A stretch of DNA of 64,000 bases from Quadrisphaera sp. DSM 44207 (GCF_900101335.1 NZ_FNKA01000001.1:310001-374000); one strand, 5' to 3'. Shown: positions 1 to 64,000, counted from the first letter of the stretch. Notes: generated by a model from the letters alone, not told the origin. Numbers and translations: made by a program.

Positions 1-2082
1 GCGGCCCTCGCCGTCGGCCAGGGGCACCCGCCAGTTCGGGTGCTCGTCGGAGGTGCCGGGCTGGTTCTGCGTGCGGTGCTCCCCCACGGCGTCCGTCAGC
101 GCCACGCCCAGCAGCCGGCTGGGGGTGAGCGGGAGGAAGGCGTGCAGCGCCTCGACGACGTCCTGCTCGCTCGCGCCCTCGTGCAGCAGGCCGAGGTCGC
201 GCAGCTGCTGCAGCACGGCGCCCTGCTCGTCGGCGTCGGCGGCGCGCTCCTCCTCCACCGGGCGGGTCAGCAGCCCCAGGCGGTCGCGCAGCGCGACGTG
301 CTCGTGCGCGAGGTAGCCGGCCGTGGGCGGAAGGTCGTGCGTGGTGACGGTGGCCAGGCACAGCTCCCGCCACGCCTGCGGTGGCAGCGGCCTGCCCTGC
401 TCGTCGCGCTCCCACCACAGCACCGAGGTGCCGAGCACGCCGCGCTCGCGCAGGTAGACGCGCACCCACGGCTCGACGACGCCGAGGTCCTCCCCCACGA
501 CCACCGCGCCGGCGCGGGCGGCCTCCAGGCACAGGATGCCGACCAGGGCGTCGTGGTCGTAGCGCACGTAGGTGCCCAGGGCCGGGCCGAGCCCCTGCGG
601 CACCCACCACAGGCGGAACAGGCCGATGACGTGGTCGACGCGCAGTCCCCCGGCGTGGCGCAGGATCGTGCGGACGACGTCGCGGAAGGGCAGGTAGCCG
701 GCCTCGGCGAGCGCGTCGGGGCGCCACGGCGGCTGCGACCAGTCCTGCCCCTGCTGGTTGAAGGCGTCCGGCGGGGCGCCGACGTTGACGCCGCGGGCGA
801 GGACGTCGCGCAGCGCCCACGAGTCCGCCCCGGAGGGGTGCACGCCGACGGCCAGGTCGTGCACGACGCCCAGGGCCATGCCGGCCTGCGCCGCCGTCCG
901 CTGGGCGGCGGCCAGCTGCTCGTCGCACAGCCACTGCAGCCACGCGTGGAAGGTCACGCGCTCGGCCAGCTCCTCGCGGGCCCGGGCGACGGCCGCCGAG
1001 CGCGGGTCCTGCAGCTCGGTCGGCCACTCCTCGCCGCCGGAGCGCTCGGCGAGGGCGCACCACAGCGCGAAGTCCTCCAGGCCGCTGCCCTCGCGGGCGC
1101 GGTAGGCCTCGAAGGACGCCTGGCGCGCGGGGCTGCGCCCCGCGGCGAAGACGACCTCCAGCGCGGCGCGCTTGGCGGCCCACACGACGTCCCGGTCGAG
1201 GGAGTCGGGGTCGGTGTTCGCCGCCCGCGGCACCTGCGAGAGGCGCTCGAGCTCCGCGCGCTGCGCGGAGGGCAGGTAGGCGACCTCGCGCACGTCCTCC
1301 ACGCGCAGGTAGACCGGGTTGGTGAAGCGCCGCGTGGTCGGCAGGTACGGGGAGGGCTGCATGCGCCCGGCGGGCTCGGCCGCGAGCAGCGGGTTGACGA
1401 GCAGGAAGTCGGCGCCCAGGTCGCGCCCGCTCCAGTCGAGCAGCTCGGCGAGGTCGGCCAGGTCGCCCAGGCCCCACGAGCGGGTGCTGCGCACGGAGTA
1501 CAGCTGCGCCATGAAGCCCCAGCGGTGCCCGCCGGGGCCGAGGGAGGCGGGCAGCTCCAGCCGGTCGGGTGTGACGACGAGGGATGCGGTCGCCATCGAG
1601 CCGTCGCCCGCCGCCGCGCGGACGACGTGCCAGCCCAGCGGCAGCCCGGCGGGCAGCGCGTACGTCGCCTCCCCGACCTCGACGCCGTCGACCCGCTGCG
1701 GCTCCACCCACCGCTGCACCTGCTCCAGGTCGCGGCGCCCGCCGTCCTCGAGCTCCACCCACACGCGCAGCTGCTGCCCGTGCCGGACGTGCACCGGCAC
1801 GGTGCGCTCGGCCTCCCCGGAGCGCAGGACGACGACCGGCGGGAGCACGCGGCGCCACGGGGCGAGCTGGTGCTCGGCGAGCGCCGCGCGCGCCTGCGCC
1901 TCGTCCGCGGCCCGCACGCCGAGCGCGGCGAGGACGGCGACGATCGTGGCCTCGGGGACGACGACGTGGCGGCCCTGCCAGTCCCAGTACTCGGTGGCGA
2001 CCCCGTGGGCGGCGGCCAGCTCGGTCAGGGCCCCGGACGGCGCCCGCTCGGCGCTCGGGGCGGTCTGGGCGGTGTCGCTCAC
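1..2082 (-). CDS. malQ: 4-alpha-glucanotransferase (amylomaltase), 3' end cut by window edge
   Basis: The frame is open from a GTG at 2082 to the window edge, giving about 694 residues without a stop, so the C-terminus is missing. It is a GH77 disproportionating enzyme that transfers maltooligosaccharide units in cytoplasmic glycogen or maltodextrin metabolism. The family motif YSVRSTRSWGLGDL is visible. The catalytic regions are LRVDH near residue 481 (nucleophile Asp), GEDLG near 528 (acid/base Glu) and TTHDLP near 579. The long N-terminal beta-rich extension before the barrel is usual for actinobacterial MalQ. An AGGAG lies about 11 nt upstream of the GTG. The GH13 glucosidase at 9.2 kb could use the same substrates, but the two genes are not adjacent. 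Confidence 0.93.
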   Translation of the reverse strand, partial: MSDTAQTAPSAERAPSGALTELAAAHGVATEYWDWQGRHVVVPEATIVAVLAALGVRAADEAQARAALAEHQLAPWRRVLPPVVVLRSGEAERTVPVHVRHGQQLRVWVELEDGGRRDLEQVQRWVEPQRVDGVEVGEATYALPAGLPLGWHVVRAAAGDGSMATASLVVTPDRLELPASLGPGGHRWGFMAQLYSVRSTRSWGLGDLADLAELLDWSGRDLGADFLLVNPLLAAEPAGRMQPSPYLPTTRRFTNPVYLRVEDVREVAYLPSAQRAELERLSQVPRAANTDPDSLDRDVVWAAKRAALEVVFAAGRSPARQASFEAYRAREGSGLEDFALWCALAERSGGEEWPTELQDPRSAAVARAREELAERVTFHAWLQWLCDEQLAAAQRTAAQAGMALGVVHDLAVGVHPSGADSWALRDVLARGVNVGAPPDAFNQQGQDWSQPPWRPDALAEAGYLPFRDVVRTILRHAGGLRVDHVIGLFRLWWVPQGLGPALGTYVRYDHDALVGILCLEAARAGAVVVGEDLGVVEPWVRVYLRERGVLGTSVLWWERDEQGRPLPPQAWRELCLATVTTHDLPPTAGYLAHEHVALRDRLGLLTRPVEEERAADADEQGAVLQQLRDLGLLHEGASEQDVVEALHAFLPLTPSRLLGVALTDAVGEHRTQNQPGTSDEHPNWRVPLADGEGR

Positions 2083-2161
2083 GGCTGAGGGCTCCTGTCC
2101 TCGGGGTGCTCCGCGCGGGATCCTCGCAGACGCCGCCGACGGCCCCCACCCGCGCCGCCGG

Positions 2162-2686
2162 TCAGGACCGGGGCTCGTGCAGGAGCTGGTGCAGCAGGCA
2201 GTCCTGCCACCGGCCGGCGATGCGCAGGTAGCGCGGCGCCATCCCGATGCGCGTGAAGCCGTTGCGCGCCAGGACCCGCTGGGAGGCGGTGTTGTGCACG
2301 AGCGTGTCCGCCTGCAGGCGGTGCAGGCCCAGGTCGTCGAAGGCCACGCGCACCGCCCGGGCGACCGCGGCGGTGGCCACGCCGCGTCCGGTGCGGGCCT
2401 GCGCGACCCAGTAGCCCAGGTGCGCCGACTGGAAGGCGCCGCGGACGACGTCGGCCACGGTGACCCGTCCGACCACGTCGCCGTCCTCGACGATCACCAG
2501 GGGGACCGTCCTGCCCTCCCGGTGCTGCGCCAGGGCGGCGGCGACCAGCCGGCGCTGCTCGGCCTCGGTGGAGTGCGCCTCGTCCCGCTCGGGCTCCCAC
2601 GGGGCGAGGTGCTCCCGGCTGGCCCGCAGCAGGTCGGCCAGGGCGGGGGCGTCGTCCTCGGTCACCAGCCGCACCCCGACGTCCAC
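2162..2686 (-). CDS. GNAT N-acetyltransferase, RimJ/RimL-like
   Basis: This 174-residue protein has the GNAT fold typical of ribosomal-protein alanine N-acetyltransferases. RTGRGVATAAV near residue 106 is the acetyl-CoA binding loop (R/QxxGxG/A), followed by the C-terminal NTASQRVLARNGF motif shared by RimJ/RimL enzymes. The substrate could be a protein N-terminus, an aminoglycoside or a small amine, and the sequence does not say which. The GTG at 2686 was chosen because it gives VDVGVRLV at the start of the first strand and lies 7 nt after a minus-strand TAGGGT. That layout indicates a leaderless transcript. The next upstream gene (MFS) is on the same strand, 29 nt away, but this gene appears to have its own promoter. 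Confidence 0.85.
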   Translation of the reverse strand: MDVGVRLVTEDDAPALADLLRASREHLAPWEPERDEAHSTEAEQRRLVAAALAQHREGRTVPLVIVEDGDVVGRVTVADVVRGAFQSAHLGYWVAQARTGRGVATAAVARAVRVAFDDLGLHRLQADTLVHNTASQRVLARNGFTRIGMAPRYLRIAGRWQDCLLHQLLHEPRS

Positions 2687-2693
2687 GCCCGCG

Positions 2694-2699
2694 ACCCTA
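2694..2699 (-). promoter_or_regulatory. -10 element, leaderless promoter of the GNAT gene
   Basis: Minus-strand TAGGGT, 7 nt before the GTG at 2686. Spacing and sequence match the leaderless pattern repeated across this window. Confidence 0.55.
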
Positions 2700-2715
2700 C
2701 GGCGGCCACCGGCGC

Positions 2716-4062
2716 TCACGCCCGTGCGGGCGCGCCGTCCCCGACGTCCCCCGCCGGCTTCGACGCGGCGCCTGCGGCGCCCCCGTCGTCCCCCGCCGGG
2801 GCGGGCGCTGCGGCGAGCGGGTGCGCGAGCTCGTCGGCCGGCATGCGCGCGGCGAGGATCGCGACCACGGCGATCACGGCGGGCGCGGTGCCGGCGATCA
2901 GGAAGGTCGTCGACAGCCCGACGGCTGCGGCGACCGGCCCGGCCAGCGCCATGGAGACGGGCATGAACAGCAGGGAGACGAAGAAGTCCAGGCTCGAGAC
3001 CCGCCCGAGCAGGTGCGGCGGCACGCGCCGCTGCAGCAGCGTCCCCCAGATCACCATGCCGCCGCTGAACAGGGCGCCGCAGGCGAACGCCGCGGCGACC
3101 ATCGGCCACACCCGCGTCGCCACGCCGAAGACGACGAGCGGCGCGCACCCGAGGCCCCACAGCAGGTTCATGACCGTCAGGTACCGCCGGGGCAGGGGCA
3201 GCGAGGCCACCACCAGCGACCCGACCGCGCCGCCGACGCCGAACGCGGCGAGGACGAGGGCGTGCTCGGCGGGGCCCCCGGCGGCGCGGTCCTTGATCAC
3301 GAACGGGCTGAGCACCTCGAACGGGCCCATCATCAGCAGGATCATCAGCGACGCGAAGACCAGCGTGGCCAGCAGCCAGGGCGTGCGGACCATGTACGCG
3401 AAGCCCTCGGCGACGTCCGCGGCGAGCGCGCGCACCGGGTGCCGGCCCGGCTCGAGGGCAGGTCCGGGCGCGTCCGCCAGGGGCAGCAGGGCCGCCGCCG
3501 AGGCCAGCGCGGCCGCCGCCGAGACCGCCAGGGCCGCGCCGGGCGACGCGGCGGCGACCAGGGCCCCGGCGGCCGCCGGGCCCGCGGCCTGCACCAGCAC
3601 CGGGCGCAGCACGCCCTCGACGCCGTTGGCGGCCAGCAGGTCCTCGGCCGGCACGATCGTCGGCAGCAGCGCCGAGTAGGCCGGGTAGTACAGGCCGGCC
3701 GCCACGCCCCCGAGGCCCGACACCGCCACCAGGTGCCAGACCTGCAGCGCGCCGCTCAGGGACAGCGCGGCGAGAGCGCCGACGCCGGCGGCCTGCAGCA
3801 GCTGAACGCCGAGCAGGATGCGGCGCTGCGGGAGCCGGTCGGCCAGCACGCCGCCCAGCAGCGCCGTGGCGAGCATGCCGATCGAGCCGGCCGCGACGAC
3901 GACCGACAGCTCCCGCGGCCCGCCGCGGAGGGCGACGACCTGCCAGACGAGGGCGACCACCCACAGCCCCTGCCCGAGCAGCGAGAGGGTCAGCGACGCG
4001 GCCAGCCAGCGGTAGCCGACGTGCCGCACGGGGCTGAGCGCCCGCGGGAGCGCGCGTGCCAT
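2716..4062 (-). CDS. MFS transporter, 12 TM, enterobactin-exporter-like
   Basis: This 448-residue integral membrane protein has about twelve hydrophobic segments. It begins with a short basic N-terminus (RALPRALSPVRHVGYRW) and ends in an Ala/Pro/Gly-rich cytoplasmic tail. GGVLADRLPQRRILLG after TM2 is the loop 2-3 signature of the MFS (G-x-x-x-D-R-x-G-R-R type). Overall it resembles the MFS_3 (EntS-like) group of exporters. The substrate cannot be deduced. The start has GGAGG 7 nt upstream. It is divergent from the prolyl oligopeptidase gene, with 177 nt between the starts. Confidence 0.88.
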   Translation of the reverse strand: MARALPRALSPVRHVGYRWLAASLTLSLLGQGLWVVALVWQVVALRGGPRELSVVVAAGSIGMLATALLGGVLADRLPQRRILLGVQLLQAAGVGALAALSLSGALQVWHLVAVSGLGGVAAGLYYPAYSALLPTIVPAEDLLAANGVEGVLRPVLVQAAGPAAAGALVAAASPGAALAVSAAAALASAAALLPLADAPGPALEPGRHPVRALAADVAEGFAYMVRTPWLLATLVFASLMILLMMGPFEVLSPFVIKDRAAGGPAEHALVLAAFGVGGAVGSLVVASLPLPRRYLTVMNLLWGLGCAPLVVFGVATRVWPMVAAAFACGALFSGGMVIWGTLLQRRVPPHLLGRVSSLDFFVSLLFMPVSMALAGPVAAAVGLSTTFLIAGTAPAVIAVVAILAARMPADELAHPLAAAPAPAGDDGGAAGAASKPAGDVGDGAPARA

Positions 4063-4225
4063 CGGGTCCTCCGGGGGTGGGTCGGGGTCGGTCGAGGAGG
4101 GGACCGCCGCCGTCCGGCGAACTCATCGGCGCCCCGGCGGTGCAACCCGATCCCGTCCTCCAGGGCCGGGGCGCGCGAGGACGGTCCCGAGCGACGAACG
4201 CCGCACCCGCGCCGTCCGGCCGCCG

Positions 4226-4231
4226 TAGGGT
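4226..4231 (+). promoter_or_regulatory. -10 element, leaderless promoter of the prolyl oligopeptidase gene
   Basis: TAGGGT followed after 8 nt by the GTG at 4240. No ribosome binding site lies between them. Confidence 0.6.
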
Positions 4232-4239
4232 GGCCGTCC

Positions 4240-6408
4240 GTGCTGGACCTGCCTCTGCGCTACCCCGGGGCCGAGCGGCTGGACCTCGTCGAGGACCTGC
4301 CGGCGGCCGACCCCCGCCTCCGCGTCGCCGACCCCTACCGGTGGCTCGAGGACCCGGACGACCCGCGCACGCGGGCGTGGTCGGCCGCGCAGGACGAGCT
4401 GTTCGCCGCCGCCCGCGCCACCTGGCCCGGCCGCGACCGGCTCGCCCGCCGCGTCGGGGAGCTGCTGGCCGCCGGCTCCGTCGGCCCGCCGGTGCGGCGC
4501 GGGCAGCGCCGCTTCTCCACCCGCCGCGACCCCGGCCGCGACCACCCCGTGCTGCTCGTCGCCGAGCCGGACGGCGCGGGCGGCACCCGCGAGCGCGTCC
4601 TCGTCGACCCCCTCGCCCTCGACCCCGCCGGCCTGACCACGCTCGACTCCTGGTCGCCGTCCCTGGAGGGGGACCTGCTCGCCTACCAGCTGTCCGAGGG
4701 CGGCCGGGAGGAGAGCGCCCTGCGGGTCCTCGACGTCGCCACGGGCGAGGTCGTCGACGGCCCGGTCGACCGCGTGCGCTACTCCCCGATCGCCTGGCTG
4801 CCCGGCGGCGAGCGGTTCTACCTGGTGCGCCGCCTCGACCCCGCGCTGGTGCCCGAGGCCGAGCGCCAGTACCACCGCCGGGTGTGGCTGCACCGCGTCG
4901 GCACCGACCCCGCGGGCGACGTGGAGGTCTTCGGCGCCGGCCGGCCGGTCACCAGCTACTACGGCGTCGCGGTCTCGCGCGACGGGCGCTGGCTGTCGGT
5001 CTCGGCCTCCGTCGGCACGGCGCCGCGCACCGACGTCTGGCTCGGCGACCTGGCCGGCCCGGGCGCCGGGGCCGCCTCCGGCGCGCCCGACCTCGTGCCG
5101 GTCGCCGTGGGGCTGGACGCCGCGACCAGCGCCGGCGTCGGCCGCGACGGGCGGCTGTACGTGCACACCGACCTCGGCGCCCCGCGCGGGCGCCTGGCGG
5201 TGGCCGACCCGACCGACCCCGGCGCCGAGCGCTGGCGCGACCTGCTGCCCGAGCGCCCCGACGCCGTCCTCGAGGGGGCCGCCGTGCTCGACGGCGCCGA
5301 GCTGGAGCGGCCGCTGCTGCTCGCCGCGTGGAGCCGGCACGCCCTCTCGGAGGTCACCGTGCACGACCTGGCCGGCGGGGAGCAGCTGCCCGGGGAGCGC
5401 GGCCGGGTGCGCCTGCCGGGCCCGGGCTCGGTGGGCGGCCTGCACGCCCGCCCCGAGGGCGGGCACGAGGCGTGGTTCACCTACACCGACCCCACGACCC
5501 TGCCGCGGGTGCTGCGCTACGACGCGCGCACCGGCGCGGTGGACGTCGAGGCCGTGCCGCCGGGCGGCGTGCGCGTGCCCCCGGTGCTCACCCGCCAGCT
5601 GGAGGCCACCAGCGCCGACGGGACGACCGTGCGGATGCTGCTGATCGCCCCCGCGTCCGCGGCGGACGAGCAGGGCCGGCCCCGCGAGCCGCTGCCGACG
5701 GTGCTCTACGGCTACGGCGGCTTCGGGCTCTCCCTGACCCCGGGCTTCTCCGCCTCCGCCCTCGCGTGGGTCGAGGCCGGCGGCGCCTGGGTGAGCGCAG
5801 GGCTGCGCGGCGGGGCCGAGGAGGGCGAGGAGTGGCACCGGGCCGGGATGCTCGGGGCCAAGCAGAACGTCTTCGACGACTTCGCCGCCTGCGCCGACGC
5901 CCTCGTCGCCGCCGGGTGGACGACGCCGCGCCGCCTCGCCGTCTCCGGCGGCTCCAACGGCGGCCTGCTCGTCGGAGCGGCCCTGACCCAGCGGCCGGAG
6001 TCGGTGGCCGCCGTGCTGTGCTCGGCGCCGCTGCTGGACATGGTGCGCTACCAGCTGCACGGGCTCGGGGCGACGTGGGCGCCGGAGTACGGCGACGCCA
6101 CCGACCCCGAGCACCTGGCCTGGCTGCACGCCTACTCCCCGTACCACGCGGTGCGCGAGGGCACGGCCTACCCGGCGGTGCTGTTCACGGTCTTCGACGG
6201 CGACACCCGCGTGGACCCCCTCCACGCCCGCAAGACCTGCGCGGCGCTGCAGCACGCCACCACCGCCGACCCCGGGCGCGCGCCCGTGCTGCTGCGGCGC
6301 GAGGCGGACGTCGGCCACGGCGCCCGCGCCGTCTCGCGCACGGTCGAGCTCACCGCCGACGCGCTCGCCTTCGCCGCCGCCTGCACCGGCCTGGAGCTGG
6401 AGCCGTGA
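4240..6408 (+). CDS. Prolyl oligopeptidase family serine peptidase (S9A)
   Basis: This 722-residue cytoplasmic peptidase cleaves short peptides after proline or related residues. The N-terminal part (about 75-400) has the irregular beta-propeller repeats of the S9A family. The C-terminal part is an alpha/beta hydrolase. The nucleophile is Ser572 in GGSNGG, the Asp lies in the [13 protein letters not shown] motif, and the His lies in GHGAR near residue 693. LYGYGGFG and the [10 protein letters not shown] region are also typical of S9A. The GTG start at 4240 gives the usual N-terminal [17 protein letters not shown] and is leaderless. The stop overlaps the start of the MscS gene by 4 nt, so the two are translationally coupled. 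Confidence 0.93.
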
Positions 6409-7562
6409 ACCCCCTGGTGCCGACGGCGACGCCGTCGCCGTCCGCGCCGTCCGCGCCGTCCACGCCGTCCACGCCGTCGGCGACCGCGGCGGGCGAGCCC
6501 ACCGTCGAGGAGCAGGCCAGCGCCCTGGACGAGGCCCAGGACCGGATCCTCAACCCCTGCTTCCCCGGCGACGGCAGCTTCTGCGGGCGCCTGCGCGCCT
6601 GGGGCGTCGACGAGACCGTCGCGCGCGACCTGACCGGCTACGGCGTGGGCCTGCTGCAGATCGTCGTCATCGTCGCGGGCGGCCTGCTCGCCCGCTGGCT
6701 GCTGCACCGGGCCATCAGCCGCCTCACCGAGCAGATCGCCACGGGCGAGGCGGGCATCGGCCGCTGGAGCCGGCGCTCGGCGGGAGCCGCCGCCCCGGCG
6801 GTGCTCGACGCGGGCGCCTTCGCCGGCGAGCGGCGCGCCCAGCGCGCCCGCACCGTCGGCTCGGTGCTGCGCAGCACCACCACCGCGGGGGTGACCATCA
6901 CGGCGGTGCTGCTCGTCCTCGGGGTCTTCGGGGTGGACCTCGGCCCGCTCATCGCGGGCGCCGGCGTGCTCGGCGTCGCCCTCGGCTTCGGCTCCCAGAC
7001 CCTCGTCAAGGACTTCCTCTCCGGCCTCTTCCTCATCCTCGAGGACCAGTACGGCGTCGGGGACGTCGTCGACCTCGGCGACGCCGTCGGCTCGGTGGAG
7101 GCCGTGGGCCTGCGCGTCACGCGCGTGCGCTCGGTCGACGGCACGGTCTGGTACGTGCGCAACGGGGAGATCCTGCGGGTCGGCAACCAGTCGCAGGGGT
7201 GGGCGCGCGCCGTCCTCGACGTCAACGTCGCCTACGGCGAGGACGTCGCCCGCGTCCGGGAGCTGCTGCGCGAGGTCGCGCACGAGTTCACCGAGGACGA
7301 GGAGTGGCGCCACCTGGTGCTCGAGGAGCCGGAGGTGTGGGGCGTCGAGGCGCTCGCGCCCGGCGCGGTCGTCGTCCGGCTCGTGGTCAAGACCGTGCCG
7401 CTGGAGCAGTGGAACGTCGCGCGGGAGATGCGCCAGCGCATCAAGGCCCGCTTCGACGCCGAGGGCGTGGAGATCCCCTTCCCGCAGCAGACGGTCTGGC
7501 TGCGCGGCGAGCAGCCCGCACCGGCGCCCGCGCCCGCGCCGACGCCCGCGCGCACGCCGTAG
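6405..7562 (+). CDS. Small-conductance mechanosensitive channel, MscS family
   Basis: This 385-residue membrane protein protects cells against hypo-osmotic shock. A low-complexity Pro/Ser/Thr N-terminus (about residues 3-30) precedes TM1 near 85. TM2 is near 165 and the pore-lining TM3 is LIAGAGVLGVALGFGSQTL near 187. It is followed by the conserved LVKDFLSGLFLILEDQYGVGD linker and the cytosolic beta domain. The VRNGEI motif in the beta domain is typical. The C-terminus is an Ala-Pro repeat tail. The start overlaps the upstream peptidase stop (GTGA), so the two genes are co-expressed. A functional link between a peptidase and an osmotic valve is not established. Confidence 0.92.
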   Translation: MNPLVPTATPSPSAPSAPSTPSTPSATAAGEPTVEEQASALDEAQDRILNPCFPGDGSFCGRLRAWGVDETVARDLTGYGVGLLQIVVIVAGGLLARWLLHRAISRLTEQIATGEAGIGRWSRRSAGAAAPAVLDAGAFAGERRAQRARTVGSVLRSTTTAGVTITAVLLVLGVFGVDLGPLIAGAGVLGVALGFGSQTLVKDFLSGLFLILEDQYGVGDVVDLGDAVGSVEAVGLRVTRVRSVDGTVWYVRNGEILRVGNQSQGWARAVLDVNVAYGEDVARVRELLREVAHEFTEDEEWRHLVLEEPEVWGVEALAPGAVVVRLVVKTVPLEQWNVAREMRQRIKARFDAEGVEIPFPQQTVWLRGEQPAPAPAPAPTPARTP

Positions 7563-7596
7563 CGGGGCCCGGCGTGCGCGCGGCAGGCGCCGCCCG

Positions 7597-7602
7597 CATG
7601 AT
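7597..7602 (+). promoter_or_regulatory. -10-like CATGAT upstream of a short leaderless reading frame
   Basis: CATGAT is followed by exactly 6 nt and a GTG at 7609, which is the geometry of the clear leaderless promoters in this window. It may serve the small frame at 7609, or transcribe the SDR gene at 7734 with a leader. Confidence 0.35.
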
Positions 7603-7608
7603 CACAGC

Positions 7609-7752
7609 GTGTCGGACGAGGGGGCCAGCGCGCCCTTCGTCGACGACCGCGCCGGTCCCGTCGACGCCAGCCGCGGGCGGTCCCGACGCTCCCGGCGCCG
7701 GTCCCGACGCCCGACCCCGATGGAGGCCCACCCGTGCCGCTGCCCCTGCTGA
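7609..7752 (+). CDS. Possible 47-residue leaderless small protein or leader peptide
   Basis: A GTG placed 6 nt after a -10-like hexamer opens a frame of 47 residues. It starts VSDEGASAPFVDDRAG, continues with an Arg/Ser-rich stretch, and ends CRCPC inside the first codons of the SDR gene in another frame. The amino-acid sequence resembles no family I recognise. It could be a leader peptide coupled to the downstream SDR or a chance open frame. Only the promoter geometry supports it. Confidence 0.25.
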   Translation: MSDEGASAPFVDDRAGPVDASRGRSRRSRRRSRRPTPMEAHPCRCPC

Positions 7753-8690
7753 CCCCCCTCGCGAGGCTGCTGCGGGGCACCGCGCCCGGCCCTGACCCGC
7801 ACGGCGTCGCCGCCGGCCGGGTCGTGTGGGTCACCGGGGCCAGCAGCGGCATCGGCCGGGCCGTCGCGCTCGCCTGCGCCGCGCGCGGGGACCGGCTCGT
7901 GCTCTCCAGCCGCGCCGCGGGCGTGCTGGAGCAGGTGCGCGCCGAGTGCGAGGCCGCCGGGGCCGCCGGGGTGCTGGTGCGCCCCCTCGACGTCACCGAC
8001 GAGCACGCCGTCCACGCCGCCGCGGACGACGCGGTGCAGGCCTTCGGCCGCCTCGACGTCGTCGTGCAGGCCTCGGGCGTCGTCTCCTACGCCCGCGTCG
8101 ACGAGCAGCCCCTCGACGTCTTCGACCGGGTGGTGCAGGTCGACGTCCTCGGCGCGGTGCGCGTGTGCCAGGCGGCGCTGCGCACGTTCCGGCGCCAGCG
8201 CAGCGGCACCCTCGTCGTCGTCGGCTCGGTGCTCGGCAAGACCGCCGCGCCGTGGATGGGCGCGTACGTGACGAGCAAGTGGGCGCTGCGGGGCCTGACC
8301 CGGGTGATGCAGGTCGAGAACCGCGACCTGCGCGACGTGCACGTCACCCTCGTCTCCCCCGGCGGGGTGGACACGCCCATCTACGACCAGGCCGCCAACT
8401 TCGTCGGGCGCCGCCCGCGCCCGCCCTTCCCGGTCGCCTCGCCGCAGGACGTCGCGGCGAAGGTGCTGCACGCCGTCGAGCGGCCGCACCGCGAGCTCGA
8501 CGTCGGCTGGGCGAACCCGTTCGTGGTCGCCGGGTTCGTCCTCCTCCCCGCCGTCTACGACGCCCTGGTCACCCCCCTGATGCGGGTGGCGAGCTTCACC
8601 CCGCGCCGCACGGGGCCGACGACGGGCAACGTCCACGCCCCCCGCCCGGAGCTGGAGCGCCTGCGCCAGGACCGCGGGCGGCGCCGCTGA
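7734..8690 (+). CDS. Short-chain dehydrogenase/reductase (SDR)
   Basis: This 318-residue NAD(P)-dependent oxidoreductase has the classical SDR layout. GASSGIG of the Rossmann fold lies near residue 36, a catalytic Ser in VVGSVLGK near 165, and YVTSK (Tyr and Lys) near 178. VSPGGVDTP follows the active site. The C-terminal extension of about 70 residues, with hydrophobic [17 protein letters not shown], resembles membrane-associated SDRs of unknown substrate. The GTG has GGAGG upstream. The gene is followed by glbO with 58 nt between them, and glbO has its own promoter. Confidence 0.88.
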
Positions 8691-8736
8691 CGGCAGTGGG
8701 AGCGGGAGCGGCGCCGAGCGCGCGAGCGCCGCGCGC

Positions 8737-8742
8737 GACACT
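8737..8742 (+). promoter_or_regulatory. -10 element, promoter of the globin gene
   Basis: GACACT lies 6 nt before the GTG at 8749. A GGGAGG sits inside the gap, so translation could be leaderless or use a minimal site. Confidence 0.5.
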
Positions 8743-8748
8743 GGGAGG

Positions 8749-9180
8749 GTGAGCGAGCCCGCCCGTCCCGGCCTGTCCCTGCGCCGCGCCGTCCCCGCCG
8801 AGCAGCAGAGCTTCTACGAGGCCGTCGGCGGCCACGAGACCTTCGTGCGCCTCGTCGACCGGTTCTACGAGGGCGTGGCCGCCGACGACGTGCTGCGCCC
8901 GCTGTACCCGGAGGAGGACCTCGCCCCGGCCCGCGAGCGCCTGCGGATGTTCCTCGAGCAGTACTGGGGCGGGCCGGGGACGTACTCGGCCACCCGCGGG
9001 CACCCGCGGCTGCGGATGCGCCACGCCGGCTTCCGGATCGGGCCGGTGGCGCGCGACCGCTGGCTGTCGCACATGCGCGACGCCGTCGACTCCCTCGACC
9101 TGCCCCCGCAGCAGCACGACCTGCTGTGGGACTACCTCGAGCGGGCGGCCCACAGCATGCTGAACACCGTCGACGGCTGA
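8749..9180 (+). CDS. glbO: Group II truncated haemoglobin (GlbO-like)
   Basis: This 143-residue 2-on-2 globin matches actinobacterial trHbO along its whole length. It shows [11 protein letters not shown] (helix B with the B10 Tyr), [19 protein letters not shown] and [10 protein letters not shown], which holds the proximal F8 His. RDRWLSHM carries the conserved G8 Trp. Family members bind O2, NO and peroxide in haem detoxification and oxygen handling under low oxygen. It is unlikely to be anything else, because the motif string [10 protein letters not shown] is diagnostic. It lies between an SDR and an alpha-glucosidase, which gives no pathway clue. Confidence 0.95.
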
Positions 9181-9182
9181 CC

Positions 9183-9188
9183 TAGGCT
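9183..9188 (+). promoter_or_regulatory. -10 element, leaderless promoter of the GH13 gene
   Basis: TAGGCT with 8 nt to the GTG at 9197, only 2 nt after the globin stop. Confidence 0.55.
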
Positions 9189-9196
9189 GCTCGCCC

Positions 9197-10912
9197 GTGA
9201 CCGCGAGCCCCTCCGCACCGGCCCCGTCCTCCCCGACGCCGCCCGCCGGCGCCGGCCGCGAGTGGTGGCGCAGCGCGGTGATCTACCAGGTCTACCCGCG
9301 CTCGTTCGCCGACGCGGACGGCGACGGCATCGGCGACCTGCCCGGCATCACCGCCCGCCTGGAGCACCTGACGGCGCTGGGGGTGGACGCCGTCTGGCTG
9401 AGCCCCTTCTACCGCTCGCCGCAGGCCGACGCCGGCTACGACGTCGCCGACTACACCGACGTCGACCCGATCTTCGGCACCCTCGCCGACGCCGACGCCC
9501 TCATCGCGCGCGCCCACGACCTCGGCCTGCGCGTGGTCGTCGACCTCGTGCCCAACCACACCTCGGACGAGCACGCGTGGTTCCAGGAGGCGCTGGCCGC
9601 CGGGCCGGGCAGCCGCGCGCGGGCCCGCTACATCTTCCGCGACGGCCGCGGCCCGGGCGGCGAGCAGCCGCCGAACGACTGGCGCAGCGTCTTCGGCGGC
9701 CGGGCGTGGACGCGCGTGAGCGAGCCCGACGGCACCCCCGGCCAGTGGTACCTGCACCTGTTCGACTCCAAGCAGCCCGACCTGGACTGGAGCAACCCCG
9801 AGGTGCGCGAGCACCTGGAGGACGTGCTGCGGTTCTGGCTCGACCGCGGCGTCGACGGCTTCCGCGTCGACGTCGCGCACGGCCTGGTCAAGGCCGACGG
9901 CCTGCCGGACTGGTCCCGGGCCCACGGCCTGGTGCACGCCGACCCCGACGGCGAGCGCGCCCCGATGTGGGACCAGGACGACGTGCACGAGATCTACCGC
10001 TCCTGGCGGCGGGTGCTCGACTCCTACGACGGCGACCGGATGATGGTCGCCGAGGCCTGGGTGGCCCCGGCCGAGCGGCTGGCCCGGTACGTGCGCCCGG
10101 ACGAGATGCACCAGGCGTTCAACTTCCCCTTCCTCGACAGCCCGTGGACGGCGGCGGACCTGCGCACGGTCGTCGACGCCTCCCTGGCCGCCGACAGGGC
10201 CGTGGGGGCGCCGACGACGTGGGTGCTGAGCAACCACGACGTCGTCCGGCACGTCTCGCGCATGGGCCTGCCCGTGGGCACGGCGCGGCCCAACGGCATC
10301 ACCGCCGAGGACCCGCAGCCCGACGAGGAGCTCGGCCTGCGGCTCGGGCGCTCGGCGAGCCTGCTGATGCTGGCGCTGCCGGGCTCGGCGTACCTGTACC
10401 AGGGCGAGGAGCTCGGCCTGCCCGACCACACGGCGATGCCGCACGAGGCCCGCCAGGACCCGGCGTTCCGGCGCACGGGCGGGGAGGAGATCGGCCGCGA
10501 CGGGTGCCGGGTGCCGATGCCGTGGCGGCACGACGCGCCCGGCCTCGGCTTCGGGCCCAGCGGGCGCACGTGGCTGCCGCAGCCGGCCGCGTACGCCCGC
10601 TACGCCGCGGACCTGCAGGTCGGGGTGCCCAGCTCGACGTACGAGGTGTACCGCGAGGCGCTGCGCCTGCGCCGCGAGCACGACCTCGGCCGCGGCGACC
10701 TGCGGTGGGTGGAGCTGCCGGGCGCCGGACCGGACGTGCTGGCGTTCACCACCGGCTCGCGCGGCGAGGTGCTCGTGGTGACCGCGTTCGCCGACGCCGA
10801 GCTGGCGCTGCCCGCGGACGCCGAGGTGCTCCTCGCCAGCGGCGAGCTCGGCACCCGCCCGGACGGCGCGCGCGTGCTCCCGCCCGGCACGACCGCCTGG
10901 CTGCGCGCCTGA
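9197..10912 (+). CDS. GH13 alpha-glucosidase / oligo-1,6-glucosidase
   Basis: This 571-residue cytoplasmic glycosidase has the GH13 subfamily 23-30 pattern. IYQVYPRSFADADGDGIGDLPG at the start is the typical strand 1 with its Asp-rich loop. The nucleophile is Asp225 in GFRVD, the acid/base is Glu286 in MVAEAW, and the third Asp is Asp348 in SNHD. LYQGEELGLPD and the VPMPW motif are diagnostic of alpha-glucosidases. It hydrolyses alpha-glucosidic bonds of malto- or isomalto-oligosaccharides or trehalose-type sugars. Exact specificity is open. The Ser/Pro-rich first 20 residues are not a signal peptide. The promoter is leaderless. Confidence 0.93.
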   Translation: MTASPSAPAPSSPTPPAGAGREWWRSAVIYQVYPRSFADADGDGIGDLPGITARLEHLTALGVDAVWLSPFYRSPQADAGYDVADYTDVDPIFGTLADADALIARAHDLGLRVVVDLVPNHTSDEHAWFQEALAAGPGSRARARYIFRDGRGPGGEQPPNDWRSVFGGRAWTRVSEPDGTPGQWYLHLFDSKQPDLDWSNPEVREHLEDVLRFWLDRGVDGFRVDVAHGLVKADGLPDWSRAHGLVHADPDGERAPMWDQDDVHEIYRSWRRVLDSYDGDRMMVAEAWVAPAERLARYVRPDEMHQAFNFPFLDSPWTAADLRTVVDASLAADRAVGAPTTWVLSNHDVVRHVSRMGLPVGTARPNGITAEDPQPDEELGLRLGRSASLLMLALPGSAYLYQGEELGLPDHTAMPHEARQDPAFRRTGGEEIGRDGCRVPMPWRHDAPGLGFGPSGRTWLPQPAAYARYAADLQVGVPSSTYEVYREALRLRREHDLGRGDLRWVELPGAGPDVLAFTTGSRGEVLVVTAFADAELALPADAEVLLASGELGTRPDGARVLPPGTTAWLRA

Positions 10913-10928
10913 CCCCGGCCCCGCGGGG

Positions 10929-10934
10929 TAGGGC
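10929..10934 (+). promoter_or_regulatory. -10-like TAGGGC upstream of the conserved hypothetical
   Basis: TAGGGC with 6 nt to a GTG at 10941. The frame opened there does not match the coding frame used from 11021 (see the findings). Confidence 0.45.
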
Positions 10935-11020
10935 CCGCTCGTGAGCGATCACCAGGGGCCCCCGCTCGTCCCGGCGCCGGCGCCGGGCCGCTGCCCCGCG
11001 CGGCGGGCGCGGCGCTGGGC

Positions 11021-11710
11021 GTGGTGTTCGGCGCCGCCGCGCGGCTGCGCCGCGGCAAGCCGCTGCACCCGCGCGGCTCGGTGGTGCGGGCCACCGCGGT
11101 GCGCGAGGGCACGCCGCCCGGGGCGCAGCCGTGGGGTGCGGCGTGGCTCGACGAGCCCGGCACCGATCCCGGCCTGGTGCGCCTGTCGCGGGCCGCGGGC
11201 CTGCCCGCTCCCCTGCCGGACGTGCTCGGCCTGGCGCTGCGCGCCGACGTCCCCGGTGCCGCCGCTGCTGGCCCTGGTGGTGCCGGCGCTGCTCCCGGCG
11301 GTGCTGGTGGTGGTGCCGGCGTGCTCGACGTCCCGCTGGCCACGACGGGTCTGGGCCGGCTGACCCGGTTCGTGCTCGTGCCCCGGTGGCGCCCCGGGCG
11401 CGGCGCGTACGGGTCGCTGCTGCCCTACCGCACCACCACCGGGCGCCTGGTGCTGCTGGCCGCCCGACCGGAGCCCGTGCGCAGCGGCGGCGGCCTGCAG
11501 CTGCAGCTGCTCGCCGCCTCCCCGCGGGGGCCGTGGCGGGCGTTCGGGCGCCTGCACCTGCACGGGCCCCTCGACGGCCCGGACGCGCCGGTCGACCTCG
11601 ACCCGGTGCTGAACCCGCCACCGGGGCTGGCCGCCCCCGCGGCGATCGCGGCCGTGCGGGCCCCGGCGTGGGCGGCGGCGCGCCGCGCCCGGGCCTCCCT
11701 GCGCCGCTGA
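11021..11710 (+). CDS. Conserved hypothetical protein, possible N-terminal frameshift
   Basis: The 229-residue frame begins at GTG 11021 and carries GKPLHPRG, LSRAAGLPAPLPDVLGLALR, GSLLPYRT and LDPVLNPPPGL. I recall these from an actinobacterial family often labelled phosphodiesterase without experimental support. No signal peptide or transmembrane segment is visible. A Gly/Ala-rich insert covers residues 77-100. The promoter-like TAGGGC and a GTG at 10941 belong to another frame. One base missing in the CCGGCG-rich run near 10985 would join them and add about 27 N-terminal residues. Either the true start is 11021, or the sequence has an indel. Confidence 0.65.
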   Translation: MVFGAAARLRRGKPLHPRGSVVRATAVREGTPPGAQPWGAAWLDEPGTDPGLVRLSRAAGLPAPLPDVLGLALRADVPGAAAAGPGGAGAAPGGAGGGAGVLDVPLATTGLGRLTRFVLVPRWRPGRGAYGSLLPYRTTTGRLVLLAARPEPVRSGGGLQLQLLAASPRGPWRAFGRLHLHGPLDGPDAPVDLDPVLNPPPGLAAPAAIAAVRAPAWAAARRARASLRR

Positions 11711-11722
11711 CCCGCCCCGTTC

Positions 11723-11829
11723 CCGCACCTTCTCGGAAGAGTGCGGCCGGGGAACCCACTCGACCGCACTCTTCCGGAAGGGTGCGGTTCACGGGGCCTG
11801 GCTGGCAGCACCTTTCCGGGAGAGTGCGA
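11723..11829. repeat. Three evenly spaced 24-nt palindromes
   Basis: Units at 11723-11746, 11764-11787 and 11806-11829 share the core GCACyyTTCCGGAAGrGTGC. Each is an inverted repeat around a central CGG or CCGG. Start-to-start distances are 41 and 42 nt, about four helical turns. They fill the gap between two convergent genes. Possible roles are a terminator cluster, a protein-binding array or a mobile palindromic repeat. Confidence 0.75.
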
Positions 11830-11857
11830 TGCACGGCTCCACCCCGGCGCCTGAGCG

Positions 11858-12553
11858 TCACAGGAGCATCGGCGGGCGGGCCAGCACGTGCCCGCGGGCG
11901 GTGCTCAGGCGCACCCACGGGCCGCTGCGCGCCGCCGCCACCTCACCACCGGGCGCCGCCGCCCCACCGCTCCCGGACGGCGCCCCCTCCCCGGGCAGGA
12001 ACCCCAGGACGTCGGCCGCGAGCGCGAGCGCCGTCGTCCCACCGGCCGCGCCGGCCTGCCCCGCCAGCGGCCGGGTCCACACCGAGGTGCGCGGCGCCCC
12101 GGCCGCCACCTGCGCCGCTCCCTCTGCGGCCGCGGCCCGCAGCTGGTGCGCAGCCACCGGCTCCAGCGCCTGCCACCCGCCGCGCGGAGGCGCGAGCCCG
12201 GGCCAGGAGGCGGTCAGCACCTGCACCGGCGGCACGGGCAGCACGTGCATCGTGCGCGCCAGGCGCTCGGCCAGGGCCGCGAGCGCCACGGTGACGTCCA
12301 GGCGCGCCGGCCCGCGCAGCGCGAGGGCGCGCATGCCGAGCACCGTCGGCAGCCCCGGCCCGTGCAGCGGCGAGACCGACACGGCCAGCACCCCACCGCC
12401 GTCGGGCGCCGGGACGGCGACCAGGCGCGCGGCGCCCTCGGGGTCGGCGCGGCGCGCCCGCGCGACGAGCACGGCGAGGTCGGCCAGCGCCCGCGGGTCC
12501 GCGGGCACCAGCTCTCCCGCCGCGCTCCCGGACGGGCTCCCGGGCGCGCTCAC
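11858..12553 (-). CDS. Conserved hypothetical protein coupled to a thioesterase gene
   Basis: This 231-residue Ala/Pro/Gly-rich protein belongs to no family I recognise. It contains about 30 residues of predicted helix (ALADLAVLVARARRADPEG), a beta-rich middle (VAVPAPDGGGVLAVSVSPLHGPGLPTVLGMRAL) and a C-terminal WVRLSTARGHVLARPPM. No catalytic motif, signal peptide or membrane segment is visible. The GTG start overlaps the stop of the upstream thioesterase gene (GTGA), so both are made from one transcript. The length and the coupling suggest a genuine gene. Confidence 0.7.
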   Translation of the reverse strand: MSAPGSPSGSAAGELVPADPRALADLAVLVARARRADPEGAARLVAVPAPDGGGVLAVSVSPLHGPGLPTVLGMRALALRGPARLDVTVALAALAERLARTMHVLPVPPVQVLTASWPGLAPPRGGWQALEPVAAHQLRAAAAEGAAQVAAGAPRTSVWTRPLAGQAGAAGGTTALALAADVLGFLPGEGAPSGSGGAAAPGGEVAAARSGPWVRLSTARGHVLARPPMLL

Positions 12554-12999
12554 GCCCGTCGGCGGCGGAAGGGCACCGGGTCCCCGAGCCAGCCCTGCAG
12601 CACCGCCCGCTCGGCCTCGCTGACCCGCCGGGTGCTGCCCGTCGCGACGTCGAAGGTCACCATGGTCGACGCCGCCCGCAGGTAGACCGCCCGCGCGCCG
12701 TCCCGGCCCGCGTCGTCCGCGACCTCGTAGCCGAGGTCGAAGCTGGCGCCGCCGACGCGGGTGACCCACAGGTCCACCAGCACCGGCTCGGGGCGCCACC
12801 GCATCGGCTGCAGGTACTCCACCTCGTGCCGCGCCACGAGCACGCCGGTCTCCAGCAGGCTCGGCCCACCGCCGCGCAGCTCCTCGAAGGCGCGGATGCG
12901 GACCTCCTCCATCAGCCGGAGGAACTGGACGTTGTTCACGTGCCCGAACGCGTCCATGTCCGACCACCGCACCGCCACCGGCACCCGCAGACGACCCAT
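12550..12999 (-). CDS. Acyl-CoA thioesterase, 4HBT (hot-dog) family
   Basis: This 149-residue single hot-dog domain protein is of the YbgC/FcbC type. It has RWSDMDAFGHVNNVQFLRLMEEVR near residue 12, in which the Asp of DxxGHVN is the catalytic residue. It hydrolyses acyl-CoA thioesters in the cytoplasm. Length and motif fit the family closely. Translation of the next gene is coupled through a 4-nt overlap. The start at 12999 lies 6 nt after a minus-strand CAGCAT. A TesB-type thioesterase is divergently encoded 69 nt away, so this is a locus for acyl-CoA hydrolysis. Confidence 0.9.
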   Translation of the reverse strand: MGRLRVPVAVRWSDMDAFGHVNNVQFLRLMEEVRIRAFEELRGGGPSLLETGVLVARHEVEYLQPMRWRPEPVLVDLWVTRVGGASFDLGYEVADDAGRDGARAVYLRAASTMVTFDVATGSTRRVSEAERAVLQGWLGDPVPFRRRRA

Positions 13000-13005
13000 G
13001 GCGCC

Positions 13006-13011
13006 ATGCTG
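13006..13011 (-). promoter_or_regulatory. -10-like element of the 4HBT thioesterase gene
   Basis: Minus-strand CAGCAT with 6 nt to the ATG at 12999, a leaderless arrangement. Confidence 0.4.
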
Positions 13012-13056
13012 GCGCACCCGTCGCGGTCTGTGATCGCCGCCCCGGCCGCCGCGGCC

Positions 13057-13062
13057 TAGGGT
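13057..13062 (+). promoter_or_regulatory. -10 element, leaderless promoter of tesB
   Basis: TAGGGT with 6 nt to the ATG at 13069. Confidence 0.6.
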
Positions 13063-13068
13063 GCGCGC

Positions 13069-13962
13069 ATGGCCCAGCCACCCGCTGAGAACGTCCCCGG
13101 TCCGCTCGCCGGGCTCCTCGCCGTCCTCGACCTGCAGGAGAGGCCGCGCGGCGTCGGCGGGGTGGACGTGTTCACCGGACTGAACACCCCGCGCCCGTGG
13201 GGGCGGGTGTTCGGGGGCCAGGTGCTCGCGCAGGCGCTCGTCGCGGCGACGCGCACCGCGCCGCCGGAGCGGCCGGCGCACTCGATGCACGCGTACTTCC
13301 TGCGCCCCGGCGACCCCGACACCCCGATCACCTTCACGGTCGAGCGGCTGCGCGACGGGCGCTCGTTCTCGGCCCGCCGGGTGCAGGCGTCCCAGCAGGG
13401 CGCGCCGATCCTGTCGGCGATCGCCTCCTTCCAGAGCCCGGACGAGGGCCTGGACCACGGGCGGCCGATGCCGCAGGTGCCCGGCCCGGAGGAGCTGCCG
13501 ACCACGGCGGACCTCATCGGCCACCTGGACGACCCGGTGGCGCAGCACTGGTCGCACGAGCGGCCCGTGGACCTGCGGCACGTGGACGGGCCCCTGTTCC
13601 TCGACGGGCCCGCCGAGCGCACCGACGCGCAGGCGGTGTGGATGCGCGCGGTCGGCGCGCTGCCGGACGACGACGGGCTGCACCGGGCGGTGACGGCGTA
13701 CGCCAGCGACTACACGGTGCTCGAGCCGGTGCTGCGCCGGCACGGGCTGGCGTGGGCGCACCCGGGGCTGCGGGCGGCCAGCATCGACCACGCGATGTGG
13801 TGGCACCGGCCCGCGCGCGCCGACGAGTGGCTGCTGTACGTGCAGACCAGCCCCTCGGCCTCCGGCGGCCGCGGCCTGGGGCAGGGGCTGCTGTACTCGC
13901 GGGACGGCGCCCTGGTCGCCACGGTGCTGCAGGAGGGCATGGTGCGCACCACCCGTGGCTGA
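13069..13962 (+). CDS. tesB: Acyl-CoA thioesterase II (TesB)
   Basis: This 297-residue double hot-dog thioesterase hydrolyses medium- and long-chain acyl-CoA. The N-terminal half has GRVFGGQVLAQALVAA and HSMHAYFLRPGDPDTPI, and the C-terminal half has the second hot-dog with AYASDYTVLEPVL, LAWAHPGLRAASIDHAMWWH and GLGQGLLYSRDG. The catalytic Asp in SIDHAMWWH and the Gln in GRGLGQG are present. Full length for the family. The stop overlaps the GTG of the following TPR gene by 8 nt. A second, unrelated thioesterase lies divergently upstream. Confidence 0.94.
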   Translation: MAQPPAENVPGPLAGLLAVLDLQERPRGVGGVDVFTGLNTPRPWGRVFGGQVLAQALVAATRTAPPERPAHSMHAYFLRPGDPDTPITFTVERLRDGRSFSARRVQASQQGAPILSAIASFQSPDEGLDHGRPMPQVPGPEELPTTADLIGHLDDPVAQHWSHERPVDLRHVDGPLFLDGPAERTDAQAVWMRAVGALPDDDGLHRAVTAYASDYTVLEPVLRRHGLAWAHPGLRAASIDHAMWWHRPARADEWLLYVQTSPSASGGRGLGQGLLYSRDGALVATVLQEGMVRTTRG

Positions 13963-14860
13963 GCACGGCACCGGGCCCGGTGCGCCGTCCGGCGGCGGCG
14001 CGCTCGACGCCCGGCTGGCCGCCGTGGAGGGCTCGCAGGACCCGCGGGACTGGAACGAGCTGGGCTGCGACCTCTCCGACGCCGGCCGCCTCGGGGAGGC
14101 CGAGGCGTGCTTCCGCCGCGCCGTCGCCCTGGGCGCCTCCTGGGTGGAGTTCAACCTCGGCAACACCCTGCGCGACCTCGGGCGCACCGAGGAGGCCCGC
14201 GGCGCCTACGAGCGCGCGGTCGCCGCCGGCGAGGACGACGCGCTGCTCAACCTCGGCCTGCTGCACCGCGACGAGGGCCGGGTCGAGCAGGCCCGCGCGG
14301 TGCTGGAGACCGCCGTGGCCGCCGGGGAGCCGGCCGCGCACGTGCCGCTGGGCGACCTCGACCACGACGACGGCGACGACGAGGGCGCCGAGCTGCACTA
14401 CCGCGCCGGCCTGCAGGCGGGCGACCCCGCCGGCGCCGGAGCCCTCGGCGTGCTCCTGGCCGAGCGCGGGCGCGACGGCCAGGCGGAGCCGCTGCTGCGC
14501 GCCGCCGCGCCGCACGACCCGGAGGCCCGCGCCGCGCTGGGCACGCTGCTGCGGCGCACCGGGCGCCTGGCCGAGGCCCAGCAGGTGCTCGAGGCCGGGG
14601 TGGGCGCCGGGGAGCGCCAGAGCTGCCTGCCGCTGGGCAACCTGCTGTGGGACGAGCACGGCGACCTCGCCGGCGCCGAGGCCGCCTACCGGCGGGCCGT
14701 GGCCGCCGGCGACGACTTCGGCCACCACAACCTGGGCCTGCTGCTGTGGGAGACCGGCCGCCGCGAGGAGGCGGCCGAGCAGTTCCGGCTCGGCGCCGCG
14801 GCCGGTGACGCGATGGCCGCCGCCGCGCTCGCCGAGCTGGTCGACGGGCGCGGCGGCTGA
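13955..14860 (+). CDS. Tetratricopeptide / Sel1-like repeat protein
   Basis: This 301-residue soluble protein is made of about seven helical repeats of 34-36 residues. Typical units are DWNELGCDLSDAGRLGEAEACFRRAV and WVEFNLGNTLRDLGRTEEARGAYERAV. Such repeats mediate protein-protein contacts. No enzymatic domain is attached, so it is probably an adaptor. It is coupled to tesB by overlap, which is its only functional clue. High-GC codon use matches the neighbours. Confidence 0.85.
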   Translation: MAEHGTGPGAPSGGGALDARLAAVEGSQDPRDWNELGCDLSDAGRLGEAEACFRRAVALGASWVEFNLGNTLRDLGRTEEARGAYERAVAAGEDDALLNLGLLHRDEGRVEQARAVLETAVAAGEPAAHVPLGDLDHDDGDDEGAELHYRAGLQAGDPAGAGALGVLLAERGRDGQAEPLLRAAAPHDPEARAALGTLLRRTGRLAEAQQVLEAGVGAGERQSCLPLGNLLWDEHGDLAGAEAAYRRAVAAGDDFGHHNLGLLLWETGRREEAAEQFRLGAAAGDAMAAAALAELVDGRGG

Positions 14861-14906
14861 GCCGCCGGCCGGCGCGCGGGCGCTGCCGGTCGCGCGCGAG
14901 GCGCCG

Positions 14907-16589
<1,683 letters not shown>

Positions 16590-16595
16590 GCCTCC

Positions 16596-16601
16596 AGGGT
16601 A
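16596..16601 (-). promoter_or_regulatory. -10 element of ettA
   Basis: Minus-strand TACCCT, 6 nt from the ATG at 16589. The gap contains GGAGG. Confidence 0.55.
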
Positions 16602-16652
16602 GAGGGGCGCCCGCACGGCCCGGTCCGCCGCGAGCGCCCCTCCGCCGGCCCT

Positions 16653-17156
16653 TCACGCCCGCGCGACCACCTCCCCGGCGTCCTGCGCCTCCAGGTCGGC
16701 CAGCTCCCGCTCCCGCTCGGCGGCGATCTCGGCGGCGATCCGGTCGTCCATGGCGTCGACCTCGCCCTGCACGGGCAGGTCCACCCGCTCGCTGCGCACC
16801 ACCCGGCTGAAGGACGTCGTCCCCCACGCCAGGTCGTGGCCGATGCTCTCGGCCTCGATGTCCGCGGAGGTGCCGGTGCGCCCGTCCTCGCGGGTCCAGT
16901 CGCGCACGCTGGGGCGCCCGACGACGAGCACGCGGTCGCCCCTGCGCAGGGACGCCGCCGCGTTGGCCGCCAGCGCCCGGAAGCAGCTGACGTTCCACCA
17001 GCTGGTCGGCTGGTCCACCCACTGCCGGGTGGCCCGGTCGAAGCGGCTCGGGGTGGAGCCGATCCGGAACCGCGTGATCTCCAGCCCGGTGTCGGTCCTC
17101 CGGAAGACCGGGTCGGCCGCCAGGTGCCCGACCACGGTGACGCTGCTCGCCTGCAC
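16653..17156 (-). CDS. Single-stranded DNA-binding protein (paralogous, SsbB-like)
   Basis: This 167-residue protein has an N-terminal OB fold: VTVVGHLAADPVFRRTDTGLEITRFRIGST, then WWNVSCFRALAANAAASLRRGDRVLVVGR, the typical SSB core. It lacks the Gly/Pro-rich tail and the acidic DDDIPF-like tip that recruit partners in main replicative SSBs. It ends instead in a Glu/Ala-rich helix. That fits a secondary SSB used in recombination or transformation. The GTG at 17156 is preceded by GGAGGAG. It precedes ettA on the same strand by 63 nt. Confidence 0.88.
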   Translation of the reverse strand: MQASSVTVVGHLAADPVFRRTDTGLEITRFRIGSTPSRFDRATRQWVDQPTSWWNVSCFRALAANAAASLRRGDRVLVVGRPSVRDWTREDGRTGTSADIEAESIGHDLAWGTTSFSRVVRSERVDLPVQGEVDAMDDRIAAEIAAERERELADLEAQDAGEVVARA

Positions 17157-17297
17157 GTTGCTCCTCCTGCCTCCCGCGCCCTGCGGGACGCCGCGAGCCT
17201 GGCCCGCGCCCCCGGCCTCCTGACAGCGCCGGTGGCCCTCCTGTGGACGCCGGGACGCCGGAGGGGGCTGTGGACGGGAGGTGAGCGGCGCCGGCGC

Positions 17298-17303
17298 CAC
17301 ACT
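17298..17303 (+). promoter_or_regulatory. -10-like element of the ArfB-like gene
   Basis: CACACT with 6 nt to GTG 17310. GGAGG overlaps the gap. Confidence 0.4.
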
Positions 17304-17309
17304 GGAGGG

Positions 17310-17750
17310 GTGCCCGCCGGGAACGACGCCGGCGGTGACCTGCCGGTCACCGCCTCCCTGCTCGTGCCCGCGGCTGAGCTGCGCTGGCGCTTCTCGCGCT
17401 CCTCCGGCCCCGGCGGGCAGGGAGTGAACACGGCGGACTCGCGGGTGGAGCTCTCCCTCGCCCCGCTGCAGCTGCCCGGGCTCACCGACGCCCAGCGGCA
17501 CCAGCTGGCCTCCCGCCTGGGCGGCCGGCTGGTGGACGGCGTCCTCACGGTGACCGCGAGCGAGCACCGCTCCCAGCTGCGCAACCGGACGGCCGCCCGC
17601 GAGCGGATGGCCGACCTGCTGCGCGCCGCGCTGGCCCCGCCACCACCGGCCCGGCGCCGCACCCGGCCGACGCGGGGGTCCTCGGAGCGCCGGCTGCGGG
17701 CGAAGCGGCAGCGCAGCGAGCTCAAGCGCTCCCGCCGCGGCGGGGAGTGA
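17310..17750 (+). CDS. arfB: Peptidyl-tRNA hydrolase ArfB / release-factor-like protein
   Basis: This 146-residue protein is the catalytic domain of class I release factors without codon recognition domains. SSGPGGQGVNTADSRVEL (about residues 34-50) contains the GGQ that hydrolyses peptidyl-tRNA. The C-terminus, SERRLRAKRQRSELKRSRR, is a basic tail like the one that enters the mRNA channel of stalled ribosomes in ArfB/YaeJ. Its role is rescue of non-stop ribosomes. It is divergent from the single-strand binding protein gene, with 153 nt between the starts. Confidence 0.92.
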   Translation: MPAGNDAGGDLPVTASLLVPAAELRWRFSRSSGPGGQGVNTADSRVELSLAPLQLPGLTDAQRHQLASRLGGRLVDGVLTVTASEHRSQLRNRTAARERMADLLRAALAPPPPARRRTRPTRGSSERRLRAKRQRSELKRSRRGGE

Positions 17751-17806
17751 CGCCCGGGCCGGTGGACCGCGACCGGCGCCGGTCCGCCAGCACCCCCGCA
17801 GGGGCC

Positions 17807-18547
17807 TCAGACCAGGCCGCCGTTGGCGCGCACGACCTGCCCGTGCACCCAGCGGCCGTCCGGGCCCGCGAGGAAGGACACCACGCCGGCGACGTCGTCC
17901 GGGGTGCCGAGGCGCTCCATCGGCGGCTCGGCGGCCAGGCGGGCCACGAGCTCCGCGCTCTTGCCCTCCAGGAACAGGTCGGTCGCGGTCGGGCCGGGGG
18001 CCACGGCGTTGACCGTGACGTCGCGGCCGCGCACCTCCTCCGCCAGCACCACCACCAGCCCCTCGACGGCGCCCTTGCTCGCGGCGTAGGCCCCGTAGCC
18101 GGGGAACGGGCGGCCGAGCACCGAGGAGGAGAACAGGACCAGCGCGCCGCCGCGGCGCAGCCGGCGCACCGCCTGCTGAGCGACGACGACGGTGCCGCGC
18201 ACGTTGGTGCGGTGCAGCGCGTCGAGCTCGGCCAGGTCGAGGTCGGCCAGCGGCGCGAGCGCCATCCGCCCGGCGGCGTGCGTCACGACGTCGACCCCGC
18301 CGAACGCCGACTCGGCGGCGTCGAACAGCGCGGCGACGGCGCGCTCGTCGGCGACGTCGGCCTGCACCGCCACCGCCCGGCCACCGCGTCCGGTGACCTC
18401 CACGACGGCCGCCCGGGCCTCGTCCTCGCTCCCCCCGTACCCGACCACGACGGCGCAGCCGTCCGCGGCCAACCGGCCGGCGACGGCCCGGCCGATGCCG
18501 CGGGACCCGCCGGTGACCACCGCGACGCGGGTGGTGCTCTGCCTCAT
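17807..18547 (-). CDS. SDR oxidoreductase, 3-oxoacyl-ACP-reductase-like
   Basis: This 246-residue classical SDR has VVTGGSRGIGRAVA near residue 10 for NADP(H) binding. AAGRMA covers the NAG position. SSSVLG carries the catalytic Ser, YAASKGA the Tyr and Lys, and VAPGPTATDLF follows. The C-terminal VHGQVVRANGGLV is the family's dimer motif. The substrate is not predictable. The RBS GAGGAGG precedes the ATG. It is divergent from an MmyB-type regulator. In many actinobacteria such SDR genes are controlled by the divergent regulator, so this pair is probably a self-contained response unit. Confidence 0.9.
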   Translation of the reverse strand: MRQSTTRVAVVTGGSRGIGRAVAGRLAADGCAVVVGYGGSEDEARAAVVEVTGRGGRAVAVQADVADERAVAALFDAAESAFGGVDVVTHAAGRMALAPLADLDLAELDALHRTNVRGTVVVAQQAVRRLRRGGALVLFSSSVLGRPFPGYGAYAASKGAVEGLVVVLAEEVRGRDVTVNAVAPGPTATDLFLEGKSAELVARLAAEPPMERLGTPDDVAGVVSFLAGPDGRWVHGQVVRANGGLV

Positions 18548-18674
18548 GCGTCCTCCTCCGATCCGCCCGGCCGCAGCGGCCGGGCGGCACCACCGTCGGC
18601 GCGGCCGGGGACGACGACCAGGGGCTGCTCACCCCGGGGTCGGCGGCCCCTGGCTGAGGCCGCGCAGCGGCGCG

Positions 18675-18680
18675 GACACT
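18675..18680 (+). promoter_or_regulatory. -10 element, leaderless promoter of the MmyB-type regulator
   Basis: GACACT with 6 nt to the GTG at 18687. Confidence 0.5.
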
Positions 18681-18686
18681 GGCGGC

Positions 18687-19535
18687 GTGGACGCAGCGGA
18701 GCTCGGCGCCTTCCTCGCCTCCCGGCGGGCGCGCATCCGCCCGGCCGAGGTGGGGCTGCCCACCGGTCCGCGGCGGCGCGTGCCCGGGCTGCGCCGCGAC
18801 GAGGTGGCCGTGCTGGCCGGCGCGTCGGTGGAGTACTACACCGAGCTCGAGCAGGGCCGGGGCGCGCACCCGTCGGCGTCGGTGCTCGCCGCCCTGGCCC
18901 GCGCGCTGCGGCTCTCGGACGACGAGCGCGACCACCTGTTCCACCTGGCCGGGCGGGCCGCTCCCGCCACGGGCGCCGCCGCGCACGTGCAGCCGTCGAT
19001 GCTCGCCCTGCTGGACCACCTGGAAGGCACTCCGGCCCGGGTCACCACCGACCTGCACGTCACCCTGGCGCAGAACCGGCTGGGCGCCGCGCTGCTCGGC
19101 GACCCCGGCCCGGGCAGCGGCCCGGCGGCCAGCTCCGTGCACCGGTGGTTCACCGACCCGGCCAGCCGGGCGCTGTACCCGGCCGAGGACCACCCCCGTC
19201 ACTCGCGCGACCTCGTCGCCGACCTGCGTGCGGCCGTCGCCCGCCGCGGCCGCGACCCCGAGGCCCGCGACCTGGTCGACCGGCTGCGGGTGCGCAGCGC
19301 CGAGTTCACCGCGCTGTGGGACAGCGGCGACGTCGCCGTCCGCCGCTCGCTGCGCAAGCGGATCGTGCACCCGACCCTCGGCGTCCTGGAGCTCGACTGC
19401 CAGCGCCTGGTCAGCGAGGACGGGCGCCAGCGGCTGCTGTTCTTCACCGCTCCCGCGGGCAGCCCGGCCGCGGGCCAGCTCGACCTGCTCGCCGTCGTCG
19501 GCCGGCAGGATCTGACCGGTCCACCCCGGCGCTGA
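18687..19535 (+). CDS. HTH transcriptional regulator with MmyB-like ligand-binding domain
   Basis: This 282-residue regulator has an N-terminal XRE helix-turn-helix: LGAFLASRRARIRPAEVGLP, RRRVPGLRRDEVAVLAGASVEYYTELEQGR (residues about 30-60). The second domain (about 100-275) is the PAS-like MmyB ligand pocket with RWFTDPASRALYP and LRKRIVHPTLGVLELDC. Members bind fatty-acid-like ligands and often repress a divergent SDR gene, and that arrangement is present here with 139 nt between the starts. The 5' layout is leaderless. Typical length for the family. Confidence 0.92.
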   Translation: MDAAELGAFLASRRARIRPAEVGLPTGPRRRVPGLRRDEVAVLAGASVEYYTELEQGRGAHPSASVLAALARALRLSDDERDHLFHLAGRAAPATGAAAHVQPSMLALLDHLEGTPARVTTDLHVTLAQNRLGAALLGDPGPGSGPAASSVHRWFTDPASRALYPAEDHPRHSRDLVADLRAAVARRGRDPEARDLVDRLRVRSAEFTALWDSGDVAVRRSLRKRIVHPTLGVLELDCQRLVSEDGRQRLLFFTAPAGSPAAGQLDLLAVVGRQDLTGPPRR

Positions 19536-19577
19536 GGCTCTGGCGGGCGGCTGCGGGGCGCCGGGGTGGACGGGCCC

Positions 19578-21284
19578 TCAGCGGGGTGCGGCGGCGTCCA
19601 GCAGCTCGCGGGTGCGCCGGTGCTGGGCGAGGACCGCGGCGACGGCGTCGAGGAGGCGCTCGCGGGCCACGGCGCCGATCGCCTCGCGCAGCCGCGCCTC
19701 CACCCGCCGCCGCCGGCGGCGGGCCCGGCGCCGCACCAGCGGAGCGCACAGCGCCGCCAGTGCGATGCCGGCCAGCGCGCCCCCGAGGAGGAGCAGGGTG
19801 GGCACCGGCACGTCGAACGGGTCCGCGCCGACGCGCGGCACGGGCGGCTGCGGCAGCTGCAGCCACGCCAGCAGGCCCATCGCGCCCAGCCACACGGCCC
19901 CGACGACGACGGCCGCGGCCAGCAGCAGCTGCAGCGCCGAGACGAGCGCGTACCAGCGCGGCGGCGGGCTCGTCAGGTCCACCGACTGCACCGCCTGGTC
20001 CAGGGCGTCGGCGAGGTCGTCGACGGCCGGCGCCGCGGCGGCGCGCACCGCGTCGGCCCACCGCTGCGGCAGCTCGGCGGCCGCGGCCCCCGCCACCGCC
20101 CGCGCCGCGGTCGCGACCTGGGCGCGCTGGGCGGGCGTCGGGTCGGGCAGCGAGGAGCGCTGCAGGCGGCGCAGCGCCTCCTCGACCTCCTCGTCCCGGG
20201 CAGCTCGCCCGGCCCGGCCGCCCTCCTGCCGCTCGGCCAGGTGCAGGCGACGCAGCGGGTCCGGGCGCAGGCGCCGGGCCCAGCGGGTGAACGGCCAGCC
20301 TGTGCTGGCCCGCCCCCGGCGCACCTCGGAGGCGCGGACGGCGTCCAGCACGGTCGGCACCCCGGCGGCGCGCGCCAGGGCGTCGACGAGCTGGTCCGCG
20401 CCGGGCGCGCGCGCCGGGTCCGGCTCGGTGGGCGCGACGCCGGCGCGCAGGCGCGAGACCGCGTGCGCGAGGTCGGCCTCGGTGCGCTGGGTCGCTGCCG
20501 TGCGGGCCTGCACGATCCCGGTCAGCAGGTCGCGCAGGGCGGGCACCCCGACGCCGGTGCGCGCGGAGGCGCGCAGCAGCCGCACCCGCGTCAGCCCGTC
20601 GGCGTCCAGCAGCCGGCGCAGGTCGGCCTCGCAGGCGTCGGCCTCCTCCGGGGTCAGCGTGTCGACCTGGTTGAGCACGACGAGGACGACGCCCTGGTGG
20701 TCGACGAGGTGGCGCAGGTAGCCGGCGTGCAGCGCGGCGTCGGCGTACTTCTGCGGGTCGACCACCCACACCAGCAGGTCCACCAGGCCGACGAGGCGGT
20801 CCACCTGCAGGCGGTGGGAGACGGCGGTGGAGTCGTGGTCGGGCAGGTCCAGCAGCACCAGCCCGGACAGCGGGGCCTCGGTGTCGGCGTCGAGCACGCT
20901 CACCCGCTCGGTGCGGTGCCGGCGCGGCACCTCCAGCCAGTCGAGGAGGGACTCGGGCACGTCGCCCCACGTGCACGCCGTGGGCGCGGACGTCGTCGGC
21001 CGGCGCACCCCGACGCGGGAGACCTCCAGGCCCGCGAGGGCGTTGAACAGGCTCGACTTGCCACTGCCGGTGGCGCCGGCGAGCGCGACCACCGAGGCGT
21101 CGGCCGCCGCGCCGTCCCGGAAGCGCTCGCGCGCGCGGGCGAGGACCACGCGGGCGGCCGCGACGGCGTCCGGGTCGAGGCGCTCGCCGCCGACCTCGAG
21201 CGCCTCCTGCAGCGCGGACAGCGCACGGGGCAGGCCCGCGGCGGCGGCGTCGGCGCGGCGCGCCGCGGTCGACGCGCTGCTCAC
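19578..21284 (-). CDS. Dynamin-like / YfjP-type membrane GTPase, second of a coupled pair
   Basis: This 568-residue protein has a P-loop GATGSGKSSLFNALAG near residue 64, a switch DLPDHDS with the acidic G3 motif, and NQVD as G4. C-terminal to the GTPase lie long helices and two hydrophobic segments, YALVSALQLLLAAAVVVGAVWLG near 430 and VPTLLLLGGALAGIALAAL near 485. An Arg-rich cytoplasmic segment (RRRARRRRRR) follows. This is the layout of membrane-bound dynamin-like GTPases that work in pairs in actinobacteria, with proposed roles in membrane repair and fission. The GTG overlaps the stop of the partner gene (GTGA). Confidence 0.85.
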   Translation of the reverse strand: MSSASTAARRADAAAAGLPRALSALQEALEVGGERLDPDAVAAARVVLARARERFRDGAAADASVVALAGATGSGKSSLFNALAGLEVSRVGVRRPTTSAPTACTWGDVPESLLDWLEVPRRHRTERVSVLDADTEAPLSGLVLLDLPDHDSTAVSHRLQVDRLVGLVDLLVWVVDPQKYADAALHAGYLRHLVDHQGVVLVVLNQVDTLTPEEADACEADLRRLLDADGLTRVRLLRASARTGVGVPALRDLLTGIVQARTAATQRTEADLAHAVSRLRAGVAPTEPDPARAPGADQLVDALARAAGVPTVLDAVRASEVRRGRASTGWPFTRWARRLRPDPLRRLHLAERQEGGRAGRAARDEEVEEALRRLQRSSLPDPTPAQRAQVATAARAVAGAAAAELPQRWADAVRAAAAPAVDDLADALDQAVQSVDLTSPPPRWYALVSALQLLLAAAVVVGAVWLGAMGLLAWLQLPQPPVPRVGADPFDVPVPTLLLLGGALAGIALAALCAPLVRRRARRRRRRVEARLREAIGAVARERLLDAVAAVLAQHRRTRELLDAAAPR

Positions 21285-23260
21285 GCCTCCGCTCCGTCCT
21301 GCCCCGCGGCGCCGTCCTGTTCTGCACCGTCCTGCTCGGCGCCGTCCTGCTCGGCGCCGTCCTGCTCGGCGCCGTCCTGCTCGGCGGCGTCCTGCTCCGC
21401 GGCGCTGGCCCCGGCCACGGTGCGGGCGACGTCGCGCAGGCGCGGCCCGTCGCCCGTGCTCGGCGGCAGCAGGGCGGCCAGCTCGGCCCGCTGCCCCGCG
21501 AGCAGGTCCTCCACGCGGCGCACGAGGTCCTTGCGCGCGGCCTCGGCCAGCTCGCGCACGGCCTGGTCGCCGAAGACGGCCTCCAGCACCCGCTGCGCCA
21601 GGGCCGCGGTGGCGGCGGCGATGCCCGCCTCCGCGCCCGTCAGGCCCGCGCTGCCCGCGAAGACGACGAGCATGAGGACGGCGCCCGCGCCGGAGACCCC
21701 GAGGGAGAGCAGCAGCGCCTGGCTGCGCCGCCCCTGGCCCTCCGCGCGCACGAGGTCCAGGACGTGCCCCTGCCAGTCGCGCACCAGCCGCTCCACGTCC
21801 TCGCCCGTGCGCGCGGGCAGGCGCGGGTCGGCGAGGCCGGCGCGCTGCGGCGGCAGGTGCGCCAGCAGCGCGGCGCCCGAGGGGCGGGCGCGCCAGCGCA
21901 GCAGCGCCTGCTCGCGGCCGCGCGCCGCGGCGTCCACCACGAGGGCCGCCACGCCCCCGGCCAGGGCCTCCCCCAGCCGCTCGGCGGGCGGCGGGCGGCG
22001 GCGCACGGCGGCGACCACGCGGTCGCGCACCCGCCCGACGGCGCCCTGCAGCGAGCGCAGCAGCTCCCCGGTGCCGACGAACTCCTGCCAGCGGGCGAGG
22101 ACCTCCCCGCGCAGCAGCGTGCCGTCGGAGAGGTGGTCCGAGAGCCCGTCGGTGGCGCCGGCGTAGGCCTCCTCGAGGTCGGCGCGCAGCGCCTCGACCT
22201 CCGCGTCCTGCGCGTCGGCGGAATCCGCGAGCCGCGGCACGCGCACCTGCAGGGAGGCCAGGGCCCCGCTCAGGGTGCGGCGCACGACGACGTCGCGGCT
22301 GCGCGCGTCGGCGGCGATCTGCGCCAGCCACGCGCGCAGGGGCGCCAGCTGCTCCTCCGGCAGCATCCCGCCGTCCAGGGCCGACTCGACGAGCGTGAAC
22401 AGCGGGGCGTGCTCGAGCCCGGCCTCCTGCAGCATGCGGGCGAGGTCCTCGCGCACCTCCTCCACGGCGTCGGGGGGCACGCGGTCGAGGACGACGGCCA
22501 CGGCCGTGCCGCGCTCGGTGGCCGTGCGCAGCACCTCCCACGGCACGGCGTCGGCGTAGCGGGCGGCGGTGGTGACGAACAGCCACAGGTCGGCGGCGCC
22601 GAGCAGCTGGACGGCGAGGTCGCGGTTGGCCTCGACGACGGAGTCGACGTCGGGGGCGTCGAGCAGGGCCAGGCCCGGTGTCTGCGCGAAGTCGGGCACG
22701 AGCAGCAGGCCCCGCGCCGAGCCGATCGGCGTCGCGGCGACCGCGGCGGTCGCGGTGGCGGTGGTGCTCGTCGTGCCGTTCGCGCTGCCGTTCGCGCGCG
22801 CGTCGCCGTCGCGCCAGCCCTGGGAGCGCGCGTCGTCCCGCTCGTCCGGGGGCACGGCCCCGGTCAGGCGCGGCAGGTGCGGCAGCACCTGCGGCGAGGT
22901 GAACCACGCCGTGTCGTCCGGGTGGTGCACGAGCACGGGCTGGCGCGTCGTGGGACGCAGCACGCCCGGCGTCGTGACGTGGTGGCGCACCAGGGAGTTG
23001 ACGAGCGTGGACTTGCCGGCCCCCGTCGAGCCGCCGACCACCGCGAGCAGCGGGGCGTCGAGGCGGCGCAGGCGCGGGATCAGGTAGTCGTCGAGCTGGC
23101 CGAGCAGGCGCGTGCGCTCGCGGCGGCTGGCCTCGACACCGCCGGTCTCCAGGGGCAGGCTCAGGGCGTCGACGCGCGCGCGCAGCGTCTCGAGGGCGTC
23201 GAGCAGCGAGACCGGGCCCCCCGCGGAGGCCGGTCCGTCCTCGCGCGCCGGTGAGCTCAC
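21281..23260 (-). CDS. Dynamin-like GTPase, first of a coupled pair
   Basis: This 659-residue protein has VVGGSTGAGKSTLVNSLVRH (P-loop) near residue 58, LLDAPDVDSV as the G3 region near 195, and VLDRVPPD in the G4 position. Helical stalk-like regions follow, and then a hydrophobic hairpin (LLLSLGVSGAGAVLMLVVFAGSAGL) near 515. The C-terminus carries a low-complexity AEQDG repeat (see the repeat at 21291). The paralogue lies directly downstream in the same operon. Co-transcribed heterologous pairs are normal for bacterial dynamin-like proteins such as DynA/DynB of Streptomyces, which act in septum formation. Assignment to DynA/DynB is inference. Confidence 0.83.
   Translation of the reverse strand: MSSPAREDGPASAGGPVSLLDALETLRARVDALSLPLETGGVEASRRERTRLLGQLDDYLIPRLRRLDAPLLAVVGGSTGAGKSTLVNSLVRHHVTTPGVLRPTTRQPVLVHHPDDTAWFTSPQVLPHLPRLTGAVPPDERDDARSQGWRDGDARANGSANGTTSTTATATAAVAATPIGSARGLLLVPDFAQTPGLALLDAPDVDSVVEANRDLAVQLLGAADLWLFVTTAARYADAVPWEVLRTATERGTAVAVVLDRVPPDAVEEVREDLARMLQEAGLEHAPLFTLVESALDGGMLPEEQLAPLRAWLAQIAADARSRDVVVRRTLSGALASLQVRVPRLADSADAQDAEVEALRADLEEAYAGATDGLSDHLSDGTLLRGEVLARWQEFVGTGELLRSLQGAVGRVRDRVVAAVRRRPPPAERLGEALAGGVAALVVDAAARGREQALLRWRARPSGAALLAHLPPQRAGLADPRLPARTGEDVERLVRDWQGHVLDLVRAEGQGRRSQALLLSLGVSGAGAVLMLVVFAGSAGLTGAEAGIAAATAALAQRVLEAVFGDQAVRELAEAARKDLVRRVEDLLAGQRAELAALLPPSTGDGPRLRDVARTVAGASAAEQDAAEQDGAEQDGAEQDGAEQDGAEQDGAAGQDGAEA
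21291..21403. repeat. 15-bp tandem repeat inside a GTPase gene
   Basis: The unit CGTCCTGCTCGGCGC is repeated about seven times with few changes. It encodes an AEQDG pentapeptide array at the C-terminus of the first GTPase. Copy number is likely to vary between strains. Confidence 0.85.
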
Positions 23261-23266
23261 GGGCAC

Positions 23267-23272
23267 AGACTG
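23267..23272 (-). promoter_or_regulatory. -10-like element of the GTPase operon
   Basis: Minus-strand CAGTCT with 6 nt to the GTG at 23260. Confidence 0.4.
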
Positions 23273-23360
23273 CCTGGCGGGGGTGGTCCCGTCCAACGCC
23301 GGGTCGGGGCGCGTCGCGCACGCCCTACGCTGCCGGTGCGGCGGCCGCGGCCGCCGCACC

Positions 23361-23433
23361 GCCCTCGTAGCTCAGCGGACAGAGCACCGGACTTCTAATC
23401 CGACGGTCGCAGGTTCGAATCCTGCCGGGGGCG
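23361..23433 (+). tRNA. tRNA-Arg, anticodon UCU
   Basis: Seven acceptor bases GCCCTCG (23361-23367) pair with CGGGGGC (23426-23432), with one G-U wobble. The discriminator is G at 23433. The D-arm contains TAGCTCAGCGGACAGAGCA, and the anticodon loop CTTCTAA gives anticodon TCT for AGA codons. The T-arm is GCAGG TTCGAAT CCTGC. CCA is not encoded. Base pair 27-43 is a C-A mismatch, and the other stems pair well. tRNA genes of this type are frequent integration sites for mobile elements, but no integrase is next to it. Confidence 0.95.
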
Positions 23434-23931
23434 CCCGTGATCACGTTCTGACAGCACGAACGCTGTTCGGCGACACCGGTGGTGAGCACGTACTGACCTG
23501 CCTGAGGCTCGTCGCTCGTAGAACGGTCACGGTGCTCGGCCGGGTGCCTCGGACGAGGTTCGCGCTCGCCCGCACGCGCGTCCTGGATGGGCGTGGTCAG
23601 CTCCTGGGGCGCGGGCCGGCTCAGCGGGGCTCGAGCTGCACCTGGTGCTCCGCCCGGTCCGCGGCGTCCTGGTGGTCCTGCTCGGAGCGGTCAGCGGCCG
23701 TCGCCGCTCTCCTCCATCCGTGGCCGGTGCTCGCGGCGCGCGGGCACGACGTGGAAGACGTGCGGCTCACGCAGGGAGGATGGACCTCGACCACCACCTC
23801 CAGCAGCGGTGCGCCGGGCGAGCCGCGACAGCGAAGCGCGCGCCACGTCCGGCGGAGTCGTCATCGACGGGAAGCGAGGGAGACCTCCCGCTCGACACCT
23901 CGCCCGCGACGAGCTGCGTGACGCAGTGGGT
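23434..23931. other. 498-nt stretch without a convincing gene
   Basis: Frames here contain stops or low-quality Arg/Ser/Pro-rich translations and no family motif. The only structure seen is an imperfect 16-nt direct repeat at 23437-23452 and 23482-23497 (GTGAkCACGTwCTGAC), starting 4 nt after the tRNA. The stretch may hold decayed coding DNA. Confidence 0.6.
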
Positions 23932-24900
23932 TCAGCCCGTCGCCGTCCGCCGGGTGAAGGCCGCCCGGTAGGCGGTGGGCGTCGTCCCGGTCTGGCGGCT
24001 GAAGTGCAGTCGCAGGTTGGCCGCCGTCCCCAGGCCGCTCTGCTGGGCGACCTGCTCGATCGGCAGACCGGTGTCCTCCAGGAGCTGGCGGGCCCGGCGG
24101 ACCCGCTCGGCGGTGAGCCACTGCAGCGGCGGGAGCCCCAGCTCGGCGGTGAACCGGCGGGTGAGCGTGCGGGTGGTGGTGTCGGCCCGGCGAGCGAGCA
24201 GCCCCAGGGTGAGCTGCTGGTCCAGGCGGGACCGCGCCCAGTCCAGCAGGGGCGCCAGCGCCGAGTCGGGGACCGTCGGCAGCGGGGTCGAGACGTACTG
24301 GGCCTGGCCGCCCTGCCGGTGCGGGGGCACGACGAGCCGCCGGGCCACCTCGGCCGCGATCGCCGTCCCGTGGTCCCGGCGCACGAGCTCCAGGCAGAGG
24401 TCGATCCCCGCCGCGGTGCCAGCCGACGTCGCGACCCGGCCGTCCACCTCGTAGAGCACGTGCGGGTCGACGTGGACGGCGGGGAACCGCCCGGCCAAGG
24501 CGGCTGCGTGCATCCAGTGCGTGGTGGCCCGGCGCCCGTCGAGCAGCCCGGCCGCGGCCAGGGCGAAGGCGCCGGTGCAGACGCTGGCGATCCGGGCGCC
24601 CCGCCGGTGCGCCTCCTGCAGGGCGTCGAGGAGCTCGCCCGGCACCTCCGCGTCGAAGGACGCCAGGGCCGGCACCACCACGGTGTCCGCGCTGCGCAGC
24701 ACGTCCAGGCGGGCGTCGACCCTCAGGACCATCGGCGCACCCTGCAGACGCACGGGCGCCTCGCCGGTGCCGCAGACCCGCACCTCGTACGGCCGGGGCA
24801 GCAGGTCCGGGCGCGGCATTCCGAAGACCTCTCCGGCGACCCCGATGTCGAACAGCGGCATCCCGTCCAGGACGGGCACCGCGACGACGTGGGGACGCAT
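23932..24900 (-). CDS. GlxA-type AraC-family regulator with DJ-1/PfpI-like domain
   Basis: This 322-residue regulator has an N-terminal class I glutamine-amidotransferase-like domain of the DJ-1/PfpI superfamily (VVAVPVLDGMPLFDIGVAGEVF, then IASVCTGAFALAAAGLLDGRRATTHW). The nucleophile elbow has Cys in SVCTGAF. The C-terminus is an AraC double HTH with TTRTLTRRFTAELGLPPLQWL and QSGLGTAANLRLHFSRQTGTTPTAYR. It probably senses a nitrogen-containing metabolite and controls the divergent permease. The start is leaderless (TAGCGT, 6 nt). Confidence 0.92.
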   Translation of the reverse strand: MRPHVVAVPVLDGMPLFDIGVAGEVFGMPRPDLLPRPYEVRVCGTGEAPVRLQGAPMVLRVDARLDVLRSADTVVVPALASFDAEVPGELLDALQEAHRRGARIASVCTGAFALAAAGLLDGRRATTHWMHAAALAGRFPAVHVDPHVLYEVDGRVATSAGTAAGIDLCLELVRRDHGTAIAAEVARRLVVPPHRQGGQAQYVSTPLPTVPDSALAPLLDWARSRLDQQLTLGLLARRADTTTRTLTRRFTAELGLPPLQWLTAERVRRARQLLEDTGLPIEQVAQQSGLGTAANLRLHFSRQTGTTPTAYRAAFTRRTATG

Positions 24901-24906
24901 CCCGCC

Positions 24907-24912
24907 ACGCTA
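24907..24912 (-). promoter_or_regulatory. -10 element, leaderless promoter of the GlxA-type regulator
   Basis: Minus-strand TAGCGT with 6 nt to the ATG at 24900, inside the short (84 nt) divergent region with the APC permease gene. An operator would be expected in the same gap. Confidence 0.5.
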
Positions 24913-24984
24913 GTGGCTCGATCCTGCCGAGAGGTGGCTGCCTGGCCGCTGTTCGGCGGCACCCGGCTCGGGAACGCTTGTCCG

Positions 24985-26268
24985 GTGACGACGACCCCGG
25001 ACACCGACAGCCCCCGCTCCGCCGAGCGGGGGCTGGGGCCGGTGACCGGTACGGCGCTGACGATCGCCGGGGTGGTCGGCACCGGGGTCCTGGTGCTGCC
25101 CGCCCTGGCGGTCGAGGACGCCGGCCCGGCCGCCCTGGTCGCCGTCGCAGTGCTCGTCGCCCTCTCGGTGCCGCTGGCCGTCACGTTCGCAGCGCTGGGC
25201 TCGCGCTTCCCCGCCGCCGGCGGGGTCTCCAGCTTCGTCGTCCGCGCCCTGGGCCCGGCCGCCGGCACCGTCACCGCCTGGTGGTTCTACCTCGGCGTGC
25301 CGCTCGGGGTCCCCGCGATGGGGCTCTTCGCCGGGGACTACGTCCAGGCCGCCGTCGGTGGCGGGACTGCGACCCGGCTGGGCACCGCGCTGCTGGTCCT
25401 CGCCGTCGCAGCCGCGGCCACCGCGCGGGGCGTGCAGGTCTCCGGCGGGATGCAGGTGGCCCTCACGGCGCTGCTGGTCGGAGGGCTGCTGGTGGTCCTG
25501 ACGCTGGTCGCCCCCGCCCTCCAGCTCGAGCGGCTGACCCCGGTCGCACCGAACGGCTGGGGCGCGGTGGCGCCCGCTGCCCTGGTCCTGGTCTGGTTGC
25601 TCACCGGATGGGAGGCCGCCACCCACCTCACGGGCCGCTTCTGCGACGCCCGGCGCGACGTGCCCCGCGCCACGGCGGTGACCCTGGTCGTCGTCGCGGT
25701 CCTGTCCGGCGGCACCACCCTCGCGCTGCTCACCGTGCCCGGCATCGACGCCGGCGGGGGCGCACCGGTGACCCAGCTGCTCAGCACGGTCATCGGCGGG
25801 GCGGCCGGGACCGCCGCGGCCGTCCTGGCGGTGGCCGTCACCCTGGGCAGCACGAACACCTACGTGGCCGGCCTGGCCGAGCTCGGCGCGGAGATGGGGC
25901 GCACCGGGCAGGCACCCCGCTGGCTGGCCTCGACACCGGGCGCCGTCCCCCGCCGCAGCCTCGCCGTCGTCGCGGTGCAGGCGCTGGCCAGCCTGGCCGC
26001 CGTCGCGGTCCTCGGGTGGTCGACCGAGCACCTGGTGCTGCTCACCGCCGCCTCCCAGGTCGCGGTCTACGGCGCCGGGCTCATCGCCGCCCTACGCCTG
26101 CTGCCCGGCAGGACGGCCGGCTGGTGGGCCGCAGCGGTGTCCCTGCCCCCGATCCTGCTCCTGGCCGCCCTCAGCGGCTGGTACCTGCTCGCCCCCGCCG
26201 GCCTCGCCGTCGCAGCCCTCGCACACCGCCGTCTCAGCGGCAGGCGGATCCTCGCCTCCGTCGACTGA
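24985..26268 (+). CDS. Amino acid permease, APC superfamily
   Basis: This 427-residue membrane protein has about 12 hydrophobic segments. GLGPVTGTALTIAGVVGTGVLVLP at the start is the APC TM1 with the unwound G-x-G. FPAAGGVSSFVVRALGPAAGTVTAWWFYLG is TM2-3. GWEAATHLTGRFCDARRDVPRAT in TM6-7 matches the APC motif in which an Asp/Glu handles proton or substrate coupling. The closest resemblance is to YjeH-type permeases of neutral amino acids. It is divergent from the GlxA regulator, 84 nt apart, and probably regulated by it. Confidence 0.9.
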   Translation: MTTTPDTDSPRSAERGLGPVTGTALTIAGVVGTGVLVLPALAVEDAGPAALVAVAVLVALSVPLAVTFAALGSRFPAAGGVSSFVVRALGPAAGTVTAWWFYLGVPLGVPAMGLFAGDYVQAAVGGGTATRLGTALLVLAVAAAATARGVQVSGGMQVALTALLVGGLLVVLTLVAPALQLERLTPVAPNGWGAVAPAALVLVWLLTGWEAATHLTGRFCDARRDVPRATAVTLVVVAVLSGGTTLALLTVPGIDAGGGAPVTQLLSTVIGGAAGTAAAVLAVAVTLGSTNTYVAGLAELGAEMGRTGQAPRWLASTPGAVPRRSLAVVAVQALASLAAVAVLGWSTEHLVLLTAASQVAVYGAGLIAALRLLPGRTAGWWAAAVSLPPILLLAALSGWYLLAPAGLAVAALAHRRLSGRRILASVD

Positions 26269-26433
26269 AGCGCGGAACCGGAACCGCTGGAGACTCGGCG
26301 GTCAGCTCTTCTGCCCTCGGTCCTTCCGCCCTCGGTCCTGGACCGCTTCGCGGCCACCGGGACCCTGACGCGAACGGCGAGGAGCTGACGACGGGACCGA
26401 CCGACGCGCTCAGCCGAGGTGTCCCCGCCGCGC

Positions 26434-26791
26434 TCATCGAGCCGGCTGTCGCCGCGGCTCTGAGGAGCTCGAGGGACGCTCTCGGTCCAGGTACCCGGTG
26501 TCGGGGTCGATGTCGGCGAGGGGAGCGCTGATCGCCGCCCTCATCTCGTCCTCCGTCAGCGGACGGCTCGGAGACGCTCCCCTGCTGGAGCCGTACGACG
26601 GTTCGTGCCTCCCGCTCGACCACGTGACGTCGAACCCCTCGACCTCGCGCGCCGCCTGGTCCCGGACTCGAGCACCGCCGCGCGGCCACGTCCGCGAGCA
26701 CGCTTCGACCCACTCGACCGCGTCCGAGTGGCCGTCGGCTCGAGCACGGGTCCGGTCCGCCGGATCGCGACCGCGGCGCGGCGGTTGAACA
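26434..26791 (-). pseudogene. Possible frameshifted small hypothetical gene
   Basis: Two minus-strand frames join well. GTG 26791 opens VFNRRAAVAIRRTGPVLEPTA, and a different frame continues DAVEWVEACSRTWP, REVEGFDVTWSSGRHEPSYG and SRPLTEDEMRAAISAPLADIDPDTGYLD to a stop at 26434. A one-base shift near 26730 would give about 118 residues. An internal ATG at 26544 has a good GGAGG site and could alone encode 36 residues. No family is recognised. The rest of 26269-26839 shows no gene. Confidence 0.35.
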
Positions 26792-26839
26792 CTGGCGGTG
26801 GGGCGGGATCCCCTGCCCCACCGACACAGGAGGAGCGAC

Positions 26840-26983
26840 ATGGGTCTGGACGACATGAAGGAGAAGGCCAGCGACGCGGGCATCCAGAAGGCCGGTGACG
26901 CCGCCGAGCAGAAGTCGGGCGGCAAGGGCGCTGCGCAGATCGACAAGGCCGAGCAGGCCGCCGACCAGAAGATCGGCCAGTAG
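26840..26983 (+). CDS. Small MT0933/Rv0909-like antitoxin-type protein
   Basis: This is a 47-residue hydrophilic Lys/Ala/Asp-rich protein: MGLDDMKEKASDAGIQ, KAGDAAEQKSGGKGAAQIDKAE, AADQKIGQ. The pattern KAGDxxxxKxGGKxxxQIDKAxxxA matches the MT0933-like family, in which Mycobacterium Rv0909 is paired with the Rv0910 toxin. It has a strong AGGAGGAG site 5 nt upstream. No Rv0910-like SRPBCC partner is adjacent: the next gene is unrelated. It may therefore act alone, for example as a CsbD-like stress protein. Confidence 0.75.
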   Translation: MGLDDMKEKASDAGIQKAGDAAEQKSGGKGAAQIDKAEQAADQKIGQ

Positions 26984-27155
26984 CGGACCGGTCGGACGTC
27001 CACCGCCGCGCCTGGAGCTCCGGCGAGGGGCCCAGGCGCGGCGGCACCCGGGGCAGGAGCGGCTCCCGGACCGCGTCACTGGTGCGTCGGCCACCGCACC
27101 GCTCGGGCGGGGTGGCCCCGGGGACGTCGAGGATCACGGAGACGAGGGTCGGCAG

Positions 27156-27425
27156 ATGGCGAAGCCCGGCAAGCGGTCCTGGTTGGCCCGGCTGGAGGAC
27201 GAGCTGAAGGCGTTCTACGGCCCGTCGCAGCTCGGCGGGGCCGAGGGCCCGCGACGACGCTCGACGGACCGCCTGGAGGGCGCCGGGGGCGACTACGAGA
27301 TGCACCGCGGTCCGGACGGGCGCGCCTACCTGGTGGCGCGCCCGAAGGCCCGGCCGGCTGCGGACCCGGGCGCCGACGATGCTGGAGCGGACGGGCAGCG
27401 CAGAGGCAGGCCGCGCCGGCGGTAG
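27156..27425 (+). CDS. Small basic hypothetical protein
   Basis: This 89-residue soluble protein starts MAKPGKRSWLARLEDELKAFYGPSQLGG, continues YEMHRGPDGRAYLVARPK, and ends in an Arg/Gly/Asp-rich disordered tail. It resembles no family I know. The start at 27156 was chosen because the earlier in-frame region is Arg/Pro-rich and looks non-coding, and GAGGG lies 7 nt upstream. It follows the MT0933-like gene by 172 nt on the same strand. Confidence in the frame is moderate. Confidence 0.55.
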   Translation: MAKPGKRSWLARLEDELKAFYGPSQLGGAEGPRRRSTDRLEGAGGDYEMHRGPDGRAYLVARPKARPAADPGADDAGADGQRRGRPRRR

Positions 27426-27457
27426 GGAGCCGCCGGCGGACGACCTCCCCGCTGCCC

Positions 27458-27740
27458 TCACCCCTCGACGGCGGCCTCGGGCAGCCCCGCGGGCTCGTCG
27501 CCGATCTCGAGGCGCAGCCCGTGCAGGGTGGCCACCCGCGGTCGTGCACGGCCTCGTCGAACAGGCGATCAGGGCCGGGGTTCCCGACGGTCACCGACCA
27601 AGGGCCCCGTCGTCGATGGCGAAGGGCACGTCGTCGACGGCGTCCTCGACCTGGCGCGGAACGCCGTCGTAGGTGACGACGGCGCTGAAGGCGTCCCCTT
27701 CCCCGACGCCCTGCACGGGCGTGACGGTGAGCTCACCACC
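27458..27740 (-). pseudogene. Remnant of a hypothetical gene with two frameshifts
   Basis: Three consecutive minus-strand frames read like one protein. GELTVTPVQGVGEGDAFSAVVTYDG, then VEDAVDDVPFAIDDGALG, stops at 27591. Continuing one frame over gives SVTVGNPGPDRLFDEAVHDRG, and another shift near 27531 gives VATLHGLRLEIGDEPAGLPEAAVEG, ending at 27458. Codon bias is normal, so it looks like a coding sequence with two indels, either real decay or sequencing error. No family is recognised. Its 5' side runs into the leader of the phosphatase gene. Confidence 0.45.
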
Positions 27741-27812
27741 GCCGCGGGACCACGCCGCGGGCCGGTTCGGAAGGCGTGCGGGTCCTCGCGCGCCGAGCGC
27801 GTGCGGCAGGGT

Positions 27813-29027
27813 GTGACCGTGATCGACGGCCCTGCCCCCGCGGCACGCCCAGACCCCCTGCGCTCCCTGCTGCAGGCCTCCCACCTGCTGTCCGCCGACC
27901 AGCTGCCCCGCGCGGTGGCCGAGCAGGCCGCGGGCTTCGGCGCCCGGGAGGTGGTGGTCTACCTCGTGGACTACGAGCAGTCGGTGCTGGTGCCGCTGCA
28001 GGGCGAGGGGGTGCCGCCCCGCCAGGAGCTGTCCATCGGCGGCACCATCGCCGGGCTGGTCTACCGGCGGGTCCAGGCCCGCACGAGCGCGGGCCGCCGG
28101 GGCGGGCAGCGGCTGTGGCTGCCGCTGCTGGACGGCGTCGAGCGCCTCGGCGTGCTCGAGGTCGTCCTCGACCAGGTCACCGCCGAGCTGGAGGAGGAGG
28201 CCCGCGCCTACGCCACCCTGGTCGCCGAGCTGGTCGTGGTCAACGACGCCTACAGCGACGCCTTCTCCCGGGTGCGGCGACGCCGGACGATGAGCCTGGC
28301 CGCGGAGATGCAGTGGGAGCTGCTGCCCCCGTTGAGCTTCGCCACCGACCGGGTCGTGATCACCGGGGCGCTGGAGCCGGCCTACGACATCGGCGGGGAC
28401 ACCTTCGACTACGCCGTCAGCGGGGACACCGCCGACCTGCTCGTGCTGGACGCCATCGGCCACGGCCTGCCCGCCGCGGTGCTGGCCAGCGTCGCGGTCA
28501 GCGCCTACCGCCACGCCCGGCGCCAGGTGCTGGATCTGCCCGACATCGCCGCGGCGATGGACCGGGTGATCGCCGAGCAGTTCGGTCCCGAGCGCTTCGC
28601 CACCGCCGTGATCGCCCGCCTGGACCTGGCCACGGGTCGGCTGCGGTGGATCAACGCCGGCCACCCCCCGCCGCTGCTGCTGCGCGCCGGTGCCCTGACG
28701 GCGCTGTCCGAGTGCTCGCCCGAGCTGCCCCTGGGCCTGCAGGAGGCCAAGGCGAGCTGCTGCGAGGCCCGGCTGGAGCCGGGCGACCGCGTGCTGCTGC
28801 ACACCGACGGGATCGTCGAGGCCCGCTCCCCCGACGGGCTGTTCTTCGGCGAGGAGCGGCTCGCCGCGTTCGTCCTGCGCGCCGCCGCCGCGGGGGACCG
28901 CGCGCCGGAGACCATCCGCCAGCTGATGCGCCGGATCCTGGCCCACCAGGGCGACCAGCTCCAGGACGACGCCAGCATCATCCTGCTGGAGTGGGCCACC
29001 GGGGAGGAGCGGAGGCTGCAGATCTGA
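27813..29027 (+). CDS. SpoIIE-type PP2C serine/threonine phosphatase with N-terminal GAF-like region
   Basis: This 404-residue protein has a GAF-like sensor part (residues about 15-150: LLQASHLLSADQLPRAVAEQA, VVVYLVDYEQSVLVPLQGEG). The RsbU/SpoIIE phosphatase domain begins near 165 with AAEMQWELLPP. The metal-binding residues are seen in AYDIGGDTFDY, LDAIGHGLPAAVLA, NAGHPPP, LHTDGIVEAR and LQDDASIILLEW. Such enzymes dephosphorylate STAS anti-anti-sigma factors in partner-switching pathways. No STAS or RsbW gene lies nearby, so the target is elsewhere. GTG 27819 is an alternative start. Confidence 0.88.
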   Translation: MTVIDGPAPAARPDPLRSLLQASHLLSADQLPRAVAEQAAGFGAREVVVYLVDYEQSVLVPLQGEGVPPRQELSIGGTIAGLVYRRVQARTSAGRRGGQRLWLPLLDGVERLGVLEVVLDQVTAELEEEARAYATLVAELVVVNDAYSDAFSRVRRRRTMSLAAEMQWELLPPLSFATDRVVITGALEPAYDIGGDTFDYAVSGDTADLLVLDAIGHGLPAAVLASVAVSAYRHARRQVLDLPDIAAAMDRVIAEQFGPERFATAVIARLDLATGRLRWINAGHPPPLLLRAGALTALSECSPELPLGLQEAKASCCEARLEPGDRVLLHTDGIVEARSPDGLFFGEERLAAFVLRAAAAGDRAPETIRQLMRRILAHQGDQLQDDASIILLEWATGEERRLQI

Positions 29028-29042
29028 CCCCCCCTCGGGGGT
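29027..29042 (+). terminator. Short GC hairpin after the phosphatase gene
   Basis: ACCCCC and GGGGGT form a 6-bp stem around CCTC, directly at the stop codon. There is no T tract, so it is a weak candidate. Confidence 0.35.
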
Positions 29043-29179
29043 GTCACACCTGCGACGCGTGCCGCACCCGGCGTTGACCTCCCCCCAGCCCCAGCGGTTC
29101 CCTTCGAGGCAGGGCCGCCCCCAGCAGAGCGGCACACCGGCTCGTGGAGAGGACTGGAACGGGAAAGGAGGTCACAGCC

Positions 29180-31447
29180 GTGGACGACCACGCCCCCGGA
29201 ACCGCTGAGTGCGAGCTGCTGCCGGTGGCTCGCGACTACGACACCACGTACTTCATCCAGTACACCCCTCTGGTGTACGACTGGGACCCGCGTCGCTACG
29301 CCATCCACCCGGGCAGGCGGATGAAGGGGTCGAAGCTGGGCCAGGAGGCCGTCGCCGGGCACGTGGCGGGCGCCAGGGAGAAGCTGCGCGGACGGCCCGC
29401 CGGTACGGCGGACGAGTTCCGCGACCTGCTCCGAGCCGGCCGCTCGGTGCTGGGCACGCCGTGGTTCGTGAACGGGTGCCCGATGGACAACCCCTACTGG
29501 GCCGTGGGGCTGGAGTTCTCGCAGACCTGGACGTCCCTCGGGTGCAGGCGCGGCCGCCTCATCGGCAGCGTGCCCCTGACGCTCCACCCCGGCGCCAAGG
29601 AGGTCTCGGTCCGGTCGTGGGTCCGCCGCACCGCGACCTCGACCGTGACCCAGTCGCTGGAGCGGGCGTCGACGAGCGAGCTCAGCGACGAGGAGAAGTG
29701 GTCGCTCTCGACGAAGAAGGCCATCACGCGCCAGAGCGGCGCGTCCTTCAACCCCAGCGCGACGATCAACCAGGTGTCCGTACCGGTCACCGGGTCCATC
29801 CCCGTCGGCGTGGGCGGGAACCTCGGCATATCGGGGGACATCAGCAGCGGCGCCAACCGCTCCTCGGAGTCGGCGCGGGAGTACGTGCACTCCACGACGT
29901 ACAAGACGACGGAAGCCCTCAAGATGGCGCGGAACAGCACCGTCACGGAGCAGGTGGAGGAGGGCACCGAGACCACGACCAGAGAGACCACGGCGAACCC
30001 CAACAGGGTCAACACGCTGAACTACCTGTACTACGAGGTCCTCGAGGAGCTCGAGATATCGACGCGGCTCAGCTCGGTGGACCTCTACCTGTTCGTCCCG
30101 CTGCCCGTCGAGGAGGTCACCAACAGGTGGCTGCTCGAGCACGAGTGCGTCCTGAAGCCGCTCGTCGAGTGCGAGTCGCTGCGTGCAGGCTTCGACGCGG
30201 TGAAGCAGGAGACCGTCCACGAGGCGGTGTCCAGGCGCCGGCGCGCGGCGCGACGGGACTCCGACGGTGCAGCGACGGTCGGCGAGCAGCCCACCGGTCC
30301 TGACCCGAAGCCCATCGAGAAGACCGTCGACCGCGTCCTGGAGACGTACGCGAAGCTGACCGGAGCGTCACCCGAGAGTGGAGGCGGACCCGGGAGCTGG
30401 CTCTACTGGGCGCTCGTGGACGCACTCGCCCACGACGTGCGCGACGCCCTGGGCGTCCTCGACGAGCAGTGGGGGGCAGCCAGCGCCGAGGACGAGGAGG
30501 ACCCGGCGGAGCTCGGCGCCCTGCTGGACCAGTTCTTCACCGCGCTGGGTCCACCGGACGACGCCTTCCTTCCCGTCGACTCCGTCGTGGCGGCCATCAC
30601 CGCAGGCGCCTTCATCACCTCCCCCGTGGTCGCGACGATCCTCCTCTCGCTCGAGCTGGCGGGCATCGACGCCGCTCCGGACGACGAGGGCCTGCGCAGG
30701 CGCATCCTCGCGCTGCAGAACAAGTACGAGGCGTTCCTCGCCCCCGTGGTGGAAGCGCTGCCTCCTGCAGCTCCCCCGGCGCCCGGCGCCGGCGCGCAGG
30801 GGAGCGCCGGTGCCGCACCCACCTACGCCGAGCTCGCCCAGCAGCAGCTGCTCGCCGACGCCGCGCAGGCGGAGGCGGTGGAGGCCGAGGTCGAGGCGCG
30901 ACGGCTGCGCAACCACGTCCGTGACCACCTGATGTTCTACTACCAGGCGATCTGGTCCAGCTGGCCCCACGCCACCGTCGAGGAGCACCTGCGAGACGCC
31001 GGTGTCTCCGACCTCGTCGAGCACCGCTTCTCCGGGTTCCGCGGGTCGTACGCGGCCTGCCGCGTCCTGCCTGCTGTCGCCGAGGAGCGGGACCAGATCG
31101 ATGTGGGAGCGCTTCGCGCGGACCTCCTGACCCGTGCCAGCGCGGCCGATCCCCGGTACTCCCGGACCATCGCCGTACCGACGCCCGGCGTCGTGGTCGA
31201 GCCCCTCCTCGGTGCGTGCGAGGGCGGAGACGCCTTCGTCCAGGAGCACCGTGCGCTCGACCTGCGCGTGCGGGCCGCGGAGGCGGAGAGGGCCGAGCAG
31301 GAGGCGAGCACCACCCGCCTGGAGGCGGAGCGCCGGCAGGTCAGGCTCGACACCGGCGACACCTCGGACCCGGTGTCCAGACCCGCCACCCCCATCGGCG
31401 TCGAGCTCCTCGGGCGCCCGGCCTCCTCACCCGCCGACGACTCATGA
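29180..31447 (+). CDS. Large uncharacterised protein, first gene of an unknown two-gene operon
   Basis: This 755-residue protein belongs to no family I can name. The N-terminal part (1-120) is aromatic-rich: DYDTTYFIQYTPLVYDWD, FVNGCPMDNPYWAVGLEF. RLIGSVPLTLHPGAKEVSVRSW (about 125-147) leads to a Ser/Thr-rich beta region. A Gly/Ser stretch at 205-230 and ETTTRETTANPNRVNTLNYLYYEVLEELE near 265-293 follow. A hydrophobic segment lies near 475-500. The C-terminus (about 670-730) has PGVVVEPLLGACEGGDAF followed by a long Arg/Glu/Ala coiled-coil-like helix. It has two rare ATA codons. The start has AAAGGAGG 8 nt before the GTG. The stop overlaps the next gene (ATGA). Confidence 0.8.
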   Translation: MDDHAPGTAECELLPVARDYDTTYFIQYTPLVYDWDPRRYAIHPGRRMKGSKLGQEAVAGHVAGAREKLRGRPAGTADEFRDLLRAGRSVLGTPWFVNGCPMDNPYWAVGLEFSQTWTSLGCRRGRLIGSVPLTLHPGAKEVSVRSWVRRTATSTVTQSLERASTSELSDEEKWSLSTKKAITRQSGASFNPSATINQVSVPVTGSIPVGVGGNLGISGDISSGANRSSESAREYVHSTTYKTTEALKMARNSTVTEQVEEGTETTTRETTANPNRVNTLNYLYYEVLEELEISTRLSSVDLYLFVPLPVEEVTNRWLLEHECVLKPLVECESLRAGFDAVKQETVHEAVSRRRRAARRDSDGAATVGEQPTGPDPKPIEKTVDRVLETYAKLTGASPESGGGPGSWLYWALVDALAHDVRDALGVLDEQWGAASAEDEEDPAELGALLDQFFTALGPPDDAFLPVDSVVAAITAGAFITSPVVATILLSLELAGIDAAPDDEGLRRRILALQNKYEAFLAPVVEALPPAAPPAPGAGAQGSAGAAPTYAELAQQQLLADAAQAEAVEAEVEARRLRNHVRDHLMFYYQAIWSSWPHATVEEHLRDAGVSDLVEHRFSGFRGSYAACRVLPAVAEERDQIDVGALRADLLTRASAADPRYSRTIAVPTPGVVVEPLLGACEGGDAFVQEHRALDLRVRAAEAERAEQEASTTRLEAERRQVRLDTGDTSDPVSRPATPIGVELLGRPASSPADDS

Positions 31448-32913
31448 CCCGCCCACCCTCCATCGCAGCCGCCACCGCCCAGACGGTCGCCGCTGCGCGG
31501 CCCCCGCAGGACGCGAGGGCGGCTCACCCGCTGCTGCCCATCGCGCAGGCGGCCCGCCAGCGCGACCTCGACCTCGTCGAGATGGCGGTCGACGTCGGCC
31601 TGCCAGGAGGGTGGCCGCTGGCTGGTCTGGTCACCCAGGTCCGTGTGGCCGCTTTCGCCTACGTGGATCCGCCTGGCGGTTCCGTCGTGCTCTCGGTCCG
31701 GCAGCGGGAGGTCCGCCTGCGGTTCTCACCGCAGCTGAAGGTCGCCGCCGGGCTCGGTGGGCGCCTGCAGGCGACGTACGGCTTCCACGTCCTGTCGTAC
31801 GACTTCTCGACGCAGCAGGTCAGCTGCCCGGTCCAGCTCCTCGCCGCGGGGGACGACACGTCGCCCGGTGGACCAGCGGCTCGGGGAGCGCAGGAGATCG
31901 CGGACACCGTCGTGGAGAAGATGGCTGACAGGCTCAGGGCGGCCGTGCAGGCCACTCGGATGGGGCGCAGGGACTACTCGATCCTCACGGACCAGGATCC
32001 ACTGGCCACCGCTCGAGCAGTCCTGGAGCACTTCGTCCGAGATCCCGGTCGCTCCCGCACGAGCGCGCTGGTGACCCTGGCGAAGCTGCAGGAGCTGAGC
32101 GGTGCCGTGGACGTGCTGCGCCAGGCGGCCGCGGAGGTGGCAGCAGCAGCGCTGAGCAGCTGGGCGGCTCCCGAGGTGTCGTCCGGCCTCCTGCTCAGCC
32201 AGGTCCGCCTCCGCCGGGTGTCGCTGTCCTTCTCGCTGCTGCGCGCGGTGCGCAGACCGGAGGGAGCAGCCCGCGCCCTGCGCGTGGAGGCGGGAACGTC
32301 CTTGCAGGTGGCCGGGCGGTTCGACGTCGACCTGCTCACCCTGTCATCGCTGCTGGGACCGGTGGGCACGACGCCGGGGACGGCCGCGACCGTGAGCGCG
32401 GTGGCCCCGCGGCTGGGCTTCCAGGGCGTCGACCTCAGCGGAGCGGTGCAGGTCGTCTACGGGGGAGAGGCCGTCGCCACCCTGCGCGACGTCGGGATCA
32501 CTGCGGACGGAGCCGTCGAGGTCGTGAGGTGGGACCTCACCGCGAGGGGTGAGCAGCTGCTCTCGGCGGCGATGACGATCGGAGGGGTGGACCTCATCGC
32601 GATGGACCGCACCCTCGGGTCGCTCGTCGGCGCGTTCGTCTCCCTGCTCGCCTTCCTGGACGGGGTTCGAGCGTCCGGGGCGGCCGGGCGGGGTGCTGGC
32701 GCGGCGGACGCGCTGTCGAGGTTCCTGGCGGGAGGCCTGCAGCACCACGAGTCGCTCGTGGTCGAGCCGCTGGGCCTGCGAGTCCTCGAGTCGGAGGTCG
32801 AGAGCGCGCTCACCAGCGGACTGCGGCACCTGCTGCACGTCCACGTCGAACGGCCGCTCGGGATGACCCTGCGGCAGCTCTTCGGCCACGAGCCGGTCGT
32901 CAGGATCCCGTGA
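31444..32913 (+). CDS. Uncharacterised partner protein of the unknown operon
   Basis: This 489-residue soluble protein is of unknown family. Residues about 35-125 form a beta-rich region (VDVGLPGGWPLAGLVTQVRVAAFAYVDPPGG, SVRQREVRLRFSPQLKVAAG). A helical middle (about 140-230) contains VVEKMADRLRAAVQATRMG, and a second beta-rich part covers about 280-400. A helical tail ends LRHLLHVHVERPLGMTLRQLFGHEP. No signal peptide, catalytic motif or clear transmembrane segment is visible except FVSLLAFLDG. The ATG overlaps the upstream stop by 4 nt, so the two proteins are made together and may form a complex. Confidence 0.8.
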   Translation: MTRPPSIAAATAQTVAAARPPQDARAAHPLLPIAQAARQRDLDLVEMAVDVGLPGGWPLAGLVTQVRVAAFAYVDPPGGSVVLSVRQREVRLRFSPQLKVAAGLGGRLQATYGFHVLSYDFSTQQVSCPVQLLAAGDDTSPGGPAARGAQEIADTVVEKMADRLRAAVQATRMGRRDYSILTDQDPLATARAVLEHFVRDPGRSRTSALVTLAKLQELSGAVDVLRQAAAEVAAAALSSWAAPEVSSGLLLSQVRLRRVSLSFSLLRAVRRPEGAARALRVEAGTSLQVAGRFDVDLLTLSSLLGPVGTTPGTAATVSAVAPRLGFQGVDLSGAVQVVYGGEAVATLRDVGITADGAVEVVRWDLTARGEQLLSAAMTIGGVDLIAMDRTLGSLVGAFVSLLAFLDGVRASGAAGRGAGAADALSRFLAGGLQHHESLVVEPLGLRVLESEVESALTSGLRHLLHVHVERPLGMTLRQLFGHEPVVRIP

Positions 32914-33170
32914 CGGGACCGGCGTCCGGCCGGTCCTGCTGCGGGAGCCCTCGGAGCGTCCCGAGGCCGAGGTGCCGCCTCCTGCGCGCCGGGCCAGCAT
33001 GGGCGGCGTGCGAGCGCGGACACCGACCCGGACGAGCGCCGCCGCCGCTGCGCTCTCCGCGGCGCTTCGGCGGCGCGACCGCGCCTGAGGCCGACCCCCG
33101 ACCACCCCGCAGGGCGGCGCGACGCGTGCGGCGCGCCACCGTGCAGCCCGACCCCGAGACGAGGACGACC

Positions 33171-33563
33171 GTGAACCTGCCCGAGGACCTCCTGGCGCTG
33201 CTGCGCCGCCCCAGCACCTGCTACTTGAGCACGCTGATGCCGGACGGCTCACCCCACCTGACGCAGACCTGGGTCGACACCGACGGGCAGCACATCGTGA
33301 TCAACACCGTCGCGGGCTTCCAGAAGCTGCGCAACGTCGAGCGCGACCCGCGGGTGGCCGTGGCCGTGTTCGACCCCGCCGCCCCCGTGCGCTACTACTC
33401 CGTGCGCGGGCGCGTGGTGGCCACCACCACCGACGGCGGCGCCGAGCACATCGAGGCCCTCGCCCACAAGTACACCGGCGGGCCCTACCCCTGGTACGGC
33501 GGCCGGGACCAGGTGCGCACCGTGGTCACCATCGCCGCCGAGCGGGTCAGGTCCCTGCCCTGA
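33171..33563 (+). CDS. PPOX-class F420-dependent oxidoreductase
   Basis: This 130-residue split-barrel flavin/deazaflavin protein starts VNLPEDLLALLRRPSTCYLSTLMPDGSPHLTQTWVD, the usual N-terminus. INTVAGFQKLRNVERDPRVAVAVFDP is the core that binds the cofactor phosphate. YYSVRGRVVATTTDGGAEHIEALAHKYTGG follows. The family uses F420 or FMN to reduce small molecules. F420 use is typical of actinobacteria but is not proved by sequence. A second in-frame GTG at 33141 would add 10 residues, and the GAGG at 33161 favours 33171. The 257 nt upstream of 33171 have no gene. Confidence 0.85.
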   Translation: MNLPEDLLALLRRPSTCYLSTLMPDGSPHLTQTWVDTDGQHIVINTVAGFQKLRNVERDPRVAVAVFDPAAPVRYYSVRGRVVATTTDGGAEHIEALAHKYTGGPYPWYGGRDQVRTVVTIAAERVRSLP

Positions 33564-33659
33564 GGACCTGCTCCGTCCTGCTGGTCCGTCCCGCTGCAGC
33601 GGGCTGCGCCGCTCCGCGCTCGCGCGCGCGGCTGCTGGCACCCGCCGGGCGCGGCGGCC

Positions 33660-33665
33660 TAGGGT
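33660..33665 (+). promoter_or_regulatory. -10 element of the histidine kinase operon
   Basis: TAGGGT 19 nt before the ATG at 33685. A GAGGAGG lies between them, so this transcript has a short leader with a normal ribosome binding site. Confidence 0.5.
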
Positions 33666-33684
33666 CGCCGGCGAGGAGGTGGCG

Positions 33685-34989
33685 ATGTCGGTCCAGCAGA
33701 GCCGGGCGCCCGCGACCCGCCACGTCGGCGCGGCGGGGGCCACGCGCACCGTGGTGCGCGTGGCCGAGGGCACGTCGGCCGCGGTGCGCCAGCTCACCGG
33801 CGGCATGGGCACCGCGCTGGTGGCGCTCCTCGTCCTGCTCGGGGTGGTGCTCACCGCTGCGCTCTGCCTGGTCGGGGTCGGGCTGCTCGCGGTGCCGCGC
33901 GCGCTGGGCGCGGTGCGCGGGGTCGCCGACCTGGAGCGGGAGCGGCTCAGCCGGTGGGGTCCGGAGCTGCTCGACCCGGACCCGACCGGGAGGCCGCTGA
34001 CGCTGCGGGCGGCCGCCGCCGACAGCACCACCCGCCGGGAGCTGGCCTGGCTGAGCACCCACGCCACCGCGGGGCTGCTGCTCGGCGCGGCCGGGGTGGT
34101 GCTCCCGCTCTTCGCCGTGCGCGACCTCAGCTTCCCCCTGTGGTACTGGCTGGTGCCCCCGAACACGACGAGCACCACCTCCATCGGGCTGGGGGGCATG
34201 GCCGACAGCTGGGTCGACGCGCTCGTGTCCTTCCTGGTGGGCCTGGGTTGGGTGGCCGCCATGGTGGGGCTGGCACCGGGCCTGGCGCGCCTGCAGGAGC
34301 GGCCCGGACGGCGGCTGCTGGGGCCCGACGGCGAGACCGACCTGTCCCTGCGGGTGGCGCAGCTGACCGCCACGCGGGCCGCGGCCCTGAACGCCCACGC
34401 CGTCGAGCTGCGGCGCATCGAGCGGTCGCTGCACGACGGCACCCAGAACCGCCTCGTCGCCGCCACCGTGCTGCTCGGCGCCGCCCGCCGCGCGGTGGCC
34501 CGCGATCCCGCCGCCGCCGAGGAGCTCCTCGAGCGCGCGCAGAGCGCCGCCGAGCACGCGCTCGGCGAGCTGCGCGCGGTCGTGCGCAGCATCCTGCCTC
34601 CGGTGCTGGCCGACCGCGGCCTGGCCGGTGCCCTCGACGGCCTGGCCGCCACGTGCCCGGTGCCCTGCCGCCTGGAGGTCGACGCCGGGGTGGGCGAGGG
34701 GCGGTGCGCGGCCTCGGTGGAGGCGACCGCCTACTTCGTGGTGGCCGAGGCCCTGACCAACACCGCCAAGCACGCCCAGGCCCAGCGCGTCGACGTCACC
34801 GTCCGCCGCCGCGGTGAGCGCCTGCTGGTGCAGGTCGTCGACGACGGGCGCGGTGGCGCCGACCCGGCCGGCGGGTCCGGGCTGGCCGGCGTGCGCCGCC
34901 GGGCCGAGGCGCTCGACGGCGTCCTGACCGTGACCTCCCCGCCCGGGGGCCCCACCACCGTGGCCGTGGAGCTGCCGTGCGGATCGTGA
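33685..34989 (+). CDS. Sensor histidine kinase, NarL-type, with N-terminal membrane sensor
   Basis: This 434-residue kinase begins with a membrane sensor region (about residues 35-215, four hydrophobic segments: TALVALLVLLGVVLTAALCLVGVGLL, ATAGLLLGAAGVVLPLF, VDALVSFLVGLGWVAAMV). This resembles the sensor domain common in actinobacterial kinases of this type. The HisKA_3 helix is IERSLHDGTQNRLVAAT with His as phospho-acceptor near residue 250. HATPase_c follows, with EALTNTAKHAQAQRV, VVDDGRGG and GSGLAGVRRRAEALDG. It overlaps the response regulator gene by 13 nt, a classical coupled two-component system. The signal is unknown. Confidence 0.92.
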   Translation: MSVQQSRAPATRHVGAAGATRTVVRVAEGTSAAVRQLTGGMGTALVALLVLLGVVLTAALCLVGVGLLAVPRALGAVRGVADLERERLSRWGPELLDPDPTGRPLTLRAAAADSTTRRELAWLSTHATAGLLLGAAGVVLPLFAVRDLSFPLWYWLVPPNTTSTTSIGLGGMADSWVDALVSFLVGLGWVAAMVGLAPGLARLQERPGRRLLGPDGETDLSLRVAQLTATRAAALNAHAVELRRIERSLHDGTQNRLVAATVLLGAARRAVARDPAAAEELLERAQSAAEHALGELRAVVRSILPPVLADRGLAGALDGLAATCPVPCRLEVDAGVGEGRCAASVEATAYFVVAEALTNTAKHAQAQRVDVTVRRRGERLLVQVVDDGRGGADPAGGSGLAGVRRRAEALDGVLTVTSPPGGPTTVAVELPCGS

Positions 34990-35636
34990 TCGCCGAGGAC
35001 GACGCGCTGCTGCGCGAGGGCCTCGCCCTGCTGCTGCGCGCCGAGGGCCTGGACGTGGTGGCCACCGCCGGCGACCCCTCCGGCCTGCTGGACGCCGTCG
35101 ACGCCCACACCCCCGACGTCGCGATCGTCGACGTGCGGATGCCCCCGACCCACACCGACGAGGGCATCCGCGCCGCCGTGGGGGCCCGCCGCCGCCACCC
35201 GGGCCTGGCCGTGCTCGTGCTCTCCGCGTACGTCGAGCAGGCGTTCGCCACCGACCTGCTCGGCGCGGGCGCCGCCGGCCTGGGCTACCTGCTCAAGGAG
35301 CGGGTGGGGCGGGTGCAGGAGTTCCTCGACGCGCTGCACCGCGTGGTGGCGGGGGGCACCGCCGTCGACCCCGAGGTCGTCGCGCAGCTGTTCGCCCGCA
35401 CCCGCCCCGACGCCGGGCTGGACCGGCTGAGCCCCCGGGAGCGCGAGGTGCTGGCCCTGATGGCCGAGGGGTTGGGCAACGCCGCGATCGCCGAGCGGCT
35501 GTTCGTCACCGACGGCGCCGTGCACAAGCACATCCGCAGCATCTTCGCCAAGCTCGACCTGCCCCCCACCGACGACGTGGACCGGCGGGTGGCCGCCGTC
35601 CTGCGCCACCTCGAGGACGCCCGCCGCCCCCGGTGA
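34977..35636 (+). CDS. LuxR/NarL-family response regulator
   Basis: This 219-residue regulator has a receiver domain: VRIVIAEDDALLREGL with acidic residues Asp8/Asp9, VDVRMPPTHTDEG with the phospho-acceptor Asp near 55, and LKERV with the conserved Lys near 108. The C-terminal GerE HTH has LSPREREVLALMAEGLGNAAIAERLFVTDGAVHKHIRSIFAKLDLP. The DVRMPPTHTDEG loop is typical of partners of the preceding kinase type. It starts inside the kinase gene, so the two are translationally coupled. Confidence 0.95.
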   Translation: MRIVIAEDDALLREGLALLLRAEGLDVVATAGDPSGLLDAVDAHTPDVAIVDVRMPPTHTDEGIRAAVGARRRHPGLAVLVLSAYVEQAFATDLLGAGAAGLGYLLKERVGRVQEFLDALHRVVAGGTAVDPEVVAQLFARTRPDAGLDRLSPREREVLALMAEGLGNAAIAERLFVTDGAVHKHIRSIFAKLDLPPTDDVDRRVAAVLRHLEDARRPR

Positions 35637-35697
35637 GCGCCGCTGCGCCACCACGCCGCCGCGCCGGGCTCGGCAGGTGCCGGTCAGCAGGTGCCGG

Positions 35698-36103
35698 TCA
35701 GCGGGTGCTGGCCAGGAGGTGGTCGACCTCGACCGCGGGGTCGCTGACCCAGGAGCGGGCCGGGCCAGCTGCTCGGCGCTCTCGAACAGCAGCTGGTACA
35801 GCCCGGGGTTGGCCAGGCCCCACTGCACGTACGCGGAGGCCAGGCGGCGCAGCCGCGCCGCAGGCGGCTGGTCGGGGTCGTCGCCGGCGAGGACGGCCCG
35901 CTCGAAGCGCTCGTGCTCGGTGACCAGCACCGCCCGCGTCAGGGCGCTCTGGGACGGGAAGTGGCGGTACACCGCGGTCGGGGAGACCCCGCAGGCCCGC
36001 GCGACCGCGCGCAGGGAGGGGACGGCCACCGGTCGAGGGCTGGAGGCCAGGGCGACGGCCGCGGCCAGCAGCTCACCGCGCAGCTGGTCCCCTCCTCCCT
36101 GCG
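35698..36103 (-). pseudogene. TetR-family regulator, truncated at the 5' end and internally damaged
   Basis: The helix-turn-helix region is intact: LRGELLAAAVALASSPRPVAVPSL, RAVARACGVSPTAVYRHFPS, followed by LRRLASAYVQWGLANPGLYQLLFESAEQ. No start codon exists upstream, because the sequence runs into the divergent SDR remnant near 36104. After the Ala-Glu-Gln the frame changes to ARSWVSDPAVEVDHLLASTR and stops at 35698. Total length is about 137 codons against about 190-200 for the family, so an internal part is also missing. It should not give a working repressor. Confidence 0.8.
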
Positions 36104-36538
36104 CCGACCAGCCTGACCCACGCGTTCCTGCCCGACCTGCTCGCCCGCGGCGACGGCGCGCTGGTCAGCGTCGCCAGCGCGGCCGCCCACCAGCCCGCGC
36201 CCGGGATGGCCGTCCACGCGGCCACGAAGGCCTTCGTCCTCTCCTTCACCGAGGCGCTCGCCCACGAGCTGCGCGACGCGCCCGTGCGGGTCCTGGCGCT
36301 GTCACTGGGGGCCACCCGCAGCGAGTTCTTCGCCACCTCGCGCACCAGCGAGGCCGGACTGCGCTTCCAGACCCCCGAGCAGGTCGTGGCCACCGCCCTG
36401 CGCGCCCTGGACGCCCGCCGCCGACCGACCACCGTCGTCTCAGGGCGGGTCAACCGCCTGGCGACCGGCGCCTCCTGCCTCCTGCCCCGTCGCGTCGTCC
36501 TCGAGGCCATGGCGCGGGGCGCCCGACCCGCTCACTGA
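36104..36538 (+). pseudogene. SDR oxidoreductase lacking its N-terminal half
   Basis: The frame shows TSLTHAFLPDLLARGDGALV, SVASAAAHQPAPGMAVHAATKAFVLSFTEALAHEL, LSLGATRSEFFATSR and a natural stop at 36538. This is the second half of an SDR, but the active-site Tyr of YxxxK is replaced by His (VHAATK). The first about 120 residues, including the Rossmann TGxxxGIG, are missing. The sequence before 36104 belongs to the opposite-strand TetR remnant. A short frame starting at ATG 36206 exists, but it cannot be a functional SDR. Confidence 0.8.
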
Positions 36539-36582
36539 CCGCGGCCTCACCGACCGCGGCCTCACCGACCGCGGCCTCACCG
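36536..36582. repeat. 15-bp tandem repeat, three copies
   Basis: The unit GACCGCGGCCTCACC is repeated three times directly after the SDR remnant, between convergent genes. Confidence 0.75.
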
Positions 36583-36596
36583 CCCGCTGCCGCGGC

Positions 36597-37331
36597 TCAC
36601 AGCAGGCCGGCGTCGTGGGCGCAGATCGCCACCTGGACCCGGTTGGTGGCCTGCAGCTTGGTCAGCAGGTGGGAGACGTGCGTCTTGACCGTGGCCTCGC
36701 TCATGTGCAGCGCGCGACCGGCCTCGGCGTTGGACAGGCCCCGCCCCACGGCCAGGAGCACCTCGTGCTCCCGGTCGGTGAGCGCGGCGATCCGCTCCAG
36801 CGCCTCCTGGCGGCGTGGGTCGGCCTCGGAGGCCGTGAAGCGGCTGATCAGGCGCCGGGTCACCGCGGGCGAGAGCATCGCCTCCCCCGCGGCCACCACG
36901 CGCACCGCCTGCACCAGGTCCCGCGGGGGCGTGTCCTTGAGCAGGAACCCGCTGGCGCCGGCCTGCAGGGCGCCGAAGACGAGCTCGTCGAGGTCGAATG
37001 TCGTCAGGACCAGCACCCGGGGCGCGGCGGGGCGGGCCATCAGCGCCGCGGTGGCCGCCAGGCCGTCCATCCTCGGCATCCGCACGTCCATGAGGACCAC
37101 GTCGGGGCGGTGGCGCAGGACGGCGTCGACGGCGTCGGCGCCGTCGCCGGCCTCGCCGACGACGTGCAGGTCCGCGGCGCTGCCCAGGATCATCCGCAGG
37201 CCCGCGCGCACCAGGGCGTCGTCGTCCACCAGCAGCAGCCGCACGGGCGCGGCGCCCTCCTGACCCGGCTGCTGACCGGGCTGCTGCTCAGCCACCTGCG
37301 CCTCCACGCTCGCCTCCACCTGCTCGCTCAC
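36597..37331 (-). CDS. LuxR/NarL-family response regulator, second two-component system
   Basis: This 244-residue regulator begins with a Gln/Glu-rich extension of about 29 residues (VSEQVEASVEAQVAEQQ then PGQQPGQE) before the receiver domain. RLLLVDDDALVRAGL has the acidic pocket, VLMDVRMPRMDG the phospho-acceptor Asp near 83, and LLKDTPP the conserved Lys. The HTH is LTDREHEVLLAVGRGLSNAEAGRALHMSEATVKTHVSHLLTKL. The GTG at 37331 overlaps the kinase stop (GTGA), which supports the longer N-terminus. GTG 37244 would give a conventional start at the receiver. Confidence 0.92.
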   Translation of the reverse strand: MSEQVEASVEAQVAEQQPGQQPGQEGAAPVRLLLVDDDALVRAGLRMILGSAADLHVVGEAGDGADAVDAVLRHRPDVVLMDVRMPRMDGLAATAALMARPAAPRVLVLTTFDLDELVFGALQAGASGFLLKDTPPRDLVQAVRVVAAGEAMLSPAVTRRLISRFTASEADPRRQEALERIAALTDREHEVLLAVGRGLSNAEAGRALHMSEATVKTHVSHLLTKLQATNRVQVAICAHDAGLL

Positions 37332-38629
37332 GCGCTCGTCCCCTCCTGCTCCCGGGCCCAGGGCAGCTCGGCGCGGACGGCGAACCCGCCGTCGGGCTGG
37401 CGCCCCGCCCGCAGGTGCCCTCCGACCAGCTCCACCCGCTCCCGCAGGCCCACCAGCCCCAGGCCGGACCCGGGGACCAGCGGCTTCCCGAGGGCCCCGA
37501 CCGGCCGGGCGTTGCACACCTCGGCCACCAGACCGTGCTCGGGAGCCCCCGTCAGGCGCACCACGGCCGCGGCGCCGGCGGCGTGCTTGTGCACGTTCGT
37601 CAGCCCCTCCTGCACCACCCGGTAGGCGGTGCGCCCGATCAGCAGCGGCGGGGTGCGCCCGTCCGGCAGGTCCGTCTCCAGGCGCACCCGGACGCCGGCG
37701 TCGGCGCTGGCGCGCACCAGCCGGTCGACGTCGCCCAGGGCGGGCGAGGGCAGCAGGTCCGCGCCCGCGGCGCCGAGGCCGGTCTCCGCAGCGCCCACGG
37801 GATCGGTGCGCAGGACGCCCAGGACCGCGCGCAGGTCCTCCAGGGCCTGGCGCGCGGTGGTGCGGATCAGCGCCGCGGAGCGCTCGACGTCCTGCGCGCC
37901 GGCGGCGGGGTTGACCTCCAGGCCGCCCGCGTGCAGGGCCACCAGCGAGATCCGGTGGCCCACCACGTCGTGCATCTCGCGGGCGATGCGGGTGCGCTCG
38001 GCCAGGCGCGTCTGCTCGGCGCGCAGGCGCTGCTCGGTCTCGGCCTTCTGGGCGCGCTCGCGCAGGGACTGCACCAGGTCGCGGCGGGCGCCGACGAAGG
38101 CCCCCAGGGCCACCGGCAGGACGACCACGAGAACCATGAAGGCCAGGGCCCCGAAGACGAGCTGGAGGATGGTCATGCCCTGGTCTCCGCCGGTCGCCAG
38201 GTCGGTCACGATGCCGACCGCCACGACCGCCAGGGCCGCAGCGACCGCCAGCAGCAGGAGCCGGTCGCGGTGCCGGATGGCCAGGGTGAACAGGGTGACG
38301 CACAGCAGCAGCGACGAGCCGCCCAGGGCCATGACGACGCAGGCCAGCAGCGTCAGGAGGAACGGGTGGCGCCGGCGCCACCACAGCCCGGCGGCCAGCA
38401 CCACCGTCAGCGCGACCTCGACCCAGGTCCAGGCGCTGGGACCCGGGTCGCCGTCGACGGCGTAGCCCAGGAGGTCGAAGGCCGCCCAGAGGAAGAACCA
38501 GACCATGACGACCACGTCGCGCACCCGCGCCCAGTCGCGCCCTCGCGCCCAGTCGCGCCACCAGCGCCGCCTCGCCGCCTCGGGCAGCGCACCGGACGCA
38601 CCGGCTGACGGTTGGGCACCTGCGACCAC
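37328..38629 (-). CDS. Sensor histidine kinase, DesK/NarL type
   Basis: This 433-residue membrane kinase has about six hydrophobic segments in its first 190 residues (VVVMVWFFLWAAFDLLGYAV, VEVALTVVLAAGLWW, FLLTLLACVVMALGGSSLLLCVTLF and others). The HisKA_3 motif is IAREMHDVVGHRISLVALHAGG with the phospho-acceptor His near 215. The ATP-binding part has EGLTNVHKHAAGAAAVV and GSGLGLVGLRERVELVGGHL. The GTG at 38629 was chosen over the ATG at 38659, because a TACGCT lies 7 nt upstream. It is coupled to the downstream regulator. Confidence 0.9.
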   Translation of the reverse strand: MVAGAQPSAGASGALPEAARRRWWRDWARGRDWARVRDVVVMVWFFLWAAFDLLGYAVDGDPGPSAWTWVEVALTVVLAAGLWWRRRHPFLLTLLACVVMALGGSSLLLCVTLFTLAIRHRDRLLLLAVAAALAVVAVGIVTDLATGGDQGMTILQLVFGALAFMVLVVVLPVALGAFVGARRDLVQSLRERAQKAETEQRLRAEQTRLAERTRIAREMHDVVGHRISLVALHAGGLEVNPAAGAQDVERSAALIRTTARQALEDLRAVLGVLRTDPVGAAETGLGAAGADLLPSPALGDVDRLVRASADAGVRVRLETDLPDGRTPPLLIGRTAYRVVQEGLTNVHKHAAGAAAVVRLTGAPEHGLVAEVCNARPVGALGKPLVPGSGLGLVGLRERVELVGGHLRAGRQPDGGFAVRAELPWAREQEGTSA

Positions 38630-38636
38630 GAGGGTC

Positions 38637-38642
38637 AGCGTA
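38637..38642 (-). promoter_or_regulatory. -10 element, leaderless promoter of the second kinase
   Basis: Minus-strand TACGCT with 7 nt to the GTG at 38629. Confidence 0.5.
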
Positions 38643-38733
38643 GGGACCGCGGGGCGCATCGCGCTGCCGTCGATCGCCCGAGATGCGCGCCGCGGTGCTG
38701 CCACTTTCGTCGCAGCCACCTCGACACGCTCCG

Positions 38734-38768
38734 CCGATGGCTGCCGCGCCGGTGCCGGACAGGCTCGT
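38734..38768 (+). repeat. Leader element copy A (partner at 39802)
   Basis: CCGATGGCTGCCGCGCC and CCGGACAGGCTCGT recur at 39802-39836 with the same spacing. The element encodes MAAAPVPDRLVP in frame with the DUF4190 gene that follows. It probably arose with a duplication of that gene. Confidence 0.8.
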
Positions 38769-38811
38769 CCCCGTTCCGCTCCGCACCCGCGCTCGAGCAC
38801 AGGAGACCCCG

Positions 38812-39063
38812 ATGTCCCAGCAGCCCCTGCACACGGTGACCGCACCCGCCGTTCCCCCGAGCACCGACGTGATGGCCGTCCTCGGCCTGGTGTTCGCCTT
38901 CGTCTTCTCGCCCCTGGGGATCGTCTTCAGCGCCCTGGGCCTGCGCAACACCCGGCGCTACGGCACCGGCGGCCGCGGGCTCGCGATCGCCGGCATGGTC
39001 TTCTCCCTCCTCTTCACCGCCGTGTACGTCCTGGTCGTGGTGCTGGCGCTGACCGTCCCCTGA
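38812..39063 (+). CDS. DUF4190 small membrane protein, copy A
   Basis: This 83-residue protein has two transmembrane helices: TDVMAVLGLVFAFVFSPLGIVFSALGL and GLAIAGMVFSLLFTAVYVLVVVLAL. The loop LRNTRRYGTGGRGLAIAG is the DUF4190 signature. The family's function is unknown. ATG 38812 has AGGAG 6 nt upstream. An in-frame ATG at 38737 would add the leader peptide MAAAPVPDRLVP at the N-terminus. The paralogue lies at 39951, and the two share the leader element, so they arose by duplication. Confidence 0.82.
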   Translation: MSQQPLHTVTAPAVPPSTDVMAVLGLVFAFVFSPLGIVFSALGLRNTRRYGTGGRGLAIAGMVFSLLFTAVYVLVVVLALTVP

Positions 39064-39094
39064 CCTCGGCGCACCGGCCCGGCGTCCTCGCCCG

Positions 39095-39150
39095 CGCTCG
39101 AGCCCCGGCCTCCGGAGGCGTGAGCGCCTCCGGAGGTCGGGGCTCGAGCG
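39095..39150. terminator. Strong 26-bp hairpin
   Basis: Left arm 39095-39120 and right arm 39125-39150 pair over 26 bp with one G-T wobble, around a TGAG loop. It lies between the DUF4190 gene and the 3' end of the sulfurtransferase remnant and probably stops transcription from both sides. Confidence 0.75.
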
Positions 39151-39675
39151 GTGCGTGCGGGTCGCTCAGCCACTCGGTCAGCGACCCGTCGTAGACGGCG
39201 ACGTCCGTGCGGCCCGGAGCGACCAGCGCCAGCGCCGCGGCGGACGGGAGATGGCGTCGAGCAGGGTGGCGGGCTGCTCCCCGCGCACGACGGCGAGCAC
39301 GTCGTCCCTGTCGGCCCACACCCGCGGACTCTCAGGGGCGACGAAGGCGGCCGGCGCTGGGGCCGCGCACCCGGCTTCGAGGGGTCGGCCCTGCGCCGTC
39401 CACGCGCGCAGGCCGCCGTCGAGCACGGCGGCGCGGTCGTGCTCCAGACCGCGCAGCAGCCACCACACCCGCGCCGCCCACGACCCGGTGGTCGCGTCGT
39501 AGAGGACGACCGTCGTGCGGTCGCCGATGCCGAGCCTCCCGAAGGCGCCGGCGAGCCGGTCCGCGCCCGGACGGGTCAGGGGCAGCGCGGCGTCGGGATC
39601 GGACAGCGCACCGACGACGTCGGCGAACACGGCGACGGGCAGGTGGCCGGCGGCGTCCAGGATCCTTGCCAGGAC
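39140..39675 (-). pseudogene. Rhodanese-type sulfurtransferase remnant
   Basis: The middle of a two-domain thiosulfate/3-mercaptopyruvate sulfurtransferase is readable: AAGHLPVAVFADVVGALSDP, DRTTVVLYDATTGSWAARVWW, VLDGGLRAWTAQGRPL. After LLDAI the frame changes, and SAAALALVAPGRTDVAVYDGSLTEWL gives the C-terminal end. The segment between, which in this family includes the catalytic Cys loop, is absent. The N-terminal domain start is also missing. The 3' end reaches the hairpin at 39095-39150. This is a decayed gene. Confidence 0.8.
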
Positions 39676-39950
39676 CGCGAGGACGTTGCCGATCCTGCAC
39701 GGGAGGAGGGCAGCGCCACCTGCCCGCTGCCCCTCCGCCCAGCGTCTGACGGAGCCGACCCGCAGCTGCGACTTCCGACGGAACCAGGTCGACACCCACA
39801 GCCGATGGCTGCCGCGCCCGCCCCGGACAGGCTCGTTCCGTGAGCACGAGGTGGGAACCGAGCCGGGGGCGCGCCGTGGCCACCGCCGTCGAGGACGTCC
39901 CCCTCCTGCTCCGACGCGATGCCCCCACCACCCGAGAGCAGGAGATCGCC
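39676..39950. other. Leader region of the second DUF4190 gene
   Basis: 275 nt without a gene of its own. It contains leader element copy B at 39802-39836, whose frame MAAAPAPDRLVP ends in a TGA overlapping a GTG at 39840. Confidence 0.6.
39802..39836 (+). repeat. Leader element copy B
   Basis: Same core as 38734-38768. Here the reading frame stops after 12 codons (MAAAPAPDRLVP), so it would act only as a leader peptide. Confidence 0.8.
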
Positions 39951-40226
39951 GTGTCCCAGATGCCCGCCTCCCCCTACGCCTCCCCCGCACCCGGACCCGT
40001 CGCGGCGCCCAGCGCCGGGCAGCGCACCGAGGTCGTCCGGAGCACCGACGTGATGGCCGTCCTCGGCCTGGTGTTCGCCTTCGTCCTCCCGCCGCTGGGG
40101 ATCGTCTTCAGCGCCCTGGGCCTGCGCAACACCGGCCGCGACGGCACCGGCGGCCGCGGCCTGGCGATCGCCGGCATGCTCCTCTCCCTCCTCTTCACCG
40201 CCGCCGTCGCCCTGATCTTCGTCTGA
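39951..40226 (+). CDS. DUF4190 small membrane protein, copy B
   Basis: This 91-residue paralogue of the protein at 38812 has a Pro/Ser-rich N-terminus (MPASPYASPAPGPVAAPS). The same two helices follow: TDVMAVLGLVFAFVLPPLGIVFSALGL, then LRNTGRDGTGGRGLAIAG and MLLSLLFTAAVALIFV. The GTG at 39951 has AGGAG 7 nt upstream. A longer in-frame start at GTG 39840 would add 37 unrelated residues. It is followed after 36 nt by the secreted repeat protein gene on the same strand, so the two may share a transcript. Confidence 0.82.
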   Translation: MSQMPASPYASPAPGPVAAPSAGQRTEVVRSTDVMAVLGLVFAFVLPPLGIVFSALGLRNTGRDGTGGRGLAIAGMLLSLLFTAAVALIFV

Positions 40227-40262
40227 ACCCTCGTCCGACCGGACCGATCGAAGGAGTCGACC

Positions 40263-41009
40263 GTGAACCAGGACACCACCGGCACCACCGGCACCACCGG
40301 CACCAGCACCGCCACGACCGACGCCGACCGGCTCGCGGGTCGCCGCAGGAGCGGGCCGGGCACGCGGCTACCGCGGCGCCTGGCCGGCGGGGTGGTGGCC
40401 GTCGGAGCCCTCGCCAGCTGCCTGACCCTGGGCGCCCAGAGCGCCTTCGCCGCCACGGGCAGCGCCGCAGCCACCGCACCGGCTGCGGCGACCGCCGCCG
40501 CGACCCCGACCGTCGAGGAGGCCGTGGCCGCCTTCTTCGACGTCGGGTACACCTTCACCGACGCGGTGAACCTCGCCGTCCTGTGGGGCGCGCCCAGCGT
40601 CTACGACGCCAAGGTGGCCGCCGGCACCGAGGTGCTGGCCGGGCAGCCGCTGCCCTACGGCCCCGGGGACTTCCCTCCTACCTGGACCACCGCCCAGGAG
40701 GTCGCGGCCTTCTCCGCGGTCGGCGGCGACCACGCCCAGGCGCTGAAGCTGGCCGCCGTCTGGGGCTCACCCAGCGTCTACGACGCCAAGGCGTTCGCCG
40801 GGTCCAAGCTCCTCGCCGGGTACGGCCTGCCGGGCATCCCGGAGGTCTTCACCACCGAGCAGCAGGTCAACGCCTACCTCGCCTCCGGCCTGGACTACGA
40901 GGACGGGGTGCAGCTGGCCGCGATCTGGGGCTCACCCAGCGTCTACGACGCCAAGGCGTTCGCCGGGTCCAAGCTCCTGGCCGGGCACGGCCTGCCGATC
41001 CAGCCCTGA
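40263..41009 (+). CDS. Secreted protein with three WGxPSVYDAK repeats
   Basis: This 248-residue protein begins with a Thr/Gly-rich segment (DTTGTTGTTGTSTATTDAD), a twin-Arg-like RRLAGG, and a hydrophobic core ending SAFA near residue 63, so it is probably exported. The mature part has three repeats of about 50-55 residues, each containing AVxxWGxPSVYDAK and LLAGxxLP. The second and third are nearly identical at DNA level (55 nt). No family is recognised. It has GGAG upstream and a 20-bp terminator hairpin just after the stop. Confidence 0.8.
   Translation: MNQDTTGTTGTTGTSTATTDADRLAGRRRSGPGTRLPRRLAGGVVAVGALASCLTLGAQSAFAATGSAAATAPAAATAAATPTVEEAVAAFFDVGYTFTDAVNLAVLWGAPSVYDAKVAAGTEVLAGQPLPYGPGDFPPTWTTAQEVAAFSAVGGDHAQALKLAAVWGSPSVYDAKAFAGSKLLAGYGLPGIPEVFTTEQQVNAYLASGLDYEDGVQLAAIWGSPSVYDAKAFAGSKLLAGHGLPIQP
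40759..40978 (+). repeat. 55-nt perfect direct repeat inside the secreted protein gene
   Basis: 40759-40813 and 40924-40978 are identical and 165 nt apart, encoding the core of repeats 2 and 3. Identity at synonymous sites indicates a recent duplication or gene conversion. Confidence 0.9.
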
Positions 41010-41018
41010 GGCACCGAC

Positions 41019-41063
41019 GCGCTCCCGGGCGCCCGCCGACCACCGGCGGGCGCCCGGGAGCGC
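41019..41063. terminator. Perfect 20-bp hairpin terminator
   Basis: 41019-41038 and 41044-41063 are exact reverse complements around a 5-nt loop. It lies 9 nt after the stop of the secreted protein gene and separates it from the amidoligase gene. Confidence 0.85.
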
Positions 41064-41114
41064 TCGGCCGACGGGCGCACCGGCGTCCACGAGCACGGAG
41101 GACAGGAGGCTGTC

Positions 41115-42260
41115 GTGACGGGGTTGACGCGCAGGACGGGGTTCGAGGTCGAGCTGCTGGCACCGCCCGGCGGCGACCGCCGGGCGCTCGCCGACGCCGT
41201 CGCGGCGCGCTGCGGAGGACGGGTGCGCCGGGTCTTCCACAGCGATTCCGAGCCGTCCCTGGTGCCCGGCATGGGCTGCTTCTGGCACCTGACCCCCGGC
41301 TTCGAGGTCCGCGACGCCACCGGTGCACCAGTGGCCACCTTCGTCGACGACATCACCCTGGTCGCCGACCTCGCCTCCGAGCGGGTGCTCGGGCCCGCCG
41401 GGCGCGCTCCGCGCCCGGCCGGTGACCCCGCCAGCGCGGGCGGGCACCAGGACTGGTACCGCCTGCTGAGCGACGACCCGCGCCTGCTGCGCCTGGTCGC
41501 CGACCACAGCGACCCCGCCGCTCCCCTGGCGCGGGCGCTGGAGCCCGTGGCGGCCCTGTTCGGCACCCCGGTGGAGACCATCGGGCCCGCACGGCGCCTC
41601 CGCGACGCGGCCGGGGCCACCATCGCGCTCGCCGCGCCCCTGGCCGCGGGCCGCGAGCGCCCCTGCGAGGTGATCACCCCTCCCCTGGTGCACGGCCACG
41701 AGGCCGCCCTGGAGGCCCTGCTGGCCCCCGCCCGCGAGCTCGGCTTCACCGTGCCCTCCGAGGCGGCCGTCCACCTGCACGTCGACGGCGCGCCCTTCCG
41801 CAGCGCCGGGGCGTTCGCGAACCTGGTGCGCCTGTTCGGCCACTGGCGCGCCCACCTGCGCGCGGCCCTGGGCACCAACCCCGCCTGCACGCGCCTGCGG
41901 GCGCTGCCCGCGCCGCTGCTGGACCTGGTCGAGCAGGAGCGCCCGGGCGGCGCCGGCGGCTGGGCCCGGCTGCAGGCGGCCGCAGCCGCCACCGGGATCA
42001 CGAAGTACTACGACGTCAACCTCACCGCCCTCTTGACCGACACGCCCGGGCGCGACACGGTGGAGGTGCGGATCCTGCCCGGGGCCCTCCGACCCTCCGA
42101 CATCACTGCTCGCGCAGCGCTGCTCGAAGCGCTGCTGGACCGCTGCCAGCAGCCCCGACCCCTGCCCCTGCCCCGCACCCGGGTCGTCGACGACCCGATG
42201 GATCCGCGGCGGGCTGCTCAGCAGCTGCGCGCCCTCGCCTCCGGTGGCACACCGCAGTGA
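41115..42260 (+). CDS. Amidoligase family protein (ATP-grasp/GCS-like)
   Basis: This 381-residue protein is of the predicted COOH-NH2 ligase family (amidoligase). LTRRTGFEVELLAP near residue 4 is the family's first strand with the metal-binding Glu pair. HSDSEPSL, RPCEVITPPLVHGHEAALEALL, AAVHLHVDGAPF, KYYDVNLTALL and TVEVRILPGA contribute further conserved charged residues. Amidoligases are proposed to join an amine to a carboxylate on peptides or cell-wall precursors using ATP. No peptide substrate is visible next to it. It sits between a secreted repeat protein and a secreted protease. Confidence 0.85.
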   Translation: MTGLTRRTGFEVELLAPPGGDRRALADAVAARCGGRVRRVFHSDSEPSLVPGMGCFWHLTPGFEVRDATGAPVATFVDDITLVADLASERVLGPAGRAPRPAGDPASAGGHQDWYRLLSDDPRLLRLVADHSDPAAPLARALEPVAALFGTPVETIGPARRLRDAAGATIALAAPLAAGRERPCEVITPPLVHGHEAALEALLAPARELGFTVPSEAAVHLHVDGAPFRSAGAFANLVRLFGHWRAHLRAALGTNPACTRLRALPAPLLDLVEQERPGGAGGWARLQAAAAATGITKYYDVNLTALLTDTPGRDTVEVRILPGALRPSDITARAALLEALLDRCQQPRPLPLPRTRVVDDPMDPRRAAQQLRALASGGTPQ

Positions 42261-42288
42261 CCACCGCCCCGACGGGAAGGACCCCTCC

Positions 42289-43155
42289 ATGGCCACCTCC
42301 ATGGCCGCACCCGCCTCCGCCTCGCAGCCGGCACCCCTGTCGACACCAGGGTCGGCACCCGACCGACGCCGACCCGGCAGCCCCCCGCTCGCCGCCGTCC
42401 TGGCCCTGGCCGCGGTGCTCCTGGCCCTGGCGCCGGTCCTCCTGGCGCCGCCGGCCCGTGCGGTGGCCAACGGGGTGCCGGCTCCCGCGGGAACGCTGGG
42501 GTTCGCCGCCAAGTTCGTCTTCACCGGCATCCCGCGCACCGACGGCAGCACCTACGACAGCGCCTGCTCCGGCGCCCTGGTCGCGCCGGAGTGGGTGGTG
42601 ACGGCGGGGCACTGCTTCCACGACGCCGCGCGCACCCCGGTCAGCGGCCCCCCGCCGTACGCCAGCAGCACCGTGATCGTCGGGGCCACCACCGACACCG
42701 ACCCCGCCGCGCAGGTGCGCACCGTGGTGGACGTGCGCCAGGCCCCGAACGGCGCCGACGTCGCCCTGGCGCGGCTGTCGGAGCCCGTGCAGACCGTGCG
42801 CCCGCTGGCGCTGCCCAGCAGGGCACCGCGCGCCGGCCAGGTGCTCGGGCTGGCCGGCTGGGGCGCCACCACCTCCGTGGACCCGACCCCCAGCTCCCAG
42901 CTGATGACCGGGCTGGTGGAGGTGGGCACCGTGGCCGACCAGACCATCGGCGTCAGCGGCTACGCGCCCGCCCCGGACACCAGCGCCTGCCCCTACGACT
43001 CCGGCGCCCCCTACTTCCGGGTCAGCCGGGGACAGCTGGTGCTCGTCGCCGTCGAGAGCGGCGGACCCCCGTGCCCGCACACCGACGAGGACACCGCCTA
43101 CCGCGCCGACGTGCTCGCCCCCTGGATCCGCGAGCAGCTCGCAGCACCCCGCTGA
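42289..43155 (+). CDS. Secreted trypsin-like serine protease (S1)
   Basis: This 288-residue protein has an N-terminal signal region with the hydrophobic core PPLAAVLALAAVLLALAPVLLA (residues about 37-58), followed by ARAVANG. The chymotrypsin-like domain shows VVTAGHCF (catalytic His), ADVALARL (Asp) and CPYDSGAPYF. The nucleophile Ser lies in DSGAP, a variant of the usual GDSGGP, with the oxyanion Gly kept. Cys residues in SACSGALV, GHCF and ACPYD can form disulfides. GTG 42244 is an alternative start that overlaps the amidoligase gene. ATG 42289 has GGGAAGGA upstream. Confidence 0.86.
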   Translation: MATSMAAPASASQPAPLSTPGSAPDRRRPGSPPLAAVLALAAVLLALAPVLLAPPARAVANGVPAPAGTLGFAAKFVFTGIPRTDGSTYDSACSGALVAPEWVVTAGHCFHDAARTPVSGPPPYASSTVIVGATTDTDPAAQVRTVVDVRQAPNGADVALARLSEPVQTVRPLALPSRAPRAGQVLGLAGWGATTSVDPTPSSQLMTGLVEVGTVADQTIGVSGYAPAPDTSACPYDSGAPYFRVSRGQLVLVAVESGGPPCPHTDEDTAYRADVLAPWIREQLAAPR

Positions 43156-43178
43156 CACCGCGCTGACACCGCGCTGAC
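43151..43178. repeat. Short tandem repeat at a convergent junction
   Basis: The unit GCTGACACCGC appears about 2.5 times just after the protease stop. Confidence 0.5.
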
Positions 43179-43208
43179 CACTGCGCGGCGGCGCCTCCCG
43201 GCGCGCCG

Positions 43209-44633
43209 TCAGCTCAGCGACGCCGTGTCCGCCCGAGGCGTCCTCCGGTCCTGGGGACCGGAGGACGCCTCGCGGCGGCGCCGCTCGCCGCGGGCCGCCT
43301 TCGCGCGGTACATCGCCTCGTCCGCCTCGCGCAGCAGCGCGCCCGGCGTGGTGCCCGGGTGCGCCGTGGCCACGCCGATGCTGACGCCCACGGTCACCTC
43401 CACGTCGCCGACGCGCACCGGCGCGCTGATCCGGCGCCGCAGGCGCTCGGCCACCATCGGCGCCTGCGGTGCCGCGCCCTCCCCGGCCAGGAGCACCACG
43501 AACTCGTCACCTCCCAGCCGCGCCACCAGGTCCCCCGAGCGCACGGCGGAGCGCAGCCTCCCCGCGACGGCGATCAGGAGCGCGTCACCGGCCGCGTGCC
43601 CGTGCACGTCGTTGACGCCCTTGAACCCGTCGAGGTCGAGCAGCAGCAGGGCCGCCTCCCGCGCGGGGTCGGACAGCGCGCGACGCAGCGCCTCCTCGAC
43701 GGGGGCCCGGTTCGCCAGGCCGGTCAGGGGGTCGTGGGTGGCGCGGTGGCGCAGGTCCGCGGTGAGCGCGGCCCTGTGCATCCCCATGGCCACCTGCGCG
43801 CCGAGCACCTCCAGGGCTCCGCGGACCTCTCCGGGCAGCGGTGCGGTGCTGTCGACGACCAGGTCCCCGAGCGTCCCCTCGGAGGTGCGCAGCGGCAGGA
43901 CCAGCCGCGAGCCTCCCGGCGGCGGGTGCTGGTCGCCGTCGAGCACCACCTGCGCCCGCGCGCCGTCCACGCCCCGCAGGAGCGCGGCCACGGCGGCCAG
44001 GCCCTCGTGCCGGGCCCGCTCGGGGTCCTCCGCGAGGGCGATGGCCAGGCCGGCGCGGCTGAGCACGCGCTCACGGCCCACGGCCCGCTCCACCTGCCCG
44101 CCGACCACCGCCACCAGGTGGACGACCACGCCGAGGACCGGGACCCCCGGCAGGGGGCCCTGCAGCACCAGCGCCGCGTCCGGCTCGAGGCCCAGGTGCA
44201 CGGCGAGCACCAGCCCCGCCAGGTACGCGCCGATCGCCAGGGCGATGTACGCGGCCACCTGCCGCGAGGAGCCGTAGAGGGAGCGGAAGGTGACGGCGCC
44301 GTAGAGCAGGCCGACGCTGCGGACGGTGTCGTCGGGGCTGCACACGTGCAGCCCGATCGCCGCGAGCTCGAGGACCAGCCCGGCCGGGGGGAAGCGCGAG
44401 CGGCGGTAGCACCGCACCCACCACCCGGCGACGGCCAGGAGCAGCACGACCGTGGCGGCGCGCAGCCCCGGGGGGCGCCCGCTCGCGAGGACCGTCTGCA
44501 GCAGCGCGCCGGCGGTGAAGAACAGCGCGACGGCGAGGAAGAGCCAGCGCAGCCGGGCCAGCAGGCCGTCCGGTGGCCGCAGCAGCGGCGCGCGCGGCGG
44601 CCGGAGCGCACCCGGCGAGGGCTCCCCGCTCAC
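43209..44633 (-). CDS. GGDEF-domain diguanylate cyclase, membrane-bound
   Basis: This 474-residue protein has an N-terminal membrane domain of about six helices (LFLAVALFFTAGALLQTVLA, ATVVLLLAVAGWWV, QVAAYIALAIGAYLAGLVLAV, VLGVVVHLVAVVGG). A GAF-like stretch (about 230-305) follows, then the GGDEF domain from RATHDPLTGLANRAPVEEAL to the C-terminus. The active-site motif is intact as ARLGGDEFVVLL, so c-di-GMP synthesis is likely. No EAL domain is attached. GTG 44633 is preceded by GGAGGAGG. Confidence 0.92.
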   Translation of the reverse strand: MSGEPSPGALRPPRAPLLRPPDGLLARLRWLFLAVALFFTAGALLQTVLASGRPPGLRAATVVLLLAVAGWWVRCYRRSRFPPAGLVLELAAIGLHVCSPDDTVRSVGLLYGAVTFRSLYGSSRQVAAYIALAIGAYLAGLVLAVHLGLEPDAALVLQGPLPGVPVLGVVVHLVAVVGGQVERAVGRERVLSRAGLAIALAEDPERARHEGLAAVAALLRGVDGARAQVVLDGDQHPPPGGSRLVLPLRTSEGTLGDLVVDSTAPLPGEVRGALEVLGAQVAMGMHRAALTADLRHRATHDPLTGLANRAPVEEALRRALSDPAREAALLLLDLDGFKGVNDVHGHAAGDALLIAVAGRLRSAVRSGDLVARLGGDEFVVLLAGEGAAPQAPMVAERLRRRISAPVRVGDVEVTVGVSIGVATAHPGTTPGALLREADEAMYRAKAARGERRRREASSGPQDRRTPRADTASLS

Positions 44634-44724
44634 CGCACCCCTCCTCCCCCGCGCGCCGCTCGGCGCCGCAGACCCGCAGGTCATCGGCCGCTCCCGCATG
44701 CTCCTCGACGCCGGGGAGCGGGGA

Positions 44725-45339
44725 TCATCCGGTCGGTGCAGCGGTGAGCTGGGGTCCTCGCACGGCGTACTCGAGCACCCCGGTGACCAGCAGCAGGACG
44801 GCGACGACCCAGGAGCCGTCGAGCCCACCGGGCTGCAGGAGCCAGGCGTACCACTCCGACCCCTCACGACCGCTGCGGGGGCCGGCGAGGTAGGTGACGG
44901 CGGCCCAGGAGACGGCCGGCACCCAGGAGAGGACCGACGGCAGCAGCGCGGCGGTGAGGAGCACCGCGCCGAGCAGACCGGTGGTGTTGCGCGCCATCGC
45001 CGCGCCGTCCAGGGCTGCCGGGGAGGGCGCGGCGGCCCAGGCGAGGGCACCGCTGGCCACCGCCACGGCGACGCACCCGTGGCCGGCGCGCCACCGGGAG
45101 GACAGGCGCGGCGCGCAGCGCTCGAGCGCGGCGTCGGGGCCCTGCAGCGTGCTCGAGAGCACCACCGCGGCGATCATCGGCGCGGCGACCACGACGAGCA
45201 GGCGGACGGTCTCCGCCGTGGCGGGCGCTCCCGCGCCCGCCGCCGTCCGGACGGCCGCGGCGAGGAGAACCAGCAGGACCACGGCCGCACCCAGGTGCCG
45301 TGAGCGCGCGTGGAGGAGGGCACCGCGGTGACCGCTCAC
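44725..45339 (-). CDS. Membrane protein, last gene of the sigma-factor/ABC operon
   Basis: This 204-residue integral membrane protein has about six hydrophobic segments (HLGAAVVLLVLLAAAVRTAAG, LLVVVAAPMIAAVVL, CVAVAVASGALAWAAA, NTTGLLGAVLLTAALLPSVLSW, WVVAVLLLVTGVLEYAVRG). No family motif is recognised. Its GTG overlaps the permease stop (GTGA). It may be an additional ABC-2-type subunit. Confidence 0.78.
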   Translation of the reverse strand: MSGHRGALLHARSRHLGAAVVLLVLLAAAVRTAAGAGAPATAETVRLLVVVAAPMIAAVVLSSTLQGPDAALERCAPRLSSRWRAGHGCVAVAVASGALAWAAAPSPAALDGAAMARNTTGLLGAVLLTAALLPSVLSWVPAVSWAAVTYLAGPRSGREGSEWYAWLLQPGGLDGSWVVAVLLLVTGVLEYAVRGPQLTAAPTG

Positions 45340-46727
45340 GAGCCGGCCAGCCGCTGCAGCACCGGCAGGTCGCAGGAGCGCGAGGCGACCTGGTACTCCT
45401 GCATCCAGGCCCGCGCCGCTGCCGGGTCGGCGGCCAGCCGCTCGTGCAGCGCCGCCGCTGCACGAGCGGCGTCCGGCGCGACCTCGGACCGCCGCAGCAG
45501 GGCGGCGGCCACGGGGTCGGTGACCAGCACGGCCGGCGGCAGCTGCCGCCCGCTCCCCGCCGCGGAGTTCGGGCCGCAGGTGCTGATCGCCATGGAGTCG
45601 AGCACCGCGCCGCGGTACTCCTCGGGGTCGCTCAGCCCGGAGCGGAAGGGCCGGGCCTCGCTCTCGAGGCCGGGCAGCACGAGCACGTCGGGCGGCGGGA
45701 CCTGGTCGGGTCCGGGCACGGCCTCCTGCGCCGAGGACCACGACACCAGGGACCGCACGGCGGCCGCCTGCTCGCGCACCAGGGGTGCGGCGTCGTCGAG
45801 CAGCCCGGCGTGCACCTGCTGCACGCACACCGGCAGCCCGGCGTCCTGCGCGCAGACCAGCGCCTGGGCGGCGGGGTCCGGCTCGGTGGCGGAGCCGGCC
45901 AGGACCACGGGGACGGCGACCACGGCGGCCGCGGCGGGCACGAGCGCCAGCCAGCGGCGCCGCGCGACGGCCAGGACCAGCGCCGTCGCGGTCAGGGCCG
46001 AGGACCAGACGGCCAGCCCCGCAGCCGTGCCCGCGCGCACCTGAACGCCCTCCCACAGGGGCGCGAACCCCACCGGCAGCAGCCGCGCGAGTCCCTGCGG
46101 AGCCACGGCCGGCAGCCAGGCGAGGAGCACGAAGCCGACCACCGCGACCCCGGGCGCGACCAGCCGTCCGGGGAGCATCCGCCCGGCGGCGAAGCCGACG
46201 GTGGTGCCCACCAGGACCCCCAGGGCCAGGAGCGCGAGCACGACGGGCCAGCGACCGCCGGAGTAGGAGACCTCCGGGAAGACGGCCGCCAGGGTGATGC
46301 CCGCCTGGACCAGCCACCCGGCCAGCACCCCGACGACCACGGCCGCCCAGGTGGTGCTCACCCGCTGCCAGGCGGGTCGCGGGGTGACCGCGAGCAGCTC
46401 CTCCGTGCGGCGCCGCCGCTCCCGGCCCGCCACCCAGGCGGCGGAGGTCGCTGCGAGGAGGGTCCAGAGGAAGTCCCAGCTGTCGATCCACCACAGGGCC
46501 CCGGCCCAGGACGAGGACCAGATGCCGACGGAGGTGGCCGGCAGCGCCTCCGCGAGCACCAGCGCGGACCCAGCGACCGCGACGACCAGCCCGACCGCCC
46601 GCGCCCCGCTGCGGCGCAGGTCGGTGCCCAGGACCCGGCCCCACAGCGGCCCGCCCCGGACGGCGGCGCCTCGCGGACGGCCGGCCCGCAGCGCGGACGG
46701 CGCGGTCGGGGCGGCGGTCGCGCTCAC
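45336..46727 (-). CDS. ABC-2-type transporter permease with extracytoplasmic C-terminal domain
   Basis: This 463-residue membrane protein has six predicted helices in its first 300 residues (AVGLVVAVAGSALVLAEAL, AAVVVGVLAGWLVQAGITLA, VVLALLALGVLVGTTVGFAAG, and others). The RRRRTEELLAVTPRPAWQR loop is usual before TM3 in ABC-2 permeases. The C-terminal about 150 residues, starting CAQDAGLPVCVQQVHAGLL, have several Cys and are probably outside the membrane. It starts within the ATPase stop codon (GTGA) and overlaps the following gene by 4 nt. Confidence 0.85.
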   Translation of the reverse strand: MSATAAPTAPSALRAGRPRGAAVRGGPLWGRVLGTDLRRSGARAVGLVVAVAGSALVLAEALPATSVGIWSSSWAGALWWIDSWDFLWTLLAATSAAWVAGRERRRRTEELLAVTPRPAWQRVSTTWAAVVVGVLAGWLVQAGITLAAVFPEVSYSGGRWPVVLALLALGVLVGTTVGFAAGRMLPGRLVAPGVAVVGFVLLAWLPAVAPQGLARLLPVGFAPLWEGVQVRAGTAAGLAVWSSALTATALVLAVARRRWLALVPAAAAVVAVPVVLAGSATEPDPAAQALVCAQDAGLPVCVQQVHAGLLDDAAPLVREQAAAVRSLVSWSSAQEAVPGPDQVPPPDVLVLPGLESEARPFRSGLSDPEEYRGAVLDSMAISTCGPNSAAGSGRQLPPAVLVTDPVAAALLRRSEVAPDAARAAAALHERLAADPAAARAWMQEYQVASRSCDLPVLQRLAGS

Positions 46728-47605
46728 CGGGCACCACCGCCCAGGGCGAGGACGGGGGCGCCCGGCCCGGCGACGCGGTGGGCGCGCAGCAGCGCCGTGT
46801 AGCCGCGCTCGATCGGCGAGGCGCCCTCGTGGTCCCCGTCCTCCTCCTGGCGCCCGACGTCCGCCAGCGCCGCGGGCGTGCCGGTGGCGACCAGCCGGCC
46901 GGCGTCCACCACCGCCACGCGGGTGCAGGCGGAGGCGACGTCCTCGACCAGGTGCGTGCAGACCAGCACGGTCGCGTGCACGCCCGCCTCGCGCAGCAGG
47001 GCGCGGAGGTCGAGGCGCTGCTCGGGGTCCAGCCCGGCGGTCGGCTCGTCCAGCAGCAGCAGGTCGGGGTCGTTGACCAGCGCCTGCGCCAGGCCGGCGC
47101 GGCGCAGCATGCCCCCCGAGAGGGACTTCATCCGGCTGCCGGCGCGGTCGCTCAGGCCGACCCGCTCGATCGCCCGGTCCACCGCCAGCGGTGCGCGGGC
47201 GGACGGGACCTCCTTCAGCCAGGCGAAGTACTCCACGAACTCGCGCACCGTGAACCGCGGGTAGTAGCCGAAGGACTGCGGGAGGTACCCGAGGCGCCGG
47301 CGCAGCGCCCGGCGCTGGGAGGCGACGCGCACGTCGTGCCCCAGCAGGACCACGTCCCCCTCGGTGGGCGGGACCACGGTGGCCAGGACCCGCATCAGGG
47401 TCGTCTTCCCCGCCCCGTTCGGCCCCAGCAGGCCGTGCACGCCGACTCCCAGCTGCAGGTGCAGGCCGTCGACGGCCCGCCGCGCCGACCCGCGGCGCCC
47501 CACCACCACGGACAGGCCGCGGACCACCGCCCCGCTCCCCCGGTCGGGCGCGTCCCCGGCGGGGGGACCGCCCGGGGTGCTCATCGTGCTCGCCGCAGTG
47601 CTCAC
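46724..47605 (-). CDS. ABC transporter ATP-binding protein
   Basis: This 293-residue ATPase has Walker A GPNGAGKTTLM near residue 56. Signature LSGGMLRRAGLAQAL is near 152, Walker B LLLLDEPTAGLDP near 174, and the H-loop CTHLVED near 206. The Q-loop is YLPQSFGYYPRF. It resembles multidrug and bacitracin-type export ATPases (DrrA/BcrA class). The C-terminal about 60 residues (QEEDGDHEGASPIERGY) replace the usual DrrA tail. Partner is the permease directly downstream, with a 4-nt overlap. Confidence 0.92.
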   Translation of the reverse strand: MSTAASTMSTPGGPPAGDAPDRGSGAVVRGLSVVVGRRGSARRAVDGLHLQLGVGVHGLLGPNGAGKTTLMRVLATVVPPTEGDVVLLGHDVRVASQRRALRRRLGYLPQSFGYYPRFTVREFVEYFAWLKEVPSARAPLAVDRAIERVGLSDRAGSRMKSLSGGMLRRAGLAQALVNDPDLLLLDEPTAGLDPEQRLDLRALLREAGVHATVLVCTHLVEDVASACTRVAVVDAGRLVATGTPAALADVGRQEEDGDHEGASPIERGYTALLRAHRVAGPGAPVLALGGGAR

Positions 47606-48627
47606 GGGTTCCTCCTCCTGGCTGCTCGCGGCAGCCGCTCGTACGACGCACCTCGCACCACCACCACCGCCGTCGCCGCGACCGCGACGAGGGCCCACGA
47701 CGCCTGGGCGCCCGCGCCGGCCACCAGCGGCACCCCGCCCGGCGACGCGGCGGCCCGGGCCAGCTCACCCACGACGCCTCTGGCGTCGGCACCGGCGGTC
47801 GCCACCGCGGGTGCGAGGACGGCCAGGCCCCACAGCGCCGCGACCCCTGCGGCAGCCCGCTCCAGGGCGACGAGCGTGCCGGCGGCCAGGGTCGTCGCGG
47901 TCAGCGCCAGGCACGGCAGCAGCCACACCACCGGCTCGGACCTCCCGTCCGCGGTGGCACCGGCCCCGCCGAGCGCGGCGCCGGCGAGCAGGGCCAGCGG
48001 AACGGTGACGGCCAGCACCGCCGCGGTGCGCCACAGCACCAGCCGCAGCCCCGCCGACGGCGTCGAGAGCACCACCTCGCGCCACGGGTCGTCCTCCCCG
48101 GCCGAGCACAGCGCCACCCCGGCCAGCGGCAGCGCCGGGGCCAGCAGCCACAGCAGCGCGGCACCGGGAGGACCCGCCGGAGCTGCGAGGCGGACGGCGG
48201 TGGCCACGCCCACCGCGACGACGAGCGCGACGGCGACCGCGACGAGCGCGGCCGGGCGCACCAGCCAGGCGGCGCGGCCCCGCAGGCGCCGCGTCCACGG
48301 GCGGCGCGGCAGCCCGGGCGCGGGGCGCGCGGACGGCACCGTCCGGAAGAGCCCGGGTCGGGCGCCTCGCGGTGGGGTCAGGTCGGCCAGCAGGCGCTGG
48401 CGCCCGTGCTCGACCAGCGCGCGGGCCCGCCCGGCGGGCGCCGCGTGCAGGGCCGCGGCCAGCTCCGCCCGGCACAGGGCGCAGGAGGTCAGGTGGGCCT
48501 CCAGGCTCCATGCATCGACCTCGCCGGCCCGGCCCGCGGCGTAGGCGGCGAGCAGCGCCGGGCCGGCGTGCCAGGCGCCGCCGACGCCGGTCGGGGTCGA
48601 CCCTGCGCTCCTGCGCGGCGCGCTCAT
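47602..48627 (-). CDS. Zinc-finger anti-sigma-like membrane protein
   Basis: This 341-residue protein begins with a cytoplasmic zf-HC2-like part: WHAGPALLAAYAAGRAGEVDAW then SLEAHLTSCALCRAELAAAL, the H-x3-C-x2-C anti-sigma zinc finger. A linker (about 70-125) precedes six hydrophobic segments (AAWLVRPAALVAVAVALVVAVG, LLWLLAPALPLAGVALC, TAAVLAVTVPLALLAGAALG, WLLPCLALTATTLAAGTLV, ALWGLAVLAPAVATAG, ASWALVAVAATAVVVV). Ordinary anti-sigma factors have one helix, so the six-helix membrane domain is unusual. It overlaps the sigma gene stop (ATGA). Confidence 0.83.
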   Translation of the reverse strand: MSAPRRSAGSTPTGVGGAWHAGPALLAAYAAGRAGEVDAWSLEAHLTSCALCRAELAAALHAAPAGRARALVEHGRQRLLADLTPPRGARPGLFRTVPSARPAPGLPRRPWTRRLRGRAAWLVRPAALVAVAVALVVAVGVATAVRLAAPAGPPGAALLWLLAPALPLAGVALCSAGEDDPWREVVLSTPSAGLRLVLWRTAAVLAVTVPLALLAGAALGGAGATADGRSEPVVWLLPCLALTATTLAAGTLVALERAAAGVAALWGLAVLAPAVATAGADARGVVGELARAAASPGGVPLVAGAGAQASWALVAVAATAVVVVRGASYERLPRAARRRNP

Positions 48628-49220
48628 GCCAGGGCCGTCCGCAGCGCCGCGCGCGCCCGCATCGCCCGCGTCTTGACCGTGCCCTCCGGAACGCCCAGCA
48701 CCACCGCCGCCTCCCGCACGCTCAACCCGTCCAGCACCGTCGCCTGCAGCACCGCGCGCAGCTCCGGTGACAGGCCGGCGACCGCCGCCTCCAGCGGACC
48801 GGCCAGCAGGCCGTCCATCACCTGGTCCTCGGCGGAGGCGGAGGCGGGAGCGCTCCGGTCCAGCAGGTCGTCCGCGGGCGCGCCGCCGTCCGCGCCGCCG
48901 TCCGCGCCACCGCTCTCGGGGACGACCCAGGTCGTGGTGGGCACCCGCGCGGCCCGGCGGCGGAAGGCGTCGACCAGCCGCCGCGCGGCGATCGTCCACA
49001 CCCAGGCCGCGACGTCCCCCCGCCCGTCCCAGGACCCGGCGCCTCGCCAGGCCGCGGCGAACGCCTCCTGCACCACGTCGGCGACGACGTCGTCGTCGGC
49101 GCACCGGCGTCGCAGGCGCAGCACCACCATCGGGGCCAGCCGGTCGTACAGCTCCGCGAACGCCCCCTCGTCCCCGCGCGCGGCGCGGCGCAGCAGCGCC
49201 GCGTCGTCGACCTCCCGCAC
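48624..49220 (-). CDS. ECF-family RNA polymerase sigma factor
   Basis: This 198-residue sigma factor has region 2, DEGAFAELYDRLAPMVVLRLRR, DVVADVVQEAFAAAWRGAGSWD and AWVWTIAARRLVDAFRRRAAR. An Asp/Gly/Ala-rich linker includes GGADGGADGGAPADD. Region 4 is LSPELRAVLQATVLDGLSVREAAVVLGVPEGTVKTRAMRARAALR. The start is uncertain: GTG 49229 would add three residues, and an earlier GTG at 49265 would add 15. It heads an operon with its zinc-finger partner and an ABC transporter. It is divergent from lutA. Confidence 0.9.
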   Translation of the reverse strand: MREVDDAALLRRAARGDEGAFAELYDRLAPMVVLRLRRRCADDDVVADVVQEAFAAAWRGAGSWDGRGDVAAWVWTIAARRLVDAFRRRAARVPTTTWVVPESGGADGGADGGAPADDLLDRSAPASASAEDQVMDGLLAGPLEAAVAGLSPELRAVLQATVLDGLSVREAAVVLGVPEGTVKTRAMRARAALRTALA

Positions 49221-49381
49221 GGGTCCCACATCCTGCCTGACGCGGGCCGGGGCGCAGCGGTTCACCGGCCGTGGTCGGCGCAGCGGCGGCGGCGTCCCGT
49301 TGCACCGGCAGACGCCCCACCGCTAGCGTCGTGCCCGCTGCGAGGCGTCTCGATGACGAGCGGGAGCAGCCAGGAGGCGTC

Positions 49382-50248
49382 GTGCGGATCGCTGTGATGG
49401 CCACCTGCCTGGGGGACGCGATGTTCCCCGGGGCCGTGCGCGCCACCGTCGAGCTGCTCGAGCGGCTCGGCCACGAGGTCGTCTTCCCCGCCGACCAGAC
49501 CTGCTGCGGGCAGATGCACGTGAACACCGGCTACCTGGACCAGGCGCTGCCGGTCGTGCGCCACCACGTGGCGGTCTTCGAGCCCGTGCTCGACGGCTCC
49601 GGTTCGTCGGGCGGGTCCGGTCCGTCGGGCGGGTCCGGCTGGGACGCCGCGGTGGCGCCGTCCGGCTCGTGCGTGGGGTGCGTGCGCCACCAGCACGCGA
49701 TGGTCGCCCGCCGCGCCGGGGACGAGGGGCTGGCGCGCACCGCGCACGCGATCGGGCAGCGCACCTACGAGCTGTCCGAGCTGCTCGTCGACGTCCTCGG
49801 CGTCACGGACGTCGGCGCCTACTACCCGCACCGGGTGACCCACCACCCCACCTGCCACTCCCTGCGGATGCTGCGCGTCGGCGAGAAGCCGCTGCGGCTG
49901 CTGCGCGCCGTGCGCGGCCTCGAGCTGGTCGAGCTGCCCGACGCGGAGGTCTGCTGCGGCTTCGGCGGCACCTTCGCGATCAAGAACGCGGAGACCTCCA
50001 CCGCTCTGCTGGCCGACAAGATGGCCAACGTGCTCGCCACCCGCGCCGAGGTGTGCACCGCCGGGGACTCCTCGTGCCTGATGCACATCGGCGGCGGCCT
50101 GGCGCGCCTGCGCACCGGGGTGCGCACCGTGCACCTGGCGGAGATCCTCAACAGCACCGAGGCGGGCGTGGAGGGCGGTGGCGGCGGCCCGGCGTCCGCC
50201 GCGGCGCCCGCGCCGCCCGCGGACCGGACGACGGGAGCCCAGCGATGA
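49382..50248 (+). CDS. lutA: L-lactate utilisation protein LutA (Fe-S, CCG domains)
   Basis: This 288-residue subunit has two CCG domains of the heterodisulfide-reductase type: ATCLGD with TCCGQMHVNTGY near residue 40, and HHPTCHSLRML with VCCGFGGTFAIKN near 198. These cysteines ligate an Fe-S cluster for electron transfer in lactate oxidation. A Gly/Ser insert (about residues 67-82, GSGSSGGSGPSGGSG) is extra. GTG 49382 follows CAGGAGGCGTC. ATGA overlap with lutB. Operon lutABC. Confidence 0.93.
   Translation: MRIAVMATCLGDAMFPGAVRATVELLERLGHEVVFPADQTCCGQMHVNTGYLDQALPVVRHHVAVFEPVLDGSGSSGGSGPSGGSGWDAAVAPSGSCVGCVRHQHAMVARRAGDEGLARTAHAIGQRTYELSELLVDVLGVTDVGAYYPHRVTHHPTCHSLRMLRVGEKPLRLLRAVRGLELVELPDAEVCCGFGGTFAIKNAETSTALLADKMANVLATRAEVCTAGDSSCLMHIGGGLARLRTGVRTVHLAEILNSTEAGVEGGGGGPASAAAPAPPADRTTGAQR
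49600..49641. repeat. Short tandem repeat encoding the Gly/Ser insert in LutA
   Basis: GGTTCGTCGGGCGGGTCC and GGTCCGTCGGGCGGGTCC are two 18-bp units. They encode the GSSGGS-type linker seen in the protein. Confidence 0.65.
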
Positions 50249-51753
50249 CCGCTCCCGACCCCCCGGTGCACGCGCCGGCCGGCGTGGGGCACCTGCGCGG
50301 GCAGGCGCCGTTCCCGCAGGCGGCGCGCGCGGCGCTCGCGGACACCCAGCTGCGCCGCAACCTCGGCAGGGCCACCTCCGTCATCCGCGGCAAGCGGGCC
50401 CGGGTGGTCGCCGAGGTGCCCGACTGGGAGGAGCTGCGCGCCGCCGGGTCCGCGATCAAGGCGGACGTGATGGCGCGGCTGCCGGAGCTGCTGGAGCAGC
50501 TGGAGGAGGCCGTCACGGCCCGCGGTGGCGTCGTGCACTGGGCCCGGGACGCCGCGGAGGCCAACGCGGTCGTCACCGACCTCGTGCGCGCCACCGGCGC
50601 CGACCGGGTCGTGAAGGTCAAGTCCATGGCCACGCAGGAGACGGGCCTGAACGAGGCCCTCGAGGCCGCGGGCGTCGCCCCGGTGGAGACCGACCTGGCC
50701 GAGCTCATCGTCCAGCTCGGCCACGACGCGCCCAGCCACATCCTCGTGCCGGCGATCCACCGCAACCGCGCGGAGATCCGCGAGATCTTCCTGCGCGAGA
50801 TGCCGGACGTCGACCCCTCCCTGACCGACGAGCCGCGCCGCCTGGCCATGGCCGCCCGAGAGCACCTGCGCCGCACGTTCCTGTCCGCGGGGGTGGCGGT
50901 CAGCGGCGCCAACTTCGCGGTCGCGCAGACCGGCACGCTCGCGGTCGTGGAGTCCGAGGGCAACGGGCGCATGTGCCTGACGCTGCCGCGCACCCTGATC
51001 ACCCTCATGGGCGTGGAGAAGGTCGTGCCGACCTGGCGCGACCTGGAGGTGTTCCTGCAGCTGCTGCCGCGCTCGTCCACGGGCGAGCGGATGAACCCCT
51101 ACACCTCCACCTGGACGGGCGTCACGCCCGGTGACGGGCCGGCCGAGTTCCACCTCGTGCTGCTCGACAACGGCCGCTCCGCCGTGCTGGCCGACGAGCA
51201 GGGCCGCTCGGCGCTGCACTGCATCCGCTGCTCGGCGTGCCTGAACGTCTGCCCGGTCTACGAGCGCGCGGGCGGCCACGCGTACGGGTCGGTCTACCCC
51301 GGGCCGATCGGGGCGGTGCTCACCCCGCAGCTGACCGGCATCGACGGCGCGCACGACCCGAACGCCTCGCTGCCCTACGCCTCCTCCCTGTGCGGGGCGT
51401 GCTTCGACGCGTGCCCGGTGCGCATCGACATCCCGGGCCTGCTCATGCAGCAGCGGGCGGCGTCCGTCGCGGCGCACACCCGCCCCACCGGGCAGGACCT
51501 GGCGATGCGGGCGGCCGCCGCGGCGATGACCTCCCCCGGCCGCTTCGCCGCGGCGGAGAGGGTGCTCGGCGCCGGGCGCCTGGTGGCCGGCCGCACGGGC
51601 CGGATCACGGCGCTGCCGTGGCCGGCGTCGCGGTGGACCGCCAGCCGCGACGTCCCCGCCCCTCCGGAGGAGACGTTCCGGCAGTGGTGGGCGCGCACGC
51701 GCGGCGACGGCGCGGCGGACCGCGGGCACGACGGCGAGGGGGCCGGCGCGTGA
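50245..51753 (+). CDS. lutB: L-lactate utilisation protein LutB (ferredoxin-like Fe-S)
   Basis: This 502-residue iron-sulfur subunit has an N-terminal LUD domain (LRRNLGRATSVIRGKRARVV, KVKSMATQETGLNEALEAAGV, AVAQTGTLAVVESEGNGRM). The first 4Fe-4S motif HCIRCSACLNVCPVY lies near residue 329 and the second SLCGACFDACPVRID near 388. The length and the C-terminal RTGRITALPWPASRWTASRDVP are typical. ATGA overlap with lutA and GTGA overlap with lutC. It oxidises L-lactate to pyruvate together with LutA and LutC. Confidence 0.95.
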   Translation: MTAPDPPVHAPAGVGHLRGQAPFPQAARAALADTQLRRNLGRATSVIRGKRARVVAEVPDWEELRAAGSAIKADVMARLPELLEQLEEAVTARGGVVHWARDAAEANAVVTDLVRATGADRVVKVKSMATQETGLNEALEAAGVAPVETDLAELIVQLGHDAPSHILVPAIHRNRAEIREIFLREMPDVDPSLTDEPRRLAMAAREHLRRTFLSAGVAVSGANFAVAQTGTLAVVESEGNGRMCLTLPRTLITLMGVEKVVPTWRDLEVFLQLLPRSSTGERMNPYTSTWTGVTPGDGPAEFHLVLLDNGRSAVLADEQGRSALHCIRCSACLNVCPVYERAGGHAYGSVYPGPIGAVLTPQLTGIDGAHDPNASLPYASSLCGACFDACPVRIDIPGLLMQQRAASVAAHTRPTGQDLAMRAAAAAMTSPGRFAAAERVLGAGRLVAGRTGRITALPWPASRWTASRDVPAPPEETFRQWWARTRGDGAADRGHDGEGAGA

Positions 51754-52388
51754 GCGCGCGCGAGGAGGTGCTCGCGCGGCTGCGCGCCGCCCGCGACGCC
51801 GGGGCGCCCGCGGGCGGCGTCGCGGCCGTCCCGCGGCGCTACCGGGCCCGCGGCGAGCACGCGCCCGGCAGCGCCGCGGTGGTCGAGCTGCTGGTCGAGC
51901 GCGTGGAGGACTACCGCGCCGCGGTGCACCGCACCGGCCCCGGCGGCGTCGCCGCGCTCGTCGCCGACCTGCTCGCGGACGCCGCCTCGGTCGCCGTCCC
52001 GCCGGGCCTGGACGCCGGCTGGACCGCCGGGTGCGCCGCGGCGCTGCTGGTCGACGGCGACCCGGCGCCGCTGGACGCCCAGCGCCTGGACGCCGTGGAC
52101 GCCGTCGTGACCGCCAGCGCCGTCGCGATCGCCGAGACCGGCACGATCGTCCTGGACGCCACCGACCCGCGCCAGGGCCGGCGGCTGCTCTCCCTCGTGC
52201 CCGACCACCACGTGTGCGTGGTGGCCGCGGCCGACGTGGTGGGCACCGTGCCGGAGGCCCTGGCCCGGCTCGACCCGCAGCACCCGCTGACGTTCGTCAG
52301 CGGCCCGAGCGCGACGAGCGACATCGAGCTCGACCGGGTCGAGGGCGTGCACGGCCCCCGCCGCCTGGACGTCGTCCTCGTCGGCTGA
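51750..52388 (+). CDS. lutC: L-lactate utilisation protein LutC
   Basis: This 212-residue LUD-domain protein completes the lactate oxidation complex. SAREEVLARLRAARDAG at the N-terminus, DAVVTASAVAIAETGTIVLDA and SLVPDHHVCVVAAADVVGTVPEAL in the middle are family motifs, and the C-terminus has FVSGPSATSDIELDRVEGVHGPRRLDVVLV. The GTG overlaps the lutB stop. No lldP-type permease or GntR-type regulator is next to the operon in this window. Confidence 0.93.
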   Translation: MSAREEVLARLRAARDAGAPAGGVAAVPRRYRARGEHAPGSAAVVELLVERVEDYRAAVHRTGPGGVAALVADLLADAASVAVPPGLDAGWTAGCAAALLVDGDPAPLDAQRLDAVDAVVTASAVAIAETGTIVLDATDPRQGRRLLSLVPDHHVCVVAAADVVGTVPEALARLDPQHPLTFVSGPSATSDIELDRVEGVHGPRRLDVVLVG

Positions 52389-52390
52389 CC

Positions 52391-52432
52391 GGACCGGTCA
52401 GCCGGTCAGCCGGTCAGCCGGCCGGTCGGCCG
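52391..52432. repeat. Short tandem CCGGTCAG repeat at a convergent junction
   Basis: CCGGTCAG-type units are repeated four to five times between lutC and a convergent membrane protein gene, and they can form a small hairpin. Confidence 0.6.
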
Positions 52433-52956
52433 GTGCGGACCACGGCGCTGAGCACCACGACCGCGACGGCGTCCTCGACGACGGCGACGACGGGGTCGGG
52501 CAGGCCCGTCGACTCCACCACCGCCCTGCGGGCGTGGTACCCGAGGTAGTTCCCGACCAGGGCTCCCGCCGCCGCGAAGGCGGCTCCCTCGGCCACGGAG
52601 CGCGCGCCGGGTCGCGTGCTCCCGAGCGCCGCCCCGGCGAGGGCGTCCGCGGCGGTCCGCCCGAAGATCCCCCCGTCGATGCGGGACAGCTGCGGCGTCG
52701 CGGAGAGGCGGGACTGGGTGCGCGGGAGCTTGTCGGCGACGAACTCGCCGGCCGCCAGGGCGATGAGCACGCCTCGGCCCCACGGGCTGGAGAGCACCGG
52801 CCAGCGGGTCCACCGGCCCGCGACCGAGGGCTCGTCGTGGTTCAGCGCCAGGATCCCCAGCGGGGGCCAGGACCGCAGGCCGCCGGCGAGGCCCAGGAAC
52901 AGGGCCCTCACCGGCAGCCGCAGCCCGTCGTCAGCGGCGCGCGCGGTCTTCGGCAC
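52414..52956 (-). CDS. DUF4126-like membrane protein
   Basis: This 180-residue protein has RALFLGLAGGLRSWPPLGILAL near the start. Further hydrophobic stretches are RGVLIALAAGEFVADKLP, FGRTAADALAGAALG, EGAAFAAAGALVGNYLGYHAR and PVVAVVEDAVAVVVLSAVVR. The pattern GEFVADKLPRTxSR with ARR is characteristic of DUF4126. Function is unknown. GTG 52956 lies 3 nt after the alcohol dehydrogenase stop, so they form one transcript. Confidence 0.8.
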   Translation of the reverse strand: MPKTARAADDGLRLPVRALFLGLAGGLRSWPPLGILALNHDEPSVAGRWTRWPVLSSPWGRGVLIALAAGEFVADKLPRTQSRLSATPQLSRIDGGIFGRTAADALAGAALGSTRPGARSVAEGAAFAAAGALVGNYLGYHARRAVVESTGLPDPVVAVVEDAVAVVVLSAVVRTGRPAG

Positions 52957-52959
52957 GGA

Positions 52960-54135
52960 TCAGCTCCCCGGGGTGAAGACGGCGCGCACGCAGCCGTCGT
53001 CCTTGTTCTTGAACATCTCGTAGCCGCGCGGGCCCTCCTCGAGGGGCATCACGTGGGTGGCCAGGTGCTCGGTCCTCACCTGCCCGCTGCTCATCAGCTC
53101 GAGGATCTCGGGCACGTAGCGGGGTCCGAACTGCTGCGCCCCGCGCAGGGTGAGGGCCTTGTTCATCACGGCCCCGAGGGGGAACTTGTCGACCAGGCCG
53201 GCGAAGACCCCCAGGGTGAAGACCGTGCCGCCCTTGCGGCAGGCGTGGACCGCCTCGCGCACGGCGGTGGGCCGGTCGGTCTGCAGCCGCAGCTGCTGCT
53301 TGAGCTGGTCGTACAGGAACTGGGGCCCGTTGGAGTGCGCCTCCATCCCCACCGCCTCGATGCACACGTCGGGCCCGCGCCCGGCGGTCATCTCCCGCAG
53401 CTCGGCGGCGACCGTGGTCCTCTCGTAGTTCAGGACCTCGGCGCCGATGTGCTCGGCGACCTGCGCGAGGCGGTTCTCGAGCCGGTCGATGACCACCACC
53501 TTCTCGGCGCCCATGAGCATCGCCTTGCGGGCGGCCATCTGCCCGACCCCGCCGGCGCCCCAGACGGCGACGACGTCACCCGGCGCCACCCCCGCCTGGT
53601 CGGCGCCCGTCCACCCCGTCACCACCGCGTCGGAGGCGAACAGGGCGGTCAGGTCGGAGACCCCGTCGGGAACGGCGAACGCGCCGACGTCGGCGTAGGG
53701 CACCCGCACGTACTCGGCGTGGCTGCCCGCGAACCCGCCCAGGGCGTGGGAGTACGCGAAGCACCCGCCGACGGCGTACCCCCACAGCCCCTCGGTCAGC
53801 GCCGGGTTGGGGTTGCCGTTGTCGCACAGCGAGAACATCTCGTGCGCGCAGTACCAGCACCTCCCGCAGCTGATGAAGGAGGTGACGACGACCCGGTCGC
53901 CGACCCGGTGCTTCGTCACCGACGTCCCGACCTCGACGACGGTGCCCATGAACTCGTGGCCGAGGACGTCGCCGGCCCGCATCGCGGGGATGTACCCGCC
54001 GAGCAGGTGCAGGTCGGAGCCGCACGTGGTGGTCAGGTCGACCCTGAGGATGACGTCGTGGGTGTTGAGGATCCGTGGCTCGTCGACGTCCTCGACGCCG
54101 ACCTCGTTCACGCCGCGCCAGGTCAGGGCCCTCAC
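52960..54135 (-). CDS. Zinc-dependent alcohol dehydrogenase (glutathione-independent FDH-like)
   Basis: This 391-residue MDR-family dehydrogenase has catalytic-zinc ligands Cys in TTCGSDLH near residue 38, GHEFMG (His/Glu) near 60 and later Cys residues. SFISCGRCWYCAHEMFSLCDN is the four-Cys structural zinc lobe near 90-105. VAVWGAGGVGQMAARKAM near 190 is the NAD-binding loop. The long insert after the lobe and the GPQFLYDQ region are typical of formaldehyde-dehydrogenase-like ADHs. The GTG overlaps the stop of the upstream gene (GTGA). Substrate unknown. Confidence 0.92.
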   Translation of the reverse strand: MRALTWRGVNEVGVEDVDEPRILNTHDVILRVDLTTTCGSDLHLLGGYIPAMRAGDVLGHEFMGTVVEVGTSVTKHRVGDRVVVTSFISCGRCWYCAHEMFSLCDNGNPNPALTEGLWGYAVGGCFAYSHALGGFAGSHAEYVRVPYADVGAFAVPDGVSDLTALFASDAVVTGWTGADQAGVAPGDVVAVWGAGGVGQMAARKAMLMGAEKVVVIDRLENRLAQVAEHIGAEVLNYERTTVAAELREMTAGRGPDVCIEAVGMEAHSNGPQFLYDQLKQQLRLQTDRPTAVREAVHACRKGGTVFTLGVFAGLVDKFPLGAVMNKALTLRGAQQFGPRYVPEILELMSSGQVRTEHLATHVMPLEEGPRGYEMFKNKDDGCVRAVFTPGS

Positions 54136-54617
54136 AGCACGCCCTCCCGCCCGGCGCGCCGGGTGGCCGTGCCGATCACCGCGGTGCCGATCGCGGACCG
54201 CTCCCCGTGGGGGACGGGGTCGACGACGAGGACCTCGCCCACCTCCACCAGCTGCTTCGCCCGGCGCAGCGCCGAGCGCAGGTCCTGGCGGGGGTCCTCG
54301 TCCAGCACCCGCGCCAGCGCGCCGGCGAGGCCGGTCGGCGCCGGGCGGCGCAGCCGGGCCGCGACCTCGGTGCCCCTGCCGCCGGGGGCGGGGCTGATCC
54401 GGGTCTCGACCCGCTCGCCCAGGGCGGCCAGCGGCTCCGGCAGCCTGCCGCCGGGCGCCACCTCGTCCGGGTCCGCGTAGACGGTCACCGCCTGCCAGCG
54501 GGTGCCACCGGCCCTGCCCGCGCCGCCGTCCGCCGCGGCTGCCCGCCGCGCGGCGCGGACCGCCACGACGCCACCGGCACCCACCGCGATCACCGTCGCG
54601 GTTCCCACTCTGCTCAT
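54132..54617 (-). CDS. SRPBCC-like membrane-anchored protein upstream of the alcohol dehydrogenase
   Basis: This 161-residue protein starts with a single hydrophobic segment (TATVIAVGAGGVVAVRAARRA), probably a membrane anchor. The rest is TRWQAVTVYADPDEVAP, LPEPLAALGERVETRISPAPGG, LARVLDEDPRQDLRSALRRAKQLVEVGEVLVVDP. This resembles the SRPBCC-related proteins that accompany FDH-like dehydrogenases in actinobacteria. No catalytic motif is visible. GTGA overlap with the dehydrogenase indicates one operon of three genes. Confidence 0.75.
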   Translation of the reverse strand: MSRVGTATVIAVGAGGVVAVRAARRAAAADGGAGRAGGTRWQAVTVYADPDEVAPGGRLPEPLAALGERVETRISPAPGGRGTEVAARLRRPAPTGLAGALARVLDEDPRQDLRSALRRAKQLVEVGEVLVVDPVPHGERSAIGTAVIGTATRRAGREGVL

Positions 54618-54770
54618 CAGGCCGCCTTCCCCTCCTCGCCGTGGCGAGCGGTCATCGACCCGCACGGCTCACCGGCTCCTCGGCTGGGGGCTCAACCGAG
54701 GCAGCAGTGCCCCCCGTCGTACCCGCGCGGGGCGGGACCACACCGCCGCCGGCCGACCGGGAGCGCCGGG

Positions 54771-55415
54771 TCAGGCGGCGCCCGCGCGCCGGACGGCGAG
54801 GACGGTGTCGGTGACCGCAGCGCGCTGCCCGCCGGGGCCGGTGGCCTCGCGCTGGAAGGCCCCGACGCGCTCGGGGTGCCACGTCGCGGGCGGCAGGTCC
54901 AGGGAGGCCAGCACCTCCTCGGGGGCCGGGAACCGCGTGCCGGGGTCGGCCCAGGACCACGGCGGCACCGACGCGTGCTCGACGACCAGCAGCAGCCCTC
55001 CGGGCGCCACGGCGCCGGCGGCCGCCCGCAGCACCGCGGTGCGCGGGAGGTGCACGGGCGACTGCAGGTAGGAGGCGGCCACCAGGTCGTAGGCGCCCGC
55101 GGGGAAGGTCCTCGCGAGGTCGTGCTGCCGCGCGACCACGCGGTCGCCGACGCCCGCGGCGGCGGCGTGCTCGCGAACGCGCGCCAGGGCGGTGGCCGAG
55201 ACGTCGACGGCCGTCACCCGCCAGCCGCGCCGGGCCAGCCAGACGGCGTCCCCGCCCTCGCCGCACCCGAGGTCCAGCGCCGTGCCGGGCGCCAGCGGCG
55301 CGGCGACGTCGGCCAGGACGGCGTTCGCCCGACCGGTCCAGACCCGCGGGGAGCGGCGGTAGTGGGCCTCCCAGAAGCCCTCGGCCTGCCCGTCCGCACC
55401 ACCGCCCGCGCCCAT
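54771..55415 (-). CDS. Class I SAM-dependent methyltransferase
   Basis: This 214-residue soluble enzyme has ALDLGCGEGGDAVWLARRGWRVTAVDVS near residue 50, the SAM-binding motif I with acidic Asp at the end of strand 2. AGAYDLVAASYLQSPVHLPR and GGLLLVVEHAS are motifs II and III. It resembles TehB/UbiE-type methyltransferases, substrate open. The start at 55415 has GAGGAGGGG 4 nt upstream. It is divergent from the XRE-cupin regulator, 110 nt apart, which could control it. Confidence 0.88.
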   Translation of the reverse strand: MGAGGGADGQAEGFWEAHYRRSPRVWTGRANAVLADVAAPLAPGTALDLGCGEGGDAVWLARRGWRVTAVDVSATALARVREHAAAAGVGDRVVARQHDLARTFPAGAYDLVAASYLQSPVHLPRTAVLRAAAGAVAPGGLLLVVEHASVPPWSWADPGTRFPAPEEVLASLDLPPATWHPERVGAFQREATGPGGQRAAVTDTVLAVRRAGAA

Positions 55416-55487
55416 CGCCCCTCCTCGCTCGCGCCTCCCGCTCGATCGCGGGAGCACGGGGAGGACTGTCCGACAGCCCGGGCGCGC

Positions 55488-55518
55488 TTGACGAACGTCT
55501 TTGCCACAACGGCACGAT
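55488..55518 (+). promoter_or_regulatory. Promoter of the XRE-cupin regulator
   Basis: TTGACG at 55488-55493, a 19-nt spacer, and CACGAT at 55513-55518, then 6 nt to ATG 55525. A clear -35 makes it one of the best promoters in the window. Confidence 0.55.
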
Positions 55519-55524
55519 GAGCGG

Positions 55525-56160
55525 ATGGACGACGAGGGCTCGCTGGAACCGGTGCTGTCGGCGGTGGGGCCGCGGCTTCGCACCCTGCGCCAGCAGCGGG
55601 ACATGACGCTGTCGGACCTGTCGGAGGCCACCGGCATCTCGGTCAGCACCCTCTCGCGCCTGGAGTCGGGCGGACGCCGCCCCACCCTGGAGCTCCTGCT
55701 GCTCCTGGCGCGGGCCCACCAGGTGCAGCTGGACGAGCTGGTCGACGCACCCGCCACGGGTGATCCGCGCGTGCATGCCCGGCCGGTGGTCCGCAACGGC
55801 CTGACCGTCATCCCGCTGACGCGCCGCCCGGGCGGCATCCGCGCCTACAAGTTCGTCGTGCCCGCCGGGTGGCCGCGGCGCCCGCACGAGCCGCAGGTGC
55901 ACGAGGGCTACGAGTGGCTCTACGTCCTCGACGGGCGGGTGCGCCTGCACCTGAGCGGGCACGACCTGGAGCTGACCGCCGGCGAGGTCGCCGAGTTCGA
56001 CACCCGCACCCCGCACGCCATGGCCAACCCGGGCTCCGAGCCCGCCGAGCTGCTCCTGCTCGTCGGGCCCCAGGGCGAGCGGGCGCACGTGCGGGCCAGG
56101 CCCAAGCGCAGCCGCGCCGAGGACGACGCGCCACCCGCCGGGTCGCCGCAGGCGCGCTGA
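55525..56160 (+). CDS. XRE-family transcriptional regulator with C-terminal cupin
   Basis: This 211-residue regulator has an N-terminal HTH (VGPRLRTLRQQRDMTLSDLSEATGISVSTLSRLESGGRRPTLELL, residues about 12-58). The C-terminal cupin (about 100-190) has VHEGYEWLYVLDGRVRLHLSGHDLELTAGEVAEFDTRTPHAM. The cupin senses a small ligand, often a polyamine, amino acid or antibiotic. It is divergent from a methyltransferase gene and convergent with an SGNH hydrolase gene 5 nt away. ATG 55501 (leader MPQRHDER) is less likely. Confidence 0.92.
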   Translation: MDDEGSLEPVLSAVGPRLRTLRQQRDMTLSDLSEATGISVSTLSRLESGGRRPTLELLLLLARAHQVQLDELVDAPATGDPRVHARPVVRNGLTVIPLTRRPGGIRAYKFVVPAGWPRRPHEPQVHEGYEWLYVLDGRVRLHLSGHDLELTAGEVAEFDTRTPHAMANPGSEPAELLLLVGPQGERAHVRARPKRSRAEDDAPPAGSPQAR

Positions 56161-56165
56161 CGCCC

Positions 56166-56822
56166 TCAGGACAGGGCGTCCCTCACCACCGGCGCGAGCG
56201 CCTCGCCCAGGTCGCGGTTGTTCTGCTCGGTGAGGTGGACGCCGTCCACCCCGTCGGTGCTGATGACGGAGCCCGCGTCGAAGAACGAGGCTCCGCTGAA
56301 GCCGGCGACGGCCCGGTACAGCGCGGGCAGCGCCAGCGTCTTCTCCCGGGCGCCGGCGAAGACCTCCCGGAACCACGGGTCCGCGACGTCGCCCAGCGGC
56401 GGCGGGCAGACGACCAGGACCCGAGGGGCCGGGTAGGCCGTCCCGACCCCCCCGGCGGAGGCCGCGACCTGGTCCAGCAGCACCGAGACGCCCGTGGCGA
56501 TCTCGAACGGGGAGCGCCGCAGCAGCGCCTTGGTGTCGTTGGTCCCCAGCATCAGGACCACCAGGTCCAGCGGCAGGTGCGTCGCCAGCGCGCCCGGCAG
56601 GTGCCGCGAGCCGTTCAGGCGGGGGTCGGTCGGGTCGTCGGCGGTCGTGGTGCGGCCGCTGAGGCCCTCCTCCAGGACCCGGTACCCGTCCCCCAGCAGC
56701 CGGGCCACCACGCCGGTCCAGCGCACGTCGGGGCCGAAGCGCTCGCTGGGGACCGGGGGGTCCTTCGGCACCCAGCCCCACGTCAGCGAGTCACCGAAGC
56801 ACAGGACGTTCCGGGTGGCCAT
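56166..56822 (-). CDS. SGNH/GDSL hydrolase (arylesterase-like)
   Basis: This 218-residue esterase has the block I motif VLCFGDSLTWGW near residue 5 with the nucleophile Ser, and block III VLMLGTNDTK near 91. The block V is DGVDGVHLTEQNNRDLGEAL with the catalytic Asp and His. The PSERFGPDVRWTGVVARLLGD and EEGLSGRTTTADDP segments are as in GDSL arylesterases related to lipolytic enzymes of Mycobacterium and Pseudomonas. No signal peptide, so it is cytoplasmic. RBS GGAGGAG precedes the ATG. Confidence 0.92.
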   Translation of the reverse strand: MATRNVLCFGDSLTWGWVPKDPPVPSERFGPDVRWTGVVARLLGDGYRVLEEGLSGRTTTADDPTDPRLNGSRHLPGALATHLPLDLVVLMLGTNDTKALLRRSPFEIATGVSVLLDQVAASAGGVGTAYPAPRVLVVCPPPLGDVADPWFREVFAGAREKTLALPALYRAVAGFSGASFFDAGSVISTDGVDGVHLTEQNNRDLGEALAPVVRDALS

Positions 56823-57056
56823 GTCGTCTCCTCCGACGGGTGGTCGGGACCCTCCGGCATCGTGCCGCAGGCCCGCTGCCGGTGCCCGCCCACCAGCCCG
56901 TCGCGCCGACCCCGGTGGTGCTGGCGCTACCGCGAGTCCGGCGGCCTGCGGGAGTGACCCGGCAGCGGCGCCGCTGGTGTGCTCGAGGCACGCACCCACC
57001 GGCACCGGGCCGGTGCGCACTCCCGTCCAGCCGGACCCGTTCCCCAGGAGGACCCC

Positions 57057-58049
57057 GTGAGCACGTCCACCAGCTCCCGCACCGACCCGCACGCCGGCCG
57101 CGGCGGCACCGGCCGCAGCGGCACCGGGCTGCTCGGCCTGGTCCGCCGCCACCCGACGGTGACCTTCTTCGCCCTGGCGTTCGGGCTCAGCTGGGCCGCC
57201 TGGCTGCCCTACGTCCTGTCCGTCCACGGCCTCGGGGTGCTGGACCTGCGCTACCCCGAGCTGCTGGGCAACACGCAGCTGGCCGGCATGCTGCCCGGCG
57301 CCTACGTGGGCCCGCTGGGCGCCGCGTTCACCGTCACCGCCGTCGTCGAGGGCCGGGCCGGGCTGCGCGCCTGGGCGCGCCGCCTGACGCACTGGCGGGT
57401 GGGGTGGCGCTGGTACGCGGCGGTGCTCACGGGCGTGCCGGCGGCGATCCTGCTGGCCACGATCGTCCTGCCCGGGGCGTGGGAGGGCGCTGCTCCGGTG
57501 CCCGCGGTGGCGCTGGTGGCCTACCTGCCGGTGCTGGTGATGCAGCTGGTGACCACCGCGGCCGCCGAGGAGCCGGGCTGGCGCGACTTCGCCCTGCCCC
57601 GCCTGCAGCGCTCCTTCGGCCCGGTGCTCGGCACCACCGTCCTGGGCGTGCTGTGGGGCGCCTGGCACCTGCCGATGTTCCTCACCGCCGACTGGGGCGG
57701 GTACCCGGACGTGAGCTGGGTGGAGCCGGCGGAGTTCGTCGCCGCCGCCGTGCCGGTCAGCATCGTGATGACCTGGGTGTTCAACCGCACCCAGCAGAGC
57801 CTGCCGATCGTGATGGTGCTGCACGCGAGCATCAACACCTTCTGCTCGCTGATCTGGCTGCAGGCCTTCCCCGGCCTGGACCCCTCGCGCGACACGCTGC
57901 ACGTGATGCTGATCGCCGCCACCGCGGTGGCCGTGGTGCTGCTGGTGGCCACCCGCGGCCGCCTCGGCCTGCAGGTGCACGACGTCCCGGAGCGCACACT
58001 GGACCGCGGGCCGGCACCGGCCCCCGCGCCCGCCCCGGCGGCCCGGTGA
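57057..58049 (+). CDS. CPBP-family intramembrane metalloprotease
   Basis: This 330-residue membrane protein has about eight helices. The Abi/CPBP motifs are present: AAAEEPGWRDFALPRL near residue 176 with the Glu-Glu pair and Arg, VLGVLWGAWHLPMFL near 202 with the catalytic His, and a second His in VLHASINTF. These enzymes cleave or process CAAX-like or bacteriocin-related substrates in the membrane. The C-terminus is a disordered Ala/Pro tail. AGGAGG lies 6 nt upstream. Convergent with the SDR at 58093. Confidence 0.9.
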   Translation: MSTSTSSRTDPHAGRGGTGRSGTGLLGLVRRHPTVTFFALAFGLSWAAWLPYVLSVHGLGVLDLRYPELLGNTQLAGMLPGAYVGPLGAAFTVTAVVEGRAGLRAWARRLTHWRVGWRWYAAVLTGVPAAILLATIVLPGAWEGAAPVPAVALVAYLPVLVMQLVTTAAAEEPGWRDFALPRLQRSFGPVLGTTVLGVLWGAWHLPMFLTADWGGYPDVSWVEPAEFVAAAVPVSIVMTWVFNRTQQSLPIVMVLHASINTFCSLIWLQAFPGLDPSRDTLHVMLIAATAVAVVLLVATRGRLGLQVHDVPERTLDRGPAPAPAPAPAAR

Positions 58050-58092
58050 CCGACCCGGGTGAGCGCGGGTCCGCCCGCTCCGGCGCCTGCTC

Positions 58093-58893
58093 CTAGCGCG
58101 CCGAGCCGGGGCGGGCCATGACCTTGTGCAGGGCCGCCTTCGCGCTGTCGGGGAGGAACCGGCTGCTGTAGGCCTGCAGCTTCGTCGTCAGGGACGCCGC
58201 GACGACGCGCTCGCGGCCCGCCATGAGGGCCTCGAAGCCCTGCCGGGCGACGTCCGCCGGGCTGTCCTTCAGGCCGGTGGTGCCGAGCTTCGTGTCGGTG
58301 AGGTCGCCGCGCTCGAAGAAGTCCGTGTCCGTCGGGCCGGGCATGAGCGAGGTGACGGTGATGCCGGAGTCCTCCAGCTCGGCGCGCAGCCCGAGCGCGA
58401 AGGACTGGTCGAAGGACTTCGAGGCGTTGTAGACGGCCGCGAACGGGCCGGCCATCGTCGACGCGATCGAGGACGTGATGAGGATGCGGCCCTCGCGGCG
58501 GGGCACCATGTCGCGCACGACCAGCTTCGCCAGGTGCACGGTGCCGCGGACGTTGAGGTCGACGAGGCGCAGCTCGCGCTCCAGCGGGGTCTCGGCGAAC
58601 GGGCCGCCGGAGCCGATGCCCGCGTTGAGCGCGGCGGCCGCGACCGGGCGCCCGCCCGCGGTGGCGCGCCGGTGCAGCTCCTCGACCCCGTCGGCCGTCG
58701 CGAGGTCGACCCGCACCGCCTCCACCGCGGCGCCGGTGCCGCGCAGGTCCTGCGCCGCCGCCTCCAGCCCGGCGTCCTCGGCGGCGACCACGAGGTCGAA
58801 GCCGTGCGTGGCGAACTGCCGGGCCAGCTCGAGGCCGATGCCGCTGGAGGCGCCGGTGACGAGGGCGAGGGGACGGACCGCTGGCGTGCTCAT
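58093..58893 (-). CDS. Short-chain dehydrogenase/reductase
   Basis: This 266-residue SDR has [23 protein letters not shown] near residue 9, LNAGIGSGGPF (NAG), ITSSIASTMAG (Ser), YNASKSF (Tyr/Lys) and SLMPGPTDTDFFER. The YNASK and the DTKLGT region resemble SDRs of unknown, possibly lipid, substrates. A TAGCGC lies about 5 nt before the ATG on the minus strand, so it may also be leaderless. It is convergent with the CPBP protease gene. Confidence 0.9.
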   Translation of the reverse strand: MSTPAVRPLALVTGASSGIGLELARQFATHGFDLVVAAEDAGLEAAAQDLRGTGAAVEAVRVDLATADGVEELHRRATAGGRPVAAAALNAGIGSGGPFAETPLERELRLVDLNVRGTVHLAKLVVRDMVPRREGRILITSSIASTMAGPFAAVYNASKSFDQSFALGLRAELEDSGITVTSLMPGPTDTDFFERGDLTDTKLGTTGLKDSPADVARQGFEALMAGRERVVAASLTTKLQAYSSRFLPDSAKAALHKVMARPGSAR

Positions 58894-59007
58894 GCCCTGC
58901 GCTACCCGGCCTCCCGCAGGGCAAACCCGCGCGGCGGACGCGTCCCCGGGCGGCGCCGGTGGACGTGCGGGCCTCCCGTCGTCGGCGCGGTCGAGCGACG
59001 CCTGCGC

Positions 59008-60642
59008 TCAGGCCCGTCCGGAACGCGGCCGGCCGAGGCGGGAGTCGACGTCCTGGCGCAGGCGGAAGCGCTGCACCTTCCCGGTCGTCGTCTTCGGCAG
59101 GTCCTCCACCAGGAACACCGCCCGGGGTCGCTTGAAGCCCGCCAGGCCCTCGCGGCACCAGTCGACCAGCGCGTCCGGGTCCGGGCGCGAGCCCGGCGCC
59201 GGGACGACGCAGGCCACCGGCTTGTCCAGGCCGTCCTCGTCGACCATCGCGACGACGGCGGCCTGCGCCACGTCGGGGTGCTGGAGCAGGTGCCCCTCGA
59301 CCTCCGTGGGCGAGACCCAGATGCCCCCGGCCTTGATCATGTCGTCCGAGCGCCCCAGCCAGGTGTACGCGCCGTCCGCGGACCGCACGCAGGTGTCGCC
59401 CGTGGCCAGCCACTCGCCCCGGAACACCGACCGGGTCGCCTCGGGACGGCGCCAGTAGCCGCTCGCGATGGAGCTGCCCCGCACGAACAGGGCTCCGGGG
59501 ACCCCGTCGGGCACGACGTCGCCCCGCTCGTCGCGCAGCTGCAGGTCGTACCCGGGGACGGGGGTGCCCGCGGTCCCCGGCCGCACCGCGCCGGCGCGGT
59601 TGGACGAGAAGATGTGCAGGGCCTCGGTGGAGCCGATCCCGTCCAGCACCTCGACCCCGAAGTGCTCGCTGACGCGGCGTCCCAGCGCGGCCGGGAGGAC
59701 CTCGCCCGCGGACACCGCCAGGCGCACGCCCGCCAGCGCCTGGCGCGGGAGCCCCTCGGCCAGCATCGCGGCGTAGGAGGTCGGGACGGAGAAGAACAGC
59801 GTCGGGGCGTGCTCGGCGACGACCTCGCGGACGACCTGCGGGGTGGGGCGCCGCGGCTCCAGGACCGTCGTGGCCGCCACCGACAGGGGGAACAGCACGC
59901 TGTTGCCCAGGCCGTAGGCGAAGAAGACCTTCGCCACCGAGTAGCACACGTCGTCCGGCCCGATGCCCAGCACCTGGTGCGCGTAGCCCTCGCACACGGT
60001 GCGGATGCTCGCGTGCCGGTGCATCGCCGCCTTCGGCCTGCCCGTCGTGCCGGAGGTGTACAGCCACAGCGCCTGGGCGTCCCCGGGCGTGGGCGCCGGC
60101 TCCGCCGGCCCGCCGCTGCGGCGCCCGGCGTCCAGCAGCTCCTCCCACGTGATCGTCCCGACGGCGTCGGGCAGGGTCGGGCCGGCTCCCCCGACGGTCA
60201 CCGCGTGCTCCAGCTCCGCCGCCTGCGGGGCCGCCCGCGAGACGACGTCGGCGCACTCCGGTGAGACGACCACGACCCGCGCGCCGCAGTCGACCAGCAC
60301 GGCGGCCAGGTCGTCGCCGGTGAGCATCGTGGAGACCGGAACGGCGACGGCGCCGTGCCGCCACGCGCCCAGGAGCCCCACGAGCAGCTCCGTGCGATCC
60401 GCGACGACGAGCACCACGCGGTCGCCCTCGCGCACCGACAGGGTGGCCAGGCCGGCGGCGAACCGCGCCGAGCGCTCCTGCAGCTCCTGGTACGTCACGC
60501 GCTCCGCGCCGCAGCGCACCGCGACCCGGGCGCCGTCCCCGGCCGCCACGTGCCGGTCGACCAGGTAGCCGGCCGCGTTGAAGACCTCCGCGGGGACCTC
60601 CCGCGCGTGCTCGCGCGCCGGGACGTCGATGGGGTGGGGCAT
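59008..60642 (-). CDS. Benzoate-CoA-ligase-type AMP-dependent synthetase
   Basis: This 544-residue adenylate-forming enzyme has the P-loop LWLYTSGTTGRPKAAMH near residue 195 and SVAKVFFAYGLGNSVLFPLS near 235, which is characteristic of benzoate-CoA ligases. GIGSTEALHIFSSNRAG and WLATGDTCVRSADGAYTWLGRSDDMIKAGGIWVSP are further motifs. TTTGKVQR near the end carries the catalytic Lys. It activates a carboxylate, probably aromatic, as acyl-AMP. GGAGGG is upstream. It follows the TM reductase gene by 54 nt on the same strand, so the two are likely co-expressed. Confidence 0.9.
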   Translation of the reverse strand: MPHPIDVPAREHAREVPAEVFNAAGYLVDRHVAAGDGARVAVRCGAERVTYQELQERSARFAAGLATLSVREGDRVVLVVADRTELLVGLLGAWRHGAVAVPVSTMLTGDDLAAVLVDCGARVVVVSPECADVVSRAAPQAAELEHAVTVGGAGPTLPDAVGTITWEELLDAGRRSGGPAEPAPTPGDAQALWLYTSGTTGRPKAAMHRHASIRTVCEGYAHQVLGIGPDDVCYSVAKVFFAYGLGNSVLFPLSVAATTVLEPRRPTPQVVREVVAEHAPTLFFSVPTSYAAMLAEGLPRQALAGVRLAVSAGEVLPAALGRRVSEHFGVEVLDGIGSTEALHIFSSNRAGAVRPGTAGTPVPGYDLQLRDERGDVVPDGVPGALFVRGSSIASGYWRRPEATRSVFRGEWLATGDTCVRSADGAYTWLGRSDDMIKAGGIWVSPTEVEGHLLQHPDVAQAAVVAMVDEDGLDKPVACVVPAPGSRPDPDALVDWCREGLAGFKRPRAVFLVEDLPKTTTGKVQRFRLRQDVDSRLGRPRSGRA

Positions 60643-60696
60643 GTCATCCCTCCGTGGATGCGCTGGGGACCGGCGGTCGGGGACCGGTGGTCGGGA

Positions 60697-62061
60697 TCAG
60701 GAGTCGAAGATGGGGCCGAAGGCCGGGATGCCGAGGCGCTCCAGGCCGTGCACGAGCCGCCGGGTGGTCGGCTCGTTGCTGACGACGAAGACGGCGTCCG
60801 CGCCGAAGTCCCGGCACGCCCCCACGGTCAGCCTCAGCAGGTTCGGCTTGCCGCGCGTGGTGGTGTCCCAGATGACGGCGTCCGGCTGCGCCGCCTCGAC
60901 CTCGTCGACCAGGGCGTCGCCGTAGGTGGCCCGCGGGCTCCTGACCGACCACACGAGCCGGATGGGGACCGGGGAGCCCAGGATCTGGCCGAAGCAGGGT
61001 CCCAGCCCGCTGCCGGTGACGACGTAGACGATGCGCTCGTACAACGGCTCCACCCGCGCCAGGGAGGCCACCGGGGTGCCCCGCACCCACACGTGGCGAG
61101 GCGGGTCGTCGATGAACCTGCCGGTCCAGTCGCCCGCCCGCGAGATCAGCAGCCGGAACCCGGACCGCCCGGGGGTGCGCACGGTCGCGAAGGAGTGCCA
61201 CTGCCACAGGGGGGAGCGGCTGATGCCGAGGTTGGCGCCCAGCGGCGGCGTCGTGTGGTCGAACGTCGCCACCGCCGCGTGCGAGGACAGCCGCTGCACG
61301 CTGACCGGGACGCGGCGCAGCCGCACCCACGGCAGCACGACGCTCGCCGTCACGAGCACCAGGAGCCAGATCCGCCAGCTGGAGGCGAGGGCCTCCAGCG
61401 GCGGCTCGGCGCCCCGGTGGTCCAGCTCCAGGGCCACCGCCAGCACCCAGAACAGCGCGACCGCGGCCCAGCCGCCGAAGCGGTGCGAGGCCTCGAACAG
61501 GTCGTGCGCCCGCCTCCTGGTGGGCGGCAGGGCGCAGACGACGATCAGCACCGTCAGGGCCACCAGGACGTGCGCGGTGGCCAGGACGGGAGCGGAGACG
61601 TGCAGACCGCGCCGGTGCGCCGCGGTGGCGGTGGCGGCGAAGCCGGCGAGCCAGGCCGTGCCGGCGATCGCGGCCCCCACGTGGATGCCGCCGACGTGGT
61701 AGATCTTCGAGATCGCCCACCGCAGCCACAGCGGCCACGAGCGCGGTCCCCTCCCCGCGAGGCGGAACAGCGCGTTGACCACGTGCTGGGAGCGGATGAG
61801 GACCGCCGCCGCGAAGTTGACGAGGACGAGGGCCGAGGTTCCCGACAGCGCGCTGCCGTCCTCGAGCCGCCAGCTCCCGCGGTGCAGGGAGTGCGCGAGC
61901 ACGGCGAGGTTGGCCAGGAGGACCGCGAGGGTCAGCCGGTGGTACTGCGCCAGGCGCGGGTGCTTGAGGGCGCGGCGGTGCACGGGAGCGAGCCCGCTCG
62001 GGCGGGCGGACGCCTGCCGGGACGGCGTCCGCGTCTGCGAGGGCGCGGCCGTGGTGCCCAC
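60697..62061 (-). CDS. Membrane ferric-reductase-like FAD/NAD(P)-binding protein
   Basis: This 454-residue protein has six or more hydrophobic segments in the first 250 residues (LTLAVLLANLAVLAHSL, TSALVLVNFAAAVLI, HVGAAIAGTAWLAGFAATA, LATAHVLVALTVLIVVCAL, WAAVALFWVLAVALEL, IWLLVLVTASVVLPW) and His residues that could bind haem. The C-terminal part is FAD/NAD(P)-binding: PLWQWHSFATVRT with GDWTGRFI, then ERIVYVVTGSGLGPCFGQIL for the pyridine nucleotide. It is followed by the AMP ligase gene. Together the pair has the domain set of fungal TmpL. Confidence 0.85.
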   Translation of the reverse strand: MGTTAAPSQTRTPSRQASARPSGLAPVHRRALKHPRLAQYHRLTLAVLLANLAVLAHSLHRGSWRLEDGSALSGTSALVLVNFAAAVLIRSQHVVNALFRLAGRGPRSWPLWLRWAISKIYHVGGIHVGAAIAGTAWLAGFAATATAAHRRGLHVSAPVLATAHVLVALTVLIVVCALPPTRRRAHDLFEASHRFGGWAAVALFWVLAVALELDHRGAEPPLEALASSWRIWLLVLVTASVVLPWVRLRRVPVSVQRLSSHAAVATFDHTTPPLGANLGISRSPLWQWHSFATVRTPGRSGFRLLISRAGDWTGRFIDDPPRHVWVRGTPVASLARVEPLYERIVYVVTGSGLGPCFGQILGSPVPIRLVWSVRSPRATYGDALVDEVEAAQPDAVIWDTTTRGKPNLLRLTVGACRDFGADAVFVVSNEPTTRRLVHGLERLGIPAFGPIFDS

Positions 62062-62193
62062 GGGCGGTGCATCCTCTCGTCGGGAGTGCTCCGGTGGTGC
62101 GTGCGGTCCCGGACATCATCCCGCGGGGCGCGTCGGTCTTGCGGCCGACCCCCGCCCCGCCCGGCAGGAGGAGCTGTCGGCGAGGTGGGTCGG

Positions 62194-63125
62194 TCAGGAC
62201 AGCAGCGGGACGCTCGCCGGCGAGCCGTGCCCGAACGCGCGCAGCAGCGCGCGCTCGTCGGCGTCGGACAGCCCCGCGGCGCGCCGCGGCGGGCGGGCGC
62301 GACTCCTCCTCCGCCAGGACGTCCGCCAGCGTCTGCTCCAGGGGGCGGGGGAGCAGCCCGGCACGGCGGGCCCGGCTGCTGTCGGCGGCGCTGAAGCCGC
62401 GCCAGTCGGGGTCGGCGAGCCACAGCGGCAGCGACCGCTCCCCCATCCACTCCCCCACCCCGTGGTCGAGCAGCCACCGCGGGTCGGCGCGCACGACGGG
62501 GCCGGTGTGCCCGGCGACCTCGCGCGCGAGCGCGAGGTCGCCGGCCAGCGGCAGGGTCTCGCCGGTGGCGTTGAGGACGCCGCTGAGCCCCCGCGCGCCC
62601 GCCTCGACCAGCCACGCGGCCAGGTCGCGGACGTCGAGGACCTGCGTGGGCAGGTCCGGGTCGTCGGGGACGAGCACCGCGCCGTCCGCGGCCGCCGGGT
62701 GGGCGAAGCGCCAGGGCCAGTAGCCGGTGCGGTCGGAGGGGTCACCCGGGCCGCCGATCAGGCCCACCCGCACCACCAGCGCCCGGTCGGGGCCGAACGC
62801 GCCCAGCACGTGCTGCTCGCACGCGACCTCGGCGGATCCGTACGACTCCACGCTCTCCGTCGCGTCCCCGGCCAGCGGGGGCAGCAGCGCGCCGTCCTCG
62901 GTCTGGCCGGGTCTGCGGTGGTCGGCGTAGGCGTTGCCCGAGGAGACGAAGACGTACGTCCTCGTGCGGTCGGCGAGCGCGGCCACCGCGGTGCGCACGT
63001 GCCCGGGCTGGCGGGCGACGTCGACGACGAGGTCCCAGTCGGTGCCGGTCACCGCCTGGTGCGCCTCCGGGCGCTCGCGGTCGGCGCGCACGAGCTCCGC
63101 GCCGTCCGGCGCGCCCCGGGAGCGC
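62194..63125 (-). pseudogene. NAD-dependent epimerase/dehydratase, N-terminus missing and C-terminal frameshift
   Basis: The middle of an extended SDR (NAD-dependent epimerase) is readable: DWDLVVDVARQPGHVRTAVAALADRTRTYVFVSSGNAYADH, ESYGSAEVACEQHVLG, DLAAWLVEAGARGLSGVLNATGE. The first about 40 residues with the GxxGxxG Rossmann loop are absent, and the sequence upstream of 63125 gives no match in any frame. Near 62300 the frame changes: LADVLAEEESRPP is continued by RRAAGLSDADERALLRAFGHGSP and stops at 62194. The C-terminal shift could be a sequencing indel. The N-terminal loss could not. Confidence 0.75.
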
Positions 63126-63277
63126 AAGGAGCGTCCGCTGAGGGCAGACGCCGCAGGCCCAGGGCGCGGACGCGTTCTGGGCCGCGTCCTCCTCCGCCTG
63201 CCAGAACGCTCGGGTCTCGTCCCGGAGGACGGGGCCGGCGCGTTCGCGGGGCCGATGACGCCGCTGCCCGGTGCGCC

Positions 63278-63283
63278 CAGGCT
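63278..63283 (+). promoter_or_regulatory. -10-like element, leaderless promoter of the DUF2306-like gene
   Basis: CAGGCT with 6 nt to the GTG at 63290. Confidence 0.4.
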
Positions 63284-63289
63284 GGTCCC

Positions 63290-63835
63290 GTGAGCACGAC
63301 CGGAGAGGTCCTCCTGCTGGTCGCCCACGCGAGCACCGCCCTGGTGTGCGTGGGCCTGGGCGCCTGGGTGCTGCTGCGCCGCCGCAGGGGCGACGCCGCC
63401 CACCGCGCGGCGGGCTGGGCCTGGGTCGCGGGCATGGCGTTCGTCGCGACGAGCTCCTTCGCCCTCCGCGACCTGCGCGACGGCCGGCTCAGCCTGCTGC
63501 ACGTGCTGTCCGTGGTGACCCTGGTCAGCCTCGTCCTCGGCGTGCGCGCCGCCCGCCGTCACGACGTCCGCGGGCACCGCGGGAACATGCGCGGCTGCTA
63601 CCTCGGGCTCCTGGGCTCCGCCATCGGGGCCGTCGCCGTGCCCGACCGCGCCATCCCCGTCTTCGTCGTCACCGAACCGCTCGGCGCCCTCGCCGCGGCG
63701 GCCGCGCTCGCCGCCACCACCGCGGCGGTCATCGGGCTCGCCCGCGCCACCGGGCGCCGACGCCCCCGCGGCGCGGCCCGCCCGTTGCCCCCGGCACGGC
63801 GCGGCGCGAGCATGGCGGGTGCCGACGAGCGGTGA
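63290..63835 (+). CDS. DUF2306-like small membrane protein
   Basis: This 181-residue protein has about four hydrophobic segments (VLLLVAHASTALVCVGLGAWVLL, AGWAWVAGMAFVATSSFAL, VLSVVTLVSLVLGVRAA, LGALAAAAALAATTAAVIGLA). HASTALV, HRAAGWAWVAGMAFVA, LLHVLSVVTLVSL, RGHRGNMRGCYLGLLGSAIGAVA is the DUF2306 pattern with conserved His residues that may bind metal or haem. Function unknown. The start is leaderless, and the codon use is normal for the window. Confidence 0.78.
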   Translation: MSTTGEVLLLVAHASTALVCVGLGAWVLLRRRRGDAAHRAAGWAWVAGMAFVATSSFALRDLRDGRLSLLHVLSVVTLVSLVLGVRAARRHDVRGHRGNMRGCYLGLLGSAIGAVAVPDRAIPVFVVTEPLGALAAAAALAATTAAVIGLARATGRRRPRGAARPLPPARRGASMAGADER

Positions 63836-63854
63836 CGCCGGCGCGGGAGGGGTG

Positions 63855-64000
63855 GTGGCGGACGACGGGCACGACGAGGAGCTGGCGCGGCTGCGGGCGG
63901 CGATGCTCGCCTACGAGGCGTCGCCGCGGCGCCGGCGCCTGCTCCTGCGGCTGACGGGACAGGCGCCGGACGAGCAGGACCGCGAGCGCCTGCGCCGCCA
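63855..64000 (+). CDS. Partial hypothetical gene at the window edge
   Basis: GTG 63855 opens VADDGHDEELARLRAAMLAYEASPRRRRLLLRLTGQAPDEQDRERLRR and continues past the window end. The hydrophilic, charged N-terminus resembles no family from these 48 residues. A GGGAGG lies just upstream. Other frames are also open but give Arg-rich translations. Confidence 0.5.
   Translation, partial: MADDGHDEELARLRAAMLAYEASPRRRRLLLRLTGQAPDEQDRERLRR

What the first reader, a model, noticed from the sequence alone, without database searches (positions are those of the whole stretch)
29180..32913. Two-gene operon of large proteins with no recognisable family
Proteins of 755 and 489 residues are joined by an ATGA overlap behind a strong AAAGGAGG site. 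The first combines an aromatic-rich N-terminus, a RLIGSVPLTLHPGAKEV strand, a Ser/Thr/Gly-rich beta region, ETTANPNRVNTLNYLYYEVLEELE, a hydrophobic segment and a coiled-coil-like C-terminus after PGVVVEPLLGACEGG. The second has two beta-rich regions separated by helices. Two ATA codons and more A/T-ending wobble than the neighbours suggest transfer. This is the best candidate for an undescribed system, possibly a structural complex, assembly scaffold or conflict-related locus. The function is not deducible from sequence alone.
Basis: partly seen in the sequence, partly recalled or inferred. Interest (0 to 1): 0.75.

Follow-up and report, generated by a model that had tools for sequence, protein, structure and literature searches.

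The report
Unnamed effector-carrier protein with partner gene
The two genes encode a shortened, divergent member of a large unnamed family of bacterial and archaeal proteins that keep one shared core but swap their tail end for many unrelated, often cell-wall-attacking domains, plus a partner protein with no detectable relatives; they are probably a split version of a weapon-like delivery system.

Summary
In detail: genes of 755 (A) and 489 codons (B), ATGA overlap, AAAGGAGG site, lower GC3 than most neighbours. A has no Pfam, NCBIfam, PHROGs or PDB match, but it is not an orphan. A profile built without it finds it at E=1e-18 (shuffled and reversed copies: nothing). It belongs to a widespread family that none of the libraries searched here models (244 relatives in 84,980 species genomes; bacteria and haloarchaea). 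Typical members (1000-1500 aa) have a long-stranded core and an interchangeable C-terminus: 60 members share one core cluster but have about 32 C-terminal clusters (OmpA, Hedgehog/M15 peptidases, CHAP, DUF2272 and others). One contig holds two tandem copies identical over about 950 residues whose tails differ, the pattern of polymorphic toxins. The core model's best PDB matches are beta-barrel pore-forming toxins, but alignment is poor, so a pore is only a hypothesis. A groups with a two-gene clade lacking the tail; in three of its four other loci the next gene is of a type carrying a pre-toxin TG domain. Reading: A is the carrier, B the cargo or accessory. B has no homologues, so its role is inferred from position only.

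The parts
29164..29171 (+). ribosome-binding site AAAGGAGG, 8 nt before GTG
   Evidence: sequence
29180..31447 (+). gene A, 755 aa: divergent member of the unnamed carrier family, without the usual N-terminal helical part and without a C-terminal effector domain
   Evidence: profile built without it gives E=1e-18
29213..29281 (+). block 0, residues 12-34 (ELLPVARDYDTTYFIQYTPLVYD), aligned with family motif PxDLxPxxGxYPTERVxYxxLVxD
29495..29578 (+). predicted 28-residue beta strand, residues 106-133, running into the family motif GxxLGxLxxSLPLAPGE (here GCRRGRLIGSVPLTLHPG)
29579..30016 (+). Ser/Thr/Gly-rich insert, residues 134-279, mostly low model confidence; candidate membrane-inserting tip
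29732..29836 (+). 35-residue stretch without charge, residues 185-219 (z 5.4 against shuffles) with strand-like alternation (z 3.8)
29996..30100 (+). family motif NYNHMHALTxxYYEV (here NPNRVNTLNYLYYEV), leading into a second 28-residue strand, residues 280-307
30584..30670 (+). hydrophobic segment, residues 469-497; the Ciceribacter relative has a Gly-rich hydrophobic stretch in the same inter-block region
   Evidence: alignment
30902..31249 (+). block 2, residues 575-690: LxxHxxxxxxYYQAIW and PGVVVEPLLGACE (family LPTRGVFAEAVLGRCN)
31253..31339 (+). C-terminal helix, residues 692-720, with an FxxxHRxxD motif just before it, shared with the two-gene clade in place of the effector-bearing tail
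31444..32913 (+). gene B, 489 aa, overlapping A by the ATGA; no detectable homologue; inferred cargo or accessory partner

Best explanation
A is a divergent, trimmed member of a widespread unnamed family of effector-carrier proteins. Family members are large proteins mostly without an obvious signal peptide. They join a conserved core (long beta strands carrying a Gly/Ser-rich insert, then a helical block) to an exchangeable C-terminal domain, often one that binds or cuts peptidoglycan. The core carries the effector to or across a target envelope, possibly by forming a beta-barrel pore. In the clade that includes A the tail is missing and the payload is a separate gene just downstream, so A and B work as a two-component (binary) system: A the carrier, B the cargo or a cargo adaptor. 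Shown here: the family, its conserved core and interchangeable tails, A's membership and place in the two-gene clade. Inferred: the conflict function, membrane insertion, and B's role.
For: Membership: profile without A gives A E=1e-18 while 20 shuffles, the reversed protein and other window ORFs over 300 aa give nothing; maximum-likelihood tree puts A with Salinirubellus, S. mexicanum and Ciceribacter at 100/99; shared C-terminal motif. Spread: 244 relatives. Interchangeable tails: 60 cores in 1 cluster, their C-termini in 32; Pfam finds OmpA, HH_signal, DUF4056, DUF2272, M15, CHAP, SH3 tails; tandem copies in L061 are identical over about 950 residues and then drop to 20-27%. Split clade: a same-strand gene follows in all five loci seen (window, Salinirubellus, S. 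mexicanum, S. terangae, Ciceribacter), PT-TG detected in Salinirubellus and S. mexicanum, with the S. terangae gene 91% identical to the latter. Pore-like core: the model's PDB matches at E<=1e-3 are all pore-forming toxins, and an uncharged stretch sits in the insert. No conserved neighbours or injection-system genes found beside the family.
Against: No activity is known. The Foldseek matches have TM-scores of only about 0.05-0.08 over the query and rmsd about 30 A or more; long beta hairpins alone could cause them, and the model of A itself has pLDDT 59 and no fold match. Strand-type amphipathicity is not raised across the family insert (mean z -1.2; 0.3 within the uncharged run). No immunity gene and no export route was found. 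B has no homologue and no PT-TG domain. A sits on a very long branch (3.54), so its exact place could be an artefact.
Confidence: 0.5

Rival explanations
1. The family is a set of the producer's own envelope or cell-wall proteins (remodelling, adhesion, sporulation); the core is a surface scaffold and the tails are ordinary cell-wall enzymes or anchors. A and B would be a structural complex.
For: OmpA, SH3, CHAP and M15 domains also occur in housekeeping wall proteins; no immunity genes; no conserved neighbours.
Against: Tails are exchanged freely, even between tandem copies otherwise identical; patchy distribution (4 of 396 genomes of the phylum); only 4 of 71 members have a hydrophobic N-terminus, start codons being guessed; PT-TG pre-toxin genes follow close relatives of A.
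Confidence: 0.2
2. The core acts as a carrier but B is an immunity protein or chaperone for A rather than its cargo.
For: Immunity genes usually follow toxins; B has no match to any toxin domain and no PT-TG; the ATGA overlap suits a coupled partner.
Against: A has no effector tail that would need immunity; in the same clade the downstream genes of Salinirubellus and S. mexicanum carry a pre-toxin domain; 489 aa is large for an immunity protein.
Confidence: 0.2
3. A and B are a degenerating or chance pair: A is a decayed family member that lost its payload, and B is an unrelated orphan.
For: A is on a long branch, B is an orphan, the pair is found in only one genome of its family.
Against: Both frames are intact over 1244 codons with coding-like GC3, a strong ribosome-binding site and ATGA overlap; invariant family residues are kept in A.
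Confidence: 0.1

Closest known systems
[quoted passage not shown] 2012, PMC3482391)
   Same: A conserved carrier region joined to many unrelated C-terminal domains, tail replacement between near-identical copies, PT-TG pre-toxin domain in the split clade.
   Different: No recognised secretion leader, RHS repeats or releasing peptidase found; no immunity gene identified; A itself has no C-terminal toxin domain.
Broken-hairpin toxins (lipocone paper, PMC12419801)
   Same: The authors describe a shared module, without signal peptide, secretion system or immunity protein, fused to diverse wall- and lipid-targeting effectors and nucleases, and propose that the module itself does the trafficking.
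   Different: That module is described as short and C-terminal, a single arched hairpin; here the shared part is a roughly 600-residue core that precedes the effector.
Beta-barrel pore-forming toxins (aerolysin, lysenin, binary-toxin translocation pores)
   Same: They fill the list of best Foldseek matches of the core model; very long strands flanking a Ser/Thr/Gly-rich insert; binary toxins also use a separate cargo gene.
   Different: No sequence or Pfam match; structural alignment very poor; extra helical block; no evidence of oligomers or pores.
TANFOR polymorphic toxins of Bacteroidetes (PMC7073777, abstract only)
   Same: A class of polymorphic toxins defined by an uncharacterised N-terminal domain on large proteins.
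   Different: Described there as a class in Bacteroidetes; no relation to this family was tested.

Membership tests
The unnamed carrier family defined here | conserved motifs LxPxxxYPTE, SLPLAPGE, NYNHxHALTxxYYEV, HYSQAIW, GVFAEAVLGRCN | tested here: met
   E=1e-18 to a profile built without A; invariant residues kept
The unnamed carrier family defined here | C-terminal exchangeable domain | tested here: not met
   A ends about 75 residues after block 2; shared with the two-gene clade
Polymorphic toxin systems | conserved N-terminal part with diverse, displaced C-terminal domains | tested here: met
   for the family: 60 cores in 1 cluster against 32 tail clusters, tandem copies with different tails; not for A itself
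Polymorphic toxin systems | known secretion leader or signature secretion genes nearby | tested here: not met
   no leader domain in Pfam scans of 15 members; no conserved neighbours
Polymorphic toxin systems | linked immunity gene | tested here: inconclusive
   no recurrent downstream family; only small pairs such as L053/L077
Polymorphic toxin systems | toxic activity | not testable with these tools
   needs experiment
Aerolysin-like beta pore-forming toxins | profile match to a curated family | tested here: not met
   no such Pfam hit for A or 14 relatives; no PDB sequence match for the 60-row profile
Aerolysin-like beta pore-forming toxins | fold with long strands and an insertion hairpin | tested here: inconclusive
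   Foldseek E 2e-5 but TM about 0.1 or less; second aligner gives aerolysin prepore only Z 3.1
Aerolysin-like beta pore-forming toxins | oligomeric pore in membranes | not testable with these tools
   needs experiment
Broken-hairpin toxins | short C-terminal arched beta-hairpin module | not tested
   only the text description was available

The most novel reading that the evidence does not exclude
A self-contained protein translocation module, possibly a beta-barrel pore, shared by bacteria of many phyla and by haloarchaea, that delivers interchangeable cell-wall-targeting effectors without any known secretion machine; the window holds a split carrier-plus-cargo version.
Probability: 0.25. Interest if true: 0.9.

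Novelty: new variant of a known kind. Interest (0 to 1): 0.7.

Why it matters
If the reading holds, a large effector-carrier family is missing from the profile libraries searched here (Pfam 2025 and NCBIfam 2026, PHROGs 4 for A itself, PADLOC for 15 members), though it occurs in bacteria of many phyla and in archaea. It would make testable how leaderless proteins with peptidoglycan-cutting or toxin tails reach their targets, and the window's pair offers a small system in which carrier and putative payload are separate genes.

Tried and rejected
Prophage or phage origin: no hits to A in phage records or viral contigs; with a relative, one unannotated 20-kb 'Bacteriophage sp.' contig only. Contractile-injection or T6SS association: nothing recurrent in 75 neighbouring proteins (rows beyond the first 25 families not shown). 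B homologues: plasmids, viral contigs, 396 genomes of the phylum, and direct comparison with family tails and neighbours all negative; the E 1e-3 to 1e-2 hits are short, and the best has stop codons. Whole-insert strand amphipathicity: negative. Solved-structure profiles of the core and of the commonest tail group: no match. Diphtheria-toxin receptor-domain similarity of the middle beta domain of a relative (Z 6.3) is below the level to trust, and A has a helical region there instead. First profile A1 was too diverse for the contig scan. No structure was computed for B: with no relatives a single-sequence model was judged unlikely to help. Empty-site test: relatives lack flanking synteny. Preprints and the web could not be searched, so the family may have been described elsewhere.

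Full report
Check of the observation. Gene A (29180-31447, GTG, 755 aa) and gene B (31444-32913, 489 aa) are exactly as described, with an ATGA overlap and AAAGGAGG 8 nt upstream of A. The pair has lower GC and GC3 than most neighbours and two ATA codons in A. The genome is 3.2 Mb in 4 contigs. Neither protein matches Pfam, NCBIfam, PHROGs or PDB sequences credibly.

A is not an orphan. A search of 198 genomes of the same order gave one distant relative, G085 (29% over residues 112-352), and a plasmid search gave a haloarchaeal one. Those two seeded searches that found relatives in Streptomyces, Nostoc, Polaromonas, Haladaptatus, Ruegeria, Psychrobacter, Sinorhizobium and others. An alignment of 15 members shows shared motifs, and a scan with eight of them found 244 relatives in the species-genome collection, 79 loci kept, from Nitrospirota, Pseudomonadota, Actinomycetota, Bacillota, Bacteroidota, Chloroflexota, Myxococcota, Verrucomicrobiota, Acidobacteria and haloarchaea. 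The viral-contig scan gave none. A profile built from 59 relatives without A recovers A at E=1e-18, scaled to 100,000 sequences, while shuffles, the reverse and other long window ORFs give nothing.

Family anatomy. Typical members have an N-terminal helical part, a core of about 600 residues, a conserved FRDMSG helix and a variable C-terminus. Pfam identifies in those C-termini OmpA, the Hedgehog signalling domain (a peptidase-like fold by general knowledge), DUF4056, DUF2272, M15 peptidases, CHAP and SH3 domains. Among 60 members with a long tail the cores form one cluster, partly because they were found by core similarity, while the tails form 32. Fifteen pairs with cores over 55% identical have tails with no detectable similarity. 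The clearest case is L061, where two tandem genes on one metagenome-assembled contig are identical over about 950 aligned residues, after which identity falls to 20-27%; an assembly error is possible but does not explain the other pairs. Only 4 of 71 members have a hydrophobic N-terminus, with guessed start codons. Neighbouring genes are not conserved and no injection-system genes recur. This combination matches the definition of polymorphic toxin systems (PMC3482391) except that no export route or immunity gene is visible. A parallel in the literature is the broken-hairpin group (PMC12419801), for which the authors propose that the shared module itself does the trafficking; that module differs in size and position.

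Where A sits. A lacks both the N-terminal helical part and the effector tail. It groups with Salinirubellus, Sinorhizobium mexicanum and Ciceribacter (support 100/99, but on a long branch), which share its C-terminal FxxxHRxxD motif and helix. In that clade a same-strand gene follows A directly in the window and in all four other loci. In Salinirubellus and S. mexicanum it carries the PT-TG pre-toxin domain; the S. terangae gene is 91% identical to that of S. mexicanum; the Ciceribacter one has no recognised domain. B of the window is in the same position but resembles none of them, so its cargo role is inferred from position.

Mechanism. The AlphaFold model of A is weak (pLDDT 59) but shows two 28-residue strands (106-133 and 280-307) flanking a low-confidence Ser/Thr/Gly-rich insert, followed by helices; it has no PDB match. 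The core of a typical relative, L059, modelled with 60 sequences (pLDDT 74.5), shows the same two strands, with more strands in the insert. Foldseek against the PDB then lists aerolysin, lysenin, anthrax protective antigen, CytK, LukGH, Vibrio cytolysin and epsilon toxin at E<=1e-3, all pore-forming toxins. TM-scores are about 0.1 or less, rmsd is about 30 A or more, and the second aligner does not support a close match, so this shows resemblance in local strand pattern, not a fold assignment. The insert contains an uncharged stretch longer than in shuffles (family mean z 2.65; A z 5.4), and in A this stretch alternates like a membrane strand (z 3.8), but the alternation is not general, and picking A out is post hoc. 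A pore or translocation role is therefore the leading but unproven mechanism.

Transfer. A occurs in one of 13 genomes of its family and the protein family in 4 of 396 genomes of the phylum (the first look of that tool is loose and may miss some). With the composition this suggests acquisition, but no empty site could be shown.

Verdict. A belongs to a real, widespread family absent from the libraries searched, most likely effector carriers used in conflict between microbes; A with B is a split variant. My estimates: membership near certain (about 0.95); conflict function about 0.6; a pore-forming core about 0.35; B as cargo about 0.45.

Noticed in passing
L061 2941-6936 and 7377-11120: Tandem copies identical over about 950 residues with unrelated C-termini, a natural example of tail replacement.
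   Followed up: yes
L024 9105-13574 (actinobacterial genome G479): A family member with an OmpA-like C-terminal sequence in a genome of the same phylum, next to a maturase-like fragment and a recombinase-like gene, judged by reading the sequence only.
   Followed up: no
L019 near 8001-8138 and hits H35-H48: Short fragments of the two-gene clade protein (query residues 1038-1081) recur on Sinorhizobium medicae plasmids and an Ensifer plasmid, probably remnants of a decayed copy.
   Followed up: no
L010 10636-11634 and L018 8739-9977: Ruegeria and Novosphingobium relatives are followed by mutually homologous 332- and 412-aa proteins (38% identity) without Pfam match, another partner-gene arrangement; in Ruegeria the genes overlap.
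   Followed up: partly
L053 11133-11564 and L077 11209-11640: Homologous 144-aa genes directly downstream of two family members; possible immunity genes.
   Followed up: no
BFVD A0A5K0U6Q4: The core model's best viral match is a 642-aa uncharacterised protein of the giant virus Yasminevirus (E 5e-4, probability 0.99, low TM).
   Followed up: no
L026 1576-2193: An unverified 20-kb 'Bacteriophage sp.' contig from human faeces encodes a relative of the core; possibly bacterial DNA labelled as phage.
   Followed up: no
window 21281-23359 (- strand): GTPase-like protein (read by eye as dynamin-like) whose C-terminus ends in a tandem AEQDG repeat, beside tRNA-Arg at 23360-23436.
   Followed up: no
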